Source: Paracidovorax anthurii
GTDB lineage: Bacteria > Pseudomonadota > Gammaproteobacteria > Burkholderiales > Burkholderiaceae_C
DNA: 64,000 nt
Assembly (NCBI RefSeq): GCF_003269065.1
Contig: NZ_QLTA01000019.1
Span: 1 to 64,000 of the forward strand
Direction of reading: 5' to 3'
Positions 1 through 64,000 of this stretch are shown one piece after another. A program made the position numbers and the translations under genes. The notes beneath the pieces were generated by a model. The model made no database searches, was not told the origin of the DNA, and worked only from the letters and a program-made list of their open reading frames with translations. The number at the start of each line of letters is the position of its first letter. The first letter of the stretch is position 1.

Positions 1-303
1 GGGCAGATCGTTGCCGCCCAGACTCAAGGACAGCTGCTGCACCACCTGCCACATCGGCAGTTGCCGATATAGCGACAAGCCGATGACCAGCCAGATGGCG
101 TGCTCGGCTGGAAGCTTGCGCCTGCGGATGCTGGCCTTGCCGCTGGCGGCAAGGGCTTGGGTGATCCACTCGTTGTCGATCAACTGCGCCAGCTCCCCCA
201 GGCTATCGTTGGGGGCTTGTTGCAGGGTTTGGGTCAGGGTGTTTTCGAGCAGGCGCAAAGCAAAAAGGGAACGTGTTGCACACGTTCCCTTTTTAGCTCC
301 CAT
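1..303 (-). CDS. IS4-family transposase, N-terminal fragment (runs off the window)
   Basis: The first 101 residues of a transposase are visible; the DDE catalytic core lies beyond the window. Residues around 45-85 (IDNEWITQALAASGKASIRR, then RKLPAEHAIWLVIGLSLYR) match the typical N-terminal domain of IS4 transposases, with the pattern 'W(I/V)..AL...G..S.RRRKLP.E...WL(V/I)IG..LYR'. The ATG at 301-303 is the first in-frame start. Codons 4-14 run through a perfect hairpin (262-294), so initiation is probably inhibited on read-through transcripts. An alternative start further in cannot be excluded. The gene looks intact as far as it can be seen. Confidence 0.8.
   Translation of the reverse strand, partial: MGAKKGTCATRSLFALRLLENTLTQTLQQAPNDSLGELAQLIDNEWITQALAASGKASIRRRKLPAEHAIWLVIGLSLYRQLPMWQVVQQLSLSLGGNDLP
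262..294. repeat. perfect 15-bp hairpin at the transposase start
   Basis: The arms AAAAAGGGAACGTGT and ACACGTTCCCTTTTT surround a 3-base loop. The structure lies 7-40 bases inside the transposase reading frame. With A-tracts on one side and T-tracts on the other it could act as a terminator on either strand, or mask the start of the transposase message. Confidence 0.8.
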
Positions 304-365
304 CAGACTTCCAAGGGCTTATCTGACTGGCATTGCCCTGCGGGCGGGGCCCGCGCCCGGCCGGC

Positions 366-1211
366 CTATTGCCGCGCCGTGCGCACGTTGGGCGGCAGGG
401 CCTGCGGGTGGCTGGTGCGCAGCGGGTTGATGTCCAGCCCGCCCCGGCGCGTGTAGCGTGCGTACACCGACAGCTTGATGGGCCGGCAGCGCGTCCACAG
501 GTCCATGAAGATGCGCTCCACGCACTGCTCGTGGAATTCGTTGTGGTTGCGGAAGCTGACGAGGTATTGCAGCAGCCCCGCCTGGTCAATCTGCGCGCCG
601 CTGTACTGGATGCGCACGCTGCCCCAGTCGGGCTGGCCGGTCACCAGGCAGTTGCTCTTGAGCAGATGGCTCACGAGGGTCTCGGTGACGGGGGCTTCGC
701 CGTGTTGGGCGTGCAGCAGTTCGGGGGCCGGGGTGTACTGCGTGCATTCCACGTCCAGCCGGTCCAGCAGCAGGCCGTCGAGCTCCTGCACGGGCTCGCG
801 GTCGAACATCTCGGGCAGCACGAGCTTCACGCCCACCGTGGCCGGGTGCTGCGCGCCGCGCCAGACCGCTTCGCTCACGTCGGCGCGGAGGCGCGCCTGC
901 ACTTCGGCCGCGTCGGCGAAGCGCGTGCCGTTGAAGCTGTTCAGGTAGAGCTTGAACGACTTGCTCTCCACGATGTTCGGCGTCTCGCAGGGCACGGTGA
1001 CGTGCGCGATCGCCACCTGCGGCTTGCCGCGCGGGTTCAGCCACGAGAGCTCGAACGCGGTCCAGAGGTCCGCGCCGAAGAAGGGCGGCGCACCGGTGAT
1101 GCCGATCTCGTCGCGCTTGGGCTTCCGCGGCAGGGGGAAAAGCAGCGAGGCGTCGTACTGGTCGGCATAGGCGGCGGCGCGGCCCAGCTGCGATTGGTCG
1201 GGAGTGCTCAT
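366..1211 (-). CDS. queF: NADPH-dependent 7-cyano-7-deazaguanine reductase
   Basis: QueF reduces the nitrile preQ0 to the amine preQ1 in the queuosine tRNA-modification pathway (cytosolic). At 281 residues it is the long, two-domain E. coli-type form. The substrate-binding motif [13 protein letters not shown] is at about residues 82-94. The catalytic cysteine is C188 in [13 protein letters not shown], and D195 follows in the same motif, matching C190/D197 of the E. coli enzyme. The gene is single, read away from the oxygenase gene's end, with an AT-rich dispersed repeat (1225-1286) immediately upstream of its ATG. An IS element lies just past its stop. Confidence 0.96.
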
Positions 1212-1224
1212 GGGGTTTCGTGGA

Positions 1225-1286
1225 GATTGCTACTTTATTAATAGCAAACTATGTAGAAAATACGGCGACATGGAGGCGATTTCATT
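1225..1286. repeat. dispersed AT-rich repeat, copy 1
   Basis: This AT-rich island in GC-rich DNA carries the core 'aatagcaaact...aatacggcgacatgg'. Five related stretches occur at 11266-11316, 31010-31063, 31514-31573, 45530-45585 and 56096-56140. Here it fills the gap between the oxygenase stop codon (1282-1284) and the queF start. Confidence 0.75.
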
Positions 1287-2187
1287 CGAAACGGCCCTCG
1301 CGCAGCCATTTCGTGGCGATCCACTTGTCTCCCGCGACGACGGGCGCCCCACCGTGCAGCGTGCGTGTGGACGGGTGGGGGCGCTCGTAGCTGAAGAACA
1401 CCGCGTTGCCCTGGCGCGGGGCGATCTCCAGGTGCACGTCGGGGAAGGTGGTGCCGCCACCCTTCTCGGGGTTGTTGAGGTAGATGACCAGCGTGGCCAC
1501 GCGCTGGCCGCCGCGCCGCAGGATGGTGGGCGTTCCGGGCTCGGCGGGGTCGAAGTAGTCGTAGTGCGGCTTGTATTCGGCGCCGGGCCGGTAGTGCAGC
1601 ACCTGCAGGCCCTCGCCGTTCTCCAGGGGCCACTTCACCAGCCGGGCGATGCGTTCTTCCAGCCGCGCCACCACCGGGCTCTCGCCGCGCTGGAAGAACA
1701 TGCCGTTGCTGGTGCGGTCGCCGTTCACCTCCTCGCCGCCCGTGCGCGTGGCGACGGTGAGCGAGCGCGCCATGCGGGGGCGGGCCGCGTCGATCAGGGC
1801 CTCGCATTCCTCGGGCGAGAGCAGGTTGCCGAACAGCACGATGCGCGGCTGAGCCAGGGCCATGAGCACTTCCACGTGGCGGTCGCCCACGTCGATGGAG
1901 CCGGGCGCGTCCGCCAGATCGGGCTCGGGCACGCGCGAGCCGGCGGGCTGGCCCTGCTCGACGGCCAGGGCTTCGAGGTGGTCGCGCAGCACGTGCTCCA
2001 TCGCATAGGTGGCCACTTCCGGACTCCAGCCCGCGTCGAGCATGGACTGCAGCACCACGGATGCCGTGAAGCCGGCCTGGGCCTGCGCGATGATCCAGGT
2101 GCGCAATTCAGGCGTGATGGAACTGGAGAGCGCTGCGTCCTTGTCGTCGGCATGCGCGGGCGAGGTGCTGGGGCGTGTGGCGGACAT
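1282..2187 (-). CDS. prolyl 4-hydroxylase-like 2-oxoglutarate/Fe(II) oxygenase
   Basis: This is a 301-residue non-haem iron dioxygenase of the prolyl-4-hydroxylase alpha-subunit class. Such enzymes hydroxylate protein or small-molecule targets using 2-oxoglutarate and O2; the substrate here is unknown. Iron ligands are H208 and D210 (KPHYDYFDP) and H278 (RTLHGG); K288 (GDKW) should bind the 2-oxoglutarate carboxylate. The N-terminal 80 residues hold a helical segment (ITPELRTWIIAQAQAGF, then SMLDAGWSPEVA) seen in bacterial members. The reading frame is open further upstream, but ATG 2185-2187 (MSATRP) was chosen because the upstream extension is Arg/Pro-rich and resembles untranslated GC-rich sequence. 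Confidence 0.88.
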   Translation of the reverse strand: MSATRPSTSPAHADDKDAALSSSITPELRTWIIAQAQAGFTASVVLQSMLDAGWSPEVATYAMEHVLRDHLEALAVEQGQPAGSRVPEPDLADAPGSIDVGDRHVEVLMALAQPRIVLFGNLLSPEECEALIDAARPRMARSLTVATRTGGEEVNGDRTSNGMFFQRGESPVVARLEERIARLVKWPLENGEGLQVLHYRPGAEYKPHYDYFDPAEPGTPTILRRGGQRVATLVIYLNNPEKGGGTTFPDVHLEIAPRQGNAVFFSYERPHPSTRTLHGGAPVVAGDKWIATKWLREGRFE

Positions 2188-2278
2188 GGCGGGTGGATCT
2201 CTGCGAAAGGCCGGTGGGAAGCGGGAAGGTACCGCCCGCGGGAAACTCGGTCGCCGAATGCGGTCTTTCCGCGGGGCG

Positions 2279-3058
2279 TTACTCCGAGGTCTTGCGGCGG
2301 AAGACGAGCCGCTCAGGCGCCGAGGCGGCAGGGGCGAAGGCATAGCCTTCGAGGTCGAAGCCTTCGAGCTGGCGCGGGGTGGCGATGCGCCGCTGGATGG
2401 CGTGGCGCGCCATCAGGCCGCGCGCGCGCTTGGCGTGGAAGCTGATGATCTTGTAGCGGCCGCCCTTCCAGTCCTCGAACACGCATTCGATCACGCGGGC
2501 CTTGAGCACGCGCGTGTCCACGGACTTGAAGTATTCCTGCGATGCGAGGTTGACCACCACGGGCGTGGCGTCGGCCGCGAGGCGCCGGTTCAGGTGCTCC
2601 GCGATGCGCGGGCCCCAGAACTGGTAGAGGTTGGCGCCGGCCTCCGTGGCCAGGCGCGTGCCCATCTCCAGGCGGTAGGGCTGCATCCAGTCGAGCGGGC
2701 GCAGCACGCCGTAGAGGCCGCTCAGGATGGCCAGGTGGTCCTGCGCCCACTGCAGGTCTTCGTGGCCGAGGCCGTGGGCCTGCAGGCCCTCGTACACGTC
2801 GCCATTGAAGGCCAGCGCGGCCTGCCGCGCGTTGGCGGCGCTGAATTTCGGGGACCACGCGGCGTAGCGCGCCACGTTCAGCCCGGCGAGCGCGTCGCTG
2901 ATGTCCATCAGGGAGGCGATCTGCTGCGGCGACTGGCGCCGCAGCACCTCGATCAGGCGCGTGGACTCGGGAATGAACGGCGGCAGCGTGTGCGCCAGCC
3001 CTTCGGGCAGCGGCGTGTCGTAGTCCAGGGATTTGGCGGGGGACAGCAGGAACAGCAT
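2279..3058 (-). CDS. yaaA: YaaA/UPF0246 peroxide-stress protein
   Basis: The 259-residue protein starts [18 protein letters not shown], the hallmark N-terminus of the YaaA (DUF328) family. In E. coli YaaA is an OxyR-regulated protein that limits intracellular unincorporated iron during peroxide stress. Further family signatures are [22 protein letters not shown] and a C-terminal [12 protein letters not shown]. Its length matches the E. coli protein (258). The frame is open far upstream of ATG 3056-3058, but that region carries the rne terminator and is not coding. No OxyR site was recognised. Confidence 0.93.
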
Positions 3059-3162
3059 GGGCGCTCGGGTCCGGGGGATCGGGGGAGAGCGGGACGGGCG
3101 GCGGGGAGGGCGGCCCGGGGGCCGCGCGGAGGGCGCCGTGCCTGGCGCATGCCCCGTCCCGG

Positions 3163-3205
3163 AAAAAGAAGCCCGCCCGCAGGCGCCAGGCGGCGCCTGC
3201 GGGCG
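3163..3205 (-). terminator. rho-independent terminator of rne
   Basis: Arms GCCCGCAGGCGCC (3175-3187) and its complement (3192-3204) form a perfect 13-bp stem with a 4-base loop, followed on the minus strand by a pyrimidine tract read as CTTCTTTTT. It lies directly beyond the rne stop codon. Confidence 0.9.
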
Positions 3206-3219
3206 GAGGGCCCTTGCCG

Positions 3220-6200
3220 TCAGGCGGAGGCCTGCTGCTCGAACGGCAGCTTCAGGTCGCGCAGGTCGCGGCGGGTTTCCACCAGCACCAGCGGGCCTTC
3301 GTCGACCACCACCACCGGGGGCCGCTCGCGCGGCACGTGGACCGGGCGAGGCTCCGCGGCGATGGCGGCCTGGGCGGCAGCGATCTTCCCGGCATCGGAG
3401 TTCACCCACTGCAGGCCGGAGCCTTCGGCGATGCGGCTCAGCTCATCCACGGGCAGCGTGAAGGCCGACACGCGCGGCATGCCCGCTGCCGGAGCCGCTG
3501 CGGCAGGTGCCGTGGGCGCCACGGGGGCTGGAGCTGCCACGGGGGCCGGAGCCGCCACGGGGGCGGGCACGCTCGCCGCCACGGCCGTTTCCGCCACGAC
3601 CGGAGCCGGTGCTGCGGCCTGCGGGGCCGGCTCGGCCGCCGGCGCGGGGGCGCTGTTGAAATAGCTGCGGCGTTGCGGCTCCTGCGGGGCGTCGTCCTCC
3701 TGCGGGACGGACGGGGAGTGCGGGGCGTCCGCCTGCACCGGCTCGGCCTCGGCGCCATCGCGCGGGGCACGGTCGCCGCGCTCGCGGCGGTCGCGTCCGT
3801 AGCGGTCGCGCGAGCGGCGTTCGCGGCGCGGCTCGTCGTCCGGCGCTGCCGTGGATTCGCCCACGTTCAGGTCCAGATCGGGCAGCGTCGCGAGCGGCGA
3901 CGTGTCCACGAACTCGGCCTGGGCTTCGTCGCCACGCGGGCTGCGTTCGCGGCGCTCGCCGCCGCGCTCCCGGCGTTCGCGGCGCTCGCCATTGCGCGGG
4001 CCGCGCTCGGCGCGGTCCTGGCGCTCCTGCGCCGCGCCGTGGTCCACGGACACCTCGGCGGCGTTCAGGGGCAGGGCCGCATCGGCGCCGGCCAGGGGCT
4101 GGCGCTGCGCATCGGCCCCGTCACGGCGGTCGCGGCCCCGGCCACCTTCACGGCCCTCGCGGCCTTCACGACCATTCCGGGGGGCCAGTTCTCCTTCGCC
4201 CCGGGGGAGGGCGTCGCGGCCGTTGTCGCGTCCCGCATCGCGGCCGTTCTCACGGTCGCGGCCCTGGCGGCCTTCGCGGCCTTCACCGTCGCGCGGGCCT
4301 CGGCCGTTGCGCGGGGCCTCGCCCTCCGGGCGCTCGCTGCGTTCGCCCCGGCGGCCACGGCCTTCCGCGCCGCCGTTCTCGCGCTGTGCATCGCGCTGTC
4401 CGTCCCGGCCGCCGTCGCGGCCATTGCGCTCGCCACCGCGCCGGCCGCCACGTCCGTCACGGCGTCCTTCGCGCGGCGGCTCGGCCGCAGGTGCCGGCGC
4501 CGGCGCGGCCACCGGTGCGGGCCGGGTTTCGCCGAAGCCGAAGAGGCTTCGCAGCCATGCGAAGAATCCCTGCTCCTGCGGGGCCGCCGGCGCTGGCGCG
4601 GGTGCCGGTGCGGGGGCCGCGGCAGGGGCCGCCGCCGCGCCGGAGCGCGCGCCGCCCGTGCGCGTCGGCTCGGGGCGTGGCTCGGCGATCGGTGCGGGCG
4701 CGTCGGGCAGCACGCCCTTGATCACGGGCGTCTGCTTGTTGGTGGGCTCCTGCGAGCGGCGCGTGACGGTCGTGGGGTCTTCCATCTCCTCGGCCAGCGT
4801 GTAGCTGGCCGTGATGTGGTCCAGGCGCGGATCGTCGTGCTTGAGGCGCTCGAGCTTGTACTTGGGCGTCTCCATGGTCTTGTTGGGCACCATGAGCACG
4901 CTCACGCGCTGCTTGAGTTCGATCTTGGCGATCTCGGTGCGCTTCTCGTTGAGCAGGAACGAGGCCACTTCCACCGGCACCTGGCAGTGCACGGCGGCGG
5001 TGTTGTCCTTCATGGACTCCTCCTGGATCATGCGCAGGATCTGCAGCGAGAAGCCTTCCGTGTCGCGCACGTGGCCCGAGCCGTCGCAGCGCGGGCAGCG
5101 GATGTGCGCACCCTCGCTCAGCGAGGGCTTGAGGCGCTGGCGGCTCATCTCCATGAGGCCGAACTTGCTGATGGTGCCGAACTGCACGCGGGCGCGGTCC
5201 TGTCGCAGCGCGTCGCGCAGGCGGTTCTCGACCTCGCGGCGGTTCTTGGCCTCTTCCATGTCGATGAAATCGATCACGATCAGGCCGCCCAGGTCGCGCA
5301 GGCGCATCTGGCGCGCGACTTCATCCGCGGCTTCGAGGTTGGTGCGCGTGGCGGTTTCCTCGATGTCGCCGCCCTTGATGGCGCGCGCGGAGTTCACGTC
5401 CACCGAGACGAGCGCCTCGGTGTGGTCGATCACGATGGCGCCGCCGCTGGGCAACTGCACCGTGCGCGCGTAGGCGGATTCGATCTGGTGCTCGATCTGG
5501 AAGCGGCTGAACAGGGCCGCGTCGTCGCGGTAGCGCTTGACCTTGGCGGCATGCTCGGGCATCACGTGCGCCATGAACTGGTGCGCCTGCTCGTAGATGT
5601 CGTCGGTGTCGATGAGGATGTCACCGATGTCGTTGTTGAAGTAGTCGCGGATCGCGCGGATCACCAGCGACGATTCCTGGTAGATCAGGAACGCGCCCTT
5701 GCCGCCCTTGGCCGCGCCGTCGATGGCGGTCCAGAGCTTGAGCAGGTAGTTCAGGTCCCACTGCAGTTCGGGCGCCGAGCGGCCGATGCCGGCGGTGCGC
5801 GCGATGATGCTCATCCCCTTGGGGTATTCGAGCTGGTCCATCGCCTCCTTCAGTTCGGCGCGGTCCTCGCCCTCGATGCGGCGCGAGACCCCGCCGCCGC
5901 GCGGGTTGTTGGGCATCAGCACCACGTAGCGGCCCGCGAGGCTGACGAAGGTGGTCAGCGCCGCGCCCTTGTTGCCGCGCTCTTCCTTCTCGACCTGGAC
6001 CAGCAGCTCCTGGCCCTCGCGGATCACGTCGTTGATGCGCGCCTGGCTGGGCGAGACGCCCTCGGCGAAATACTGGCGGGAGATTTCCTTGAACGGCAGG
6101 AAACCGTGGCGGTCCTCGCCGTAGTCGACGAAGCAGGCCTCCAGGCTGGGCTCCACGCGCGTGACGACGGCCTTGTAGATGTTGCCCTTGCGCTGTTCAC

Positions 6201-6300
6201 GCCCTTCGATCTCGATCTCGTAGTCCAGCAGCTTCTGGCCGTCCACGATGGCCAGGCGCCGTTCTTCGGGCTGCGTGGCGTTGATGAGCATCCGCTTCAT
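3220..6300 (-). CDS. rne: ribonuclease E
   Basis: This is the endoribonuclease of the RNA degradosome and of rRNA/tRNA maturation. The 1026-residue protein starts [20 protein letters not shown]. The S1 domain spans about 39-120, the DNase I-like catalytic aspartates lie near residues 300 (SVDVNS) and 343 ([10 protein letters not shown]), and the zinc-link CPRC is near 400. The C-terminal half is low-complexity: about 515-600 is Pro/Ala-rich, 600-800 is Arg/Gly/Asp/Glu-rich (an RNA-binding arginine-rich region), then a Pro/Ala tail with repeated 'PAPVA'. ATG 6298-6300 has a good Shine-Dalgarno (AAGGAAA). It diverges from rluC and has a 0.58-kb leader. A very long antisense frame exists but is not a gene. 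Confidence 0.97.
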
Positions 6301-6881
6301 GATGCGTTTCCTTTTTTCGTTGCGTACGGGACGCTGCGCAGCAGGGGGCTGCATGCGTCCCGTGGGGGTTCAACCGATGACACAGGCTCTCCAGGAGCCA
6401 TGGATGCCAGGGCCGACGCACTGAAACGAGGGGAATTGCCGCTGAAGCCAGGCGGCCGCGAAGCATCTAGCTTGGCAGCCGGGGAGGTGGGGCGTGGATG
6501 GGGGCGATGGAGAAGGCGTGCCTGGGTGCCATGAAGAAGGTGGCTGGTAGCGCACGCCACGCAGGCGCTTCCGGCATGCGGATGGCCCATACCAGAGGCG
6601 CTTGCCTCTGCCACAGGACCATGAACCAAGCCATCAGCGCCAACATGTTTTTCGCTTTGATCCGCGGCAGGGCAGTCTCGGAGAGGAGATGGCCTGCCGG
6701 CTGGGGATTCCGTTTGGATGTTTCAATTCGTCAGCCGGCCGTGCGGAATGCGGGCCTTCGCAGGCAACGGGCCTGCGATCTGCGCGCACGACGCCCGTTG
6801 GCATCGACCTTGCCCGGGCGGCTTGCAGGGTTGGGTGGACTAAACTCCAGACAAATCAACCACTTACACAACGTCGCACAG
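6301..6881. promoter_or_regulatory. rne-rluC divergent intergenic region; probable long rne 5' leader
   Basis: No gene was recognised in these 581 bases. A perfect TATAAT lies on the minus strand at 6891-6896, with no clear -35 element. If used, it would give rne a 5' leader of about 580 nt. Possible leader hairpins are 6593-6610 (7-bp arms CAGAGGC/GCCTCTG, 4-base loop) and a GCAGC/GCTGC stem near 6340-6355, close to the rne ribosome binding site. The E. coli rne message also has a long structured leader used for autoregulation; the same role here is inferred. Confidence 0.5.
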
Positions 6882-7907
6882 GTGAAACACATTATAGGGG
6901 CCAAACCGGCGCCCGGCCGCCCCCCGGCCGCCAACTCTCCCGGCCCCGCCACGGTGCGCATGGTGGAGGTCGATGCCGAATTCGCCGGCCAGCGGCTCGA
7001 CAATTTCCTGATACGCGAACTCAAGGGCGTGCCCAAGACCCACGTCTATCGCATCATCCGCAGCGGCGAGGTGCGCATCAACAAGGGCCGCGCCCAGGCC
7101 GACACCCGCGTCGAGGCCGGCGACATCGTGCGCGTGCCGCCCGTGCGCGTATCCGAGAAGGCTGCCGAGAAGGCCGAGAGGCCCGCTCCGGCGCGCGAAT
7201 TCCCGCCGCTGCTGGAAGACGATCACCTGATTGCCCTGGACAAGCCCGCCGGCGTGGCGGTGCACGGCGGCAGCGGCGTGAGCTTCGGCGTCATCGAGCA
7301 GTTGCGGCAGGCGCGGCCGCAGGCGCGCTTCCTGGAACTCGTGCACCGGCTGGACCGCGAGACCTCGGGCATCCTGCTCGTGGCCAAGAAGCGCTCGGCG
7401 CTCACCCACCTGCAGGACCAGTTCCGCGAGCGGGAGACCGGCAAGACCTACCTGGCCCTCGTGGCCGGGGACTGGCCCGAGCGGCTCAAGGTGATCGACG
7501 CGCCCCTGCACAAATACCTGCAGGCCGATGGCGAGCGCCGCGTGCGCGTCACCACGGCGGACGACCCCGATGGCATGCGCTCCATCACCCTCGTGCGGGT
7601 GCGCTCCCGCGCGGCGGCCCGTCCGGCCGAGGGCCTGCCCGCCATGACCCTGCTGGAGGTCACCATCAAGACCGGCCGCACCCACCAGATCCGCGTGCAC
7701 CTGGCCAGCCAGGGGCATGGCATCGTGGGGGATGACAAGTACGGCGATTTCGACCTGAACCGCCGCGTGCACAAGCACGGCCTCAAGCGCATGTTCCTGC
7801 ATGCGTGGCGGTTACAGTTCAGCCACCCCGCCAGCGGCGAGCGCATCGAGCTGCATGCCGAATTGCCGCCGGAGCTGGCCGGCTTCCTCGCCGCCATCCC
7901 CACCTGA
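6882..7907 (+). CDS. rluC: 23S rRNA pseudouridine synthase RluC
   Basis: RluC isomerises uridines in 23S rRNA (positions 955, 2504 and 2580 in E. coli). An S4 RNA-binding domain (AGQRLDNFLIRELKG, then YRIIRSGEVRINKGR) is followed by the RluA-type catalytic domain. The catalytic aspartate is in HRLDRETSGILL (about residue 157), with KTGRTHQIRVHLA further on. The GTG start at 6882 (VKHIIGAKPAPG) was preferred because such a lead-in is common in relatives; ATG 6960 (MVEVDAEF) is a credible alternative. It is the first gene of a co-directional cluster with the HAD phosphatase, Rieske and S49 peptidase genes. Confidence 0.93.
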   Translation: MKHIIGAKPAPGRPPAANSPGPATVRMVEVDAEFAGQRLDNFLIRELKGVPKTHVYRIIRSGEVRINKGRAQADTRVEAGDIVRVPPVRVSEKAAEKAERPAPAREFPPLLEDDHLIALDKPAGVAVHGGSGVSFGVIEQLRQARPQARFLELVHRLDRETSGILLVAKKRSALTHLQDQFRERETGKTYLALVAGDWPERLKVIDAPLHKYLQADGERRVRVTTADDPDGMRSITLVRVRSRAAARPAEGLPAMTLLEVTIKTGRTHQIRVHLASQGHGIVGDDKYGDFDLNRRVHKHGLKRMFLHAWRLQFSHPASGERIELHAELPPELAGFLAAIPT

Positions 7908-7919
7908 CTCCCGCCCGCC

Positions 7920-8588
7920 ATGTCCGCATCCCGCCCCCGCCGCTTCGACCTGATCGCCTTCGACTGGGACGGCACGCTGTTCGACTCCACCGCCATCATC
8001 GTGCGCTGCATCCAGGATGCCGTGCGCGACGTTGGCGGGCAGGCGCCCAGCGACCGCGACGCGGCCTGGGTGATCGGCATGGGCCTGATGGAGGCGCTGG
8101 CGCACGCCGCGCCCCACGTGCCGCCCGAGAAATACCCCGAACTGCGCAGCCGCTATGGCTACCACTACGCGCGCCACCAGGACGACCTGAGCCTGTTCGA
8201 TGGAGTGCTGCCCATGCTGGAAGACCTGCGGTCGCGCGGCCACCTGCTGGCCGTGGCCACCGGCAAGAGCCGCCGCGGGCTCGACGAGGTGCTGCATGCC
8301 AAGGTGCTGCGCGGCATGTTCGATGCGTCCCGCACGGCCGACGAAACGGCCAGCAAGCCCCATCCGCTCATGCTGCAGGAGCTGATGGCCGAGTTCGACG
8401 TGGCGCCGCAGCGGCTGCTCATGATCGGCGACACCACGCACGACCTGCAGATGGCCGTGTCGGCCGGCTGCGCGAGCGTGGGCGTGAGCTATGGCGCCCA
8501 CGAGCCTTCCGGCTTCCATGCGCTGGCGCCGCTGCATGTCGCCCATTCGGTGCGCGACCTGCACGACTGGCTGGTGCTCAACGGCTGA
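7920..8588 (+). CDS. HAD-family hydrolase (phosphoglycolate phosphatase-like)
   Basis: This 222-residue HAD subfamily IA phosphatase has motif I DWDGTLFDS near residue 15, motif II in VATGKS, a motif III lysine in SKPHP and motif IV GDTTHDLQMA. A helical cap lies between motifs I and II. Close relatives are annotated as phosphoglycolate phosphatase-like or pyrophosphatase-like; the natural substrate cannot be told from sequence. It begins 12 bases after rluC and is probably co-transcribed with it. Confidence 0.88.
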   Translation: MSASRPRRFDLIAFDWDGTLFDSTAIIVRCIQDAVRDVGGQAPSDRDAAWVIGMGLMEALAHAAPHVPPEKYPELRSRYGYHYARHQDDLSLFDGVLPMLEDLRSRGHLLAVATGKSRRGLDEVLHAKVLRGMFDASRTADETASKPHPLMLQELMAEFDVAPQRLLMIGDTTHDLQMAVSAGCASVGVSYGAHEPSGFHALAPLHVAHSVRDLHDWLVLNG

Positions 8589-8608
8589 CCGCCGCCCGGA
8601 TCGCCCGC

Positions 8609-8986
8609 ATGGCTTCTCCCGCCGGCCAGCCCGTTGCCCTGTGCGCCAGCGCCGACCTGATCGATGGCGGCCTCGCCGTGCCGTTCGACGTGGTGTATGC
8701 CGGCCAGCCCTGCCGCGCGTTCGCCATCCGCCACCAGGGCCGGCCCCAGGCCTACCTGAACCGCTGCACCCATGTGGCGATGGAGATGGATTACCAGCCG
8801 AACCGCTTCTTCGACGACAGCGGCCAATGGCTGCTGTGCGCCACGCACGGCGCCGCCTACCGCCCCGATACCGGCGAGTGCGCGGGCGGCCCCTGCCGTG
8901 GCGGACTCGTGAAGATCGCGATTTCGGAAGAGCTCGGGATGGTGCGCTGGCATACTGACCGCCACGTGCAACCCGTGGAATTCTGA
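8609..8986 (+). CDS. Rieske (2Fe-2S) domain protein
   Basis: A 125-residue single-domain Rieske protein. The cluster ligands are visible as C-x-H in NRCTHVAMEMDY and C-x2-H in LCATHGAAYRPDTGEC, followed by the typical G-P-C loop (GGPCRGGL). There is no signal peptide or membrane segment, so it is probably a cytosolic ferredoxin-like component. ATG 8609 lies 20 bases after the HAD gene stop. It sits between rluC/HAD phosphatase and the S49 peptidase; its electron partner is unknown. Confidence 0.88.
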   Translation: MASPAGQPVALCASADLIDGGLAVPFDVVYAGQPCRAFAIRHQGRPQAYLNRCTHVAMEMDYQPNRFFDDSGQWLLCATHGAAYRPDTGECAGGPCRGGLVKIAISEELGMVRWHTDRHVQPVEF

Positions 8987-8994
8987 GAAATCAC

Positions 8995-10044
8995 ATGACC
9001 GATCCGACCCGGAACGAGCCATCCGGCCTGGGACAAAATCCGCCGCCCACTCCCGATCTGTGGGCGAAGCCTGCTCCTGAAAAAGGAGTGAAAGATGCCG
9101 AGGCATCCGCCGGCAAGGCGCCGGGTTGGGAGCGCGACGTCCTCGAAAAACTGGTCTTCGCCACCCTCAGGGAGCAGCGTTCCGCGCGCCGCTGGAGGGT
9201 TTTCACCCGCATGGCCTGGCTGGTGTTCCTGGTCGCGGTGGCCTGGGTGTTGCTGGCGCGCGACATGGCCGCCCCGAGCAAGAGCACGCCCCACACGGCC
9301 GTGGTCGATGTGAAGGGCGAGATCGCCTCGGGCGCGGAAGCCAGCGCCGAGTTCGTCGTGGCCGCCATGCGCAGCGCGTTCGAGGACTCGGGCTCGCAGG
9401 CCGTGGTGCTCCTGATCAACTCCCCGGGCGGCAGCCCGGTGCAGGCCGGCATCATCAATGACGAGATCGTGCGCCTCAAGGCCAAGTACAACAAGCCGGT
9501 GTACGCGGTGGTCGAGGAGACCTGCGCGTCGGCCGCCTACTACATCGCCGCCGGCGCGGACCAGATCTTCGTGGACAAGGCCAGCATCGTGGGCAGCATC
9601 GGCGTGCTGATGGACGGCTTCGGCTTCACGGGCACCATGGAGAAGCTCGGCGTGGAGCGCCGCCTGCTCACCGCCGGCGAGAACAAGGGCTTCCTCGATC
9701 CGTTCAGCCCCCAGACCGAAAAGCAGCGCGCCTACGCGCAGGCCATGCTGGACCAGATCCACCAGCAGTTCATCCACGTGGTCAAGCAAGGGCGGGGCGA
9801 TCGCCTCAAGCCCACGGCCGACACCTTCAGCGGCCTGTTCTGGACCGGCCAGCAGGCCGTCGAGATGGGCCTCGCCGACCATCTGGGCAACCTGGACTAC
9901 GTGGCCCGCGAAGTCGTCAAGGCCGAAGAGATCATCGACTACACGCGCCGCGACAACGTGGCCGAGCGCCTCGTGAAGAAGTTCGGCGCGGCCATGGGCG
10001 AAACCGCGATGCGCGCCATCAAGAGCGTGCCGGCCGTGCGCTGA
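8995..10044 (+). CDS. sppA: S49-family signal peptide peptidase (SppA-like)
   Basis: A membrane-anchored serine protease expected to degrade cleaved signal peptides. At 349 residues it is the short, one-domain form. After a Pro-rich cytosolic start there is one transmembrane helix (about 73-90, MAWLVFLVAVAWVLLA). The nucleophile serine is near residue 178 in ETCASAAYYIA and the general-base lysine near 231 in GENKGFLDPF; INSPGGSP forms the oxyanion region. It begins 8 bases after the Rieske gene and ends the operon at a strong hairpin terminator. Confidence 0.92.
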   Translation: MTDPTRNEPSGLGQNPPPTPDLWAKPAPEKGVKDAEASAGKAPGWERDVLEKLVFATLREQRSARRWRVFTRMAWLVFLVAVAWVLLARDMAAPSKSTPHTAVVDVKGEIASGAEASAEFVVAAMRSAFEDSGSQAVVLLINSPGGSPVQAGIINDEIVRLKAKYNKPVYAVVEETCASAAYYIAAGADQIFVDKASIVGSIGVLMDGFGFTGTMEKLGVERRLLTAGENKGFLDPFSPQTEKQRAYAQAMLDQIHQQFIHVVKQGRGDRLKPTADTFSGLFWTGQQAVEMGLADHLGNLDYVAREVVKAEEIIDYTRRDNVAERLVKKFGAAMGETAMRAIKSVPAVR

Positions 10045-10075
10045 AGCGCCGTTCGTCGCTTCCGCCGCATCCGGC

Positions 10076-10113
10076 AAGAAAGAAGGGGCGCCATCGGGCG
10101 CCCCTTCTTTCTT
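10076..10113. terminator. bidirectional terminator between sppA and the MORN-repeat gene
   Basis: Perfect 17-bp arms AAGAAAGAAGGGGCGCC and GGCGCCCCTTCTTTCTT enclose the 4-base loop ATCG. T-rich sequence follows the stem on both strands, so it can end sppA (plus) and the convergent gene (minus), whose stop codon overlaps its edge. Confidence 0.92.
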
Positions 10114-11333
10114 TATGGGGGCGAAGCCGCCGCTCCCGCCTTGCGCTGGCGCGAGCCGTCTTCCAGCAGGATGTCGTCCGCCATCAACTCGCCGTCCTCA
10201 GACCACTCCTTGCGCGCCTCGATGCGGGTGCGGCCCCGGTTGTCGGGGGCGCTGAAGGTTTCCTCGCGCGCCAGGCGGCCGTTGGCATGGAAGCGCTGCT
10301 GCACGCCCGTGGGTCGCCGGTCGGCCGTGAAAAGGCTGCGGTGCGTGAGCCGACCTTCGTCGTTGAAGAGTTCGCTCTGCAGCCGGGCGGCGTCCCCGGT
10401 GCCCGTCAGCACGGTGCGCTCGCGGCGCTCGCCGTTGGCGTACCAGCGTTCCTGGAGCGTCTCGCGGCCGGCCGTGTAGCCGATCTGCTCGATGAGCTGG
10501 CCGCCGGCACTCCAGCGCCGCAGGGTGGCCGGTTGCCCGCCGCGGTCGGTCAGCGGGCGCTCGTCGGGTTCGTAGATCCGCTCCTCGCGGCGCACGGGTG
10601 CGGGCAGGGTGCCCGTGCCGGCCGGGCCTTCGGCGCTGAAGCTGCGCTGCACGCGGCGGCCCTGCTCGAAAAGCCACTGCGTGGCCAGTTCCCCCCGCGC
10701 ATTCCACTCGGAGGCGGCCATGAGCCGCCCGTTCTCGTAGCGGCGCTGGGCGGCTTTGCCGCCGTCGGCCGTGTAGAGCACGGTGTCGGCGGCACCGCCG
10801 GGGCCGAAGCCGCACAGGGGGCGGTCTTCCAGGGTGACGCTGCTGGCCGGGCAGAGCAGCCGCGTGGGCTGGCCCGCCGGGTTGTAGCTGGCGGAGAAGA
10901 GTTCGCGCCCCTCGCCATGGAAGGTGAGCCGTTCCAGCCGGCCCTGGCTGTCGAAGCTCCGCACCAGCCCCTGGGTGCGGCCATTGACGGCAAACTCCTC
11001 GCGCCGCACGCGGCCGTCGGGCCAGAACTCCACCACCCGGCCTTCGCTGTTGCCGCGCTCGTTCACGCTGCGCTCGCGCAGGAGCCGACCCTCCCGGTCG
11101 AAAAAGCGCTCCGGCCCCACGAAGCGGCCCTCCCGCAGGGTCTGTTCGCGCTGCAGGCGGCCCGTGTCCTGTTCCCGGCACTGCAGCAGGCCGGACCGCC
11201 CGGCCAACTCGGCGCCATGGGCCGGATTGACGGCCTGACCGTCCATTTCGCAGCGAATGATCGCGTATGTCGCCGTATTTATTGCAAAGTATGCTATGAA
11301 AATAGTAGCAATCGACAGGGCGTGGCGTGGCAT
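10113..11333 (-). CDS. secreted MORN-variant (YwqK-type) repeat protein
   Basis: The 406-residue protein is built of about a dozen short repeats of the form 'E-x-x-x-x-x-G-x-L/R', such as REERWYxNGER and QRRYENGRLMAASEW. They resemble the MORN-variant repeats of 'YwqK family antitoxin' proteins, a label that says little about function. Residues 1-24 form a plausible signal peptide (MPRHALSIATIFIAYFAINT, then ATYA), followed by a Cys-containing mature start (RCEMDGQAVNPAHG). Residues 7-23 are encoded by dispersed repeat copy 2. The gene lies 12 bases after the methyltransferase gene. Confidence 0.7.
   Translation of the reverse strand: MPRHALSIATIFIAYFAINTATYAIIRCEMDGQAVNPAHGAELAGRSGLLQCREQDTGRLQREQTLREGRFVGPERFFDREGRLLRERSVNERGNSEGRVVEFWPDGRVRREEFAVNGRTQGLVRSFDSQGRLERLTFHGEGRELFSASYNPAGQPTRLLCPASSVTLEDRPLCGFGPGGAADTVLYTADGGKAAQRRYENGRLMAASEWNARGELATQWLFEQGRRVQRSFSAEGPAGTGTLPAPVRREERIYEPDERPLTDRGGQPATLRRWSAGGQLIEQIGYTAGRETLQERWYANGERRERTVLTGTGDAARLQSELFNDEGRLTHRSLFTADRRPTGVQQRFHANGRLAREETFSAPDNRGRTRIEARKEWSEDGELMADDILLEDGSRQRKAGAAASPP
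11266..11316. repeat. dispersed AT-rich repeat, copy 2 (inside a signal-peptide coding region)
   Basis: On the minus strand it reads 'gattgctact...tagcatacttt...aaatacggcgacat', closely matching copy 1 (1225-1286). It falls within codons 7-23 of the MORN-repeat protein and supplies the hydrophobic segment IATIFIAYFAI. Confidence 0.78.
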
Positions 11334-11345
11334 GGCGGCAGGTGT

Positions 11346-12146
11346 TCAGCGCCCGATGGCGAATACCGCGGGCGTGCGGTTGTCCGGGGGCTCCGGCTGT
11401 TGCCGCCACTGGCGTACCAGGCGGCTCGACGTGCGTGCGTGTGCCAGGGTCAGGCCGCTGGCAATCGCGAGGCGGGTGTTGGCCTGCAGCGCCTGCACCA
11501 GGGATTGCCACAGCGCGGCGTTGCGGTAGGGCGTCTCGATGAAGAGCTGGGTCTGGCCCTGCTTGAGGGCGATGGCCTCCAGCTCGCGGATGCGCTGGGC
11601 GCGCTGGGCGGCATCCTGGGGCAGGTAGCCGTTGAACGCGAAACCCTGGCCGTTGAGCCCGCTCGCCGCCAGGGCCAGCAGCAGCGAAACGGGGCCGACC
11701 AGCGGCACCACGCGCAGCCCCAGGTCGTGGGCGGCGCGCACCACCGAACTGCCCGGGTCGGCCACGGCCGGCATGCCGGCCTCGCTTACCAGGCCCATGT
11801 CGTGGCCCACGAGCGCCGGCGCCAGCAGGCTCCGGGCGTCGAAGTGCGCCGCCTGGCCCATGCCCGCGTGGTCCCCTTTCTTGTGGACCTCGCGCGGCAG
11901 CTCCGTGATCTGCTGGCCTTGCAGGGGCGCCGCCAGCGGGTGGAGCGCATCGATGCGCTTGAGATAGGCGCGGGTGCTCTTGGCGTTCTCGCAGACCCAG
12001 TGCGTGAGCCGCGCGGCCGCCTGCAGCGTGCCGGCGGGCAGGGCTTCCTCCAGCGGTGCCTGGGCATCGCAGCCGAAATCGAGCGGCGCGGGGACGAGGT
12101 ACAGGGCGCCGTGCGGGGGCGCGCCAGAGGGCGTGTCCGCCGTCAT
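11346..12146 (-). CDS. SAM-dependent methyltransferase, RsmI-like (tetrapyrrole-methylase fold)
   Basis: A 266-residue methyltransferase of the RsmI/tetrapyrrole methylase fold. Shared motifs are the start GALYLVPAPLDF, GLVSEAGMPAVADPGSSVV (the SAM-binding region of RsmI) and VPLVGPVSLLLALAASGLNG followed by FNGYLP. RsmI 2'-O-methylates C1402 of 16S rRNA; this protein looks like a paralogue, so its exact target is uncertain. Its ATG overlaps the maf stop codon (ATGA), indicating translational coupling with maf. Confidence 0.82.
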   Translation of the reverse strand: MTADTPSGAPPHGALYLVPAPLDFGCDAQAPLEEALPAGTLQAAARLTHWVCENAKSTRAYLKRIDALHPLAAPLQGQQITELPREVHKKGDHAGMGQAAHFDARSLLAPALVGHDMGLVSEAGMPAVADPGSSVVRAAHDLGLRVVPLVGPVSLLLALAASGLNGQGFAFNGYLPQDAAQRAQRIRELEAIALKQGQTQLFIETPYRNAALWQSLVQALQANTRLAIASGLTLAHARTSSRLVRQWRQQPEPPDNRTPAVFAIGR

Positions 12147-12742
12147 GGCAGCACCATTCCCGCAGCGCGCAGCATGCGGCAGGTGCGGATCAGCGGGAGC
12201 CCCACGAGCGCGGTGGGATCGTCGCTCACGATGGCTTCCAGCAGGCTGATGCCCAGGCCTTCGCTCTTGGCGCTGCCCGCGCAGTCGTAGGGTTGCTCGG
12301 TGCGCAGATAGCGCTCGATCTCCGCGTCGGAAAGGTCCCGGAAGCGGACCTCCACCGGCGCGATGTCCACGGCCTCGAAGCCGGTGGCCACGCACACCAC
12401 CGCCAGGGCCGTCTGGAAGACCACTGCGCGGCCGCGCATCCGCTGCAGTTGCTCCACCGCGCGCTCATGGGTGCCCGGCTTGCCGAGCGGCTCGCCCGCC
12501 AGGTCTGCCACCTGGTCGGACCCGATGACGATGGCCCCGGGGTGCCGAGCGGACACGGCCCGCGCCTTGGCGAGCGCGAGGCGCAGGGCGAGGTCCCGGG
12601 GGGGCTCGCCCTGCGCGGGTGTTTCGTCCACATCGGGGGCTGCGACATCGAAGTCGAGGCCCAGCCGGGACAGCAGTTCGCGCCGGTAGCGGGACGTCGA
12701 GCCCAGTACCAACGGGCGGATCAGGGAGGGAGAGTCGGGCAT
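12143..12742 (-). CDS. yceF: Maf/YceF nucleotide pyrophosphatase (7-methyl-GTP type)
   Basis: A 199-residue Maf-fold pyrophosphatase that hydrolyses non-canonical nucleotides. The N-terminal LVLGSTSRYRRELLSRLG, the central DVDE and the motif AGSAKSEGLGISLLE fit the YceF (m7GTP pyrophosphatase) branch rather than the dTTP/UTP branch. It diverges from the yceD/DUF177 gene with only 26 bases between the two start codons, so its promoter must overlap the opposite coding region. It is translationally coupled to the downstream methyltransferase. Confidence 0.9.
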   Translation of the reverse strand: MPDSPSLIRPLVLGSTSRYRRELLSRLGLDFDVAAPDVDETPAQGEPPRDLALRLALAKARAVSARHPGAIVIGSDQVADLAGEPLGKPGTHERAVEQLQRMRGRAVVFQTALAVVCVATGFEAVDIAPVEVRFRDLSDAEIERYLRTEQPYDCAGSAKSEGLGISLLEAIVSDDPTALVGLPLIRTCRMLRAAGMVLP

Positions 12743-12768
12743 GGCGGCGATTCTCTTACACTGCCGCC

Positions 12769-13320
12769 ATGACCAAGGAATTCTCTCCCCAGCGCCTCGA
12801 CGTCAAGGCATTCGCGCAGGCGGGCGGTCATCTGTCCGGCCACGATTCGCTCTTGAAATATGAGCGTCTGGTGCAGGAGGCAAAAGGACTGCACCCCGAT
12901 TTGATCGTGGATTGGCAGGCCCATGGCGAAGTGCGTACCACGCACGGCATCGGCGGGCAGGTCTGGCTGCGGCTCGTCGTCAGGGCCTTCCTGCCGATGA
13001 CTTGCCAGCGCTGCCTCGGCCCGGTGGACGTGCCGCTGGAGGTGGACCGCGAGTTCCGTTTCGTGGCCGACGAAGCCACCGCCGAGGCGCTCGACGACGA
13101 AAGCGAGGAAGACCTCCTCGCGATGAGCCGGGAGTTCAATCTGCGCGAGTTGATCGAAGACGAATTGCTCATGGTGATGCCCCTCGTGCCACGGCACGAC
13201 GAGTGCCCGGCGCCCGTGCACATGGCGTCCAGCGACGAGGATTTCGAAGAGGCCAATGCCGACAAGCCCAACCCTTTCGCGGCCCTGGCTTCCTTGAAGG
13301 CCGGCAAGTCCGGAGGGTGA
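12769..13320 (+). CDS. yceD: YceD/DUF177 family protein (23S rRNA accumulation protein type)
   Basis: This 183-residue DUF177 protein lies directly upstream of rpmF, the conserved position of the family. In E. coli YceD is needed for normal 23S rRNA accumulation, and plant homologues act in 23S processing. The conserved centre is MTCQRCLGPVDVPL; an acidic stretch ending DPLVPRHDEC-like (LMVMPLVPRHDECP) also fits. ATG 12769 was chosen since longer in-frame extensions run over the divergent yceF start. Confidence 0.88.
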   Translation: MTKEFSPQRLDVKAFAQAGGHLSGHDSLLKYERLVQEAKGLHPDLIVDWQAHGEVRTTHGIGGQVWLRLVVRAFLPMTCQRCLGPVDVPLEVDREFRFVADEATAEALDDESEEDLLAMSREFNLRELIEDELLMVMPLVPRHDECPAPVHMASSDEDFEEANADKPNPFAALASLKAGKSGG

Positions 13321-13336
13321 AAAAACCTTTTGGGCT

Positions 13337-13342
13337 ATAATC
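13337..13342 (+). promoter_or_regulatory. candidate -10 element for rpmF
   Basis: A perfect TATAAT (context ggcTATAATcg) lies 80 bases upstream of rpmF. The matching -35 is poor. The same 'ggcTATAATcg' context occurs before rpsF (63735), suggesting a shared ribosomal-protein promoter type. Confidence 0.5.
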
Positions 13343-13421
13343 GAGAGCTTCGCGCGAATCCCCTCGTGTCTTCTATGGGCTGATCGCGTTTTACCCAACC
13401 CTTCAAGACTCAGGAGCCACC

Positions 13422-13604
13422 ATGGCTGTTCAGCAAAACAAAAAGTCTCCCTCCAAGCGCGGCATGCACCGTTCGCACAATGCGTTGACCGTGCCCGGCA
13501 TTGCCGTCGAGCCCACCACCGGCGAAACCCATCTGCGCCACCACATCAGCCCGAACGGCTTCTATCGTGGCCGCCAAGTGCTGAAGAACAAGTCTGAAGC
13601 CTGA
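13422..13604 (+). CDS. rpmF: 50S ribosomal protein L32
   Basis: 60-residue large-subunit ribosomal protein L32: [20 protein letters not shown], then the conserved region containing [18 protein letters not shown]. It lacks the four-cysteine zinc motif (the C- form usual in proteobacteria). A good Shine-Dalgarno (CAGGAG) precedes the ATG. Conserved order yceD-rpmF-plsX. A hairpin terminator directly follows, so the fatty-acid genes downstream probably receive only part of this transcription. Confidence 0.98.
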
Positions 13605-13620
13605 CCTTCTTCCTCGCGCC

Positions 13621-13660
13621 AAGGCCCGCTGCTACGCAATAGGTAGCGCGGGCCTTTGTC
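13621..13660 (+). terminator. hairpin terminator between rpmF and plsX
   Basis: Arms AAGGCCCGC(t)GCTAC (13621-13635) and GTAGCGCGGGCCTT (13643-13656) pair with a single bulged base and a 7-base loop, followed by TGTCTTGTCT. The weak T-tract suggests partial termination, separating high L32 expression from plsX-fab. Confidence 0.78.
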
Positions 13661-13717
13661 TTGTCTGCAGCTCCATTTTTCCCTCGGGTCCCGTTCGTGC
13701 GACCCGCCAAGTCGCCC

Positions 13718-14752
13718 ATGATCACACTGGCTGTTGACTGCATGGGGGGCGATCACGGCCCCCGCGTCACGCTGGCGGCGTGCCGCCAATTCCTCGATCG
13801 TCATCCTGAAGCGCGCCTTCTGCTGGTGGGGCAGCCGGATGGCTTGAGCGGCTTCGTGCATGAGCGCGCCGTGGTCGTGCCGGCCAGCGAGGTCGTTTCC
13901 ATGGACGACCCGGTGGAGGTGGCCTTGCGTCGCAAGAAAGACTCCTCCATGCGGGTCGCGATCCAGCAAGTCAAGGAGGGCGCCGCCCAGGTTGCTGTAT
14001 CTGCGGGTAATACAGGCGCTTTGATGGCGATCGCTCGCTATCTTCTCAAAACCCTGGATGGCATCGACCGCCCGGCCATCGCCACCCAGATGCCCAATGC
14101 CCAGGGGGGCGCCACGACCGTGCTCGATCTCGGGGCGAACGTGGACTGCAGCGCGGAACATCTGGTGCAGTTCGCCGTCATGGGGGCTGCGCTGGTGTCG
14201 GCATTGCAGGAAGAGCGACCGGAGCCTACCGTCGGCCTCCTCAATATCGGCGAGGAGGTCATCAAAGGCAATGAAATCATCAAGAAGACTGGTGAGCTGC
14301 TGCGTTCTGCCGCCAAGTCGGGCGATATCAACTTTTATGGCAACGTCGAGGGCAATGACATCTTCAAGGGCACCGTGGACATCGTCGTTTGTGACGGTTT
14401 TGTGGGCAATGTGGCGCTGAAGGCCAGCGAGGGGGTCGCCTCGATGATCGTCGGCGCGCTCAAGCAGGAGTTCAAACGCAGCATCTTCACGAAAGTGGCC
14501 GCGGTTGTTGCTTATCCGGTCTTATCTGCGCTTATGCAGCGCATGGATCATCGTCGCTACAACGGTGCCGCGCTCCTGGGGTTGCGGGGGTTGGTCTTCA
14601 AGAGTCATGGTTCCGCTGACACGATGGCTTTCGAGCAGGCGTTGAACCGCGCGTATGATGCGGCCCGCAACAACCTGCTCGACCGAGTCCGTACGCGGGT
14701 TGCGCATGCCGCTCCTCTTCTGGCGCCGGCCGATGTCCAGCCCGTTGCCTGA
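13718..14752 (+). CDS. plsX: phosphate acyltransferase PlsX
   Basis: PlsX converts acyl-ACP to acyl-phosphate for phospholipid synthesis. The 344-residue protein starts [19 protein letters not shown], the family signature, with [19 protein letters not shown] and a C-terminal [17 protein letters not shown] 13718 was chosen since the upstream in-frame start would add a Pro-rich segment that is not conserved. First gene of the fatty-acid block, 19 bases before fabH. Confidence 0.97.
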
Positions 14753-14771
14753 GCGTTCGAGCCTCTGATTA

Positions 14772-15749
14772 ATGAGACGTTATTCCCGTATCACAGGGAC
14801 TGGCAGCAGCCTGCCGCCCCGCCGTCTGACGAATGCCGACCTCGTGGCCGAACTGGCGGGGCGTGGCATCGAGACTTCGGACCAGTGGATCGTCGAGCGC
14901 ACGGGCATCCGCGCGCGGCACTTCGCCGATCGGGATGTGTGCAGCAGCGATCTGGGGCTGGAGGCCGCCCGCCAGGCCCTGCAGGCCGCGGGGGTCCAGC
15001 CCCGGGATATCGATCTCATCATCGTCGCCACGTCCACTCCGGACATGGTGTTTCCTTCCACGGCCTGCATCCTCCAGAACAAGCTCGGTGCCAATGGTTG
15101 CCCGGCATTCGACGTGCAGGCGGTTTGCAGCGGTTTCGTCTATGCGCTGACGGTGGCGGATTCCATGATCCAGTCGGGTGCCGCGCGCCGCGCCCTGGTG
15201 GTGGGGGCCGAGGTGTTCAGCCGTCTGCTGGATTTCAATGACCGCACGACCTGTGTCCTCTTTGGGGATGGCGCGGGGGCCGTCGTGCTGGAGGCCTCCG
15301 ACACTCCCGGGATTCTTTCCAGTGATCTGCATGCCGACGGGAGCCATGTGGGCATTCTCTGCGTGCCGGGCAACGTCTCTGGCGGGCAGGTCCTGGGTGA
15401 TCCGCTGCTCAAGATGGATGGGCAGGCGGTGTTCAAGCTGGCGGTCGGCGTGCTGGAAAAGGCCGCCCGGGCCGTGCTGGACAAGGCTGGCCTGAAGGAT
15501 GCCGACATCGACTGGCTGATTCCGCACCAAGCCAATATCCGCATCATGCAGAGCACGGCCCGGAAGCTGGGACTGCCGATGGACAAGGTGGTGGTCACGG
15601 TGGACCAGCATGGCAATACCTCGGCAGCGTCCATTCCCTTGGCGCTCGACCATGCCGTGCGGTCGGGGCAGGTGCGCCCAGGCCAGAACCTCCTGCTCGA
15701 AGGCGTGGGAGGGGGCTTCACCTGGGGCGCGGTGCTGTTGACGTTGTAG
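14772..15749 (+). CDS. fabH: beta-ketoacyl-ACP synthase III
   Basis: FabH starts fatty-acid synthesis by condensing acetyl-CoA with malonyl-ACP. At 325 residues it has the expected length. The Cys-His-Asn triad is visible: C near residue 119 ([12 protein letters not shown]), H near 253 (IPHQANIRI) and N near 281 ([11 protein letters not shown]). The ending [13 protein letters not shown] is typical. Between fabH and fabD lies an imperfect hairpin (15756-15780). Confidence 0.97.
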
Positions 15750-15755
15750 TCATCG

Positions 15756-15780
15756 AACCCCCTCCGTGCGGACGGGGGTT
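15756..15780 (+). terminator. imperfect hairpin between fabH and fabD
   Basis: AACCCCCTCC and GGACGGGGGTT pair around GTGC with one bulged C, followed by GTTATTGCTT. With only a weak T-tract it may attenuate transcription or stabilise the upstream message rather than stop it. Confidence 0.5.
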
Positions 15781-15800
15781 GTTATTGCTTGAACTCATTC

Positions 15801-16757
15801 ATGACAACGAAAAATTTCGCATTTGTCTTTCCGGGGCAGGGATCGCAGTCTGTGGGCATGCTCGATGCCTGGGGCGACCACCCTGTGGTGGCGCAAACCT
15901 TGCAGGAAGCATCGGACGCCCTCGGGGAAGACGTCGCGCGCTTGATCCATGAAGGGCCCAAGGAGGCGTTGGCGCTGACCACCAATACCCAGCCCGTCAT
16001 GCTGGTGGCGGGCGTGGCGGCATGGCGGGTGTGGCGTGCCGAAGGTGGTGCGGCTCCCTCGGCGGTCGCCGGGCATTCCCTCGGGGAGTATTCGGCCCTG
16101 GTGGCTGCGGAAGTGTTGTCCCTTGCCCAGGCTGCGCCCCTCGTGCGCCTGCGTGCGTCCGCCATGCAGGAGGCCGTGCCCGTGGGCACGGGCGCCATGG
16201 CCGCCATCCTGGGGCTGGACTCCCTCAAGGTGATCGAAGGCTGCGCGGCCGCCTCTGCTGCCTTCGGGCAAGGCAGCGCGGATGTCGTGGAGGCCGTCAA
16301 TTTCAATGACCCGATTCAGACGGTCATCGCGGGGACCAAGGCGGGGGTCGAGAAGGCGTGTGAGCTGCTCAAGGCCGCTGGCGCCAAGCGTGCGCTGCTG
16401 CTGCCGGTGTCGGCGCCTTTCCATTCCAGTCTCATGAAGCCGGCGGCCGAGAAGCTGCGGGCGGCACTCGCGGAGCTGGCCTTGGCGGCTCCCCGGATTC
16501 CTGTCGTCAACAACGTCGATGTGGCTGTCCTGCAAGATGCCGATGCGATCCGCGACGCGCTCTATCGTCAGGCTTTCGGGCCCGTGCGGTGGGTGGAGTG
16601 CATCGGGGCGCTCAAGGCGCGTGGGGTGAGTCATGTGGTGGAATGCGGTCCGGGCAAGGTGTTGACGGGCTTGGTCAAGCGCATCGACTCCGCGCTGACG
16701 GCCGGATCCTTGTATGACCCCGCATCCCTGTCCGAAACCCGTGAATTGCTGGCGTGA
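15801..16757 (+). CDS. fabD: malonyl-CoA:ACP transacylase
   Basis: FabD loads malonate on acyl carrier protein. The 318-residue protein has the N-terminal FVFPGQGSQSVGM, the nucleophile serine at about residue 93 in AGHSLGEYSAL, and a second active-site histidine near 208 in VSAPFHSSLM. ATG 15801 was chosen; a TTG four codons upstream is also in frame. Its stop overlaps a possible GTG start of fabG. Confidence 0.97.
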   Translation: MTTKNFAFVFPGQGSQSVGMLDAWGDHPVVAQTLQEASDALGEDVARLIHEGPKEALALTTNTQPVMLVAGVAAWRVWRAEGGAAPSAVAGHSLGEYSALVAAEVLSLAQAAPLVRLRASAMQEAVPVGTGAMAAILGLDSLKVIEGCAAASAAFGQGSADVVEAVNFNDPIQTVIAGTKAGVEKACELLKAAGAKRALLLPVSAPFHSSLMKPAAEKLRAALAELALAAPRIPVVNNVDVAVLQDADAIRDALYRQAFGPVRWVECIGALKARGVSHVVECGPGKVLTGLVKRIDSALTAGSLYDPASLSETRELLA

Positions 16758-16762
16758 ACGCA

Positions 16763-17512
16763 ATGTCTACCCATAACACCCCTTCTCCTCAGATCGCCCT
16801 CGTGACGGGGGCATCCCGTGGCATTGGTGCCGCCATTGCCGCAGAGCTGGCCGGGCGCGGTTACCGTGTCATCGGCACCGCCACCACCGACGAGGGGGCC
16901 CAGCGCATTACCCAGGCGCTTGCGACCCACGAGGGATGCCGCGGGGCGGCGCTCGATGTCAACGATGCGGCAGCCCTGGAGGCACTGGTCGATGGCATCG
17001 TCAAGGAGCATGGTGGCGTGCACGTGCTCGTGAACAACGCCGGCATCACGCGTGACCAGATCGCCATGCGCATGAAGGACGACGACTGGGATGCCGTGCT
17101 AGACACGAATCTCAAGGCAGTGTTTCGAGCCAGCAGGGCCGTGATGCGCCCGATGATGAAGCAGCGCTTCGGGCGCATCATCAATATCACCAGCGTGGTG
17201 GGTGCATCCGGTAACCCGGGTCAGGCCAATTACGCTGCCGCCAAGGCCGGCGTGGCCGGCATGACCCGCGCTCTTGCCCGGGAACTGGGCAGCCGGGGCA
17301 TCACGGTGAACTGCGTGGCACCCGGCTTCATCCGGACCGACATGACGGCGGAGTTGTCGGAGGAGCAGAACAAGGCGCTGCAGGCCCAGATTCCGCTGGG
17401 TCACATGGGCCAGCCCTCGGACATCGCGCAGGCGGTCGCATACCTCGCATCCCAGGGGGCTGGGTACGTGACAGGCCAGGAGTTGCATGTCAATGGCGGC
17501 ATGTGCATGTAA
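16763..17512 (+). CDS. fabG: 3-oxoacyl-ACP reductase
   Basis: NADPH-dependent short-chain dehydrogenase that reduces beta-ketoacyl-ACP. The cofactor motif TGASRGIG is at about residues 16-23; the NNAG motif follows, and the Ser-Tyr-Lys triad lies in NITSVVGASGNPGQANYAAA followed by K, near residues 144, 157 and 161. The ending YVTGQELHVNGGMCM is the FabG signature. ATG 16763 was chosen; an in-frame GTG at 16754 would overlap the fabD stop (GTGA) and could give translational coupling. Confidence 0.97.
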   Translation: MSTHNTPSPQIALVTGASRGIGAAIAAELAGRGYRVIGTATTDEGAQRITQALATHEGCRGAALDVNDAAALEALVDGIVKEHGGVHVLVNNAGITRDQIAMRMKDDDWDAVLDTNLKAVFRASRAVMRPMMKQRFGRIINITSVVGASGNPGQANYAAAKAGVAGMTRALARELGSRGITVNCVAPGFIRTDMTAELSEEQNKALQAQIPLGHMGQPSDIAQAVAYLASQGAGYVTGQELHVNGGMCM

Positions 17513-17576
17513 TTGAAGCAAGTTAACGCCGGTTGTTCCGCCCGGCAGGCTATTTCGGGGTGTATCTCGATACGGC

Positions 17577-17855
<279 letters not shown>

Positions 17856-17911
17856 GTCCGGGTTTCGATCCCGGATCTCCCGATCCGATCAGCACACAAG
17901 AGTCTTAGCGC

Positions 17912-19156
17912 ATGAGCCGTCGTCGCGTCGTCGTGACCGGCCTGGGTTGCATCACCCCCGTCGGTAACACGGTGGCGGAAGCCTGGGCCCGTATTTTGGC
18001 CGGTCAGTCCGGTATCGATCTCATCACCAAGTTCGATGCATCGAACTTTGCCTGCAAGATCGCAGGCGAGGTCAAGGGATTCGACCTGAATGCCTACATC
18101 AACGCCAAGGATGCACGCGCGATGGACACGTTCATCCACTACGGCATTGCTGCGGCGGATCAAGCGGTGCGCGATGCGGGCTTGCCCACGGGAGAAGCCC
18201 TGGACGATGATCTGGCCACCCGCATCGGCTGCATCATCGGGTCGGGCATCGGCGGCCTGCCGCTGATCGAGAACACGCACGCCGAACTCGAAAGCCGGGG
18301 GCCGCGCCGTGTCACGCCGTTCTTCGTGCCGGCATCCATCATCAACATGGTGGCGGGGCATGTGTCGATGCGCTTCGGCTTCAAGGGGCCCAATCTCTCG
18401 GTCGTCACGGCCTGCACTACGGGATTGCATTGCATTGGCGAAGGTGCGCGCAAGATCGAGTATGGGGATGCCGATGTGATCATCGCCGGTGGCACGGAGT
18501 CCACCGTTTCTCCATTGGGGGTCGGTGGCTTTGCGGCCATGCGGGCGTTGTCGACCCGCAATGACGATCCCAAGACGGCCTCTCGCCCATGGGACAAGGA
18601 CCGCGATGGGTTCGTCCTGGGTGAAGGGGCGGGAATGATGGTTCTTGAAGAGTACGAGCATGCGAAGGCCCGTGGCGCCAAGATCTATGCCGAACTCTGC
18701 GGGTATGGCCTGAGCGCCGATGCGGGGCACATGACGGCGCCCAGCATGGATGGTCCGCGCCGGGCCATGCTCTCGGCGCTGCGCAATGCGGGCATCAATG
18801 CCGATGAGGTCGATTACCTGAATGCCCATGGCACGTCGACCCCGCTGGGCGATCTCAACGAAACCAATGCGATCAAGGCGGCATTAGGAGATCATGCCAA
18901 GCGCATGGTGGTGAGTTCCACCAAGTCGATGACCGGCCATTTGCTCGGAGGGGCGGGCGGTATCGAGAGTGTTTTCACCGTATTGGCCTTGCGTGACCAG
19001 AAGGTGCCACCCACGATCAATATCTTCGAGCAAGATCCTGAGTGCGATCTGGATTACTGTGCCAATACAGCGCGCGATCTGAAGATGAATGTCGCCGTGA
19101 AGAACAATTTTGGATTTGGTGGCACCAACGGCACGCTGGTGTTCCGCCGCATGTGA
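17912..19156 (+). CDS. fabF: beta-ketoacyl-ACP synthase II
   Basis: Elongating condensing enzyme, 414 residues. The start [18 protein letters not shown] is typical. The nucleophile cysteine is at about residue 168 in [10 protein letters not shown]; the two histidines are in [11 protein letters not shown] and [13 protein letters not shown]. The ending [16 protein letters not shown] is conserved. Last gene of the fatty-acid block, 56 bases after acpP. Confidence 0.97.
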
Positions 19157-19210
19157 TCCATCCCACGCGCGCAGTCCGTCGCTGAACGCCACGTTGCCTT
19201 GCACGCCCTC

Positions 19211-19711
19211 ATGGCGTATTCCGTTCGGACCCACCATGCTCCGGCTGTGCGCCATATCGTGGGAGCCGGCCGCTGTGTGCCGGCTTTTGCGATCTGCGTC
19301 AGTCTCCTGGGGCTTGGGCTGTGGAGTGCCTGGGTGCTGACGGGGAGCGGGTCCCACTGGATGCCTGCAGTGCTTGGTTGCGTACTTTGGGTCACCGTGT
19401 CGGGGGCCGCTTGGCATACCGTTCATCGCTGGGCCGAAGGGCTGTTGTCCTGGGATGGTCTTTATTGGTCACTGGACCGGGGAAACGCGTCTGCGCAGCT
19501 CCTGGGGCGGCTGGAGATACAACTGGATCTGCAGTTTTTCATCCTGGCCCGCCTGCTCGGCCTCGATGGCCGTACGGTGTGGCTGGGGCTTGAGCGGGGC
19601 AATGACTCTGCCGCATGGTCGGCGTTGCGCCGTGCGGTATATTCCCGGCCCGAACGGGAGCCCGCTGCCGAGGGTTCGACGATCCCTCCCGCTCATCGCG
19701 ACGGCGCATGA
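19211..19711 (+). CDS. small membrane protein between fabF and rpoE (unknown function)
   Basis: A 166-residue protein with two predicted transmembrane helices (about 23-42 and 50-68) and a C-terminal cytosolic part of about 95 residues. No family was recognised with confidence; its size and two-helix layout are reminiscent of YgfX/CptA-type proteins, but that is only a guess. ATG 19211 was chosen over an in-frame TTG at 19199. It ends 12 bases before rpoE and is probably co-transcribed, so a role linked to the envelope-stress regulon is possible. Confidence 0.6.
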   Translation: MAYSVRTHHAPAVRHIVGAGRCVPAFAICVSLLGLGLWSAWVLTGSGSHWMPAVLGCVLWVTVSGAAWHTVHRWAEGLLSWDGLYWSLDRGNASAQLLGRLEIQLDLQFFILARLLGLDGRTVWLGLERGNDSAAWSALRRAVYSRPEREPAAEGSTIPPAHRDGA

Positions 19712-19723
19712 GCTATTGAATAC

Positions 19724-20353
19724 ATGAACGCTTCCACGCCCCCGCCTTCTCCCGCCGACAGCGACATCCAGCTCGTGGAGCGCACGGTTTCCGGCGACCA
19801 CAGGGCATACGAACTGCTGGTGATCAAATACCAGCGCCGCATCGAGCGCCTGATCGGCCGCATGGTGCGCGATTCCGACCTTGTGCAGGACATTGCGCAA
19901 GAGACCTTTCTGCGGGCCTACCGCGCGTTGCACCAGTTTCGTGGAGAGGCCCAGTTCTATACGTGGCTCTACCGCATCGCCGTCAACACGGCTAAGAAGG
20001 CCTTGATGGATATCAAGCGCAATCCGGTGATTTCCGAAAATGCGCTGAGGGGAGGTGACGATGAAGATGAAACTTCCCGTATCGGACATGAACTAACCAG
20101 CGACGAAACCCCGGAAACCGTCCTGGCTGCACAGGAAATCGCGGCGGCGGTGAATGCCGCGATGGATGCGCTTCCCGAGGATTTGCGCCAGGCCGTGGCA
20201 TTGCGCGAAATCGAGGGGTTGACCTATGAGGAAATTGCCGACGCCATGAATTGCCCGATCGGGACGGTGCGTTCGAGAATCTTCAGGGCGCGTGAAGCCA
20301 TCTCTGCCCGCGTGCGCCCACTGCTGGAAAAGCAGTCCGGCAAACGCTGGTGA
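19724..20353 (+). CDS. rpoE: RNA polymerase sigma factor RpoE (sigma-24, AlgU type)
   Basis: ECF sigma factor of 209 residues for envelope stress. Region 2 is visible in AYELLVIKYQRRIERLIGRM, followed by QDIAQETFLRAYRALHQF; the GEAQFYTWLYRIAVNTAK segment and region 4 LPEDLRQAVALREIEGLTYE, followed by IADAMNCPIGTVRSRIFRAR, complete it. It heads the rpoE-rseA-rseB-mucD module. An autoregulatory sigma-E promoter (GGAACTT-type) was looked for upstream and not found. Confidence 0.97.
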   Translation: MNASTPPPSPADSDIQLVERTVSGDHRAYELLVIKYQRRIERLIGRMVRDSDLVQDIAQETFLRAYRALHQFRGEAQFYTWLYRIAVNTAKKALMDIKRNPVISENALRGGDDEDETSRIGHELTSDETPETVLAAQEIAAAVNAAMDALPEDLRQAVALREIEGLTYEEIADAMNCPIGTVRSRIFRAREAISARVRPLLEKQSGKRW

Positions 20354-20416
20354 CACGAGATGGTGTTGGGAGCCTGGCGGCCTTGCCAGGCGCAACGACG
20401 ATAGCAGGTGATTAGC

Positions 20417-21025
20417 ATGAAAGACGATCTGAAACTGCGTGAGCAACTTTCCGCCCTGGCCGATGGCCAGTTGCAAGGGGCGGAATGGAGCGAGGCGGTC
20501 GCGTACGCTCAGAGCGACGATGGCCGGGCCCATTGGGAGGTCTACCACTTGGTCGGTGACGTCCTTCGTTCCTCGGACCTGGGCAAACCTTCCGATAGGT
20601 CGCTTGCGGCCCGGGTTCGCTCGCAGCTGGAGCAGGACCGCACGCACGTGGAATTGCCCGAGCCGGCACGGGTCGTGGCAAAGACGATCGAAGCGCAGGA
20701 TGAGGCGGCCAACGCGGCGGTATTCCGCTGGAAGATGGTGGCTGGTCTGGCGTCCCTGGCGGCGGTGGGGGTTCTGGGCTGGAATGGCTTGAATGCACTG
20801 CAGCAATCGGATGGCGGTGCGCAACTGGCGTCCATTGCCGCGCCGGGGCAGGTGCAGGGGGCCACCATTGCCGCAACGGAGGTGGCGGGAAGCCAGCAAG
20901 TGATGCTCAGGGATCCCCGGCTGGATGAGTTGCTGGCGGCGCACAAGCAGTATGGGGGCGCGTCCGCGCTGCAGATGCCGGCCGGATTTCTGCGTAACGC
21001 CACGTTCGAAACTTCCGCGCGGTGA
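20417..21025 (+). CDS. rseA: anti-sigma-E factor RseA (MucA-like)
   Basis: Inner-membrane anti-sigma factor, 202 residues. The N-terminal sigma-binding domain (about 1-75) contains LREQLSALADGQLQGAEWSE and the conserved WEVYHLVGDVLRSSDL. One transmembrane helix spans about 106-122, and the periplasmic C-terminus ends in a segment that would be cut by site-1 protease. ATG 20417 has a Shine-Dalgarno (AGGTGA) 5 bases away; a GTG at 20408 is less likely. Its stop overlaps the GTG of rseB. Confidence 0.93.
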   Translation: MKDDLKLREQLSALADGQLQGAEWSEAVAYAQSDDGRAHWEVYHLVGDVLRSSDLGKPSDRSLAARVRSQLEQDRTHVELPEPARVVAKTIEAQDEAANAAVFRWKMVAGLASLAAVGVLGWNGLNALQQSDGGAQLASIAAPGQVQGATIAATEVAGSQQVMLRDPRLDELLAAHKQYGGASALQMPAGFLRNATFETSAR

Positions 21026-22140
21026 GCATTGGTGGGACAGGAGGGAGTGGGTTGGCCAGGAACCATGACATCGGGTCTTGTGTGAGCACGCGAAGGCCCG
21101 CGGCCAGGACATGCGGTCTCTGGATTTCGGCATGGCTGGCATGCACGCTGATGGGAGGGAACGTGTGGGCGACTCCCCCCGAGCCCGAGCGCCCGGCATC
21201 CGTTGCCTTGCGCTCCGCGGCGCCGGCCGATATCCAGCAGTGGATGGAGCGCATTCACCGCGCTTCGCGCGAATACAGCTACAGCGGCAGCTTCGTGGTC
21301 TGGTCCTCCTCGGGCGCCATGGCCAGTTCGCGGATCTGGCATGCGACCGATGGCAAGGTGCAGATCGAGCGTATCGAGGCGTTGAACGGCTCGCCGCGCA
21401 CCGTGTTCCGCCGTGATGACCTCGTTCGCACATTCCTGCCGCAGGCCCAGATGGTCAAGGAGGAGCAGCGGGACATGCCGGGCCTCTTTCCCCATCTTCC
21501 CCAGGCCGAGGGGGCGGCGCTGGCCAGCCACTATCAGGCGCGGGTGGTGGGCAGCGAACGAGTGGTGGGGCAGGAGGCCGACATCGTCTTGCTCCAGCCC
21601 AAAGACGCGTTGCGCTTCGGCTATCGCATATGGACGGCGCGCACGAGTGGCCTGGTCGTCAAGCTGCAGACCCTGGGGCCGCAGGGGCGGGTTCTGGAGC
21701 AGGCCGCTTTTTCTCAGCTCGATTTCGACGCGCCGCCCACGGTGTCCCAACTGGCGGCGCTGATGAACGATACGCGCGGGTTCCGCGTGCTGACGATTCC
21801 TCTGGCCAAAACCACGGCGAAGGATGCGGGCTGGCAAATGCGCCAGCCTGTCGCGGGCTTCTCGCCGGGCGATTGCTACAAGCGCGAAGCTTCGTCCATG
21901 CCGATGGCGATGGCCCTGCCGCCGCTGCAGTGCATTTTTTCGGATGGCCTTGCGACGGTCTCCCTCTTCTTCGAGCCGTACGACGCGGCCCGGCATGCGC
22001 GCGAGCCCAGGCGCATGGACATGGGTGCCACCCAGACGCTGGCCATGAAGGTGGCGGGCGATACGTGGCTGACGGCTGTGGGCGAGGTGCCCCAGGAAAC
22101 GTTGCGGTTGCTGGCAGAGCAGGTCGAGCCCCTGCGCTGA
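21022..22140 (+). CDS. rseB: sigma-E regulatory protein RseB (MucB)
   Basis: Periplasmic lipid/stress sensor that protects RseA from cleavage. The mature protein starts after a signal peptide ending near GGNVWA. The N-terminal MucB/RseB domain includes WMERIHRASREYSYSGSFVV and the C-terminal domain follows. The first possible start is GTG 21022, overlapping the rseA stop (GTGA) and implying coupling; GTG 21082 (VSTRRPAARTCGLWISAW) would give a more normal signal-peptide length and may be the true start. Confidence 0.9.
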   Translation: MSIGGTGGSGLARNHDIGSCVSTRRPAARTCGLWISAWLACTLMGGNVWATPPEPERPASVALRSAAPADIQQWMERIHRASREYSYSGSFVVWSSSGAMASSRIWHATDGKVQIERIEALNGSPRTVFRRDDLVRTFLPQAQMVKEEQRDMPGLFPHLPQAEGAALASHYQARVVGSERVVGQEADIVLLQPKDALRFGYRIWTARTSGLVVKLQTLGPQGRVLEQAAFSQLDFDAPPTVSQLAALMNDTRGFRVLTIPLAKTTAKDAGWQMRQPVAGFSPGDCYKREASSMPMAMALPPLQCIFSDGLATVSLFFEPYDAARHAREPRRMDMGATQTLAMKVAGDTWLTAVGEVPQETLRLLAEQVEPLR

Positions 22141-22269
22141 TGCTCCATTCCACGGATGGGGTGGCCGCCGGATACGATCTCCGGAACCAAACAAGGTCTT
22201 GGCCTTCACACCATCGGTCACTTTTTGACCAAGATATCTGATTTGCACGAAGAGAAGGAAAGGTCTTTC

Positions 22270-23754
22270 ATGCTCACGATGCCGCGTAGAACGCTGCCGT
22301 TTCAAGCCCTGGCCCGCGCGCTCGCCTTGGCAGGCGCCGTGGCCCTGGTGCCCGCCGGAGCCCTCCATGCCCAGGCGGCCACGCCTTCCTCGCCGTCCCT
22401 GGTGCAGGGTCTTCCCGACTTCACGGATCTGGTGGATCAGGTGGGGCCGGCCGTGGTCAACATCCGCACGCTGGAGAAGGTGCCCGATCGGGCGGCCGCC
22501 GGCGCGATGGACGAGGAAATGCTGGAGTTCTTCAAGCGCTTCGGCCTGCCGATGCCCAACGCGCCTCGCCAGCAGCGTCCGCAGCGCCCGGATGAGGAGC
22601 AGCCCCGGGGCGTGGGCTCGGGCTTCATCCTGACTTCCGACGGCTATGTGATGACGAATGCCCATGTGGTGGAGGGTGCCCAGGAGGTGCTCGTCACCCT
22701 GACCGACAAGCGGGAGTTCAAGGCCAAGATCGTGGGCTCGGACAAGCGCACCGACGTGGCGGTGGTCAAGATCGAGGCCACGGGCCTGCCTGCGGTGAAG
22801 GTGGGAGATGTGAACCGCCTGCGCGTGGGTGAATGGGTGATGGCCATCGGTTCGCCGTTCGGGCTCGAGAATTCGGTGACTGCCGGGATCGTCAGCGCCA
22901 AGCAGCGCGACACGGGCGACTATCTGCCGTTCATCCAGACCGACGTGGCGATCAACCCGGGCAATTCGGGGGGGCCGCTGATCAACATGCGCGGAGAGGT
23001 CGTGGGCATCAACAGCCAGATCTACTCGCGCTCGGGCGGCTTCATGGGGATTTCCTTCGCCATTCCGATCGATGAGGCCATCCGGGTGAGCGACCAGTTG
23101 CGCGCCACGGGGCGGGTGACCCGTGGGCGCATCGGCGTCCAGATCGGCCAGGTGACCAAGGACGTGGCGGAGTCGATCGGCCTCGGCAAGCCCCAGGGGG
23201 CGCTGGTGACCGGGGTCGAGGCAGGCTCGCCCGCCGAGAAGGCCGGCGTGGAGGCGGGCGACATCATCACCCGTTTCGACGGCAAGGGCATCGACAAGAT
23301 CTCGGACCTGCCACGGATGGTGGGCAACACCAAGCCGGGCAACAAGAGCACCGTCACCGTGTTCCGGCGTGGTTCCACGCGCGATCTGTCCATCACCGTG
23401 GCCGAGATCGAGCCCGACGAGAAGGTGGCCGCGAATGCCAATGAACGCGGCAACGCGAAGCCCAAGGCGTCTCCTGCGGCGCAACAGCTGGGGCTGGCGG
23501 TCGTGGAGCTGACGGACGCGCAGAAAAAGGAACTCAAGGTGAAGGGGGGCGTGCGCGTGAGCGCCGCCACCGACGCGGCGGCCCGTGCCGGGCTGCGCGA
23601 GGGTGACGTCATCCTGGGCATCGCCAACACGGAGATCACGGGCCTCAAGGATTTCGAGGCGGCGCTGGCCAAGGCGGACAAGAGCAAGCCCGTCAACGTG
23701 CTCTTCCGGCGGGGCGACTGGGCGCAGTATGCGCTGATCCGCCCGGCGCGCTGA
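22270..23754 (+). CDS. mucD: periplasmic serine endoprotease DegP/MucD
   Basis: HtrA-family protease and chaperone, 494 residues. The signal peptide (about 1-35, ending LHAQA) is followed by the trypsin-like domain with H132 (TNAHVV), D162 (RTDVAVV) and S233 (GNSGGPL), then two PDZ domains (about 280-365 and 400-490). ATG 22270 is preceded by AAGGAAAGG. It is the last gene of the sigma-E module. A GGTCA/TGACC inverted repeat (22217-22231) lies in its 129-base upstream gap. A hairpin terminator follows. Confidence 0.96.
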   Translation: MLTMPRRTLPFQALARALALAGAVALVPAGALHAQAATPSSPSLVQGLPDFTDLVDQVGPAVVNIRTLEKVPDRAAAGAMDEEMLEFFKRFGLPMPNAPRQQRPQRPDEEQPRGVGSGFILTSDGYVMTNAHVVEGAQEVLVTLTDKREFKAKIVGSDKRTDVAVVKIEATGLPAVKVGDVNRLRVGEWVMAIGSPFGLENSVTAGIVSAKQRDTGDYLPFIQTDVAINPGNSGGPLINMRGEVVGINSQIYSRSGGFMGISFAIPIDEAIRVSDQLRATGRVTRGRIGVQIGQVTKDVAESIGLGKPQGALVTGVEAGSPAEKAGVEAGDIITRFDGKGIDKISDLPRMVGNTKPGNKSTVTVFRRGSTRDLSITVAEIEPDEKVAANANERGNAKPKASPAAQQLGLAVVELTDAQKKELKVKGGVRVSAATDAAARAGLREGDVILGIANTEITGLKDFEAALAKADKSKPVNVLFRRGDWAQYALIRPAR

Positions 23755-23777
23755 TGGCGTCCGGGCCCCGGATGCCG

Positions 23778-23812
23778 AAAAGCCCCATCCCGCAGTCGGG
23801 AGTGGGGCTTTT
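23778..23812 (+). terminator. terminator of the rpoE-rseA-rseB-mucD operon
   Basis: AAAAGCCCCATCCCG and CGGGAGTGGGGCTTTT pair with one unpaired base and a CAGT loop; the arm itself ends in TTTT. It lies 23 bases after the mucD stop. Confidence 0.85.
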
Positions 23813-24126
23813 GGTCGGTCCGGGGTGCCCCATTGGGAAGGCCCTTGCAGGCAGCGATGCCTGCAGAAAAAAGTCTATCTACAGCTTTGGATAGAATGCG
23901 GGGCGTTTTTGCGGCGCTGATGGTATATGCGAGGCTTGTAACATCACGATATGGGATCGTCACTCTTCATGCACAGGTGTTCCACAGATCGCCCACAACT
24001 TGTTCCCAAAGAACTCGGCATTTCTGTGAATAAGTTGTGCATAAAATACGCGTTGCAGGGTGGCAACGCGCTCTGGGCGTGGTAGTGCAGGCTTTCCCTG
24101 GCGGCCTTTTTGCCTACAATGAAGCT

Positions 24127-24191
24127 CCAACCATCGCAGTTGCCAAAGATTGTTGGTTCAGGGCGCGTCACCATTTGACGCGCCCTTTTTT
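24127..24191 (+). ncRNA. candidate small RNA or attenuated lepA leader
   Basis: A -10-like TACAAT (24115-24120, weak -35 TTTCCC near 24093) would start a transcript near 24127. It would form a CCAAC/GTTGG-closed stem-loop (24127-24156), then an 11-bp perfect terminator stem and T6. The predicted RNA is about 65 nt. It ends about 45 bases before the lepA ATG, so it may be an independent sRNA or a leader that is prematurely terminated. Confidence 0.4.
24160..24191 (+). terminator. strong rho-independent terminator upstream of lepA
   Basis: Arms AGGGCGCGTCA (24160-24170) and TGACGCGCCCT (24176-24186) with loop CCATT are followed by six T. It is unusual because the next co-directional gene, lepA, begins only 45 bases later. 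Confidence 0.88.
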
Positions 24192-24235
24192 CTTGTGCGC
24201 GCCGTTTCAATTCAATTACTTGTCGCTTCTCGTTG

Positions 24236-26044
<1,809 letters not shown>

Positions 26045-26048
26045 TCCG

Positions 26049-27023
26049 ATGCAAGCAATGCAATATGTGACCGCCGCGGTGCTGGCGGCCTTCGTGGGCT
26101 ACGTGGGTGCCTGGTACGTGGGCGCCATCGAGGGCAACTTCGCGCTGCTGCTGCTGCTCGCGACGGTGGTGACCGGCGCCTACTGGGTGGCCGAGCGCCT
26201 CGTGTTCCTGCCGCGCCGCCAGCGTGCCGCGCAGGCCATCGAGGAGGCCGCGGCCCAGCGCCGCGCCGAACTCGACCGCATGGGCATCGCCAAGGTGGAC
26301 GGCGACGTGCAGGAGGCGAAGGACAGCATCCTCATGCAGCCCTGGTGGCTCGACTGGACCGCCGGGCTCTTCCCGGTGATCGCCGTCGTGTTCCTGCTGC
26401 GCTCCTTCCTCTTCGAGCCCTTCAAGATCCCGTCCGGCTCGATGATTCCGACGCTGCTGGTGGGCGACCTCATCCTCGTGAACAAGTTCACCTACGGCAT
26501 CCGCCTGCCCGTGATCAACAAGAAGATCTCCCAGGGCACGCCGCCCCAGCGCGGCGACGTGATGGTGTTCCGCTATCCGCCGCAGCCCAGCATGGACTAC
26601 ATCAAGCGCGTGGTCGGAGTGCCCGGCGACGAGATCGCCTACCTGAACAAGCGGCTGACGGTGAACGGCAAGCCGGTGGAAACCACGGCGCTGCCCGACT
26701 TCCTCGACGAGGATTCGATGCGCTATTTCAAGCAGTTCGACGAGCAGCTGGGCGAGAAGCGCCACCGCATCATCAACAACCCGGACGTGCCGGCCTTCAT
26801 CCAGGGCGCGAGCGACTACGCATTCCGCGAGAACTGCCGCTACAGCGTGGAAGGGGTGGTGTGCAAGGTGCCCGAGGGCCACTATTTCATGATGGGCGAC
26901 AACCGCGATAATTCGCTCGATTCCCGCTACTGGGGCTTCGTGCCGGATGCGAACATCGTCGGCAAGGCCTTTTTCGTGTGGATGAATTTCGGCAACTTGA
27001 AGCGCATCGGGCCGTTCCAGTGA
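26049..27023 (+). CDS. lepB: signal peptidase I
   Basis: Membrane serine/lysine protease that removes Sec/Tat signal peptides. 324 residues with transmembrane segments near 5-25, 29-48 and 100-118. The catalytic serine is about S131 ([15 protein letters not shown]) and the lysine about K186 ([13 protein letters not shown]). The box near the C-terminus, [17 protein letters not shown], is conserved. The gene follows lepA with a Shine-Dalgarno (GGAGG) inside the end of lepA. Confidence 0.97.
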
Positions 27024-27100
27024 ACGGCGGCGCGCCGCCGGCGGGTCGCATGGCCTGGCGGCGCCACCCAACAGGACGACAGAAAGACGAGGGTTCGGGC

Positions 27101-27502
27101 ATGGGTCTGCATCAGCACTATCGGCAATCCTTTCCATCGCGTGCCATCGGGGCGGGGCGCCGCGCCCGGCAGCGGGGCCTGTCGTTCATCGGGCTCGTGT
27201 TCGCGGCCGTGTTCGCGGTGGCGGTTTTCGCGATCGGCGGGCAGTCCGTGCCCATCTTCCTGGAGTACCAGGCGATCCGCAAGGCGGCAAACAAGGCCGC
27301 GCGCGAAGCCACCACGGTGCCGGAGGTGCGTGCCGTATTCGACCGCGCCAGCGCCATCGACAACATCAGCTCGATCGGCGGCAAGGACCTCGAGGTGACC
27401 AAGCGCAACGACAAGATCGTGGTGTCGTTCAGCTATTCGCGCGAGATCCCGCTCGTGGGCCCGGCCTATCTGGTGTACCGCTTCCGCGACCAGACCAACT
27501 GA
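27101..27502 (+). CDS. DUF4845 membrane protein
   Basis: A 133-residue protein with an Arg-rich N-terminus, a short [12 protein letters not shown] segment resembling a type IV pilin-like start, and one transmembrane helix (about 27-46). The remainder ([20 protein letters not shown], then SIDN-like and [20 protein letters not shown]) matches the DUF4845 family, which regularly lies between lepB and rnc in proteobacteria. Function unknown. ATG 27101 was chosen from context. Confidence 0.85.
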
Positions 27503-27525
27503 TTCTTTCTATTTCCGCTTTCTCG

Positions 27526-28209
27526 GTGTCTCCCAGTCTTTCCGCATTGCAGGACCGCCTGCAGCACGCCTTTTCCGATTTTTCCCTGCTGCAGCGAGCC
27601 GTCACGCACCGCAGCTTTTCGGCCGACCACAACGAGCGCCTCGAATTCCTGGGCGACTCGGTCCTGAGCCTGGCCATCTCCAGCCTGCTCTATCAGCGCC
27701 TGCGCGACCTTCCCGAGGGCGATCTCTCGCGCGTGCGGGCCAATCTGGTCCGCCAGGAGACGCTGCACGGCCTGGCGCTGGGCCTGCAGCTGCCGGAGGT
27801 GCTGCGGCTGGGCGAGGGCGAGACCAAGTCGGGCGGCAAGCAGCGGCCCTCGATCCTGGCCGACGCGCTGGAGGCCCTCATCGGCGCGGTGTACCTCGAT
27901 GCGGGCTACCAGCGCGCCGAGGCGATGGTGCACCGGCTCTACCAGGGCGTGGAGATCAATCCGCGCATGCAGGCCGCCGCCAAGGACGCGAAAACCGCGT
28001 TGCAGGAGTGGCTGCAGGGCCGCAAAATGAAACTGCCGCAGTACCGCGTGGTCGCCACCGTGGGCGCTGCCCACCGGCAGACCTTCGACGTGGAGTGCGA
28101 CATCCCCGAACTGGGCCTGACCGAGCGTGGCATCGGTGGCTCCCGGCGGGCGGGCGAGCAGGCCGCCGCCACCGCCATGCTGGCCACCCTGAAAGCGAAA
28201 CATCCATGA
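27526..28209 (+). CDS. rnc: ribonuclease III
   Basis: Double-stranded-RNA endonuclease, 227 residues. The signature [18 protein letters not shown] lies near residue 40, with the second metal-binding segment [14 protein letters not shown] near 115. A dsRNA-binding domain (about 155-225) ends [19 protein letters not shown]. The start is GTG 27526. Its stop codon overlaps the era ATG (ATGA). Confidence 0.97.
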
Positions 28210-29216
28210 ATCCGACCGTTCCCCCTTCCACCGGCGCCGACGCAGGCCAGGACGACCTGGAGGCCATGCTGGCCGCGGCCCGGCCGGGGAGCGCCGCCGC
28301 GCCGGCGGCCGGCGCCGAGGGCCCGCAGCGCTGCGGCCTGATCGCCATCGTGGGCAAGCCCAATGTGGGCAAGTCCACGCTCATGAACGCGCTCGTGGGC
28401 CAGAAGATCAGCATCACCTCGCGCAAGGCGCAGACCACGCGCCACCGCATCACGGGCATCCGCACGCGCGAGCAGACGCAGTTCGTCTTCGTCGATACGC
28501 CGGGCTTCCAGACCCGGCACAGCACGGCGCTGAACAAGTCGCTCAACAAGACGGTGATGGGCGCGATCGGCGACGTGGATCTGATCCTCTTCGTGGTCGA
28601 GGCCGGCAGCTTCACGCTGGCCGACGCCAAGGTGCTCTCGCTCTTCAAGCCCGGCATTCCCACGCTGCTGATCGCCAACAAGCTCGACACGGTGCACCGC
28701 CGCGCCGAGATCGCGCCCTGGCTCAAGGGCATGCAGGAGCGCCACCCGTTCGCCGAATTCGTGCCCATGTCGGCCAAGAACAAGGGCGACATCGAGCGGC
28801 TCTTCGGCATCTGCGCGAAGTATCTGCCCGAGCAGGCCTGGTGGTATGCCGAGGACGAGCTGACCGACCGCAGCGAGAAGTTCCTGGCCAGCGAGACGGT
28901 GCGCGAGAAGCTCTTCCGCTTCACGGGCGACGAGCTGCCCTACACCTCCACCGTGGTGATCGACAAGTTCGACGAGGAGCCCAGCAAGACGCACAAGCGC
29001 TTCGTGCGCGTGGCCGCCACGATCGTGGTGGAGCGCGACGGCCACAAGGCGATGGTGATCGGCGAGAAGGGCGAGCGCCTCAAGCGCATCAGTACCGAGG
29101 CGCGCCAGGAGCTGGAGAAGCTGCTGGATGCCAAGGTGTTCCTCGAAGTGTGGGTGAAGGTGCGCTCGGGCTGGGCCGACGACGAGGCGCGCGTGCGCTC
29201 GTTCGGGTATGAGTGA
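28206..29216 (+). CDS. era: GTPase Era
   Basis: Ribosome-assembly GTPase that binds the 3' end of 16S rRNA. 336 residues with an Ala/Pro-rich N-terminal extension of about 40 residues not found in the E. coli protein. G1 is [11 protein letters not shown]3 DTPGFQ, G4 NKLD; the KH domain contains [17 protein letters not shown]. Translation is coupled to rnc by an ATGA overlap. The usual rnc-era-recO order is kept, but a 247-base gap with a REP-like element separates era from recO. Confidence 0.97.
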
Positions 29217-29218
29217 GG

Positions 29219-29300
29219 CCCCCCCTGAGTCGCCTGCGGCGCCTTCCCTCCGAGGGGGGACGACGCCAGCGGCCGGGCAAAGCCCGCTCCGCGGCGTCTG
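29219..29300 (+). repeat. GC-rich REP-like repeat, copy A
   Basis: The segment 'ccccctgagtcgcc...ccttccctccgaggggg.acgacgccagcggcc...tccgcggcgtc' shares order and sequence with the reverse complement of 46541-46636. It contains small stems (CGCCtgcGGCG and CCTTCCCTCCGAGGGGG). It lies between era and recO and is not coding. Confidence 0.75.
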
Positions 29301-29463
29301 CCGGCCTGGCCTGCTCCGCGGCCATCTGAACGATGGGCGCCGCGCCGGTTTCGGGTGCCGTGGGTGAGCGGACGTGCGCCGGGCTCCTGACCGTTCCTGT
29401 CTCCGCTTTTTTCGCTGGCCGCTGTCCGGCGGGCGCGCCGTGCCGTTGGCGAACTAGCAATCC

Positions 29464-30243
29464 ATGGCCGCACGCCGCATCTCCGAAGAACCCGCCTATG
29501 TGCTGCACCGCTACGACTGGAGCGAGTCCAGCCTGATCCTGGACGTGTTCACACGCCACCATGGCCGCGTGGCGCTGGTGGCCAAGGGGGCGAAGAAGCC
29601 CACCTCCAATTTCCGGCCCGTGCTGCTGCCGCTGCAGCCGCTGCGCGTGGGCTACACGCTGGGCGGGGAAGGGCGGGGCGAGGTGCATGCGCTCAAGGGC
29701 GCCGAGTGGGTGGGCGGGCACGTGATGCCCACGGGCGATGCGCTGCTCTCGGGCCTGTACCTGAACGAGCTGCTGATGCGCCTGCTGGCCCGCGAGGACA
29801 CGCATGCGCCGCTCTTCGATGCCTATGCCGGCGTGGTGCGCGTGCTGGCCAGCGAGCATGGTGACGCGCTGGAGCCCGTGCTGCGGAGCTTCGAGCTGCT
29901 GCTGCTGCGCGAGATCGGCCTGCTGCCCGCGCTGGACGCCGAAACCGCCACCCTCGCGCCGCTCGCGCCGCAGGCGCGCTATGCGCTGGTGCCCGAGGCG
30001 GGTCTGCGCGCGGCGCTGCCCGCGGACCGCAGCGCGCTGGGGGGCGCGCAGTGGCGGTTGCTGCACCGCGCGCTGGACGATGCGCAGCCCTACACGGCCA
30101 CGCTGCGCGCCATCGTGACCGGCATCGCGGGCGCGCCCCTGGCGGCCGACCTCAAGCCGCAGCTGCGCACGCTGCTGCAATACCATTGCGGCAGCCCTTT
30201 GCTGCGCACCCGGCAGCTCATGATCGATCTCCAATCCCTATGA
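29464..30243 (+). CDS. recO: DNA repair protein RecO
   Basis: RecFOR-pathway protein that loads RecA on SSB-coated DNA. 259 residues: N-terminal OB fold ([20 protein letters not shown], then [17 protein letters not shown]) and a helical domain with [20 protein letters not shown]. The zinc cysteines of many RecO proteins are not seen. ATG 29464 was chosen; its stop overlaps pdxJ (ATGA). Confidence 0.94.
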
Positions 30244-31007
30244 CGCAGCATTCCCCCCGCACCGCGCTGTCGGTGAACGTGAACAAGGTCGCCCTGGTGC
30301 GCAACACGCGCCATCTGGGCATTCCCAGCGTGGAGCGCGCCGCGCGGCTGTGCCTGGAGGCCGGCGCCCAGGGCATCACCATCCACCCGCGCCCCGATGG
30401 CCGGCACATCCGCGCGGACGACGTGCATGCCCTGGCCGCGCTGATGCGCCAGTGGCCGGACCGCGAGTTCAACATCGAGGGCAATCCCTCGCAGAACCTG
30501 ATGGACTTCATCCGCGAGGCGCGGCCCCACCAGGCGACCTTCGTGCCCGACAGCGAGGACCAGTTCACCAGCGACCACGGCTGGAGCTTCCCGCAGGACG
30601 CCGAGCGGCTGGCGCCCCTGGTGGCCGAGTGCCGGAGCCTGGGCGTGCGCGTGAGCCTCTTCATGGACCCGGAGCCCGGGTCGATGGCCGCCGCCCGCGC
30701 CGTGGGCGCCGACCGCGTGGAGCTCTACACCGAGCCCTATGCCGCCGCCTGGGGCACGCCGCAGCAGGTGGCGCAGCTCGCCCGCTATGCCGCCGCCGCG
30801 CGCGCGGCGCAGGGTGCCGGCCTGGGCGTGAACGCCGGGCACGACCTGAACCGCGACAACCTCGCGGCCTTCGTCGCCCAGGTGCCCGGCGTGCTGGAGG
30901 TCTCCATCGGCCACGCGCTCATCGCCGACGCCCTGGAGCTGGGGTATGCCGCCACCGTGCAGGCCTACCAGCGCTGCATCGACGAAGGTGTCGCCGCACG
31001 GCGCTGA
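30240..31007 (+). CDS. pdxJ: pyridoxine 5'-phosphate synthase
   Basis: PdxJ condenses 1-deoxyxylulose 5-phosphate with 3-amino-2-oxopropyl phosphate to make pyridoxine phosphate (vitamin B6). TIM barrel, 255 residues: [16 protein letters not shown] at the start, [28 protein letters not shown], and the C-terminal [15 protein letters not shown]. Translation is coupled to recO by ATGA overlap. A dispersed repeat starts directly after its stop. Confidence 0.97.
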
Positions 31008-31009
31008 GT

Positions 31010-31063
31010 GCTATTAATTAAATAGCTGCTCATGCAGCAAAGACGGCGACATGACTGCAATTT
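31010..31063. repeat. dispersed AT-rich repeat, copy 3
   Basis: 'aatagctgctcatgcagc' followed by 'aaagacggcgacatga', matching the core of copy 1 in the same orientation. It starts 3 bases after the pdxJ stop and precedes acpS. Confidence 0.72.
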
Positions 31064-31096
31064 CGGCCTGAATCAACCCCGGGGGCGCGCTTTTCC

Positions 31097-31537
31097 ATGA
31101 TCTACGGCATCGGCACCGACATCTGCGACATCCGCCGCATCCGCGCGAGCCTGGAGCGGCACGGCGACCGCTTCGCCGAGAAGGTGCTGGCCGCCGGCGA
31201 ACTCGCCACCTGGCGCGAGCGCGGCGCCCGCTGGCCCGAGCGCGGCGTGCGCTACCTGGCCACGCGGTTTTCCGCCAAGGAGGCCTTCAGCAAGGCCATC
31301 GGCATGGGGATGCGCATGCCCATGACCTGGCGCGACTGCGAGGTGGCCAAGCTGGACAGCGGCCAGCCCGTCATCGTGCTGCACGGCGCGCTCAAGGCAT
31401 GGTTCGAGGCCCGCGGCCTGCGCTGCCACCTGAGCGTCACCGACGAAAGCGACTACGCCGCGAGCTTCTGCGTGGTGGAGCACGCGCAGGCGGCTGGCGG
31501 CACGGATTCGGGTCGAATCCCCTCCATGTCGCCGTAA
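31097..31537 (+). CDS. acpS: holo-ACP synthase
   Basis: AcpS transfers 4'-phosphopantetheine from CoA to the serine of AcpP (17.6 kb). The metal-binding aspartate is D8 in [12 protein letters not shown] and the glutamate is in [15 protein letters not shown]. At 146 residues it is longer than the usual 125-130; the extra tail [13 protein letters not shown] is encoded by the edge of dispersed repeat copy 4, which also supplies the TAA stop. The catalytic fold is complete before the tail. Confidence 0.95.
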
Positions 31538-31573
31538 ACGCTATGCGAATAGCTCACTAATTGATAGCAAATC
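31514..31573. repeat. dispersed AT-rich repeat, copy 4 (overlaps the acpS stop)
   Basis: 'cctccatgtcgccgta...cgaatagctcac...ttgatagc' is the reverse-orientation counterpart of copy 1. Codons for the last AcpS residues (IPSMSP) and the stop are inside it; it ends 18 bases before the nagZ ATG. Confidence 0.75.
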
Positions 31574-31590
31574 ATCTTCCAGCTCCCCCC

Positions 31591-32733
31591 ATGACCCCCG
31601 ACATCGAACACGCACCCGTCATCCTCGACGTGGCCGGCACGGCCCTGAGCGACGCCGACCGCCGCCGCCTGGCCCATCCGCTGACCGGCGGCGTCATCCT
31701 CTTCGCGCGCAACTGGCGCGACCGCGCGCAGCTGCTGGAGCTGACGGCCTCGATCAAGGCCGTGCGCGACGATCTGCTCATCTGCGTGGACCACGAGGGC
31801 GGGCGCGTGCAGCGCTTCCGCACCGATGGCTTCACCCCGCTGCCGCCCATGCGCGCCCTGGGCGCGATGTGGATGGCGGACGGCCGCCAGCGCCCCGGCA
31901 GCGGCGCGCTGCGCGCCACCCAGGCCGCGACCGCGGTGGGCTATGTGCTGGCCAGCGAACTGCGCGCCTGCGGCGTGGACTTCTCCTTCGCGCCGGTGCT
32001 GGACCTCGACTGGCCGGGCGATGCCGCCGGGGCGGGGTCGGCCGGCGGCTCCCAGAGCAGCGTGATCGGCGACCGGGCGTTCCACGGCGATCCGCGCGTG
32101 GTCACGCTGCTGGCCAAGAGCGTCGCCCACGGCATGCTGCAGGCGGGCATGGCGCATTGCGGCAAGCACTTTCCGGGGCATGGCTTCGTGCGCGCCGATT
32201 CGCACACCGACGTGCCGGTGGACCGCCGCAGCCTCAAGGCGATCCTGGCGGACGACGCCGCGCCCTACGAATGGCTCTGCGGCACGCTCACGGCGGTGAT
32301 GCCCGCGCACGTCATCTATCCCAAGGTGGACGGCCGGCCGGCGGGCTTCTCGCAGCGCTGGCTGCAGGACATCCTGCGCCAGCGGCTGCGCTTCGGCGGA
32401 GCCATCTTCAGCGACGACCTCAGCATGGAAGGGGCCCGCCGCATCGACGGGGCCGTGGTGGACTACGCCACCGCTGCCCTCGCGGCCCTGGAGGCCGGCT
32501 GCGATCTCGTGGTGCTGTGCAACCAGAGCCTCGTGGGCGAGGGCGCCGAGCGGGGCCGGGCGCTGGACGACCTGCTCGACGGGCTGTCGCGGGCCCGCGC
32601 CCTGGGCCGCTGGCGGCCCAGCCCCGGCAGCGAGTCGCGGCGCGTGGCGCTGCTGCCCCAGACGCTGCCCCTGCCCTGGGACGAACTGATGCTGGAGCCC
32701 GCCTACATGCAGGCGCTCGACTCTCTGCCCTGA
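31591..32733 (+). CDS. nagZ: beta-N-acetylhexosaminidase NagZ (GH3)
   Basis: Cytosolic glycosidase that removes N-acetylglucosamine from recycled muropeptides. GH3 TIM barrel of 380 residues. The signature KHFPGHG is near residue 191, with the general acid/base loop, and the nucleophile aspartate is in SDDLSMEGA near 275. Two short loops (RQRPGSGALRA and AGAGSAGGSQ) look like insertions relative to the E. coli protein (341 residues). ATG 31591 was chosen over an in-frame TTG inside the repeat. Confidence 0.94.
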   Translation: MTPDIEHAPVILDVAGTALSDADRRRLAHPLTGGVILFARNWRDRAQLLELTASIKAVRDDLLICVDHEGGRVQRFRTDGFTPLPPMRALGAMWMADGRQRPGSGALRATQAATAVGYVLASELRACGVDFSFAPVLDLDWPGDAAGAGSAGGSQSSVIGDRAFHGDPRVVTLLAKSVAHGMLQAGMAHCGKHFPGHGFVRADSHTDVPVDRRSLKAILADDAAPYEWLCGTLTAVMPAHVIYPKVDGRPAGFSQRWLQDILRQRLRFGGAIFSDDLSMEGARRIDGAVVDYATAALAALEAGCDLVVLCNQSLVGEGAERGRALDDLLDGLSRARALGRWRPSPGSESRRVALLPQTLPLPWDELMLEPAYMQALDSLP

Positions 32734-33029
32734 TTTTCGGGGCCTCCGGGGATGCCGGGCGGCGGCCCGGATGGGGTGGGCGGGGGGTAACCCATCCTCC
32801 CTGGATTGTGAGCAAGTGTTGCTGGCGGCGGGCGGTTCCCGGTGGGCGGCTGCGGCGCCTGAATGGCCTGCCTCCCGAGGGAGCGCGGGCCTGCGGCCAG
32901 GGCGCGGGCTCCCACGCGCCGCCGTCACATCGGCCTACAGATCGGGGTCAACGCGGCGCGCAGGCTGGCGTTGGGAAAAAGGTGCGGCTGCCGATGGCGG
33001 CAGCGCGGCTTTCCCGGAAGGACCTTCCC
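32734..33029. other. non-coding gap between nagZ and the DUF3300 gene
   Basis: About 296 bases of very GC-rich sequence with G-runs. No gene, repeat copy or convincing terminator was recognised. The reading frame of the next gene stays open across it, but without conserved protein features. Confidence 0.5.
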
Positions 33030-34901
33030 ATGGCGCGACCCTCCCTGTTTTTCACCGGCCGGCTTCCCCCCGCGGCGCTCACCCTGCTGGCGGCCTGCGC
33101 GCTGGCCGCCTGCCAGCGCGTCGCGCCCCCCACGCCCTCGGCCGCCGGCCCGGCGCCCGAGCCGCCTCCCGCCGTCGTGCCCGCCGCCTACACGCCGCCC
33201 GGCGCCGATGCCCTCTACCAGATGGTCGCGCCCATCGCGCTCTATCCCGACAAGCTGGTGGCCCAGGTGCTGGCCGGGGCCACCTACCCGGACCAGATCA
33301 CCGCGGCGGAGGGCTGGCTGGCGCAGAACCCGGCGCTCAAGGGCGATGCCCTGGCGAACGCCGCGGAGTCCCAGCCCTGGGACCCGAGCGTGAAGTCGCT
33401 CACGGCCTTCCCGAACGTGCTGGAGCAGATGGCGTCCAACCTGCCCTGGACGACGGCGCTGGGCAAGGCCTACTACCACGACCCCGCCGATGTCATGAAC
33501 GCGATCCAGGTGCTGCGCGCCCGGGCGGCCCGGGCCGGAACGCTCCAGAGTTCGCCGCGGCTGCGGGTGGCCACGGTGGCCGGCAGCGCGCTGCCCCCGC
33601 CGCCGCCGGCCACGCTGCCCGTGGAGGTTTTCCAGGGCCCGGTGGTGGTGGCGCCGCCGCCGACGGTGATCACCATCGAGCCCACGGAGGTGCAGACCGT
33701 CTATGTGCCGCGCTACGACCCGCAGGTGGTGTTCGGAACGCCGGTGCCGCTTTATTCCGGCTACCGCTGGGCCGCGCCCGTGGTGCCGATGGTTCCCGTG
33801 GCCGTCGCGGCCGGGCCCGACCCGGTGGCCGTGGGGGTGCTGGCCTTCGGCGCCGGCGTGCTGGTCGGGGCCCTGGCCGGCCACGGCCACCATGCCTGGG
33901 GGTGGGACGCCTGGAATGTGCACTGGGGCGGGCCCCCGCCGCAGCCCGTGGCGTGGGGGCCCGCGCCCGCTCCCGCGTGGCGCCCCGCCGTGGTGTACCG
34001 GGGAACGACCTACGTGTCGCAGTCGCCCACGGTGATCGAGAACATCCACAACCACATCACCGTGAACCACCGCGACACGTTCTATGCGGCGCCCTCGGCT
34101 CCCCCGCTGCCCGGGCCCGTCCGGGTGACCGCGGAGGCCGGCGGCGCGCCCGCCATGGCGCTGGCTGGCGGCATGGCCGCCCCGGCCCGGCCCGGGGGGC
34201 CGCCGCACCCCGTGCAAGGGGTGGGCCAGCCCGCCGCGCCGATGGCCCGGGTGTTCGCGCCAGGGGCACCATCGCCTGGATCAGCCGCCTTCGCGGCCGG
34301 GCGCCATGCGCCGCCCCTGGTGGCTGCGGTCCCGGCGGCACTCGCCCACGTGCCCGTGGCGCTCCCGCATCCGCCATCGCAATCGACCCTGCCCGGCCGG
34401 CCGGCCGCGCCGCTGGTCCAGGCGGTGCGCAATGCTCCGGGTGGGGTGCCTCCTGCCGCCGTGCCCCGGGACGCCGCGCATCCCCCCGCCGGGCCCGTGG
34501 CGGCCGCCCTGGCCACGCCGGGCCCGTTTCCCGTGAGGATGGCCGCACCCTCGCCGGTGCCGGCACCGCCGCACGGATCGGAGGTGGTTCACGCGGGGCC
34601 GGGCAGCGGCAATGCGCGCGAGGCATTCCAGGCGCGCGGCATGCCGATGCCGCCGGTGCCCATGCCCCGGCCCATGCCGGTGGAAGCCCCGGTGGCGCGG
34701 CATGAGCCGCCGCCCCGGCCGCAGCAACCCGTGGTCCACATGCCGCCCGCGCTGCAGCAGGTCCATGCCGCGCCGGCCCCGCAGTTCGCCGGCGGGCACC
34801 CGCCCCCGCAGGGCGGCGCGCCGAGGCCCGAGGCGCACGCACATGGGCAGCCGCCGCAGCAGCGGCCCGACCACCGCCATCCGCATGGCGATGGCGCCTG
34901 A
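33030..34901 (+). CDS. DUF3300 domain lipoprotein
   Basis: A 623-residue predicted lipoprotein: the lipobox ALAAC (cysteine near residue 27) follows a hydrophobic segment. The DUF3300 domain covers about 55-240 (LYQMVAPIALYPDKLVAQVL, then QVLRARAARAGTLQSSPRLRV). The rest contains a glycine-rich hydrophobic stretch (VGVLAFGAGVLVGALAGHG) and a long Pro/Ala/His-rich, low-complexity tail with IENIHNHITVNHRDTF. Function unknown; relatives are envelope proteins. ATG 33030 has a Shine-Dalgarno (GGAAGGA). Confidence 0.8.
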   Translation: MARPSLFFTGRLPPAALTLLAACALAACQRVAPPTPSAAGPAPEPPPAVVPAAYTPPGADALYQMVAPIALYPDKLVAQVLAGATYPDQITAAEGWLAQNPALKGDALANAAESQPWDPSVKSLTAFPNVLEQMASNLPWTTALGKAYYHDPADVMNAIQVLRARAARAGTLQSSPRLRVATVAGSALPPPPPATLPVEVFQGPVVVAPPPTVITIEPTEVQTVYVPRYDPQVVFGTPVPLYSGYRWAAPVVPMVPVAVAAGPDPVAVGVLAFGAGVLVGALAGHGHHAWGWDAWNVHWGGPPPQPVAWGPAPAPAWRPAVVYRGTTYVSQSPTVIENIHNHITVNHRDTFYAAPSAPPLPGPVRVTAEAGGAPAMALAGGMAAPARPGGPPHPVQGVGQPAAPMARVFAPGAPSPGSAAFAAGRHAPPLVAAVPAALAHVPVALPHPPSQSTLPGRPAAPLVQAVRNAPGGVPPAAVPRDAAHPPAGPVAAALATPGPFPVRMAAPSPVPAPPHGSEVVHAGPGSGNAREAFQARGMPMPPVPMPRPMPVEAPVARHEPPPRPQQPVVHMPPALQQVHAAPAPQFAGGHPPPQGGAPRPEAHAHGQPPQQRPDHRHPHGDGA

Positions 34902-34921
34902 GAGCGCCAGCACGTTCTGAC

Positions 34922-34955
34922 GCCCGGGCCGCGCCGAAGGGGCGCGGGCCCGCCC
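34922..34955. terminator. hairpin between convergent DUF3300 and mscS genes
   Basis: CGGGCCGCGCC and GGCGCGGGCCCG pair around GAAG with one unpaired base. No T-tract follows on either strand, so it is only a weak terminator candidate. Confidence 0.4.
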
Positions 34956-34956
34956 G

Positions 34957-35619
34957 TCAGGGCCCGGCGGGCGTGGGGGCGGGTGTGCCGGCTTCCGCCG
35001 TGGCCGTGGCGGAGGGCGCGGCGTCGCCGGCATGCGCCACGGCCGCGTTCGGCCGGGAGGGCGCCGTGGTCCAGCGGCGCACCACGCGCTGGAAGATGAG
35101 CGCGTTCGGTATCTGCAGCAGCACGGGGGCGTCCGAGTCGCCGAGGAAGTCTTCCAGCGTGGTGTAGAGCAGGTTGATGTCTACCACGCGGCCCTTGGCG
35201 CCGGGCTTTTCGGCGGTGTCGAGCACCTCGATGTAATCGCCCAGCCGGAACGGCTCCACGGTGAAGATCAGCAGGGCGCAGAACAGGTTGGAGAGCACGC
35301 TCCAGGCCGCGAAGAACGCCACCGCGCCCACGGCCGCGAAGCCCGTGAACGCCGTCCAGAGCACGGTGGCGGAGACGCCCAGGCGTTCGAGCACCAGCAG
35401 CGCGGCGCCGCCCATGATGATCCAGCGCACGAGCGCGCCGATGGGCACCATGAACTCGATCGGCCACTGGTAGTGGCGCCCGGCGCGCTGCAGCAGGCGG
35501 TGCAGCATGCGCTGCAGCAGGATGGCCACGAGCACGATGAGCACGATCTGTACGCCGGGCACGATGATGTCCAGCCAGTCCTGCATCCAGTCGGGGAGGT
35601 AGGGGCGAAGGCGCAGCAT
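34957..35619 (-). CDS. small-conductance mechanosensitive channel (MscS family)
   Basis: Inner-membrane tension-gated channel, 220 residues. Three transmembrane helices (about 17-35, 58-78, 83-105) are followed by the pore/beta domain start FFAAWSVLSNLFCALLIFTV, then EPFRLGDYIEV and VVDINLLYTTLEDFLGD. The C-terminal region is short and ends in an Ala/Pro-rich tail, so the MscS alpha/beta domain is reduced. ATG 35619 (MLRLRPYLPDWMQ) was chosen over an upstream GTG that would add a Pro/Phe-rich segment. Confidence 0.87.
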   Translation of the reverse strand: MLRLRPYLPDWMQDWLDIIVPGVQIVLIVLVAILLQRMLHRLLQRAGRHYQWPIEFMVPIGALVRWIIMGGAALLVLERLGVSATVLWTAFTGFAAVGAVAFFAAWSVLSNLFCALLIFTVEPFRLGDYIEVLDTAEKPGAKGRVVDINLLYTTLEDFLGDSDAPVLLQIPNALIFQRVVRRWTTAPSRPNAAVAHAGDAAPSATATAEAGTPAPTPAGP

Positions 35620-35791
35620 GGGGGAGGAGAAGGAGAACAACGGATTCGGGAAGGGCAATGGGAAAGGCACGGGCCCGGGGCCGCCTCGGAGGGCGGGTGT
35701 TCCGCGGAGCGGACCAGAGAATACGCCGGAATGCGGCCGTGGACCCCAACCTGGCCCGGGCCGGTCCGGCCGCCGCCGGGCGGGCCGCGTT

Positions 35792-36838
35792 TCAGCTGCG
35801 CAGCTGCTCGACGGTGTCCATCTGCATCTCGAAGCTGAAGAAGCGGGCCCGGCCCTGGGCCTTGGCGGCGTAGAGGGCCTCGTCGGCGCGCATCAGCATG
35901 GCCTCGGCGCTCGTGCCCTCGTCGGGCACGCAGGTGGTGATGCCGCCCGACACGGTGAGGTGGTCGCCCAGCGGGGAATCCGGGTGGGGCATGGCGCGCG
36001 CGTTCACCAGCTTGCCCAGCGCCCGCGCGAACGTCATGGCGCCCGAGCGCGGCGTGTTGGGCAGGATCAGCGCGAACTCCTCGCCGCCGTAGCGCGCCGC
36101 CACGTCGCGGGGCCGCACGCACACGTCCTTGAGCAGCCGGCCCACCTCGCGCAGGCAGGTATCGCCCTGCACGTGGCCCACGGCGTCGTTGAAGCGCTTG
36201 AAGTGGTCCAGGTCGCAGAGCATCAGGGTGAGTGGCAGGCCGTCGCGGCGCGCGGCCAGGATCTCGCTGTGCAGGATGCGGTCGAAGCCGCGCCGGTTGA
36301 CCAGGCCCGTGAGCGTGTCCACCTCCACCATCTCGTTGAGCCGCTGGTTGGCCAGGTGCAGCTCCTGCGACATGCTCACGAGCCGGCGGCGCATGTCCAG
36401 CAGCCGGCGCATGGCGCGCAGCTTGGCCACCAGCACGATGGGCTTGACCGGCTTGACGAGGTAGTCGTCGCCGCCGGCCTCGATGCCGCGCCACACGTCC
36501 AGGTCGCTGTCCAGGCCCGAGAGGAAGATGATCGGCGTCCAGCCGCCCGGCTCGGCCTCGCGCATCTGCTGCGCGACCCAGTAGCCGTCGTTCTCGTCCG
36601 AGAGGCGGATGTCCAGCAGGACCAGGTCCGGGCGGCGCAGCTTGAAGAGCTGCAGGGCCACGTCGCCGGAGGCCGCCTCCAGGACGTCGGAGACGCCGGC
36701 GTGCCGCAGCTCGGACACCAGCGCCAGCCGCACCGAGAGCTGGTCTTCCACCACCAGCACGGAAAAGGGCCCCGCCGCCGGCGGTTCGTCGTTGTGCCGG
36801 CCGGCGTGCACGGAAGGATCGGTGGGCGTGGAGGTCAT
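35792..36838 (-). CDS. response regulator with GGDEF domain (diguanylate cyclase, PleD-like)
   Basis: 348 residues. Receiver domain about 25-140 with acceptor D76 (LVLLDIRLSD) and the lysine in DDYLVKPVKP. A coiled-coil-like linker (about 140-180) leads to a GGDEF domain with the active signature YGGEEF at about 250-255. An inhibitory RxxD (RPRD) lies five residues before it, so both catalysis and product feedback by cyclic di-GMP look intact. No histidine kinase gene is adjacent. It lies downstream of lysS on the same strand, 89 bases away. Confidence 0.92.
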   Translation of the reverse strand: MTSTPTDPSVHAGRHNDEPPAAGPFSVLVVEDQLSVRLALVSELRHAGVSDVLEAASGDVALQLFKLRRPDLVLLDIRLSDENDGYWVAQQMREAEPGGWTPIIFLSGLDSDLDVWRGIEAGGDDYLVKPVKPIVLVAKLRAMRRLLDMRRRLVSMSQELHLANQRLNEMVEVDTLTGLVNRRGFDRILHSEILAARRDGLPLTLMLCDLDHFKRFNDAVGHVQGDTCLREVGRLLKDVCVRPRDVAARYGGEEFALILPNTPRSGAMTFARALGKLVNARAMPHPDSPLGDHLTVSGGITTCVPDEGTSAEAMLMRADEALYAAKAQGRARFFSFEMQMDTVEQLRS

Positions 36839-36927
36839 GGTCCGTCCTCTCAGGGCTGGGCGCGTTCTTGTGAAAGGTGCCGCCACGCCCGGGCCCCGGA
36901 GGCCGGCCGCGCGGCGGGCACGCTTTT

Positions 36928-38466
36928 TCAGTGCTCGCGGCGCAGCGCGGGGAACAGGATCACGTCGCGGATGCTCGGGCTGTCGGTCAACAGCATCATG
37001 AGCCGATCGATGCCGATGCCGCAACCCCCGGCGGGAGGCATTCCGTACTCCAGGGCGCGCACGAAGTCGTGGTCGAAGTACATGGCCTCGTCGTCGCCGC
37101 TGTCTTTCTGCGCCACCTGGGCCTGGAAGCGCGCGGCCTGGTCCTCGGCGTCGTTCAGCTCGGAGAAGCCGTTGCCGAATTCGCGGCCGGTGATGTAGAG
37201 CTCGAAGCGCTCGGTGACCTCCGGGCGGGCATCGTTGGCGCGCGCGAGCGGCGAGATCTCGGTCGGGTGCTCCATGATGAAGGTGGGCTGCCAGAGCTTG
37301 TCCTCCACCGTTTCCTCGAAGTAGAGCACCTGCAGGCCGGCCAGGGTGCGGGTGGAGAGGCGGTTCTTCTCCTCGGAGAGGCCCAGCTTCTTGAGCGCGC
37401 TGGTGAGCCAGGCGGCGTCGTCCACGTGGGCCCCGGCCTCGGTGTACTGGAAGATCGCCTCGCGGATCGTGAGGCGCTGGAAGGGCTGCGAGAGATCCAC
37501 CTCGCGCCCGCCGTAGGTGAGCTGCAGGCCGCCGGTGGCCTTCATCGCGGCGTCGCGCACGAGCTGCTCGGTGAAGTCCATCAGGTCGCGGTAGTTCCAG
37601 TAGGCCGCGTAGAACTCCATCATCGTGAACTCGGGGTTGTGGCGCACCGAGATGCCTTCGTTGCGGAAGTTGCGGTTGATCTCGAACACCCGCTCGAAGC
37701 CGCCCACGACCAGGCGCTTGAGGTAGAGCTCGGGCGCGATGCGCAGGTACATCTCCTGCTCCAGCGCGTTGTGGTGCGTCACGAACGGCTTGGCGTTGGC
37801 GCCGCCCGGAATAGGGTGGAGCATGGGCGTCTCCACCTCCAGGAAGCCGTGCCCCACCATGAATTCACGGATGCCGCTCACGGCCTTGCTGCGCGCGATG
37901 AAGCGCCTGCGGGCGGCTTCGTCGGTCATCAGATCCACGTAGCGCTGGCGGTACTTGACCTCCTGGTCGGCCACGCCGTGGAACTTGTCGGGCATGGGGT
38001 GCAGGCTCTTGGTGAGCAGGCGCAGGTTCGTCACCTTGACCGACAGCTCGCCGGTCTTGGTCTTCATGAGCGTGCCCTCGGCCCCGACGATGTCGCCCAG
38101 GTCCCAGTGCTTGAAGGCCGCATAAGGTTCTTCGCCGATCGCGTCGCGCGTCACGTAGAGCTGGATGCGGCCATGGGTGGCGCCGAGCGAGCCGTCCTGC
38201 ACGGTGGCGAAGCTGGCCTTGCCCATCACGCGCTTGAGCATCATGCGGCCGGCCACGATCACGGGCACCGGACTGGCTTCGAGCGCCGCGGCGTCGGTTT
38301 CGGCGTACCGGGCCTGCAGGTCCGCGGCGTGGTGCGCGGGCTTGAAATCGTTGGGGAACGCCACGCCCTTGCCCTGTGCCTGGGCCTCCCGCAGGGCCTT
38401 GAGTTTTTCGCGGCGCTCGGCGACGAGCTGGTTGGTGTCGATGGCAGGCGTGGCAGTGTCGGACAT
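36928..38466 (-). CDS. lysS: lysyl-tRNA synthetase (class II)
   Basis: 512-residue class II synthetase: N-terminal OB-fold anticodon domain (about 60-150), then the catalytic domain with motif 2 ([20 protein letters not shown]) and motif 3 ([20 protein letters not shown] followed by DVILFP). Start [20 protein letters not shown]. It stands alone between the diguanylate cyclase gene and the glycan locus. Confidence 0.97.
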
Positions 38467-38552
38467 AGGATCGAAAAGGGGAGGGCGTGGAGGCGCGCGT
38501 CGCGGTGCGCGGCCAAACCGGTGATTTTAAGAGGCAGTCCGCAAAACGAGCT

Positions 38553-39344
38553 CTAGCGCAGCCAGGTGCGCAGCAGCCGCAGGCCGAATTTCAGGCAGGA
38601 GACCGGCAGCGCCAGCACCAGCGCGCCGCGGTGCGCGCGCCAATCGACGGCACCGAGCGCCCTCAGCTCCCCGCGCTGCATGCGCCACAACTGCGCGCTC
38701 AGGCCCGATGCGCCGAAGGCCGGTTTGTGCATGAACGAGAGCGTCTGCGTGTGGCGCGCACAGCGCCAGCCGGCCGCGATCAGCTGCAGCCAGAGCGCAT
38801 AGTCTTCGCTGAGCTGGCCGTCCTCGGGAAAGCGCACCCGTGCATCGCGCCGCACCATGACCGACGAGGTGTGGAAGGGGTTCGACAGCATGGCCGGCAG
38901 CAGTGCGACCTCGCGGGTGTCGAGTGGAGGGGGCGCATCGTGCGGGCGTGCCGGCGGCATTTCCGGTGCCAGCAGGCCCGAGTAGCCGCCGAACAGGTCC
39001 AGGCCCTGCCGCTGCATCGCCTCCAGCTGGCGCGCGAGCTTGTCCGGCGACCAGAGGTCGTCGGCATCGAGAAAGGCAATGACGTCGCCCGTGGCCAGGT
39101 CCAGGCCGCGGTTGCGCGCCGCTGCCGCACCGGCGTTGCGCGGCTGCTGCACCACCCGCAGCAGGAAAGCGCCCGCGGGGTCGTAGCGCGTGGCCAGCGC
39201 GACGGAGCCGTCGCGCGAGCCGTCATCCACGCAGATCACCTCGAACGGCGGCAGGGTCTGGGCCCGCACCGAGTCGAGCGCGCGCTGCAGCGTTGCCTCG
39301 GCGTTGTAGACGGGGATGACGACGGAGACGCGCGGCAGGCTCAT
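38553..39344 (-). CDS. family 2 glycosyltransferase (GT-A fold)
   Basis: 263 residues. N-terminal VSVVIPVYNAEATLQRALDS and CVDDGSRDGS mark the nucleotide-sugar binding region, and FLDADDLW holds the DxD metal-binding motif. The acceptor region FPEDGQLSEDYALWLQLI contains the conserved ED. Last gene of the glycan locus; its ATG overlaps the stop of the GT11 gene (ATGA). The sugar transferred cannot be predicted. Confidence 0.9.
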   Translation of the reverse strand: MSLPRVSVVIPVYNAEATLQRALDSVRAQTLPPFEVICVDDGSRDGSVALATRYDPAGAFLLRVVQQPRNAGAAAARNRGLDLATGDVIAFLDADDLWSPDKLARQLEAMQRQGLDLFGGYSGLLAPEMPPARPHDAPPPLDTREVALLPAMLSNPFHTSSVMVRRDARVRFPEDGQLSEDYALWLQLIAAGWRCARHTQTLSFMHKPAFGASGLSAQLWRMQRGELRALGAVDWRAHRGALVLALPVSCLKFGLRLLRTWLR

Positions 39345-40198
39345 GGCGCCGGGGCGAAATCGGCGCCGAGCCGGTGCCATCCGGGCAGCGACGGATCGGC
39401 CCCGGCGAGCGCGGGGCCCCGGAACCACGGCGCCGGCGCAAACACCGCACGCGCGCCACCCAGGTAGCCCGCCATCGCGCTGAACGAGCTGTTGGCGCAG
39501 GCCAGGACATCGGCATTGATCAGGGCCTGCAGCGCCTGTTCGGCCGTGTCGTTGCCGCCGAGGTGGGTGTCGAGGAACAGGCCGCGGTCCGGTGGCATGA
39601 GCGGCGCGAGCAGGGCCCGTGCATGCGCATAGTCATCGGAGATGACCAGCACGGGCAGTTCGGGCCAGTCGCGCTCCAGCGCCTGCAGCACGCTGCGGTA
39701 ATAGCCGGCGCCGAGCGGGCCGATCTGCTCGCGGTTGTAGCGCAAGGCGGCATAGTCGCCGCCCCGGACATGCAGGGCCGCGTAGCGCGACAGGCCTGCG
39801 GGGGCCGTGCGCAGCGCCGGGCGCAGCCGTTCACGGGCCTGCAGCAGCGCCCGCTCGCTGAAATGGCGCGGATGCTGGTAGTAGCCGTAGTGAAAGCGTG
39901 CAGGCGTGCTGCCGTCCGCGGAAGAGGCATCGGTGCGCAATTGGCCCAGCAGGCGGGCTGCACGCACGAACACCGGTTCGGCGCGCCACAGGCCCTGGGT
40001 GCGGCGCAGCGGCAGGCGCAGGTCAGTGAACACCTTGGCCAGTTCGACCTCGCCGATGGCCTGGTTGCCGCGCACCTTGCGCAGGAAGCTGGTGTCGAGC
40101 GCGACATCGGCTCCCGATTCGGCCAACGTCAGTGCGTGCAGCCATTCGAAGAACTGGTTGCCGAGCCCGCCGCGCAGGAAGACGCGCGTTGTGGTCAT
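39341..40198 (-). CDS. GT11 family alpha-1,2-fucosyltransferase-like enzyme
   Basis: 285 residues. Family GT11 signatures are RGGLGNQFFEW near the start (10-19), HVRGGDYAAL (143-152; the usual HxRRGDY) and a late ANSSFSAMAGYLGG corresponding to the SNSSFSWW motif. GT11 enzymes move fucose from GDP-fucose, most often in alpha-1,2 linkage; one of the usual arginines is Gly here (HVRGGD). No GDP-fucose synthesis genes are in this window. The overlap with the GT2 gene implies coupling. Confidence 0.85.
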   Translation of the reverse strand: MTTTRVFLRGGLGNQFFEWLHALTLAESGADVALDTSFLRKVRGNQAIGEVELAKVFTDLRLPLRRTQGLWRAEPVFVRAARLLGQLRTDASSADGSTPARFHYGYYQHPRHFSERALLQARERLRPALRTAPAGLSRYAALHVRGGDYAALRYNREQIGPLGAGYYRSVLQALERDWPELPVLVISDDYAHARALLAPLMPPDRGLFLDTHLGGNDTAEQALQALINADVLACANSSFSAMAGYLGGARAVFAPAPWFRGPALAGADPSLPGWHRLGADFAPAP

Positions 40199-40210
40199 GT
40201 TTTTTTCCGG

Positions 40211-41488
40211 TCAGTGGACACGATGGAGTTGGAAGAGACCGGGCAGGCTCGCAATGAGAGCGACAAGATTGATGACCAGCCAGCCCGACGTTGCGCCGAC
40301 CACCCCGAAGCGGGCGACCATGATGGGAATGATCAGCAGGCACAGCGCGCCGGTCAGCACATTGATCTGGAAGATGCGGTCGATTTTGCCGTGCACGAGC
40401 CAGTGGGTATAGCCGATGTTGTAGAACGCATTGAGGATGGCTCCGACCAGAAGCCACCCCAGCAAGGGATAGACGACCGCTGCGGCATGCGCGTCCTTGA
40501 GCCACCATTGCAGCAGTGCAGGACCAGGGACCGCGTAGACCATCACGCCCGAGGCGGCGATCACCGCGATGGCGCCGAACAGCCGCAGGTACAGGCGCCC
40601 CAGCGCCATCGGATCTGCCTTGAGTCTGAGGGCGCGCGGCAGCACGGCCTGCATCAAAGGATAGGTCAGCAGGAACAGGCCGCCCGCCGCCGACGAGGCG
40701 ATCACGTAGTAGCCGAAGTCCGCGATCGGGACCAGGTTGCTGAGCAGCAGCTTGTCCAGTTGCATCGTGAGCGCGCCCAGGCCCGAGGCGACCGCAAGGC
40801 CGGCAACCGCAGGCCAGGCCTGGCGGATCACCTCGCCGTGCCAGCGGGCGTCGCGGCGCCGCGTGCCGGTCGCGGACCAGGCGGCGCGGGCGCGCAGCGC
40901 GGTCTCGAACAGCCCGGCGGCGACGTGCCAGACCAGATAGACCGTCAGTGACGGCCAGCAGGTCACGGCCAGCACGGCGCCGCCATGGCGAAGCAGCGTG
41001 GCGATGAGCAGGATCTTGTTGAGGGTGACCTGATGCTCCGTGCCCACGAGGAGGCTGCGGTAGAGCGAGCCCGGGAACATGGTTGCGAAGATCGCGGCCG
41101 CACCGAAGACCGCAGCATGGCCGCTGGCCTGCGCCGCTGCATCCAGGTGGAGCCAGTGGCGCGCGATGGGCCCTGCGAGCAGGGCCAGTCCGAGGCAGAT
41201 CAGGAGCGCCAGCGCCCAGTAAAAGCGCTCGAACCCGTACAACAGGGTCGCTGTGCGCGGCTTCACGGCGCCTTCGCCGGCGGAGCGCAGCGAGATCTCG
41301 CGCACCAGGGCCTGGCTCATGCCCGCGTCGAGCAGGTTGAGCACGGCCTGCAGCGTGGTGACGAAGCCCACGAAGCCGAACTGCTGCGGGCCGAGCGCGG
41401 CGAGATACCAGGGCAGGGCCAGGATGGGCGCGAGCGCGACGGCTCCCGAACCGACGTAGTTCGCCAGGATGTTGCGCTCAAGGGACAT
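40211..41488 (-). CDS. polysaccharide flippase (Wzx/MATE-like)
   Basis: 425-residue, very hydrophobic protein with about 12 predicted membrane segments, of the polysaccharide-biosynthesis (Wzx-like) type. The start SLERNILANYVGSGAVALAP, followed by GPQQFGFVGFVTTLQA, is typical. It would move undecaprenyl-linked oligosaccharide across the inner membrane. It sits between the initiating sugar transferase and the GT11 gene, 12 bases from the latter. A 153-base gap separates it from the sugar transferase. Confidence 0.88.
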   Translation of the reverse strand: MSLERNILANYVGSGAVALAPILALPWYLAALGPQQFGFVGFVTTLQAVLNLLDAGMSQALVREISLRSAGEGAVKPRTATLLYGFERFYWALALLICLGLALLAGPIARHWLHLDAAAQASGHAAVFGAAAIFATMFPGSLYRSLLVGTEHQVTLNKILLIATLLRHGGAVLAVTCWPSLTVYLVWHVAAGLFETALRARAAWSATGTRRRDARWHGEVIRQAWPAVAGLAVASGLGALTMQLDKLLLSNLVPIADFGYYVIASSAAGGLFLLTYPLMQAVLPRALRLKADPMALGRLYLRLFGAIAVIAASGVMVYAVPGPALLQWWLKDAHAAAVVYPLLGWLLVGAILNAFYNIGYTHWLVHGKIDRIFQINVLTGALCLLIIPIMVARFGVVGATSGWLVINLVALIASLPGLFQLHRVH

Positions 41489-41641
41489 GGGGGGGCGTGG
41501 CGCCTGCGTGAAGACCCGGCCGGCATGGCGCGCATCGACCTGGAGCTGCGGGATGGCCTGCTTCCTGGCCGGCCCTGTCGGTCTTGCCTGGAAGCACCCG
41601 GGGTACAGGCCGGGCCGCCAATCGTTGCCGGTCAGCCGTTT

Positions 41642-42952
41642 TCACCGCGCTCCAAACCCCGTCAATACCGTGCGCACCGTTTTGTAGCCAATGAGCAGGT
41701 CCAGCGCCATGGAGCAGTGCGCCACGTAGTAGAGGTCGTAGCTCAGTTTGATGGCGGTCTGCTCGGCGCTGTCGGCGTAGCCCTGCTGCACCTGCGCCCA
41801 GCCCGTGAGGCCGGGGCGCACCAGGTGGCGGTAGGGGTAGGTCGGCATGGCGGCCGCAAAATCCTGCGCGAACTGCACCTGCTCGGGGCGAGGGCCGATC
41901 AGGCTCATGTCGCCGCGCAGCACATTCCAGAGCTGGGGCAGCTCGTCCAGCCGGGTACGGCGGATGAAGCGGCCCACGCGCGTGATGCGGTCATCCTGCT
42001 GGCGCGCGAACTGCGCGGTGCGGTCGGCGGGCTCGTGGCGCATGCTGCGCAATTTCCAGATGCGGAACGTGCGCCCGTGGCGGCCCATGCGCGGCTGCGA
42101 GTACAGCATGGGGCCCGGCGAGTCGAACTTCACGGCCAGCCCCGCGCCCAGGCACAACGCGAGCCACACCGGCAGGGAGATCAGGGTCAGGCCCAGGTCC
42201 AGCAAGCGCTTGGCGATGTCGTAGGCGGGGTGGCTGGCCAGTTGCCACAAGTCCTGCTCGCCCAGCGAGCCGGTGATCTTGCGGCCCGACAGCATTTCCG
42301 CCGCCGCTTCGGTGCTGTAGAGCGGCACGCGCTGGAGCTTGAGTTCGCTCACCCATTGCAGGCGCTGCATGTCTGCATCGACCAGCCGGTCGATCACCAC
42401 GCCGTCCACGCCCATGCGCTGTGCGGGAGCGGGCAGGCCGCCCGTCCAGCTGACCAGGCGCAACTGGCTGTCGCGCTGTTCCTGGGGGCGGAGCATCTGG
42501 CGCAGCGCGGGGGGAGTGCCCGCATCGAGATAGGCCAGGTGCAGCGTGCGGCGGCGGCCCCAGAGCCCGTGCCCGCACAGCAGCCAGGCCAATGCCAGCA
42601 CGTAGGCCAGCAGGACGGCACCGCGCGAGTAAGGCTCTTGCAGCAGCGCGAAACCCAGCGGCGCCAGCAGAAACGCCACCGTGGTCACCACCAGCAGGAA
42701 GCCGCCCTGTTCCAGGGGCGGCAGGTGGGCACCCTGGTGCAGCCAGCGCGCCGCGAGCAGGTAGGGCACGGCGCACCACAGCACGGTGGAGGGAAACAGT
42801 GGCGTGACCCAGCCCGCGTCCTCCATCTGGCGTGCCACGGCGTAGCCCAGCGCCTGCGTCAGCAGGCCCAGCAGACTCCACCAGAGCAGGGCGTTGCCAC
42901 GCCGCGTGGGGGCGGGCGCTGTGGTGGGGCGGGGCGTACCGGAAGAGGTCAT
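41642..42952 (-). CDS. initiating sugar transferase (polyprenyl-phosphate hexose-1-P type)
   Basis: 436 residues: several N-terminal membrane segments (about 20-130), a central soluble part, and a C-terminal bacterial sugar-transferase domain (about 235-436). The domain shows KRLLDLGLTLISLPVW, FRIWKLRSM, and TRLDELPQLWNVLRGDMSLI followed by GPRPE. Such enzymes attach the first sugar-phosphate to undecaprenyl phosphate. Its ATG overlaps the stop of the upstream GT4 gene. Confidence 0.93.
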   Translation of the reverse strand: MTSSGTPRPTTAPAPTRRGNALLWWSLLGLLTQALGYAVARQMEDAGWVTPLFPSTVLWCAVPYLLAARWLHQGAHLPPLEQGGFLLVVTTVAFLLAPLGFALLQEPYSRGAVLLAYVLALAWLLCGHGLWGRRRTLHLAYLDAGTPPALRQMLRPQEQRDSQLRLVSWTGGLPAPAQRMGVDGVVIDRLVDADMQRLQWVSELKLQRVPLYSTEAAAEMLSGRKITGSLGEQDLWQLASHPAYDIAKRLLDLGLTLISLPVWLALCLGAGLAVKFDSPGPMLYSQPRMGRHGRTFRIWKLRSMRHEPADRTAQFARQQDDRITRVGRFIRRTRLDELPQLWNVLRGDMSLIGPRPEQVQFAQDFAAAMPTYPYRHLVRPGLTGWAQVQQGYADSAEQTAIKLSYDLYYVAHCSMALDLLIGYKTVRTVLTGFGAR

Positions 42953-44052
42953 GCAAGGGCCTGGATGTAGATGGCGAGTATGGCCGACGCCATGTGTTCG
43001 GGGGTATGGCGCTCTTCGTACCGCGTGCGGGCCGCCCGGCCCAGGCGCTCGCGCAGCGCGGAGCTGCGGGCCAGGCGTTCCAGGGCGTGGGCGATGGCCT
43101 CCACCTCGTTGGGGACCAGGGCGCCGTGCTGTTCGCCGGGGAGCAGCTCGCCGATGCCCGGCAAATGGCTGGCCACGATGGGAAGGCCCGCACGCATGGC
43201 TTCGATCACCGAGATGGGCAAGCCCTCGTGGTCGGACAGCAGCACGAAGATGCTGTGCCGGGCGAGGCGCCGGGGCACGTCATCCGCATCGCCCACGAAG
43301 CCGACCTGGTGCAATGCCAATTGGTGCGCCTGCGCTTGCAAGGCCACGCGACCCGGGCCGTCGCCGATGATGCTGGCGGGCACCTCGTGCCCCAGGGCAT
43401 CGCGCAGCCGGGCCAGGGCGTGCAGTAGCAGATCGGGGCGCTTGGGCGCGGCCAGCCGGGCCACCATGGCGATGCACGCGGGTTCGAGCCCGGGCTGCGC
43501 CCGGTGGCCGTCGTCTTCCACGGCATTGGGCACGACGGTTTGCCGGCCAGCCTGCACCGGCAAGCCTTGCGCAAGCTGCAGTTCATGCGCCGATACGCAC
43601 ACCAGGTGCTGCGTCCACCGCGCCAGCAGCCATTCGCAGCACCAGGCCACGGTGCGGCGCAGCCAGGGCGCCTCGGGCTTGAAGGCAAACCCGTGCACGG
43701 TATAGACCACGGGCTTGCGGCACAGCCTGCCCGCAAGGCGCGCCACCACGCCGGCCACGGCGCTGTGGGCGTGCAGCACATCGGGTTCGTGCTGGCGGAT
43801 CAGCGCACGCAGTTCCAGGACCGAGCGGCACAGGTGCCAGGGCGCCAGTGAATTGCGCAGGCTGGGCGCGCGGTGGACGGGGAGCCCCAAGGCGTGCAGA
43901 TCGCTTTCGAGTGGCGCGGGCTCGGTGCCGCCGATGACGGCGCTGAAGCGGACTTGCGGGGCGAGTGCCCGGCACAGGGTGCGCACGTGGGTCTGGGCGC
44001 CACCCCGTTCGCCTTTGGTGATGACCTGCATCACCTTCGGTTCAGCCGCCAT
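42949..44052 (-). CDS. family 4 glycosyltransferase (GT-B fold)
   Basis: 367 residues. The N-terminal donor/acceptor loop KGERGGAQTHVRTL, the middle VPNAVE, and the donor-site E-x7-E in DHEGLPISVIEAMRAG fit GT4 retaining transferases. First gene of the minus-strand glycan locus; its stop overlaps the sugar transferase start, so the two are translationally coupled. Confidence 0.92.
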   Translation of the reverse strand: MAAEPKVMQVITKGERGGAQTHVRTLCRALAPQVRFSAVIGGTEPAPLESDLHALGLPVHRAPSLRNSLAPWHLCRSVLELRALIRQHEPDVLHAHSAVAGVVARLAGRLCRKPVVYTVHGFAFKPEAPWLRRTVAWCCEWLLARWTQHLVCVSAHELQLAQGLPVQAGRQTVVPNAVEDDGHRAQPGLEPACIAMVARLAAPKRPDLLLHALARLRDALGHEVPASIIGDGPGRVALQAQAHQLALHQVGFVGDADDVPRRLARHSIFVLLSDHEGLPISVIEAMRAGLPIVASHLPGIGELLPGEQHGALVPNEVEAIAHALERLARSSALRERLGRAARTRYEERHTPEHMASAILAIYIQALA

Positions 44053-44192
44053 GTTCTATCTGGAATGTGTTGTCGCCATGGAGGGATCGCATCGCCCTGC
44101 GAAAGTGTGTGGGTGCACGCACGGCGCCGTGTGTCTTGAAGGTGGGCGTACTGTGATGCGTTTCGCGACCCTTTTCATGGCGTCGGCGGCCC

Positions 44193-44858
44193 CTAGCTCG
44201 CAATACCCGTGCGGTCCAGCACGTCGCCCACCAGTTCCAGCCGCAGCAGCGGGCTTTCGAGCTGCATGAGCTGCTGCTTCAGGTCGAGCGGCACGGGCAG
44301 CAGCTCGCACCAGCGGTTGGCCACCCAGCCGCAATCGTCCAGTTGCGCCGCCAGGGGCACGGCCAGGCCAGGGTCGTCCGGGCTGCGGTCGCGCAGCCGC
44401 GCCAGCACCTGCTCCAGGGCCGATGCGGTCTTGCGCAGGTCTTCGGGCACCGGGATCGCGGCGTCCGGCGGCAGTTGCTCCACGTCGGCGATCCAGAGGC
44501 CGTGGGGCAGCAGGTGGCGGCGCACGATGCGAAAGCGCTCCGACCCTTGCGCCCGCAGGGCGATGAGGCCGGGGTGCGATGCGTCCAGGTCGGCGATGGC
44601 GGCGAGCGTGCCGACATCGTGGAATTGCTCCGGCGCCGCCCCTGGCTGGCGCACCTCGTGGCCGTCCGTCAGGGCCACCACCCCGAAGGGCGCGCCGGTC
44701 TGGCGGCACTTGCGCACCATGTCGAGGTAGCGCACCTCGAAGACGCGCAACGCCAGCTGCCCTCCCGGAAAGAGCACCGTGCCGAGCGGGAACAGCGGCA
44801 GCGATGTCAGGGTGAGCGGCGGGGTGGGGGGCTCGGAGGGGGGCGGGGCGAAGGTCAT
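44193..44858 (-). CDS. LON substrate-binding domain protein
   Basis: 221 residues containing only the N-terminal domain of Lon protease (LPLFPLGTVLFPGGQLALRV, then FEVRYLDMV); there is no AAA or protease domain. Such stand-alone proteins are common in proteobacteria and their role is unclear, perhaps substrate recruitment. The gene diverges from yggT over 72 bases and precedes the glycan locus on the same strand by 140 bases, though a shared function is unlikely. Confidence 0.9.
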   Translation of the reverse strand: MTFAPPPSEPPTPPLTLTSLPLFPLGTVLFPGGQLALRVFEVRYLDMVRKCRQTGAPFGVVALTDGHEVRQPGAAPEQFHDVGTLAAIADLDASHPGLIALRAQGSERFRIVRRHLLPHGLWIADVEQLPPDAAIPVPEDLRKTASALEQVLARLRDRSPDDPGLAVPLAAQLDDCGWVANRWCELLPVPLDLKQQLMQLESPLLRLELVGDVLDRTGIAS

Positions 44859-44930
44859 GGTCGCCAGTATGGCCCGCTATCATCCCATGGCGAAACAGGC
44901 CCGCGACGGGTCTTTACATGACGAGGTTTC

Positions 44931-45476
44931 ATGCTTTTCCAGATCGCATCTTTCTTGCTGGACGTGGTAGGCGGGCTGCTCACCGGCGCCTGCCTGCTGC
45001 GTCTCTACATGCAACTGCAGCGCGTCCCTTTCTCCAACCCGATTGGGCGGCTGGTGTTCGCGCTCAGCGACTGGCTCGTGCTGCCGCTGCGCCGGGTCGT
45101 GCCCACGGCGGGGCGCTGGGACTGGGCGAGCCTCGTGGGCGGGCTGCTGATCCAGTTCGTTCAGTACCTGCTTCTCTGGCTGCTGCTCGGCGGCGGCATG
45201 GGGCTGACCTGGCTGCCCTGGCTGGCGGTGTTCGGGCTGGCGCGGGTGGCGGTGTCCGGCCTGATGGGCCTGCTCATCGTGTGCGCCGTGCTGTCGTGGG
45301 TGCAGACACGCTCGCCGCTCTCGGACGTCATCACGCGGCTCTGCGACCCGGTGCTGCGGCCGCTGCGGCGCGTGATCCCGTTGCTGGGCGGGGTGGACCT
45401 GTCTCCCCTCGTGGCCATCGTGGGCCTACAGGTCGTCATGATCGTGCTCGGCCACCTGCAGAATGCGGTGCTGTAG
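44931..45476 (+). CDS. yggT: YggT family membrane protein
   Basis: 181-residue integral membrane protein with two copies of the YggT unit: each has hydrophobic helices followed by 'NPIGRLVFALSDWLVLPLRR' or 'SPLSDVITRLCDPVLRPLRR'. The family is implicated in osmotic/ion tolerance and, in Gram-positives, in SepF-like division contexts; function here is not known. It converges with accD. Confidence 0.9.
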   Translation: MLFQIASFLLDVVGGLLTGACLLRLYMQLQRVPFSNPIGRLVFALSDWLVLPLRRVVPTAGRWDWASLVGGLLIQFVQYLLLWLLLGGGMGLTWLPWLAVFGLARVAVSGLMGLLIVCAVLSWVQTRSPLSDVITRLCDPVLRPLRRVIPLLGGVDLSPLVAIVGLQVVMIVLGHLQNAVL

Positions 45477-45529
45477 CAGCGACTGGCCAGAAGCCGGAAG
45501 CGGCGCCCCCGGCGCCTACTTGCATGAGA

Positions 45530-45585
45530 AATAGCTGCCATGTCGCTGAATCCAGGACGTCGGCAGCTATCTTTTTGATAGCGCA
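45530..45585. repeat. dispersed AT-rich repeat, copy 5, forming hairpins between yggT and accD
   Basis: A divergent member: 'aatagctgccatgtcgctg...cggcagctat' then 'gatagc'. ATAGCTGCC (45531-45539) pairs with GGCAGCTAT (45562-45570), followed by CTTTTT; alternatively GCTATC pairs with GATAGC around five T. It could serve as a terminator for the convergent genes. Confidence 0.6.
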
Positions 45586-45600
45586 GTGTGCCGGGGCCGC

Positions 45601-46473
45601 TCAGGCCACGGAATCGGCGGGCAGGCGCTGCAGCATCGCGAGGCTCTTGGCCACCGTGCTGCGCAGCTCGCGCCGGTCGCAGATGAAGTCCACCGCGCCC
45701 TTGGTCTGCAGGAACTCGGCGCGCTGGAAGCCTTCAGGCAGGGTGACGCGCACGGTGGATTCGATCACGCGCGGCCCGGCGAAGCCGATCAGTGCCTTGG
45801 GCTCGGCGATCACGATGTCGCCCACGAACGCGAAGCCGGCCGACACGCCGCCCATGGTCGGGTCGGTGAGCACGCTCACGTAGGGCAGGCCCTTCTTGGC
45901 CAGCCGTGTGAGGGCCGCGTTGGTCTTGGCCATCTGCATGAGCGAGAGCAGGCCTTCCTGCATGCGCGCGCCGCCCGTGGCGGTGAAGCAGATGAAGGGC
46001 ACCTTCTGCTCGATGGCGGTCTCGACGCCGCGCACGAAGCGCTCGCCCACCACGCTGCCCATGGAGCCGCCCATGAAATCGAACTCGAAGCAGGCCACCA
46101 CCACGTTGATGCTCTTGACCGAGCCGCCCATCACCACCAGTGCGTCGGTCTCGCCGGTGTTCTCCAGGGCTTCCTTCAGGCGCTCGGTGTACTTGCGGCT
46201 GTCCTTGAACTTGAGCGCGTCCACCGGCAGCACTTCCTGGCCGATCTCGTAGCGGCCTTCCGGATCGAGGAAGGCGTCCAGGCGCGGACGGGCATTGATG
46301 CGGTGGTGGTGGCTGCAGTGCGGGCACACGTTCTGGTTGTGCTCCAGATCGGTCTTGTAGAGCACCGTCTCGCAGCTCGGGCACTTGATCCAGAGCCCCT
46401 CGGGCACCTGGCGGCGCTCCGTCGGGTCGGACTGCTGGATCTTGGACGGCAGGAGTTTTTCAAGCCAGGACAT
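45601..46473 (-). CDS. accD: acetyl-CoA carboxylase carboxyltransferase beta subunit
   Basis: AccD with AccA forms the carboxyltransferase making malonyl-CoA, the substrate of FabD/FabH in this window. 290 residues: the N-terminal zinc finger C-x2-C-x15-C-x2-C (CPSCETVLY and CPHCSHHHR) and the carboxyltransferase core with [18 protein letters not shown] and [20 protein letters not shown] 46473 has a Shine-Dalgarno (AGAGGAA). It is downstream of trpA, separated by a 175-base gap with a REP-like repeat. Confidence 0.97.
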
Positions 46474-46540
46474 GTGTATTCCTCTAGATGAATGGCAGGT
46501 CGCAGCACGCAACCTTCAAAACCGGCGCGGCCCAGGCGAG

Positions 46541-46636
46541 GGACGCCGCGGAACCGGCTCCGCCGGGCCGCTGGCGTCGTCCCCCTTCCCGCGCGAAGCG
46601 CGAGAGAAGGGGGAAGCGGCAAAGCCGCTCAGGGGG
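46541..46636 (-). repeat. GC-rich REP-like repeat, copy B
   Basis: The minus strand reads 'ccccctgagcggc...ggggg.acgacgccagcggcc...tccgcggcgtc', matching copy A (29219-29300) in order. It contains two stems: CCCCCTTC...GAAGGGGG around CGCGAAGCGCG (46581-46613) and AGCGGCaaaGCCGCT (46615-46629). It separates trpA from accD. Confidence 0.78.
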
Positions 46637-46648
46637 ATGCGCCCCATT

Positions 46649-47494
46649 TTATGCGTCGAGCGCCTTGCGCACCCCGCGCAGGAAGTCGATGGCGAGCGGC
46701 ACCACCTTCTCGTGGGGCTGGTCGTCCAGCAACTGGATGATGCGGCTGCCGATCACCACGGCGTCCGCCACGCGGCCAATGGCCTGCGCGGTGGCCGCGT
46801 CGCGGATGCCGAAGCCCACGCCCACGGGGATGTGCACGTGGCGGCGGATCACCGGCAGCATGGCCTCGACGGCCGAGGTGTCGAGCGCGCCCGAGCCGGT
46901 CACGCCCTTGAGCGAGACGTAGTACACGTAGCCGCTCGCCACGCGCGCCACCTGCTGCATGCGGGTCTCGGTGCTGGTGGGCGCGAGCAGGAAGATCAGG
47001 TCCATGCCGTGCGCGCGCAGCCGGGCCGCGAAGTCTTCGCATTCCTCGGGCGGGTAGTCCACGATGAGCACGCCGTCCACGCCGGCCTGCGCGGCATCGC
47101 GCACGAAGGCGCCATCGCCGTGGACCTGGTCGTAGCGCTCCACCGGGTTGGCATAGCCCATGAGCACCACGGGCGTCTTGGTGTTGCGCTGGCGGAACTC
47201 GCGCACGTGGCCCAGCACCTGCGCCATGCCGATGCCCAGCGACAGGGCCTTTTCGCCCGCTTTCTGGATCACCGGCCCGTCGGCCATGGGGTCGGAGAAG
47301 GGCACGCCCAGCTCGATGATGTCGGCGCCGGCCTCCACCATGCCGTGCATGAGCGCTGGCGTGATGTCGGCGAAGGGGAAGCCGGCCGTCACGTAGGGGA
47401 TGAGCGCCTTGCGGCCCTTGGCCTGCAGTTCGGCGAACGTGGCGGCGATGCGCCCGCCCGTGGCGGAGGGAGGGGTGGTGGTGGAAGCGGTCAT
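46649..47494 (-). CDS. trpA: tryptophan synthase alpha subunit
   Basis: TIM barrel that releases indole from indole-3-glycerol phosphate. 281 residues with the catalytic glutamate in [18 protein letters not shown] (the D of the same motif is also catalytic) and the phosphate-binding GFGIRD and VIGSRI segments. Its ATG overlaps the trpB stop (ATGA). Confidence 0.97.
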
Positions 47495-48759
47495 GCGGTG
47501 GGGCTCCCCTTCACGGCGTGGCCGCGCATGGAGGGGCGGTCGTAGAAGTCCACGCCCGAGAGGTCGGCCACGGTGCCGATGTCCTTGTCGCCCCGGCCCG
47601 AGAGGTTCACGAGGATGGACTGGTCGGCGCGCATCGTGCGGGCGAGCTGCAGGGCATAGGCCACGGCATGGCTCGACTCCAGCGCGGGGATGATGCCCTC
47701 GGTGCGGCAGAGGTAGTGGAAGGCGTCCAGCGCCTCCTTGTCGGTGATGCCGACGTATTCGGCGCGGCCGATCTCCTGGAGCCAGGCGTGCTCGGGGCCG
47801 ACGCCGGGGTAGTCCAGCCCGGCGCTGATGCTGTGCGTCTCGGTGATCTGGCCGTTCTCGTCCTGCAGGATGAACGTGCGGTTGCCGTGCAGCACGCCGG
47901 CGCTGCCGCGCTGCAGCGAGGCCGAGTGCTTGCCGCTGTCCAGGCCCTCGCCCGCGGCTTCCACGCCGATGAGGCGCGTCTTCTCGTGCGGGATGTAGGG
48001 GTGGAAGATGCCCATGGCGTTGCTGCCGCCGCCCACGCAGGCGATCACCGCGTCGGGGTGCCCGGCGGCGATGTTCTGCGCGGCGAGCATGGCGGGCATC
48101 TGCGCGAGGCACTCGGTGCCGATCACGCTCTGGAAGTCGCGCACCATCATCGGGTAGGGGTGGGGGCCCGCCACGGTGCCGATGATGTAGAAGGTGTCGT
48201 CCACGTTGGCCACCCAGTCGCGCATGGCTTCGTTGAGCGCGTCCTTGAGCGTGCGGCTGCCCGATTCGACGGGCACCACGGTGGCGCCCAGCAGCTTCAT
48301 GCGATAGACGTTGGGGCTCTGGCGCTTCACGTCCTCCGCGCCCATGTACACCACGCACTCCAGGCCGTAGCGCGCGCAGATGGTGGCCGTGGCCACGCCG
48401 TGCTGGCCCGCGCCGGTTTCGGCGATCACGCGCGGCTTGCCCATGCGCCGGGCCAGCATCGCCTGGCCGATCACGTTGTTGATCTTGTGCGCGCCGGTGT
48501 GGTTCAAGTCCTCGCGCTTGAGGTAGATCTGCGCGCCGCCCATCTCGCGGCTGGTGCGTGCCGCGTGGTAGATGGGCGAGGGCCGCCCCACGAAGTGCGC
48601 CAGTTCACTGTGGAATTCCTTCAGGAAGTCCGGGTCGTTCTGGTAGCGCGCATAGGCCTCCCGGAGTTCGGTGAGGGCGTGCGTGAGCGTCTCGCTCGCG
48701 AAACTGCCGCCATAGCGGCCGAAATGTCCCGAGGCATCGGGTTGCTGGTAGGAAAGCAT
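47491..48759 (-). CDS. trpB: tryptophan synthase beta subunit
   Basis: PLP enzyme joining indole and serine. 422 residues; the PLP lysine is in [17 protein letters not shown], with the glycine-rich phosphate loop [10 protein letters not shown]. The ATG (48757-48759) overlaps the trpF stop (TGATG). A TTG directly upstream is in frame but not needed. Confidence 0.97.
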
Positions 48760-49523
48760 CAATCGTTCTCTGCAAAGTGCCCATCGGCCGCGCGCACGGC
48801 GGCGATGAAGCGTTGGATCTTGCCGGCGTCCTTGATGCCCCGCAGCGGCTTGCCGTCGGGGCCATCGGCTTCCACGCCGGAACTGACGTCAACCGCGAGC
48901 GAGAGGCCGCGCGGCCGCACCTGCAAGATGCCATCGGTCACGTTTGCAGGCGTGAGTCCACCAGACAAAACGAGGTGAGAGCCGACGCTTGGAGGAAGGA
49001 GTGACCAATTGAATGCCTTGCCGCCGCCGCCATAGCCTTCGACATGGGCGTCGAGCAGGATGGCCTGGGCGTGTGAGTATTGGTGGGCGAATTGTACGAG
49101 GTCGAAAGCCGGGGCCTCCGCGCCCAGGGGAATGCGCGCGGCCCGCAGGTAGGGCCGGCGGCCGGCATCGGCCGCCGCCCGGCAGTCCTCGGGGGTCTCG
49201 TCCCCATGGAACTGCACGGTGGCCGTCGGAATGTCGGCGCAGGCGGCCATCACGTTGGCGGTGCTCTCGTTCACGAACAGGAGGACCGGCGTGACGAACG
49301 GGGGCAGGCGGCGCGCCAGCTCGGCCGCGCGCCGGGGCGTGACGGCCCGGGGGCTCTTGGCGTAGAGCACGAAACCCACGGCATCGGCGCCCGCCGCCAC
49401 GGCGGCATCCACGTCCTGCTCGCGGGTCAGCCCGCAGATCTTGATCCGGGTGCGCGTGGCCGCGCCGGCCGGGAGGGCTGCGCTGGAAGGGGAACTGGAG
49501 GCGGAAGGCGGTGGGTGGAGCAT
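48759..49523 (-). CDS. trpF: phosphoribosylanthranilate isomerase
   Basis: Isomerase of tryptophan synthesis, a TIM barrel of 254 residues. The catalytic cysteine is in [10 protein letters not shown] (near residue 30) and the aspartate in [19 protein letters not shown]. The N-terminal 25 residues are Ser/Pro/Ala-rich and may be an over-long start. The first tryptophan gene of the block, 99 bases after truA; no Trp-rich leader peptide was seen in that gap. Confidence 0.95.
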
Positions 49524-49622
49524 GGCAAGCCGAAAGCGCTGGATGCCCCGGAGGGCGGCGGAACCCGTTCGGGACGGGGCCGTGGGCGGTGAAAGCGTGG
49601 GTTGCGCCGCTGGTTGCCCGCG

Positions 49623-50459
49623 TCAGGGCAGCCAATCATACGCAGCGGTGCGTGCGGGCAGCCCCCAGGCCGGATCGTAGACGGGGCCGAGAAAGTAGAG
49701 CCCGTCGGGGGAAAAGGTGGGGGCGGCGGCATCGCGCGAGCGTGCTTGCAGCACGGAGCGCATCCAGTCCGGGGGGTGCTGGCCCTGGCCCACGGCCACG
49801 AGACAGCCCATGATGTTGCGCACCATGTGGTGCAGGAAGGCATTGCCCTCGAATTCGAAGCGCCAGTAGCAGGCAGGAACGTCGTCGCGCCCTCCCGGGC
49901 GTGGAACGGGCTGCGTATCCAGGGGGCCGCGCCGCGTGATCGCGATGCGGTTCAGCGTTTTCACCGGCGACTTGGCCTGGCAGGCGGAGGCGCGGAACGA
50001 GGTGAAATCGTGCTCGCCGATCAGGTGCGTCGCCGCGGCGCGCATGGCGTCTTCGCCGAGCGCATTGAATACCCATCCCACACGCCCGGCATCCACGCTG
50101 GGCCGCACGGGGGACTGCAGCAGCACGTAGGCGTACCGCCGGGCGGTAGCGCAGGCTCGGGAATGGAAGGATTCCGGCACGGGCCGGGCCCACTGCACCG
50201 CGATGTCCGGCGGCAGGAAGGTGTTGGTGCCCCGCACCCAGGAGAACGGTGCCCGCTCCAGGGGCGTATCGAAGTGCACGACCTGCATCAGGCCGTGCAC
50301 GCCGGCATCGGTGCGGCCCGCGCAGATGGTGGCTACTTCATGGGTGGCGAAGCGGGCCAGGGCCGCTTCGAGGTGGTCTTGCACGGTCTGGCCGCCGGGC
50401 TGGCTCTGCCAGCCGCGGTAGGCCTGGCCGTTGTAGCTGACGCCGAGGGCGACCCTCAT
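49623..50459 (-). CDS. truA: tRNA pseudouridine(38-40) synthase
   Basis: TruA modifies the anticodon stem-loop. 278 residues. The catalytic aspartate lies in CAGRTDAGVHGLMQVVHFD near residue 51; RRYAYVLL and FEFEGNAFLHHMVRNIMG are typical. It follows fimV by 49 bases; the asd-fimV-truA-trpF order is a conserved betaproteobacterial/pseudomonad arrangement. Confidence 0.97.
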   Translation of the reverse strand: MRVALGVSYNGQAYRGWQSQPGGQTVQDHLEAALARFATHEVATICAGRTDAGVHGLMQVVHFDTPLERAPFSWVRGTNTFLPPDIAVQWARPVPESFHSRACATARRYAYVLLQSPVRPSVDAGRVGWVFNALGEDAMRAAATHLIGEHDFTSFRASACQAKSPVKTLNRIAITRRGPLDTQPVPRPGGRDDVPACYWRFEFEGNAFLHHMVRNIMGCLVAVGQGQHPPDWMRSVLQARSRDAAAPTFSPDGLYFLGPVYDPAWGLPARTAAYDWLP

Positions 50460-50508
50460 GGCCGCGCGCCCTTCCGCCCGGCCCGCGCCGGGGCGGACAC
50501 GGCGGGCA

Positions 50509-53256
50509 TCAGCCCAGTTCGGCCAACAGGCGCTGTGCCCGGGCCTTGAGCGGGCCGGAGGATTCGGCGATCACTTCCTCGACCAGGGTGCGGGCGCCTT
50601 CGCTGTCGCCGATGGCGTTGAACTCCTCGGCCAACGCGAGTTTGGTGGCCAGCGGATCGTCCGGCAGGGCCGGCGCGTCGTCGGCGGCAGGGTCCGCCGC
50701 AGGGGCTTCGGCGGCGGGGGCTTCGGATTCCAGGCCCGAGCGCGCGGTGGTGGGCGAGTCCAGGTCGAGCGACAGGCCGCCCAGGTCGAACTCCAGCGGC
50801 GCGGGGGCCGAGGCCGGGCTGGCGTCCGGCGTGAGCGGGGCGCTTGCCGAGTTCATGAGCGACAGATCGGTCGGGAAGTCGAGCTCGGGGGCTGCTGGCT
50901 CGAGGTTGTTGGCCGCCGCCACCGGAGGCGGCGCCATGCTGGCTGGCTCGAAGTGCAGCGGCTCCATGCCGGCCGGGGGCGTGGGTGCCGCAGAGGCGGC
51001 AGCCGTTGCCGCGGCGAACGCGCCGGGGGCGGCCGGAGGCGCCGGGGGGGCCTCGGTCAGCGCATCGTCCGGCAGGTCGAGGTCCAGGTCCAGGTCGAGA
51101 TCGGGCGGCAGGGCCGCTGCCGCCGCTGCGGCCGCCCCGGCACCCGCCACGGCGACTCCGGCTCCGGTCCCGGCCGGGCGGCCGTCGGTGAGCGTGCTCG
51201 CAAAGCCTTCGCTGGGGTAGCTGCGGCTGTCGTCGCTCTCCAGCGTGGGCGGGCGGCCGCCGGGCTGGTAGAACGCATTGTCGGGGTCGATGCCCCGGCC
51301 GATGTCCGCCACGCGGCTCCAGTCGGGGCCCTGGCCGTCGGTGAGGCGGAACACGTCCTGGGCCACGGCTTCGAGGGCCTTGCGGTCCTGGCGCTTGGCA
51401 TAGATTTCGGCCAGCTTCACGTGCACCGCCGTCCGCTCGGGGCTGTGGCGCAGGGCCTCCTTCAGGATCTCCTCGGCCTGCAGGTCGCGGCCATAGGCGA
51501 GGTATACGTCGGCCTCCGCCACGGGGTCCACGTCGCCGCCGGCATCGAGCTGGCTCGGGGAGTACGCCATGGACGACGAGCCGGTGCTCAACTGGCTGCT
51601 GGCGGTGTCCACCCGCTGGCCGCCGCTCGCGCCGAAGAACGAGTCCTGCTGCAGCTTGCTTTCCATGAAGGAGCTGTCGACCGCGCCCCGGTTGCGACGG
51701 CTCTGTACCGTGCGATAGACGCCGTAGCCCAGCAACAGCGCGAGCAATCCGCCGCCTGCCAGGGGGACCATCGGGTTTTCGAGCAGGGAATCGACGAACC
51801 CAGGCTCCTCGGGTGCGGGAGCCGGCGCGGGGGCCGGACGCGGCGGTGCCGCCGGGGCTGGCGCGGCGGATGCCGTGGCCTCGGGCTCGGGCGCCGCAGT
51901 GCTGGCGGCGGGGGCCGGCTCGGAGGCGGCCGGCGCCGAGGGGGCTGCGCTGGATGCGCCAGCCGCCACGGCTGGGGCCGGGGTGGGGGCCGCGGGGGCG
52001 CTGGCCACGGGGGCTGGAACGGAGGCCGGGGTGGCAGCCGCCGGCGCGGCCGGAACGCTGCCCGCAGGGACCGCGACGCGGGCGCCGCCCGCAGCCGACG
52101 CCGCAGGCGCGGGGGTGGGCGCACCCGCCGGTGCGGAGGCCGTCCCCAGCTTGTTCAGGTCGGAGATGTTCTTGGACAGCTCGGCCATGCGGTTCGACGC
52201 ATCGCTGGCCTGCTTGTCGCGGGCCAGTTGCTCCTCGGCGGCACGCTGGCCCTGCACCGATCCCTTGGACAGCGTGAGCTTGTCGGGCGCGGTGGTGGCC
52301 GGCTTGCGGTCTTCGACCTGGGCCTGGACGCGGCCGCTGGCCGAGCGTTCTGCCGTGCCCACGTCTGCGGACGGCGCGGCACCGGCCAGGCGGCGGCGGA
52401 AGTCGTTGAAGTCGCGGCTCTGGGCGGCGATGATCTGGCGGGCCTCGGCGGGCGGCGTGGCGCGGGCCTGGGTCTCGTCCGGGATCTGGAGCACCGCGCC
52501 GGCCTTGAGCCGGTTCACGTTGCCACGCACGAAGGCGTCGGGGTTGGCGCGCATCATCGCCACCAGCATCTGGTCGAGCGACACGCCCGAGGGGCGGTAC
52601 GTGCTGGCCAGCCGGCCGGCGGTGTCGCCAGGGCGTGCCACCACGCTGTCGGCGCTGGCCGGTGCAGATGCAGATGCAGATGCAGGGACAGCGGCGGGGC
52701 GGGGGGTGGGTGCGGGACGGGGTGCGGCCGCCGGCGTTTCAGCCCGCGGCGATGCGGGCGCGGCCGTGGCGGGCCGCGTGGACTGCGGCGCTGCCGACGC
52801 GGTGCTGCCGGCCTGTGCCGCGGCCGTGGGCGAGGGGGCTTCGCGGCGCATGGCCGGCGGGTCCAGCAGCAGCGTGTAGCTGCGCACGATCTGGCCGGAA
52901 CTCCAGCTGGCGTCCAGCACCAGATCGACGAAGGGGTCGTTGACCGGGCGGCTCGTGCTCAGCCGCAGCGCCATCGTGCCGTCGGCACGGCGCTGCAGGC
53001 GCACCTGAAGATCGTTGAGGGTGGGCGAGAACTCCATGCCCTGGGCGCGGTAGGCCTGCGGGGAGGCCGGCGCGGCGCGCAGGGATTCCGCCTCGGCGGC
53101 GGTGATCTGCGGCAGATCGATTTCCGCCCGCAGGGGTTCCCCCAGGGCGGATTGCACCGTGAGGCGACCGAGGGCGAGGGCGCTGGCATCGGGAGCATAG
53201 AAGCTGGCCGAGACGAAGGCCGCGGCGGCCAGGACAGAGAGTTTCCAACGATGCAT
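50509..53256 (-). CDS. fimV: FimV-like pilus assembly / polar hub protein
   Basis: 915-residue envelope protein. Signal peptide about 1-28 (ending DASALA), FimV N-terminal domain (LGRLTVQSALGEPLRAEIDL), a Pro/Ala linker, a LysM-like peptidoglycan-binding segment (VARPGDTAGRLASTYRPSGV through AGAVLQIP), one transmembrane helix (MVPLAGGGLLALLLGYGVYR), a cytosolic acidic region with DLDLDLDLDL, and the conserved C-terminal FimV/TPR motif (LATKLALAEEFNAIGDSEGA). In Pseudomonas FimV supports type IV pili and polarity. ATG 53256 was chosen; ATG 53265 is three codons upstream. A 6-bp tandem repeat lies at 52663-52685. Confidence 0.93.
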   Translation of the reverse strand: MHRWKLSVLAAAAFVSASFYAPDASALALGRLTVQSALGEPLRAEIDLPQITAAEAESLRAAPASPQAYRAQGMEFSPTLNDLQVRLQRRADGTMALRLSTSRPVNDPFVDLVLDASWSSGQIVRSYTLLLDPPAMRREAPSPTAAAQAGSTASAAPQSTRPATAAPASPRAETPAAAPRPAPTPRPAAVPASASASAPASADSVVARPGDTAGRLASTYRPSGVSLDQMLVAMMRANPDAFVRGNVNRLKAGAVLQIPDETQARATPPAEARQIIAAQSRDFNDFRRRLAGAAPSADVGTAERSASGRVQAQVEDRKPATTAPDKLTLSKGSVQGQRAAEEQLARDKQASDASNRMAELSKNISDLNKLGTASAPAGAPTPAPAASAAGGARVAVPAGSVPAAPAAATPASVPAPVASAPAAPTPAPAVAAGASSAAPSAPAASEPAPAASTAAPEPEATASAAPAPAAPPRPAPAPAPAPEEPGFVDSLLENPMVPLAGGGLLALLLGYGVYRTVQSRRNRGAVDSSFMESKLQQDSFFGASGGQRVDTASSQLSTGSSSMAYSPSQLDAGGDVDPVAEADVYLAYGRDLQAEEILKEALRHSPERTAVHVKLAEIYAKRQDRKALEAVAQDVFRLTDGQGPDWSRVADIGRGIDPDNAFYQPGGRPPTLESDDSRSYPSEGFASTLTDGRPAGTGAGVAVAGAGAAAAAAAALPPDLDLDLDLDLPDDALTEAPPAPPAAPGAFAAATAAASAAPTPPAGMEPLHFEPASMAPPPVAAANNLEPAAPELDFPTDLSLMNSASAPLTPDASPASAPAPLEFDLGGLSLDLDSPTTARSGLESEAPAAEAPAADPAADDAPALPDDPLATKLALAEEFNAIGDSEGARTLVEEVIAESSGPLKARAQRLLAELG
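52663..52685. repeat. hexanucleotide tandem repeat in fimV
   Basis: Unit TGCAGA repeated about 3.8 times, in frame, encoding part of a Ser-Ala stretch (SASASA). Length changes in multiples of one unit would keep the frame. Confidence 0.75.
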
Positions 53257-53529
53257 GTGTGCCATCAGCCAGTCAGGTTGAGCCTTCGCGAAAAACGCGG
53301 AAGCAGGCCTGAACCCGGTTCCGCGCCAACGCGTGAAAATATGTAAAAAGCACCATAGCATCAATGGTTTGCAGTGACAAGCCGAGCCGCACGGCGTTCC
53401 AGAGAGCCTCTGGAGATGCTCAAAAACAGAGGGTTTTCGATGTTGCCGGGCGACAACGAGTCGTAACAAACCGTGCCAGAGGCGGCCGTGGCGGGCGGGT
53501 CGCGGACCCGCCTCCGCCGCGGCGGTCCG

Positions 53530-54660
53530 TCAGGCGTCCAGCAGGATGCGCAGCATGCGGCGCAGCGGCTCCGCGGCACCCCACAGCAGCTGGTCCCCGA
53601 TGGTGAACGCGCCGATGTATTCCGGTCCCATGGCGAGCTGGCGGATGCGGCCCACGGGAATGTGCATGGTGCCGGTCACGGCCACGGGCGTGAGGTCGCG
53701 CAGCGTGGCCTCGCGCGTGTTGGGCACCACCTTCACCCAGTCGTTGTCGGCGGCGATCATGGCCTCGAGGTCGGCCACGGGCACGTGCTTCTTCAGCTTG
53801 AAGGTCAGTGCCTGGCTGTGGCAGCGCATCGCGCCCACGCGCACGCAGAAGCCGTCCACCGGCACGGGCTGCGTGCCGAAGCCTTCGCCCTGGCCCATGA
53901 TCTTGTTGGTTTCGGCCATGCCCTTCCACTCTTCCTTGGACATGCCGTTGCCCAGGTCCTTGTCGATCCAGGGGATCAGGCTGCCGCCCAGGGGCACGCC
54001 GAAGTTGGCGGTCTCGGCCTCGGAGAGGCTGCGCTGCTTGGCGATGACCTTGCGGTCGATCTCCAGGATGGCGCTCTTGGGATCGTCGAGCAGCGCGCGC
54101 ACCTCGGCGTTGAGCGTGCCGTACTGAGTGAGCAGCTCGCGCATGTGCTGCGCGCCGCCGCCGCTGGCGGCCTGGTAGGTCTGCGTGCTCATCCATTCGA
54201 CGAGGCCGGCCTTGTACAGCGCGCCCACGCCCATCAGCATGCAGCTCACGGTGCAGTTGCCGCCGACCCAGTTGTTGCCGCCGCTGGCCAGGGCGTTCTT
54301 GATGACGGGCATGTTCACCGGATCGAGCACGATCACGGCGTCGTCCTTCATGCGCAGGGTGGACGCGGCGTCGATCCAGTGGCCCTTCCAGCCGGCTTCG
54401 CGCAGCTTGGGGAAGACTTCGGTGGTGTAGTCGCCGCCTTGCGCGGTGATGATGATGTCGCAGCGCTTGAGGGCGTTGATGTCGAACGCGTCCTGCAGCG
54501 TGGTTTCGTTGCGTGCCTGGGCGGGCGCCTTGCCACCGGCGTTCGACGTGGAGAAGAACAGCGGTTCGATGAGGCCGAAATCGCCTTCGGCCTGCATGCG
54601 TTCCATCAACACCGAGCCGACCATGCCGCGCCAGCCCACCAACCCTACCAACTTGCTCAT
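53530..54660 (-). CDS. asd: aspartate-semialdehyde dehydrogenase
   Basis: Makes aspartate semialdehyde, the branch point to lysine, diaminopimelate, threonine, methionine and isoleucine. 376 residues: NADP motif [19 protein letters not shown] at the start, the catalytic cysteine C136 in [14 protein letters not shown], and the histidine in [10 protein letters not shown]. Directly upstream lies a Thr-rich leader ORF with terminator-like hairpin, which suggests attenuation control. Downstream is fimV. Confidence 0.97.
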
Positions 54661-54680
54661 TTCAACGCCCTTTCGGTTTA

Positions 54681-54705
54681 AGAAAACAGTGCCCGACCGG
54701 GACTG
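54681..54705 (-). terminator. candidate attenuator hairpin before asd
   Basis: On the minus strand CAGTCCC (54705-54699) and GGG(c)ACTG (54694-54687) pair around GGTC, with one bulged C, followed by TTTTCT. It lies 20 bases before the asd ATG and after the leader ORF, the position of an attenuator. Confidence 0.6.
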
Positions 54706-54708
54706 CTC

Positions 54709-54729
54709 GCCTGGCTCGTCTGGGCCAGG
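54709..54729 (-). promoter_or_regulatory. pre-terminator hairpin of the asd leader
   Basis: CCTGGC (54729-54724) pairs with GCCAGG (54715-54710) around an 8-base loop. The CCAGGC segment could instead pair with an earlier GCCTGG near 54742-54748, and GGGCTG at the leader stop codon could pair with the terminator left arm. These are mutually exclusive options, as expected of an attenuator. Confidence 0.5.
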
Positions 54730-54755
54730 AAGGGCGCACGACGAACCAGGCTGGG

Positions 54756-54860
54756 TCAGCCCTTAATGGTGGTCGTGGTTTTGGTGATCGTTGCGCGCTC
54801 GGCCACACCGGCCAGGGCGGCGGGTGCATTGTTCAGGGCGAACGGGCGGGCGGCAAACAT
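54756..54860 (-). CDS. candidate Thr/Ile/Lys-rich leader peptide of asd
   Basis: A 34-residue frame ending in [14 protein letters not shown]: of the last 11 residues before the TGA six are Thr, two Ile and two Lys. This recalls the thr-operon leader peptide of E. coli (Thr/Ile-rich). All three residues are end products that depend on Asd. The start ATG (54858-54860) lies about 8 bases after a TACAAT box (54868-54873), so it may be translated from a leaderless message. An upstream in-frame ATG (54869) lies inside that box. Alternative: a chance frame. Confidence 0.5.
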
Positions 54861-54867
54861 GGCGGGC

Positions 54868-54873
54868 ATTGTA
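54868..54873 (-). promoter_or_regulatory. candidate -10 box for the asd leader
   Basis: TACAAT on the minus strand. No good -35 element was found. The predicted start of transcription (about 54861) falls at the ATG of the leader peptide. Confidence 0.4.
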
Positions 54874-55015
54874 GCGGATAGCCTTGCGCGGCCCCGTACG
54901 TGGATCCACGCATCGCGTGCCGCCGGGTGGGACGCGGCGCTTGCCGGCCGGGCCCGCACCCGGAAGGGAAAGCGGCCCGTGGGCCGCCGTGCCGGCACAC
55001 GGGCGCAGGGCGAGG

Positions 55016-56089
<1,074 letters not shown>

Positions 56090-56095
56090 ACTTGC

Positions 56096-56140
56096 TTCTC
56101 TTTTGATAGCGGACTATTGAGTGAATACGGCGACCTGGAG
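56096..56140. repeat. dispersed AT-rich repeat, copy 6
   Basis: 'ttttgatagcggactattga' followed by 'gtgaatacggcgacctggag', same orientation and core as copy 1. It begins 7 bases upstream of the leuB ATG and so occupies its ribosome-binding region. Confidence 0.75.
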
Positions 56141-56196
56141 CCCCCCGGGCTTGAAATCCGGCTCCGGGGCGCACCGGAGCGCCCCGGGAGGGGGCC

Positions 56197-56847
56197 TCAG
56201 GCCGGCATGGTGTGCGCCAGCCAGGGCTTTTTGGCCAGGCGCTCGGCCTCGTAGGCGCGGATCTTGTCGGACTGGCGCAGGGTGAGGCCGATGTCGTCGA
56301 AGCCGTTGAGCAGGCAGTACTTGCGGAAGGGCAGCACGTCGAAGGCGATCTCCTCGCCCTGCGGGCGCACGATCGCCTGCCGCTCCAGGTCGATGGTGAG
56401 CTGGTAGCCGGGGAAGGCGGCCACTTCGTCGAAGAGCTGCGCCACGGTGGCCTCGGGCAGCACGATGGGCAGCAGGCCGTTCTTGAAGCAGTTGTTGAAG
56501 AAGATGTCGGCGAAGCTCGGCGCGATGACGGCGCGGAAGCCGTACTGGTCGAGCGCCCAGGGCGCGTGCTCGCGGCTCGATCCGCAGCCGAAATTCCTGC
56601 GCGCCAGTAGGATCGAAGCGCCCGCGTAGCGCGGCTGGTTCAGCACGAAATCGGGGTTGGGCTTGCGGCTGGCCGGGTCCTGGCCGGGCTCGCCGTGGTC
56701 CAGGTAGCGCCATTCGTCGAACAGGTTCACGCCGAAGCCGGTCTTCTTGATCGACTTGAGGAACTGCTTGGGGATGATGGCGTCGGTATCGACGTTCTCG
56801 CGGTCCATGGGGGCCACGAGGCCCTGGTGCACGGTGAATTTCTGCAT
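56197..56847 (-). CDS. leuD: 3-isopropylmalate dehydratase small subunit
   Basis: Small subunit of isopropylmalate isomerase, 216 residues. [16 protein letters not shown] near the start and [20 protein letters not shown] are the LeuD signatures. It pairs with LeuC; the two are separated by the entericidin gene. Confidence 0.97.
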
Positions 56848-56872
56848 GGTGGTGTTCCGGGTGTCCTGGGCT

Positions 56873-56998
56873 TTACTTGGCGGCGCGCTCGATGGCGCTG
56901 CCCGCGCGCTGCACGTCCTGGCCCATGCCCTTGACGGTGTTGCAGCCCGCCAGCAGGCAGGCCAGCGCGACGGCGATGAACGATGCGGTCGTTTTCAT
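56873..56998 (-). CDS. entericidin A/B family lipoprotein
   Basis: A 41-residue small lipoprotein: a signal segment [19 protein letters not shown] with lipobox LAGC (cysteine 19), then [20 protein letters not shown]. This is the entericidin (EcnA/B) pattern. In E. coli the pair acts as a stationary-phase antidote/toxin; a role here is not established. It lies in the leuC-leuD gap on the same strand, 39 bases after leuC and 25 before leuD, so it is transcribed with leucine genes. Confidence 0.88.
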
Positions 56999-57037
56999 GG
57001 CGATGCTTCCTTCGTGTTCTTTCCGTGGCGGTGCGGA

Positions 57038-58459
57038 TCAGGCGAACTGGCGCACGTCCACGAAATGCCCGTGCACGGCGGCGGCGGCGGCCATGGCGGG
57101 GCTCACGAGGTGGGTGCGCCCGCCCGCGCCCTGGCGGCCTTCGAAATTGCGGTTGCTGGTGGAGGCGCAGCGCTCGCCAGGCTCCAGGCGGTCGGCGTTC
57201 ATCGCGAGGCACATCGAGCAGCCCGGCTCGCGCCATTCGAAGCCCGCGGCCTTGAAGATCTCGTGCAGGCCCTCGCGCTCGGCCTGCTCCTTCACGAGGC
57301 CCGAGCCCGGCACGACCATCGCCACCTTGACGTTGCGCGCGACCTTCTGGCCGAGCTTCTTCACGATGGCGGCAGCCTCGCGCATGTCCTCGATGCGGCT
57401 GTTGGTGCAGCTGCCGATGAAGATCTTGTCCACGAAGATGTCGGCCAGCGGCTTGCCGGGCTCCAGGTTCATGTAGGTCAGGGCGCGCTCGATGGCGCCG
57501 CGCTTGTTGGGGTCTTTCTCCTTGTCGGGGTCGGGCACGCGGCCGTCGATGCCCAGCACCATCTCGGGCGAGGTGCCCCAGGTCACCTGCGGCACGATGG
57601 CCGCGGCGTCGAGATCCACCACCGTGTCGAACTTCGCATCCGGATCGGAATGCAGCGTCTTCCAGTAGGCGGCGGCTTGGTCCCACTCCACGCCCGTGGG
57701 CGACAGGGGGCGGTTCTTCACGTAGTCGATGGTCTTCTCGTCCACCGCCACGAGGCCCGCGCGCGCGCCGGCCTCGATGGCCATGTTGCACACGGTCATG
57801 CGGCCTTCCATGCTGAGCGCGCGGATGGCGGAGCCCGCGAACTCGATGGTGTAGCCCGTGCCGCCGGCGGTGCCGATCTTCCCGATGATGGCCAGCACGA
57901 TGTCCTTGGCCGTCACGCCCCGCGCCACCGGGCCTTCCACCCGGATGAGCATGTTCTTCGCCTTCTTGGCCAGCAGCGTCTGCGTGGCCATCACGTGCTC
58001 GACCTCGCTGGTGCCGATGCCGTGCGCCAGCGCGCCGAAGGCGCCGTGGGTGGAGGTGTGGCTGTCGCCGCAGACCACCGTCATGCCCGGCAGCGTGGCG
58101 CCGTTCTCGGGGCCGATCACGTGCACGATGCCCTGGCGGCGGCTCATGAACGGGAAGAACGCGGCGGCGCCCACCTCGGCGATGTTCTTGTCGAGCGTGG
58201 TGATCTGCTCCTTGCTGATCGGGTCGGCGATGCCGTCGTAGCCGAGTTCCCAGCCGGTGGTGGGCGTGTTGTGGTCGGCGGTGGCCACGATGGAGCTCAC
58301 GCGCCAGACCTTGCGGCCCGCCTGCCGCAGGCCCTCGAAGGCCTGCGGGCTGGTCACCTCGTGGACGAGGTGGCGGTCGATGTAGAGGATCGAGGTGCCG
58401 TCTTCCTCGGTGTGGACGACGTGTTCGTCCCAGATCTTGTCGTAGAGGGTGCGTCCCAT
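57038..58459 (-). CDS. leuC: 3-isopropylmalate dehydratase large subunit
   Basis: 4Fe-4S isomerase of leucine synthesis, 473 residues. The cluster cysteines are visible in [13 protein letters not shown] and [11 protein letters not shown], and the substrate segment [15 protein letters not shown] is conserved. ATG 58459 ([15 protein letters not shown]) was chosen; the frame stays open upstream into the regulator gene. A TACAAT box (58499-58504, minus strand) lies 40 bases upstream. Confidence 0.97.
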
Positions 58460-58482
58460 GGTGTGCTTTCTCGTGGGCTGGT

Positions 58483-59469
58483 TCAGGTGGGGTGGTGGAT
58501 TGTAGGAAGGCCGGATGGCGGGGCTGTAACCGTGCCCTGCGCGCCGCCGGCGGCCTGGCGCGCGAGGTGGCCGGCCAGCAGGCGCGCGGCGGCGGGCAGG
58601 GCATCGAAGTCGCGCGCCACGAGGCGCAACGAGCGCTCCGCCCAGGGTTCGTCGAGCGCCACGGCCTGCAGCCGCCCCACGCCGCGCATGAGCGCGAACG
58701 CCCGGTCGGGCAGCAGGCCGATGCCCAGGCCGTTGTCGATCATGCGGCACATGGCGTCGAGCCCGGTGACCTGGATGCGCTGGCGCAGCGGCCGGCCGGC
58801 CCGCGCGGCGGCGCGCCGCATCGCCAGGCTGATGCTGCTGTGGGCCTGCAGGCCGACGATGTCCCGGTCCAGCACGTCCTCGAAGCGGACGGCGGGCCGC
58901 CCGGCCAGCGCATGCCCTTCGGGCACGACCAGCACCAGCCGGTCGCCGCGGTAGGGGCGGCTCTGCAGCTCCTGCGGCTCCGCGCCGTCGCTGGTGTGGC
59001 ACAGGCCCAGATCGGCGGCGCCCTCGCGCACGGCGTGGAGCACGTCGGGGCTCAGGTGCTCCTGCAGGTCGATCTTGATCCGGTCGTGCTCGCGCGTGAA
59101 CGCTCCGAGGTCCTCGGGGAGGAACTGCACGATGGCGGAGATGTTGGCGTGCATGCGCACGTGGCCGCGCACGCCGTCGGTGTATTCGCCCAGCTCGCCC
59201 TGCATGCGCTCCAGCCCGAAGAGCACGGTGCGCGCATGGTGCAGCAGGCTCTCGCCCGCCGGGGTGAGGGAGACGCCCCGGCTGTGGCGTTGGAGCAGGG
59301 CGGTGCCGACGGCGGACTCCAGGTCCGAGAGGCGCTTGCTCACGGCCGATGCCGCGATGAACTCCCGCTCCGCCGCGCGGCCGATGCTGCCCAGTTCGCA
59401 GACGGCGACGAACAGTTGCAGCGAGGTCAGGTCGATACGGCGCGCGAAACTGCGCTCGGAGTTCTTCAT
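58483..59469 (-). CDS. LysR-type transcriptional regulator
   Basis: 328 residues. N-terminal winged helix-turn-helix ([20 protein letters not shown], then [20 protein letters not shown]) and a two-lobe effector domain. It lies 23 bases upstream of leuC on the same strand, so it may control leucine genes or be transcribed with them; the effector is unknown. A perfect TTCTC/GAGAA palindrome sits 13 bases upstream of its start codon. Confidence 0.93.
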
Positions 59470-59481
59470 GGCGGGGTGTGC

Positions 59482-59496
59482 TTCTCGATTGGAGAA
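59482..59496 (-). promoter_or_regulatory. candidate LysR-type operator
   Basis: TTCTCgattgGAGAA is a perfect palindrome containing T-N11-A, the LysR-box form. It lies immediately upstream of the regulator's ATG, where autoregulation would act. Confidence 0.5.
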
Positions 59497-59582
59497 GGGA
59501 TGCCCCTATTTTCCTGTAGAAGAACCTCGCCAGCCATCGTGAGATGCGATGTCGCGCATCGCGATGGCGCATCCCTGGGCGC

Positions 59583-59616
59583 AAAAAAAGCCGCCCGGCC
59601 ATGGGGCGCGGGCGGC
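59583..59616 (-). terminator. terminator of grpE-dnaK-dnaJ
   Basis: On the minus strand GCCGCCCG (59616-59609) and CGGGCGGC (59597-59590) form an 8-bp stem followed by seven T. It lies 45 bases beyond the dnaJ stop. Confidence 0.88.
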
Positions 59617-59660
59617 GTGGCGGGTGGCCGCCGGCGGAGACGGGCGGCCCGAGGGCAGGG

Positions 59661-60797
59661 TCAGCTGAACAGGTTCTTCAGCCGGTCGGTCCAGCTCTCG
59701 CCGCTGGGAGAATGCTTGGCGCCGCCCTTCTTGAGCGATTCGTCCAGCTCGCGCAGCAGCTTGCGCTGGTGCTCGGTGAGCTTGACGGGGGTCTCGACCA
59801 CGATGTGGCAATAGAGGTCGCCCGGGTAGGTGGCCCGCACGCCCTTGATGCCCTTGCCGCGCAGGCGGAACTGCTTGCCGGCCTGCGTGCCCTCGGGGAT
59901 GTCGATGGCGGCCTTGCCCTGCAGCGTCGGCACCTCGATCTCGCCGCCCAGCGCGGCGGTGATGAAGCTCACCGGCACCTGGCAGTGCAGGTCGTCGCCG
60001 TCGCGCTCGAAGATCTCGTGCTTCTTGAGGCGGATCTCGATGTAGAGGTCGCCCGGCGGCCCGCCGTTGGTGCCGGGCTCGCCGTTGCCCACGCTGCGGA
60101 TGCGCATGCCGTCGTCGATGCCGGCGGGGATCTTCACCTCCAGCGTCTTCTGCTTCTTCACGCGGCCCTGGCCGTGGCAGGTCGTGCAGGGCTCGGGGAT
60201 GATCTTGCCGGTGCCCCGGCAGTGCGGGCAGGTCTGCTGCACGCTGAAGAAGCCCTGGCGCATCTGCACCGTGCCCGTGCCCGCGCAGGTCGTGCAGGTC
60301 TTGGCGCTGGTGCCGGGCTTGGCGCCGCTGCCGTGGCAGGTCTCGCAGTTCTCCCAGGACGGGATGCGGATCTGCGCTTCCTTGCCCTTGGCGGCTTCCT
60401 CCAGCGTGATGTCCATCGCGTAGCTGAGGTCGTTGCCGCGATAGACCTGCCGGCCGCCGCCCGCGCCCCGGCGCCCGCCGAACATGTCGCCGAAGATGTC
60501 GCCGAAGGCCTCCGCGAAGCCGCCGAAGCCTTCCGCGCCGGCGCCGCCCGGGCCGCGCATGTTGGGGTCCACGCCGGCATGGCCGAACTGGTCGTAGGCC
60601 GAACGCTTCTGGGGGTCGGAGAGCATCTCGTAGGCCTCCTTGACCTCCTTGAACTTCTCCTCGGCCGGCTTGGCGGCATCACCCTGGTTGCGGTCCGGGT
60701 GGTACTTCATCGCCAGCTTGCGATAGGCCTTCTTGATTTCGTCGTCCGAGGCGTTCTTCGGAACGCCCAGGATCTCGTAAAAATCTCTTTTGGACAT
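59661..60797 (-). CDS. dnaJ: chaperone DnaJ (Hsp40)
   Basis: 378 residues: J domain (1-70) with [10 protein letters not shown], a Gly/Phe-rich region (about 75-115), four CxxCxGxG zinc repeats ([32 protein letters not shown]; about 140-215) and two client-binding C-terminal domains. It stimulates the DnaK ATPase. Third gene of the heat-shock operon, 110 bases after dnaK. Confidence 0.98.
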
Positions 60798-60907
60798 GGT
60801 GTTTCCGGGTCCGTTGGGAACAGGAACGCCGCGCTGGCCCTGGGGAAGGGCCCGGCGCGGCGGCTATGGAAGGCACGCGGGCCCCACGGGTCCGCGCGCG
60901 CGGGGCG

Positions 60908-62878
<1,971 letters not shown>

Positions 62879-62921
62879 GTTGTTCTCCGCGATTCTTGAA
62901 GGATTTGGATAGCCAATAACG

Positions 62922-62930
62922 TGTGGATAA
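62922..62930. promoter_or_regulatory. perfect DnaA-box consensus between grpE and dnaK
   Basis: TGTGGATAA (TTATCCACA on the minus strand). A single site 44 bases upstream of the dnaK start; it may be chance. Confidence 0.4.
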
Positions 62931-63000
62931 CTTGCCCGGCTTCAAGCCGTCCGCGCACCGATTTCTGCAGGTCGCGCGGCCCGGTCCGGGGCGGGGCGGC

Positions 63001-63567
63001 TTATTTCGGGGCCGCCACGGTCACCAGCGCGGGGCGCAGCACGCGGTCCGCGATGGCGTAGCCCCTCTGCAGCACGGCAACCACGGTGTTGGGCTCCTGC
63101 TCGGCGGGCACCATGCTGATGGCCTGGTGGTGGTGGGGGTCGAACTTTTCGCCCGCGGCCGGCTGGATGGCCAGCACCTTGTTGCGCTCGAGGGCGGAGT
63201 TGAGCTGGCGCAGCGTGGCGTCGGAGCCTTCGCGCAGTTGCTCGATCGTGGCGTCCTTGATCGCCAGGGCCGCCGTCAGGCTGTCGGCCACGGGCAGGAG
63301 GCTTTCCGCGAAGCTCTCGATGCCGAACTTGCGGGCCTTGGACACTTCCTCTTCCGCGCGGCGGCGGGCGTTCTCGGCCTCGGCCTTGGCGCGCAGGAAC
63401 TGGTCGGCCAGATCCGCGCTCTTGGCCTTGAGCTCCGCCAGCTCGTTCTGCAGGCGGCCCAGTTCGTCCGCGGTGTGCGCCGCCATCGCAGCTTCGACCT
63501 CTTCGGGCGCGGCGGACGGTGCGGGGGTGCCTGCGGGTGGGGGGGTGAAATGCTGTGGATCGGACAT
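63001..63567 (-). CDS. grpE: nucleotide exchange factor GrpE
   Basis: 188 residues. A long N-terminal coiled coil (about 25-75: [20 protein letters not shown]) precedes the compact beta domain with [19 protein letters not shown] and [20 protein letters not shown]. It releases ADP from DnaK. First gene of grpE-dnaK-dnaJ, 46 bases downstream of a sigma-32-type promoter. ATG 63567 was chosen since upstream in-frame sequence is promoter. Confidence 0.96.
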
Positions 63568-63612
63568 GTCGGTTGTTCTATGAAGAAGTGAGAATGAACG
63601 AGGACGCCCGGC

Positions 63613-63640
63613 ACCTGGGTACAAAGGGACGGATTTCAAG
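63613..63640 (-). promoter_or_regulatory. sigma-32 (heat-shock) promoter of grpE-dnaK-dnaJ
   Basis: On the minus strand the -35 CTTGAAA (63640-63634) is a perfect sigma-32 match; after 14 bases comes CCCAGGT (63619-63613), close to the -10 consensus CCCATNT. Transcription would start near 63605, giving a short leader. Confidence 0.78.
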
Positions 63641-63710
63641 CGAAAACCCGCCAAATTCCGGCATCTGCCTCCTCCGCAGGTGCGGCAGGCGCACGGCGAC
63701 CAGGCGGAAG

Positions 63711-63740
63711 TGTACAAGCCGGAGGGCTCGCGGCTATAAT
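63711..63740 (+). promoter_or_regulatory. promoter of the rpsF operon
   Basis: TATAAT (63735-63740) preceded at 18 bases by TGTACA (63711-63716), a partial -35 match. It lies 68 bases upstream of the rpsF ATG and diverges from the grpE promoter. Confidence 0.6.
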
Positions 63741-63808
63741 CGCCGGCTTTGCCTTGCCACACTGCTTCACTCGACGCGGCAGGTGGTTTTCGACCAAAAG
63801 GAGTTTGC

Positions 63809-64000
63809 ATGCGTCACTACGAAATCATCTTGCTGATCCACCCGGATCAAAGCGAACAGGTTCCAGCCATGCTGGAGCGCTACAAGGGCATGATCACTGC
63901 CGGCGGCGGCAAGGTCCACCGCGTGGAAGACTGGGGCCGCCGCCAGCTGGCCTACATGATCAACAAGCTCGCCAAGGCCCACTACCTCTGCGTGAACATC
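63809..64000 (+). CDS. rpsF: 30S ribosomal protein S6 (start only)
   Basis: The first 64 residues of S6 are present before the window ends: [20 protein letters not shown], with the rRNA-contacting [19 protein letters not shown] and HYLCVNI. A strong Shine-Dalgarno (AAAAGGAG) precedes ATG 63809. In this group the gene usually heads rpsF-priB-rpsR-rplI, which would lie beyond the window. Confidence 0.95.

Follow-up and report, generated by a model that had tools for sequence, protein, structure and literature searches.

In the bacterial family that includes Paracidovorax anthurii, the gene of one enzyme, LeuB, has probably absorbed the leader of the next gene, asd. A run of threonine, isoleucine and lysine codons, which in other loci of the family closes a small standalone leader frame ahead of asd, makes up, in close to half of the family loci that were read, the C-terminal tail of LeuB. 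It is likely that this run has no role in LeuB itself, that it is sensed by ribosomes finishing LeuB and that it sets asd translation via an RNA switch located 3′ of the leuB stop. The standalone leader and the LeuB tail would be interchangeable forms of one sensor, and short in-frame deletions, or a separation of leuB from asd, would convert one form into the other. The product of Asd leads to lysine, threonine and isoleucine, and asd is required for all three amino acids.

Organization of the asd Leader in Paracidovorax anthurii

The window, i.e., the whole stretch of 64,000 nucleotides that was analysed, carries the locus on its minus strand (Table 1). Among the last 12 residues of the leader 10 are Thr, Ile or Lys, and the runner-up among the 1329 stop-ended frames with 12 open codons in the 64-kb window has 7; the presence of a Thr/Ile/Lys leader frame before asd is far beyond chance. 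The feature that defines codon-run attenuators, a short frame closed by consecutive codons for the amino acids that the pathway makes, is found here. The leader TGA is separated from the asd ATG (54660) by 95 nt. The original prediction described the leader frame, a CCTGGC/GCCAGG hairpin, a CAGTCCC/GGGCACTG hairpin and two alternative pairings, and all of these are present in the sequence; the minimum-energy fold (z -2.17; 8 of 200 shuffles fold equally well) contains both alternative pairings. The gene located 3′ of asd (53301-50509, minus strand) codes for a FimV-like protein (Pfam FimV_N).

Table 1. Features of the leuB-asd region in the window.
Feature	Position	Strand	Basis or remark
-10-like box TACAAT	54868..54873	-	Sequence; ends 7 nt 5′ of leader ATG
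Leader ORF, 34 codons and TGA, probably leaderless	54756..54860	-	Sense codons 54860-54759, TGA 54758-54756
Thr/Ile/Lys run ACG ATC ACC AAA ACC ACG ACC ACC ATT AAG GGC	54759..54791	-	Sequence
GGGCTG, region A at leader end	54757..54762	-	Partners: following CAGCC (S0) or terminator CAGTCC (A:B)
P1 5′ arm GCCTGGTTCGTC	54740..54751	-	Fold and comparative data; covariance models R1, R2
X, GCGCCCTT, inside P1 loop	54730..54737	-	Complementary to asd Shine-Dalgarno region; 8 contiguous pairs with AAGGGCGT
CCTGGC, loop half of alternative hairpin P1′	54724..54729	-	Pairs with GCCAGG
P1 3′ arm GACGAGCCAGGC	54709..54720	-	Its GCCAGG (54715-54710) pairs with CCTGGC too (P1′)
Terminator-like hairpin CAGTCCC GGTC GGGCACTG, then TTTTCTT	54680..54705	-	-7.7 kcal/mol; patchy across family
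Terminator arms CAGTCCC / GGGCACTG	54705-54699 / 54694-54687	-	Sequence
Alternative pairing GCCTGG(TTCGTC) with (GACGAG)CCAGGC	54751-54740 with 54720-54709	-	
Alternative pairing GGGCTG with CAGTCC	54762-54757 with 54705-54700	-	
X′, AAGGGCGT, overlapping asd Shine-Dalgarno region	54665..54672	-	Sequence and pairing comparison
asd, aspartate-semialdehyde dehydrogenase, 376 aa, proposed controlled gene	53530..54660	-	NCBIfam TIGR01745, 591.5 bits (cut-off 402.9)
leuB, 357 aa, next gene upstream, no tail here	55016..56089	-	Pfam Iso_dh, 464 bits

Conservation of the Standalone Leader

The term family refers here to the family in which the genome collection places the window (f1), and the named loci belong to Comamonadaceae and Sphaerotilaceae of NCBI. 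The leader-peptide search, performed on 40 genomes, found the leader upstream of asd in 17 of 17 genomes of the genus, i.e., that of the window and 16 others, which bears out the predicted Thr/Ile/Lys leader peptide ahead of asd, and also in two other genomes of the family. A profile built from 16 leader peptides gave matches in 49 of 200 family genomes (E<=0.01). Differences in leader length are multiples of three. When two leader peptides were scanned against Pfam and NCBIfam, 0 families were matched at E<=1. The N-terminus of the leader, MFAARPF-LN (window 54860-54820, minus strand), is kept over many genera; a codon sensor needs no such sequence.

The leader of the window was proposed to be leaderless on account of its TACAAT box, and the comparison agrees with this proposal. 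A -10-like hexamer with its end 6-9 nt 5′ of the leader ATG is present in 109 of 120 distinct standalone-type loci, a set that includes near relatives; the locus of the window itself is counted among the boxless ones, since the script picked an ATG located further upstream. An AGGAG-like sequence 5-16 nt 5′ of the leader ATG was present in 2 of the 120 loci and absent from 118. Judged from these sequences, the leader frames appear to share a conserved, leaderless type of start.

The Thr/Ile/Lys run itself varies in order and length (TKTTTIKG, TKTITKG, GKTITKS, TTTKTIKS), and the share of Thr, Ile and Lys in the last 12 residues amounts to 67.8% for the standalone form (66 loci) and to 61.6% where the run is the tail of LeuB (76 loci). 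A constant composition together with a fluid order is expected of a codon sensor. Among the Ile codons of the run ATT accounts for 62/125 and 74/122, vs. 321/1777 in the asd genes of 80 named loci, and among the Lys codons AAA accounts for 66/114 and 81/176, vs. 419/1743 in the same genes. The run may favour less used codons, which is suggestive only, its positions being related by descent.

Another explanation of the leader is that the peptide sequence itself matters, including its MFAARPF start, either by nascent-peptide-specific arrest or because the leader peptide acts in trans. The N-terminal sequence kept across genera, unneeded by a codon counter, speaks for this explanation, which is nevertheless improbable, as the LeuB-tail forms have quite different sequence upstream of the run and the run keeps its composition and not its order.

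The LeuB-Tail Form

The DNA 5′ of asd was obtained from 170 of 200 family genomes, and after removal of 4 without a readable asd start, 166 loci were classified by a procedure that favours LeuB tails, so that a locus with both forms cannot be listed. A standalone leader was assigned to 66 loci, a LeuB tail to 77 (one of them doubtful) and neither form to 23. The 77 tails comprise 76 found by the classifier and L130, a true tail below the cut-off that remains in the comparison set of 30 family loci; L286, one of the 76, has RNA that does not align and is probably a false tail. In the tail loci the run is the in-frame C-terminal end of the LeuB encoded upstream (e.g., ...MGDAVVAAITKTITKG) and it is followed by the same RNA as in the standalone loci.

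The last 12 residues of LeuB contain on average 7.4 Thr, Ile or Lys residues in the 76 tail loci, compared with 1.3 in the 30 family loci of other type and 1.25 in 12 loci from the order. Among standalone loci, the run was absent from LeuB in the 11 where this protein is in view and in the 31 named ones where it was read. By name, the tail is carried by Roseateles, Ideonella, Leptothrix, Rubrivivax, Aquabacterium, Methylibium, Sphaerotilus and Curvibacter gracilis, and further by some Hydrogenophaga and one Limnohabitans. The standalone form is found in Acidovorax loci and in the other Limnohabitans and other Hydrogenophaga listed, with the exception of L216, where the upstream DNA is cut off. 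Thus one genus name, as Hydrogenophaga and Limnohabitans demonstrate, spans both forms. A Comamonadaceae-like asd locus (L150) also occurs in a record labelled as a Singulisphaera (Planctomycetota) MAG, which is probably mislabelled or a mixed bin.

Based on these sequences, our reading of the tail form is that an enzyme gene took up a leader peptide. It might be argued instead that the tail, a genuine in-frame part of LeuB, serves the LeuB protein, e.g., its stability or interactions, and that the likeness to the leader is secondary. This is very unlikely, given that the tail begins where the closest LeuB of solved structure (4iwh) runs out of sequence, at residue 355 of the 371 in a tail-bearing LeuB, that the asd hairpin is found in 68 of 77 tail loci, and that standalone leaders have the same run outside LeuB, with LeuB of the standalone loci read devoid of it.

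Covariance Models of the RNA Element

The covariance model R1 comprises the end of the run and the hairpin that follows it and was derived from 52 loci of both types; it includes four leader codons. The original idea was staked on conservation of the Thr-rich frame and the hairpins in relatives; this was checked and the idea survived, R1 having matches at E<=0.001 in 164 of the 200 genomes of the family. In the genome of the window there is one strong match (4.6e-17); the next has E of 0.07, and the three further matches (E 0.07-0.94) were treated as chance. Among 300 genomes of the order, strong matches are confined to nine genomes of the window family; sixteen other matches, the best with E of 3.6e-4, were treated as chance.

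As R1 contains leader codons, a second model, R2, was built without them, from the stop codon onward, with 23 standalone loci. R2 matches the coding strand of 68 of 77 LeuB-tail loci vs. 1 of 51 controls at E<=0.1, the controls being 22 family loci lacking the element, 20 order loci and 9 of 33 loci from two other Burkholderiales families, f32 and f14. The tail loci missed by R2 are L079, L089, L103, L105, L115, L227, L283, L286, and L287. The one control that R2 matched, L081, has a LeuB without the run and a hairpin that is kept. In L276, which R2 does not match, a hairpin similar by eye follows a poor LeuB tail. Both L081 and L276 are possibly decaying copies; they and the 23 family loci of neither form speak against the sensor reading. 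In L071 (genome G067, 1-821, minus strand) the run and P1 are present approximately 590 nt from asd, and a frame that by eye is GNAT-like acetyltransferase intervenes. An earlier, pattern-based test for P1 was too lax, as it fired in 6 of 24 family loci of other type and in 2 of 20 order loci, hence the reliance on covariance models.

No match at the gathering score of Rfam release 15 was found across the window. At E<=10, the region 54600-55020 gave two weak matches, to RAGATH-5 and HTT-AS1_3, neither of which lies in the leader or on its strand. The element is a candidate regulatory RNA that had no match in this search of Rfam release 15.

Competing Pairings between the Leader Stop and asd

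Hairpin P1 consists of GCCTGGTTCGTC paired with GACGAGCCAGGC, and the 3′ arm may alternatively pair with CCTGGC of the loop (P1′). When segments were permuted among 142 loci, the native combinations matched better for P1 (z -7.1; standalone -6.1, tail -2.4), for P1′ (z -7.3; standalone -4.1, tail -5.3) and for the loop with the Shine-Dalgarno region (z -7.3; standalone -2.3, tail -4.5), although differences between standalone and tail loci inflate the pooled values and relatedness is not removed. At the base level, an A in the 3′ arm is accompanied by T in the loop in 11 of 11 loci, and a G by C in 96, T in 17 and an unread base in 8 of 121 (the arm is unread in 10 of 142). The column covariation of P1 (92.7% of cells paired, 4 two-sided cells; reached by 15 of 500 shuffles) is modest because the core is conserved in sequence.

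The motif pair X:X′ is unreadable in 71 of 142 loci; in the 71 readable ones the neighbour base of the X core pairs in 60 (shuffled mean 36, maximum 48, 2000 shuffles), yet standalone loci invariably have G at this position; the number reflects mostly the difference between types, with no covariation within the standalone type. Pairs divergent in sequence still match over 8 bases, i.e., GTGCCCTG:CAGGGCAC in L285 and GTGCGCCT:AGGCGCAT in L255.

For S0, the last codon AGC is accompanied by AGCTC in 33 of 37 loci and by another sequence in 4, with AGCC in 0, and the last codon GGC by AGCC in 46, AGCTC in 45 and another sequence in 9 of 100. Against permuted combinations S0 pairing is in excess in tail loci (z -3.7); there is no excess within standalone loci alone (z 0.5). 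Pairing of Thr codons CACGAC with GTCGTG of P1, suggested by the automatic consensus fold, was demoted to a possibility, as many LeuB-tail runs lack that sequence.

The strong sequence conservation of P1 (UCGUC...GACGAGCC) goes beyond the needs of pairing, and P1 could serve above all to bind a protein or ligand, with the codon run as a second input. We regard this as unlikely: each arm has two partners (P1/P1′, X:X′), thus its sequence is constrained anyway, and Rfam gave no match at the gathering score.

Ribosome Position and the Proposed Switch

The 142 loci were folded with a ribosome hiding the RNA either nine codons before the stop codon or at the stop codon, the footprint reaching A-site +12. 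When the ribosome moves from the stalled position to stop, in standalone loci the expected pairs of P1 fall from 8.2 to 0.65, those of P1′ rise from 2.2 to 6.0, and those of the loop/5′ arm with the Shine-Dalgarno region rise from 2.8 to 8.0. The loss of P1 follows from the assumed footprint, unlike the increases in P1′ and in Shine-Dalgarno pairing. The latter goes up in 55 of 66 standalone loci and down in 2 (shuffled: up 27, down 12), and in the tail loci up in 40 of 76 and down in 9 (shuffled: up 25, down 16), with expected pairs changing from 7.1 to 9.5. Since Shine-Dalgarno sequestration in tail loci is already high with the stalled ribosome, the predicted switch is weak there. A cruder measure, the mean pairing of the Shine-Dalgarno region, moves little (standalone 0.579 to 0.637, tail 0.504 to 0.533).

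Mutually exclusive structures between the leader stop and asd were found both by prediction and by comparison, weakly in the LeuB-tail type. According to these foldings, asd would be closed with a ribosome at the stop codon and open with a ribosome delayed in the run, which is well supported for the standalone form and weakly supported for the tail form.

We infer that the leader is translated and that the switch responds to starvation in the following direction. The transcript would start at, or one or two bases from, the leader ATG, and a ribosome would load on this leaderless message. It would slow in the run whenever threonyl-, isoleucyl- or lysyl-tRNA is in short supply, leaving the RNA past the stop codon free to form the long hairpin P1 and, in the window, also the antiterminator GGGCTG:CAGTCC. 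P1 would hold the anti-Shine-Dalgarno segment X in its loop, so the asd start would stay open (asd ON). When amino acids are plentiful, the ribosome would reach the stop codon and cover the lower 5′ arm of P1, the 3′ arm would re-pair with the loop (P1′), and X, thus freed, would pair with the asd Shine-Dalgarno region (asd OFF); in the window, the terminator hairpin would form as well. In the LeuB-tail relatives the sensing would be done by ribosomes finishing LeuB. It is quite likely that such a switch, set by ribosome position, ties asd expression to charged Thr, Ile and Lys tRNA.

Transcriptional or Translational Output

A strictly defined hairpin with U-run after P1 was detected in 14 of 66 standalone loci, the window included, and in 1 of 76 LeuB-tail loci; in four shuffles the same scan gave 0-3 standalone loci and 0 tail loci. 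By eye, weaker hairpins followed by CTGTTT are common in standalone loci. A plain U-run terminator as a conserved output of the whole family was set aside after the strict scan and was retained for the window. Tail loci show strong matching of the loop with downstream sequence (z -7.0); standalone loci show none (z -0.1). In the tail loci L093, L240, and L242 a segment of the P1 loop (e.g., ACAAACCC) matches a segment between P1 and asd (GGGTTTGT) that runs into, or lies before, a T-stretch; these pairings may represent terminators of another, lineage-specific design.

The locus was originally taken for a thrL-like attenuator with an intrinsic terminator. Its leader peptide and exclusive hairpins stand; the terminator as general output is not fully borne out, given its patchy distribution (14/66, 1/76) and the wide occurrence of P1/P1′ and of loop:Shine-Dalgarno pairing. 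Accordingly, one has to weigh classical transcription attenuation alone, in which the run decides on the CAGTCCC/GGGCACTG terminator via the GGGCTG:CAGTCC antiterminator and the Shine-Dalgarno pairing is incidental. The hairpin of the window is followed by TTTTCTT and in the stalled-ribosome fold GGGCTG:CAGTCC replaces it, hairpins with U-run exceed the shuffled counts in standalone loci (14/66 vs. 0-3 in four shuffles), and region A matches region B better than permuted segments in the pooled set (z -5.9). However, no terminator passes the strict test in 52 of the 66 standalone loci and in 75 of the 76 with a LeuB tail, the A:B match is weak inside each type (z -2.0 and -1.8), and the loop:Shine-Dalgarno match is widespread. 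Attenuation of transcription alone is consequently a possible but rather doubtful account of the family. As the re-pairing hairpin and the loop:Shine-Dalgarno match are best conserved and the U-run terminator is patchy, control looks mainly translational as far as these sequences tell, with a terminator added in some lineages, that of the window among them. Translational control is at least as likely as terminator attenuation.

Origin and Relation to Known Systems

Standalone Thr/Ile/Lys leaders located 80-90 nt before asd were also found in the other Burkholderiales families, in 18 of 30 f32 loci read and in 3 of 3 f14 loci (L327-L329, L332-L336, L340, L341, L343-L346, L349-L351, L353, and L355-L357), which indicates that the standalone form is the wider one. 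The Thr/Ile/Lys-rich standalone frame of these loci is as in the window; the downstream hairpin differs. Most of the 18 f32 leaders are followed by a CGTCGTGCCC-like sequence, the f32 hairpin being of the CTTCCCCGC/GCGGGGAAG type, and of the f32/f14 loci with a leader, eight were searched with R2 and none was matched at E<=0.1. The tail form would arise from the standalone one if a short in-frame segment separating leuB from the run were lost. On a tree of 84 Asd proteins, in which six rows with unread type (L216 among them) were coded as none, the fewest-change count gives at least 11 changes of type, the tree being poorly resolved, so that conversions cannot be counted; its well-supported branches are compatible with a single origin of each type.

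In E. coli, thrL attenuates the thr operon by means of Thr/Ile codons. With thrL and other proteobacterial attenuators the window shares a short ORF with codons for end products, exclusive hairpins and a terminator-like hairpin. It differs in that asd is the controlled gene, the codons are those of Thr, Ile and Lys, there is no match at the Rfam gathering score and the sensor is often part of LeuB; moreover, the main conserved output here appears to be Shine-Dalgarno pairing.

Within the literature searched, the standalone asd leader comes closest to SEP5, described in Sinorhizobium (PMC10117765). This small ORF, which has six Thr and three Lys codons toward its 3′ end, was proposed to be a leader peptide and is located in the 5′ UTR of a gene termed there aspartate dehydrogenase (PMC10117765). 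Its translation was detected by Ribo-seq and Western blot and, according to the authors, it is conserved in Sinorhizobium only (PMC10117765). SEP5 is alphaproteobacterial, and the available text describes neither an RNA switch nor a LeuB tail for it; it is likened to the asd leader by description only (PMC10117765). In the same paper, trpL/rnTrpL of Sinorhizobium meliloti has its leader peptide on a leaderless message that starts with AUG; it is a tryptophan attenuator, likened by description only, and common descent with the asd leader is not suggested (PMC10117765). In the literature searched, which includes few subscription journals and probably not the 2004 attenuator survey by Vitreschak and colleagues, the available parts of the sources reported no asd leader of Burkholderiales and no enzyme tail acting as a leader (PMC4117421, PMC2965389, PMC5688073, and PMC10117765 among them).

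The standalone leader belongs to the known kind of leader-peptide attenuators and the LeuB-tail form is the new part.

Significance of the LeuB-Tail Form

Attenuators are taught as dedicated leader peptides. The family of the window provides numerous natural examples of one sensor that would exist either as a separate small gene or as the tail of an enzyme, and the origin and loss of leader peptides become directly testable in such a family. The proposed absorption of the leader would explain enzyme tails which annotation would take for features of the protein. It also predicts cross-talk, by which translation of the leucine operon would influence the aspartate pathway.
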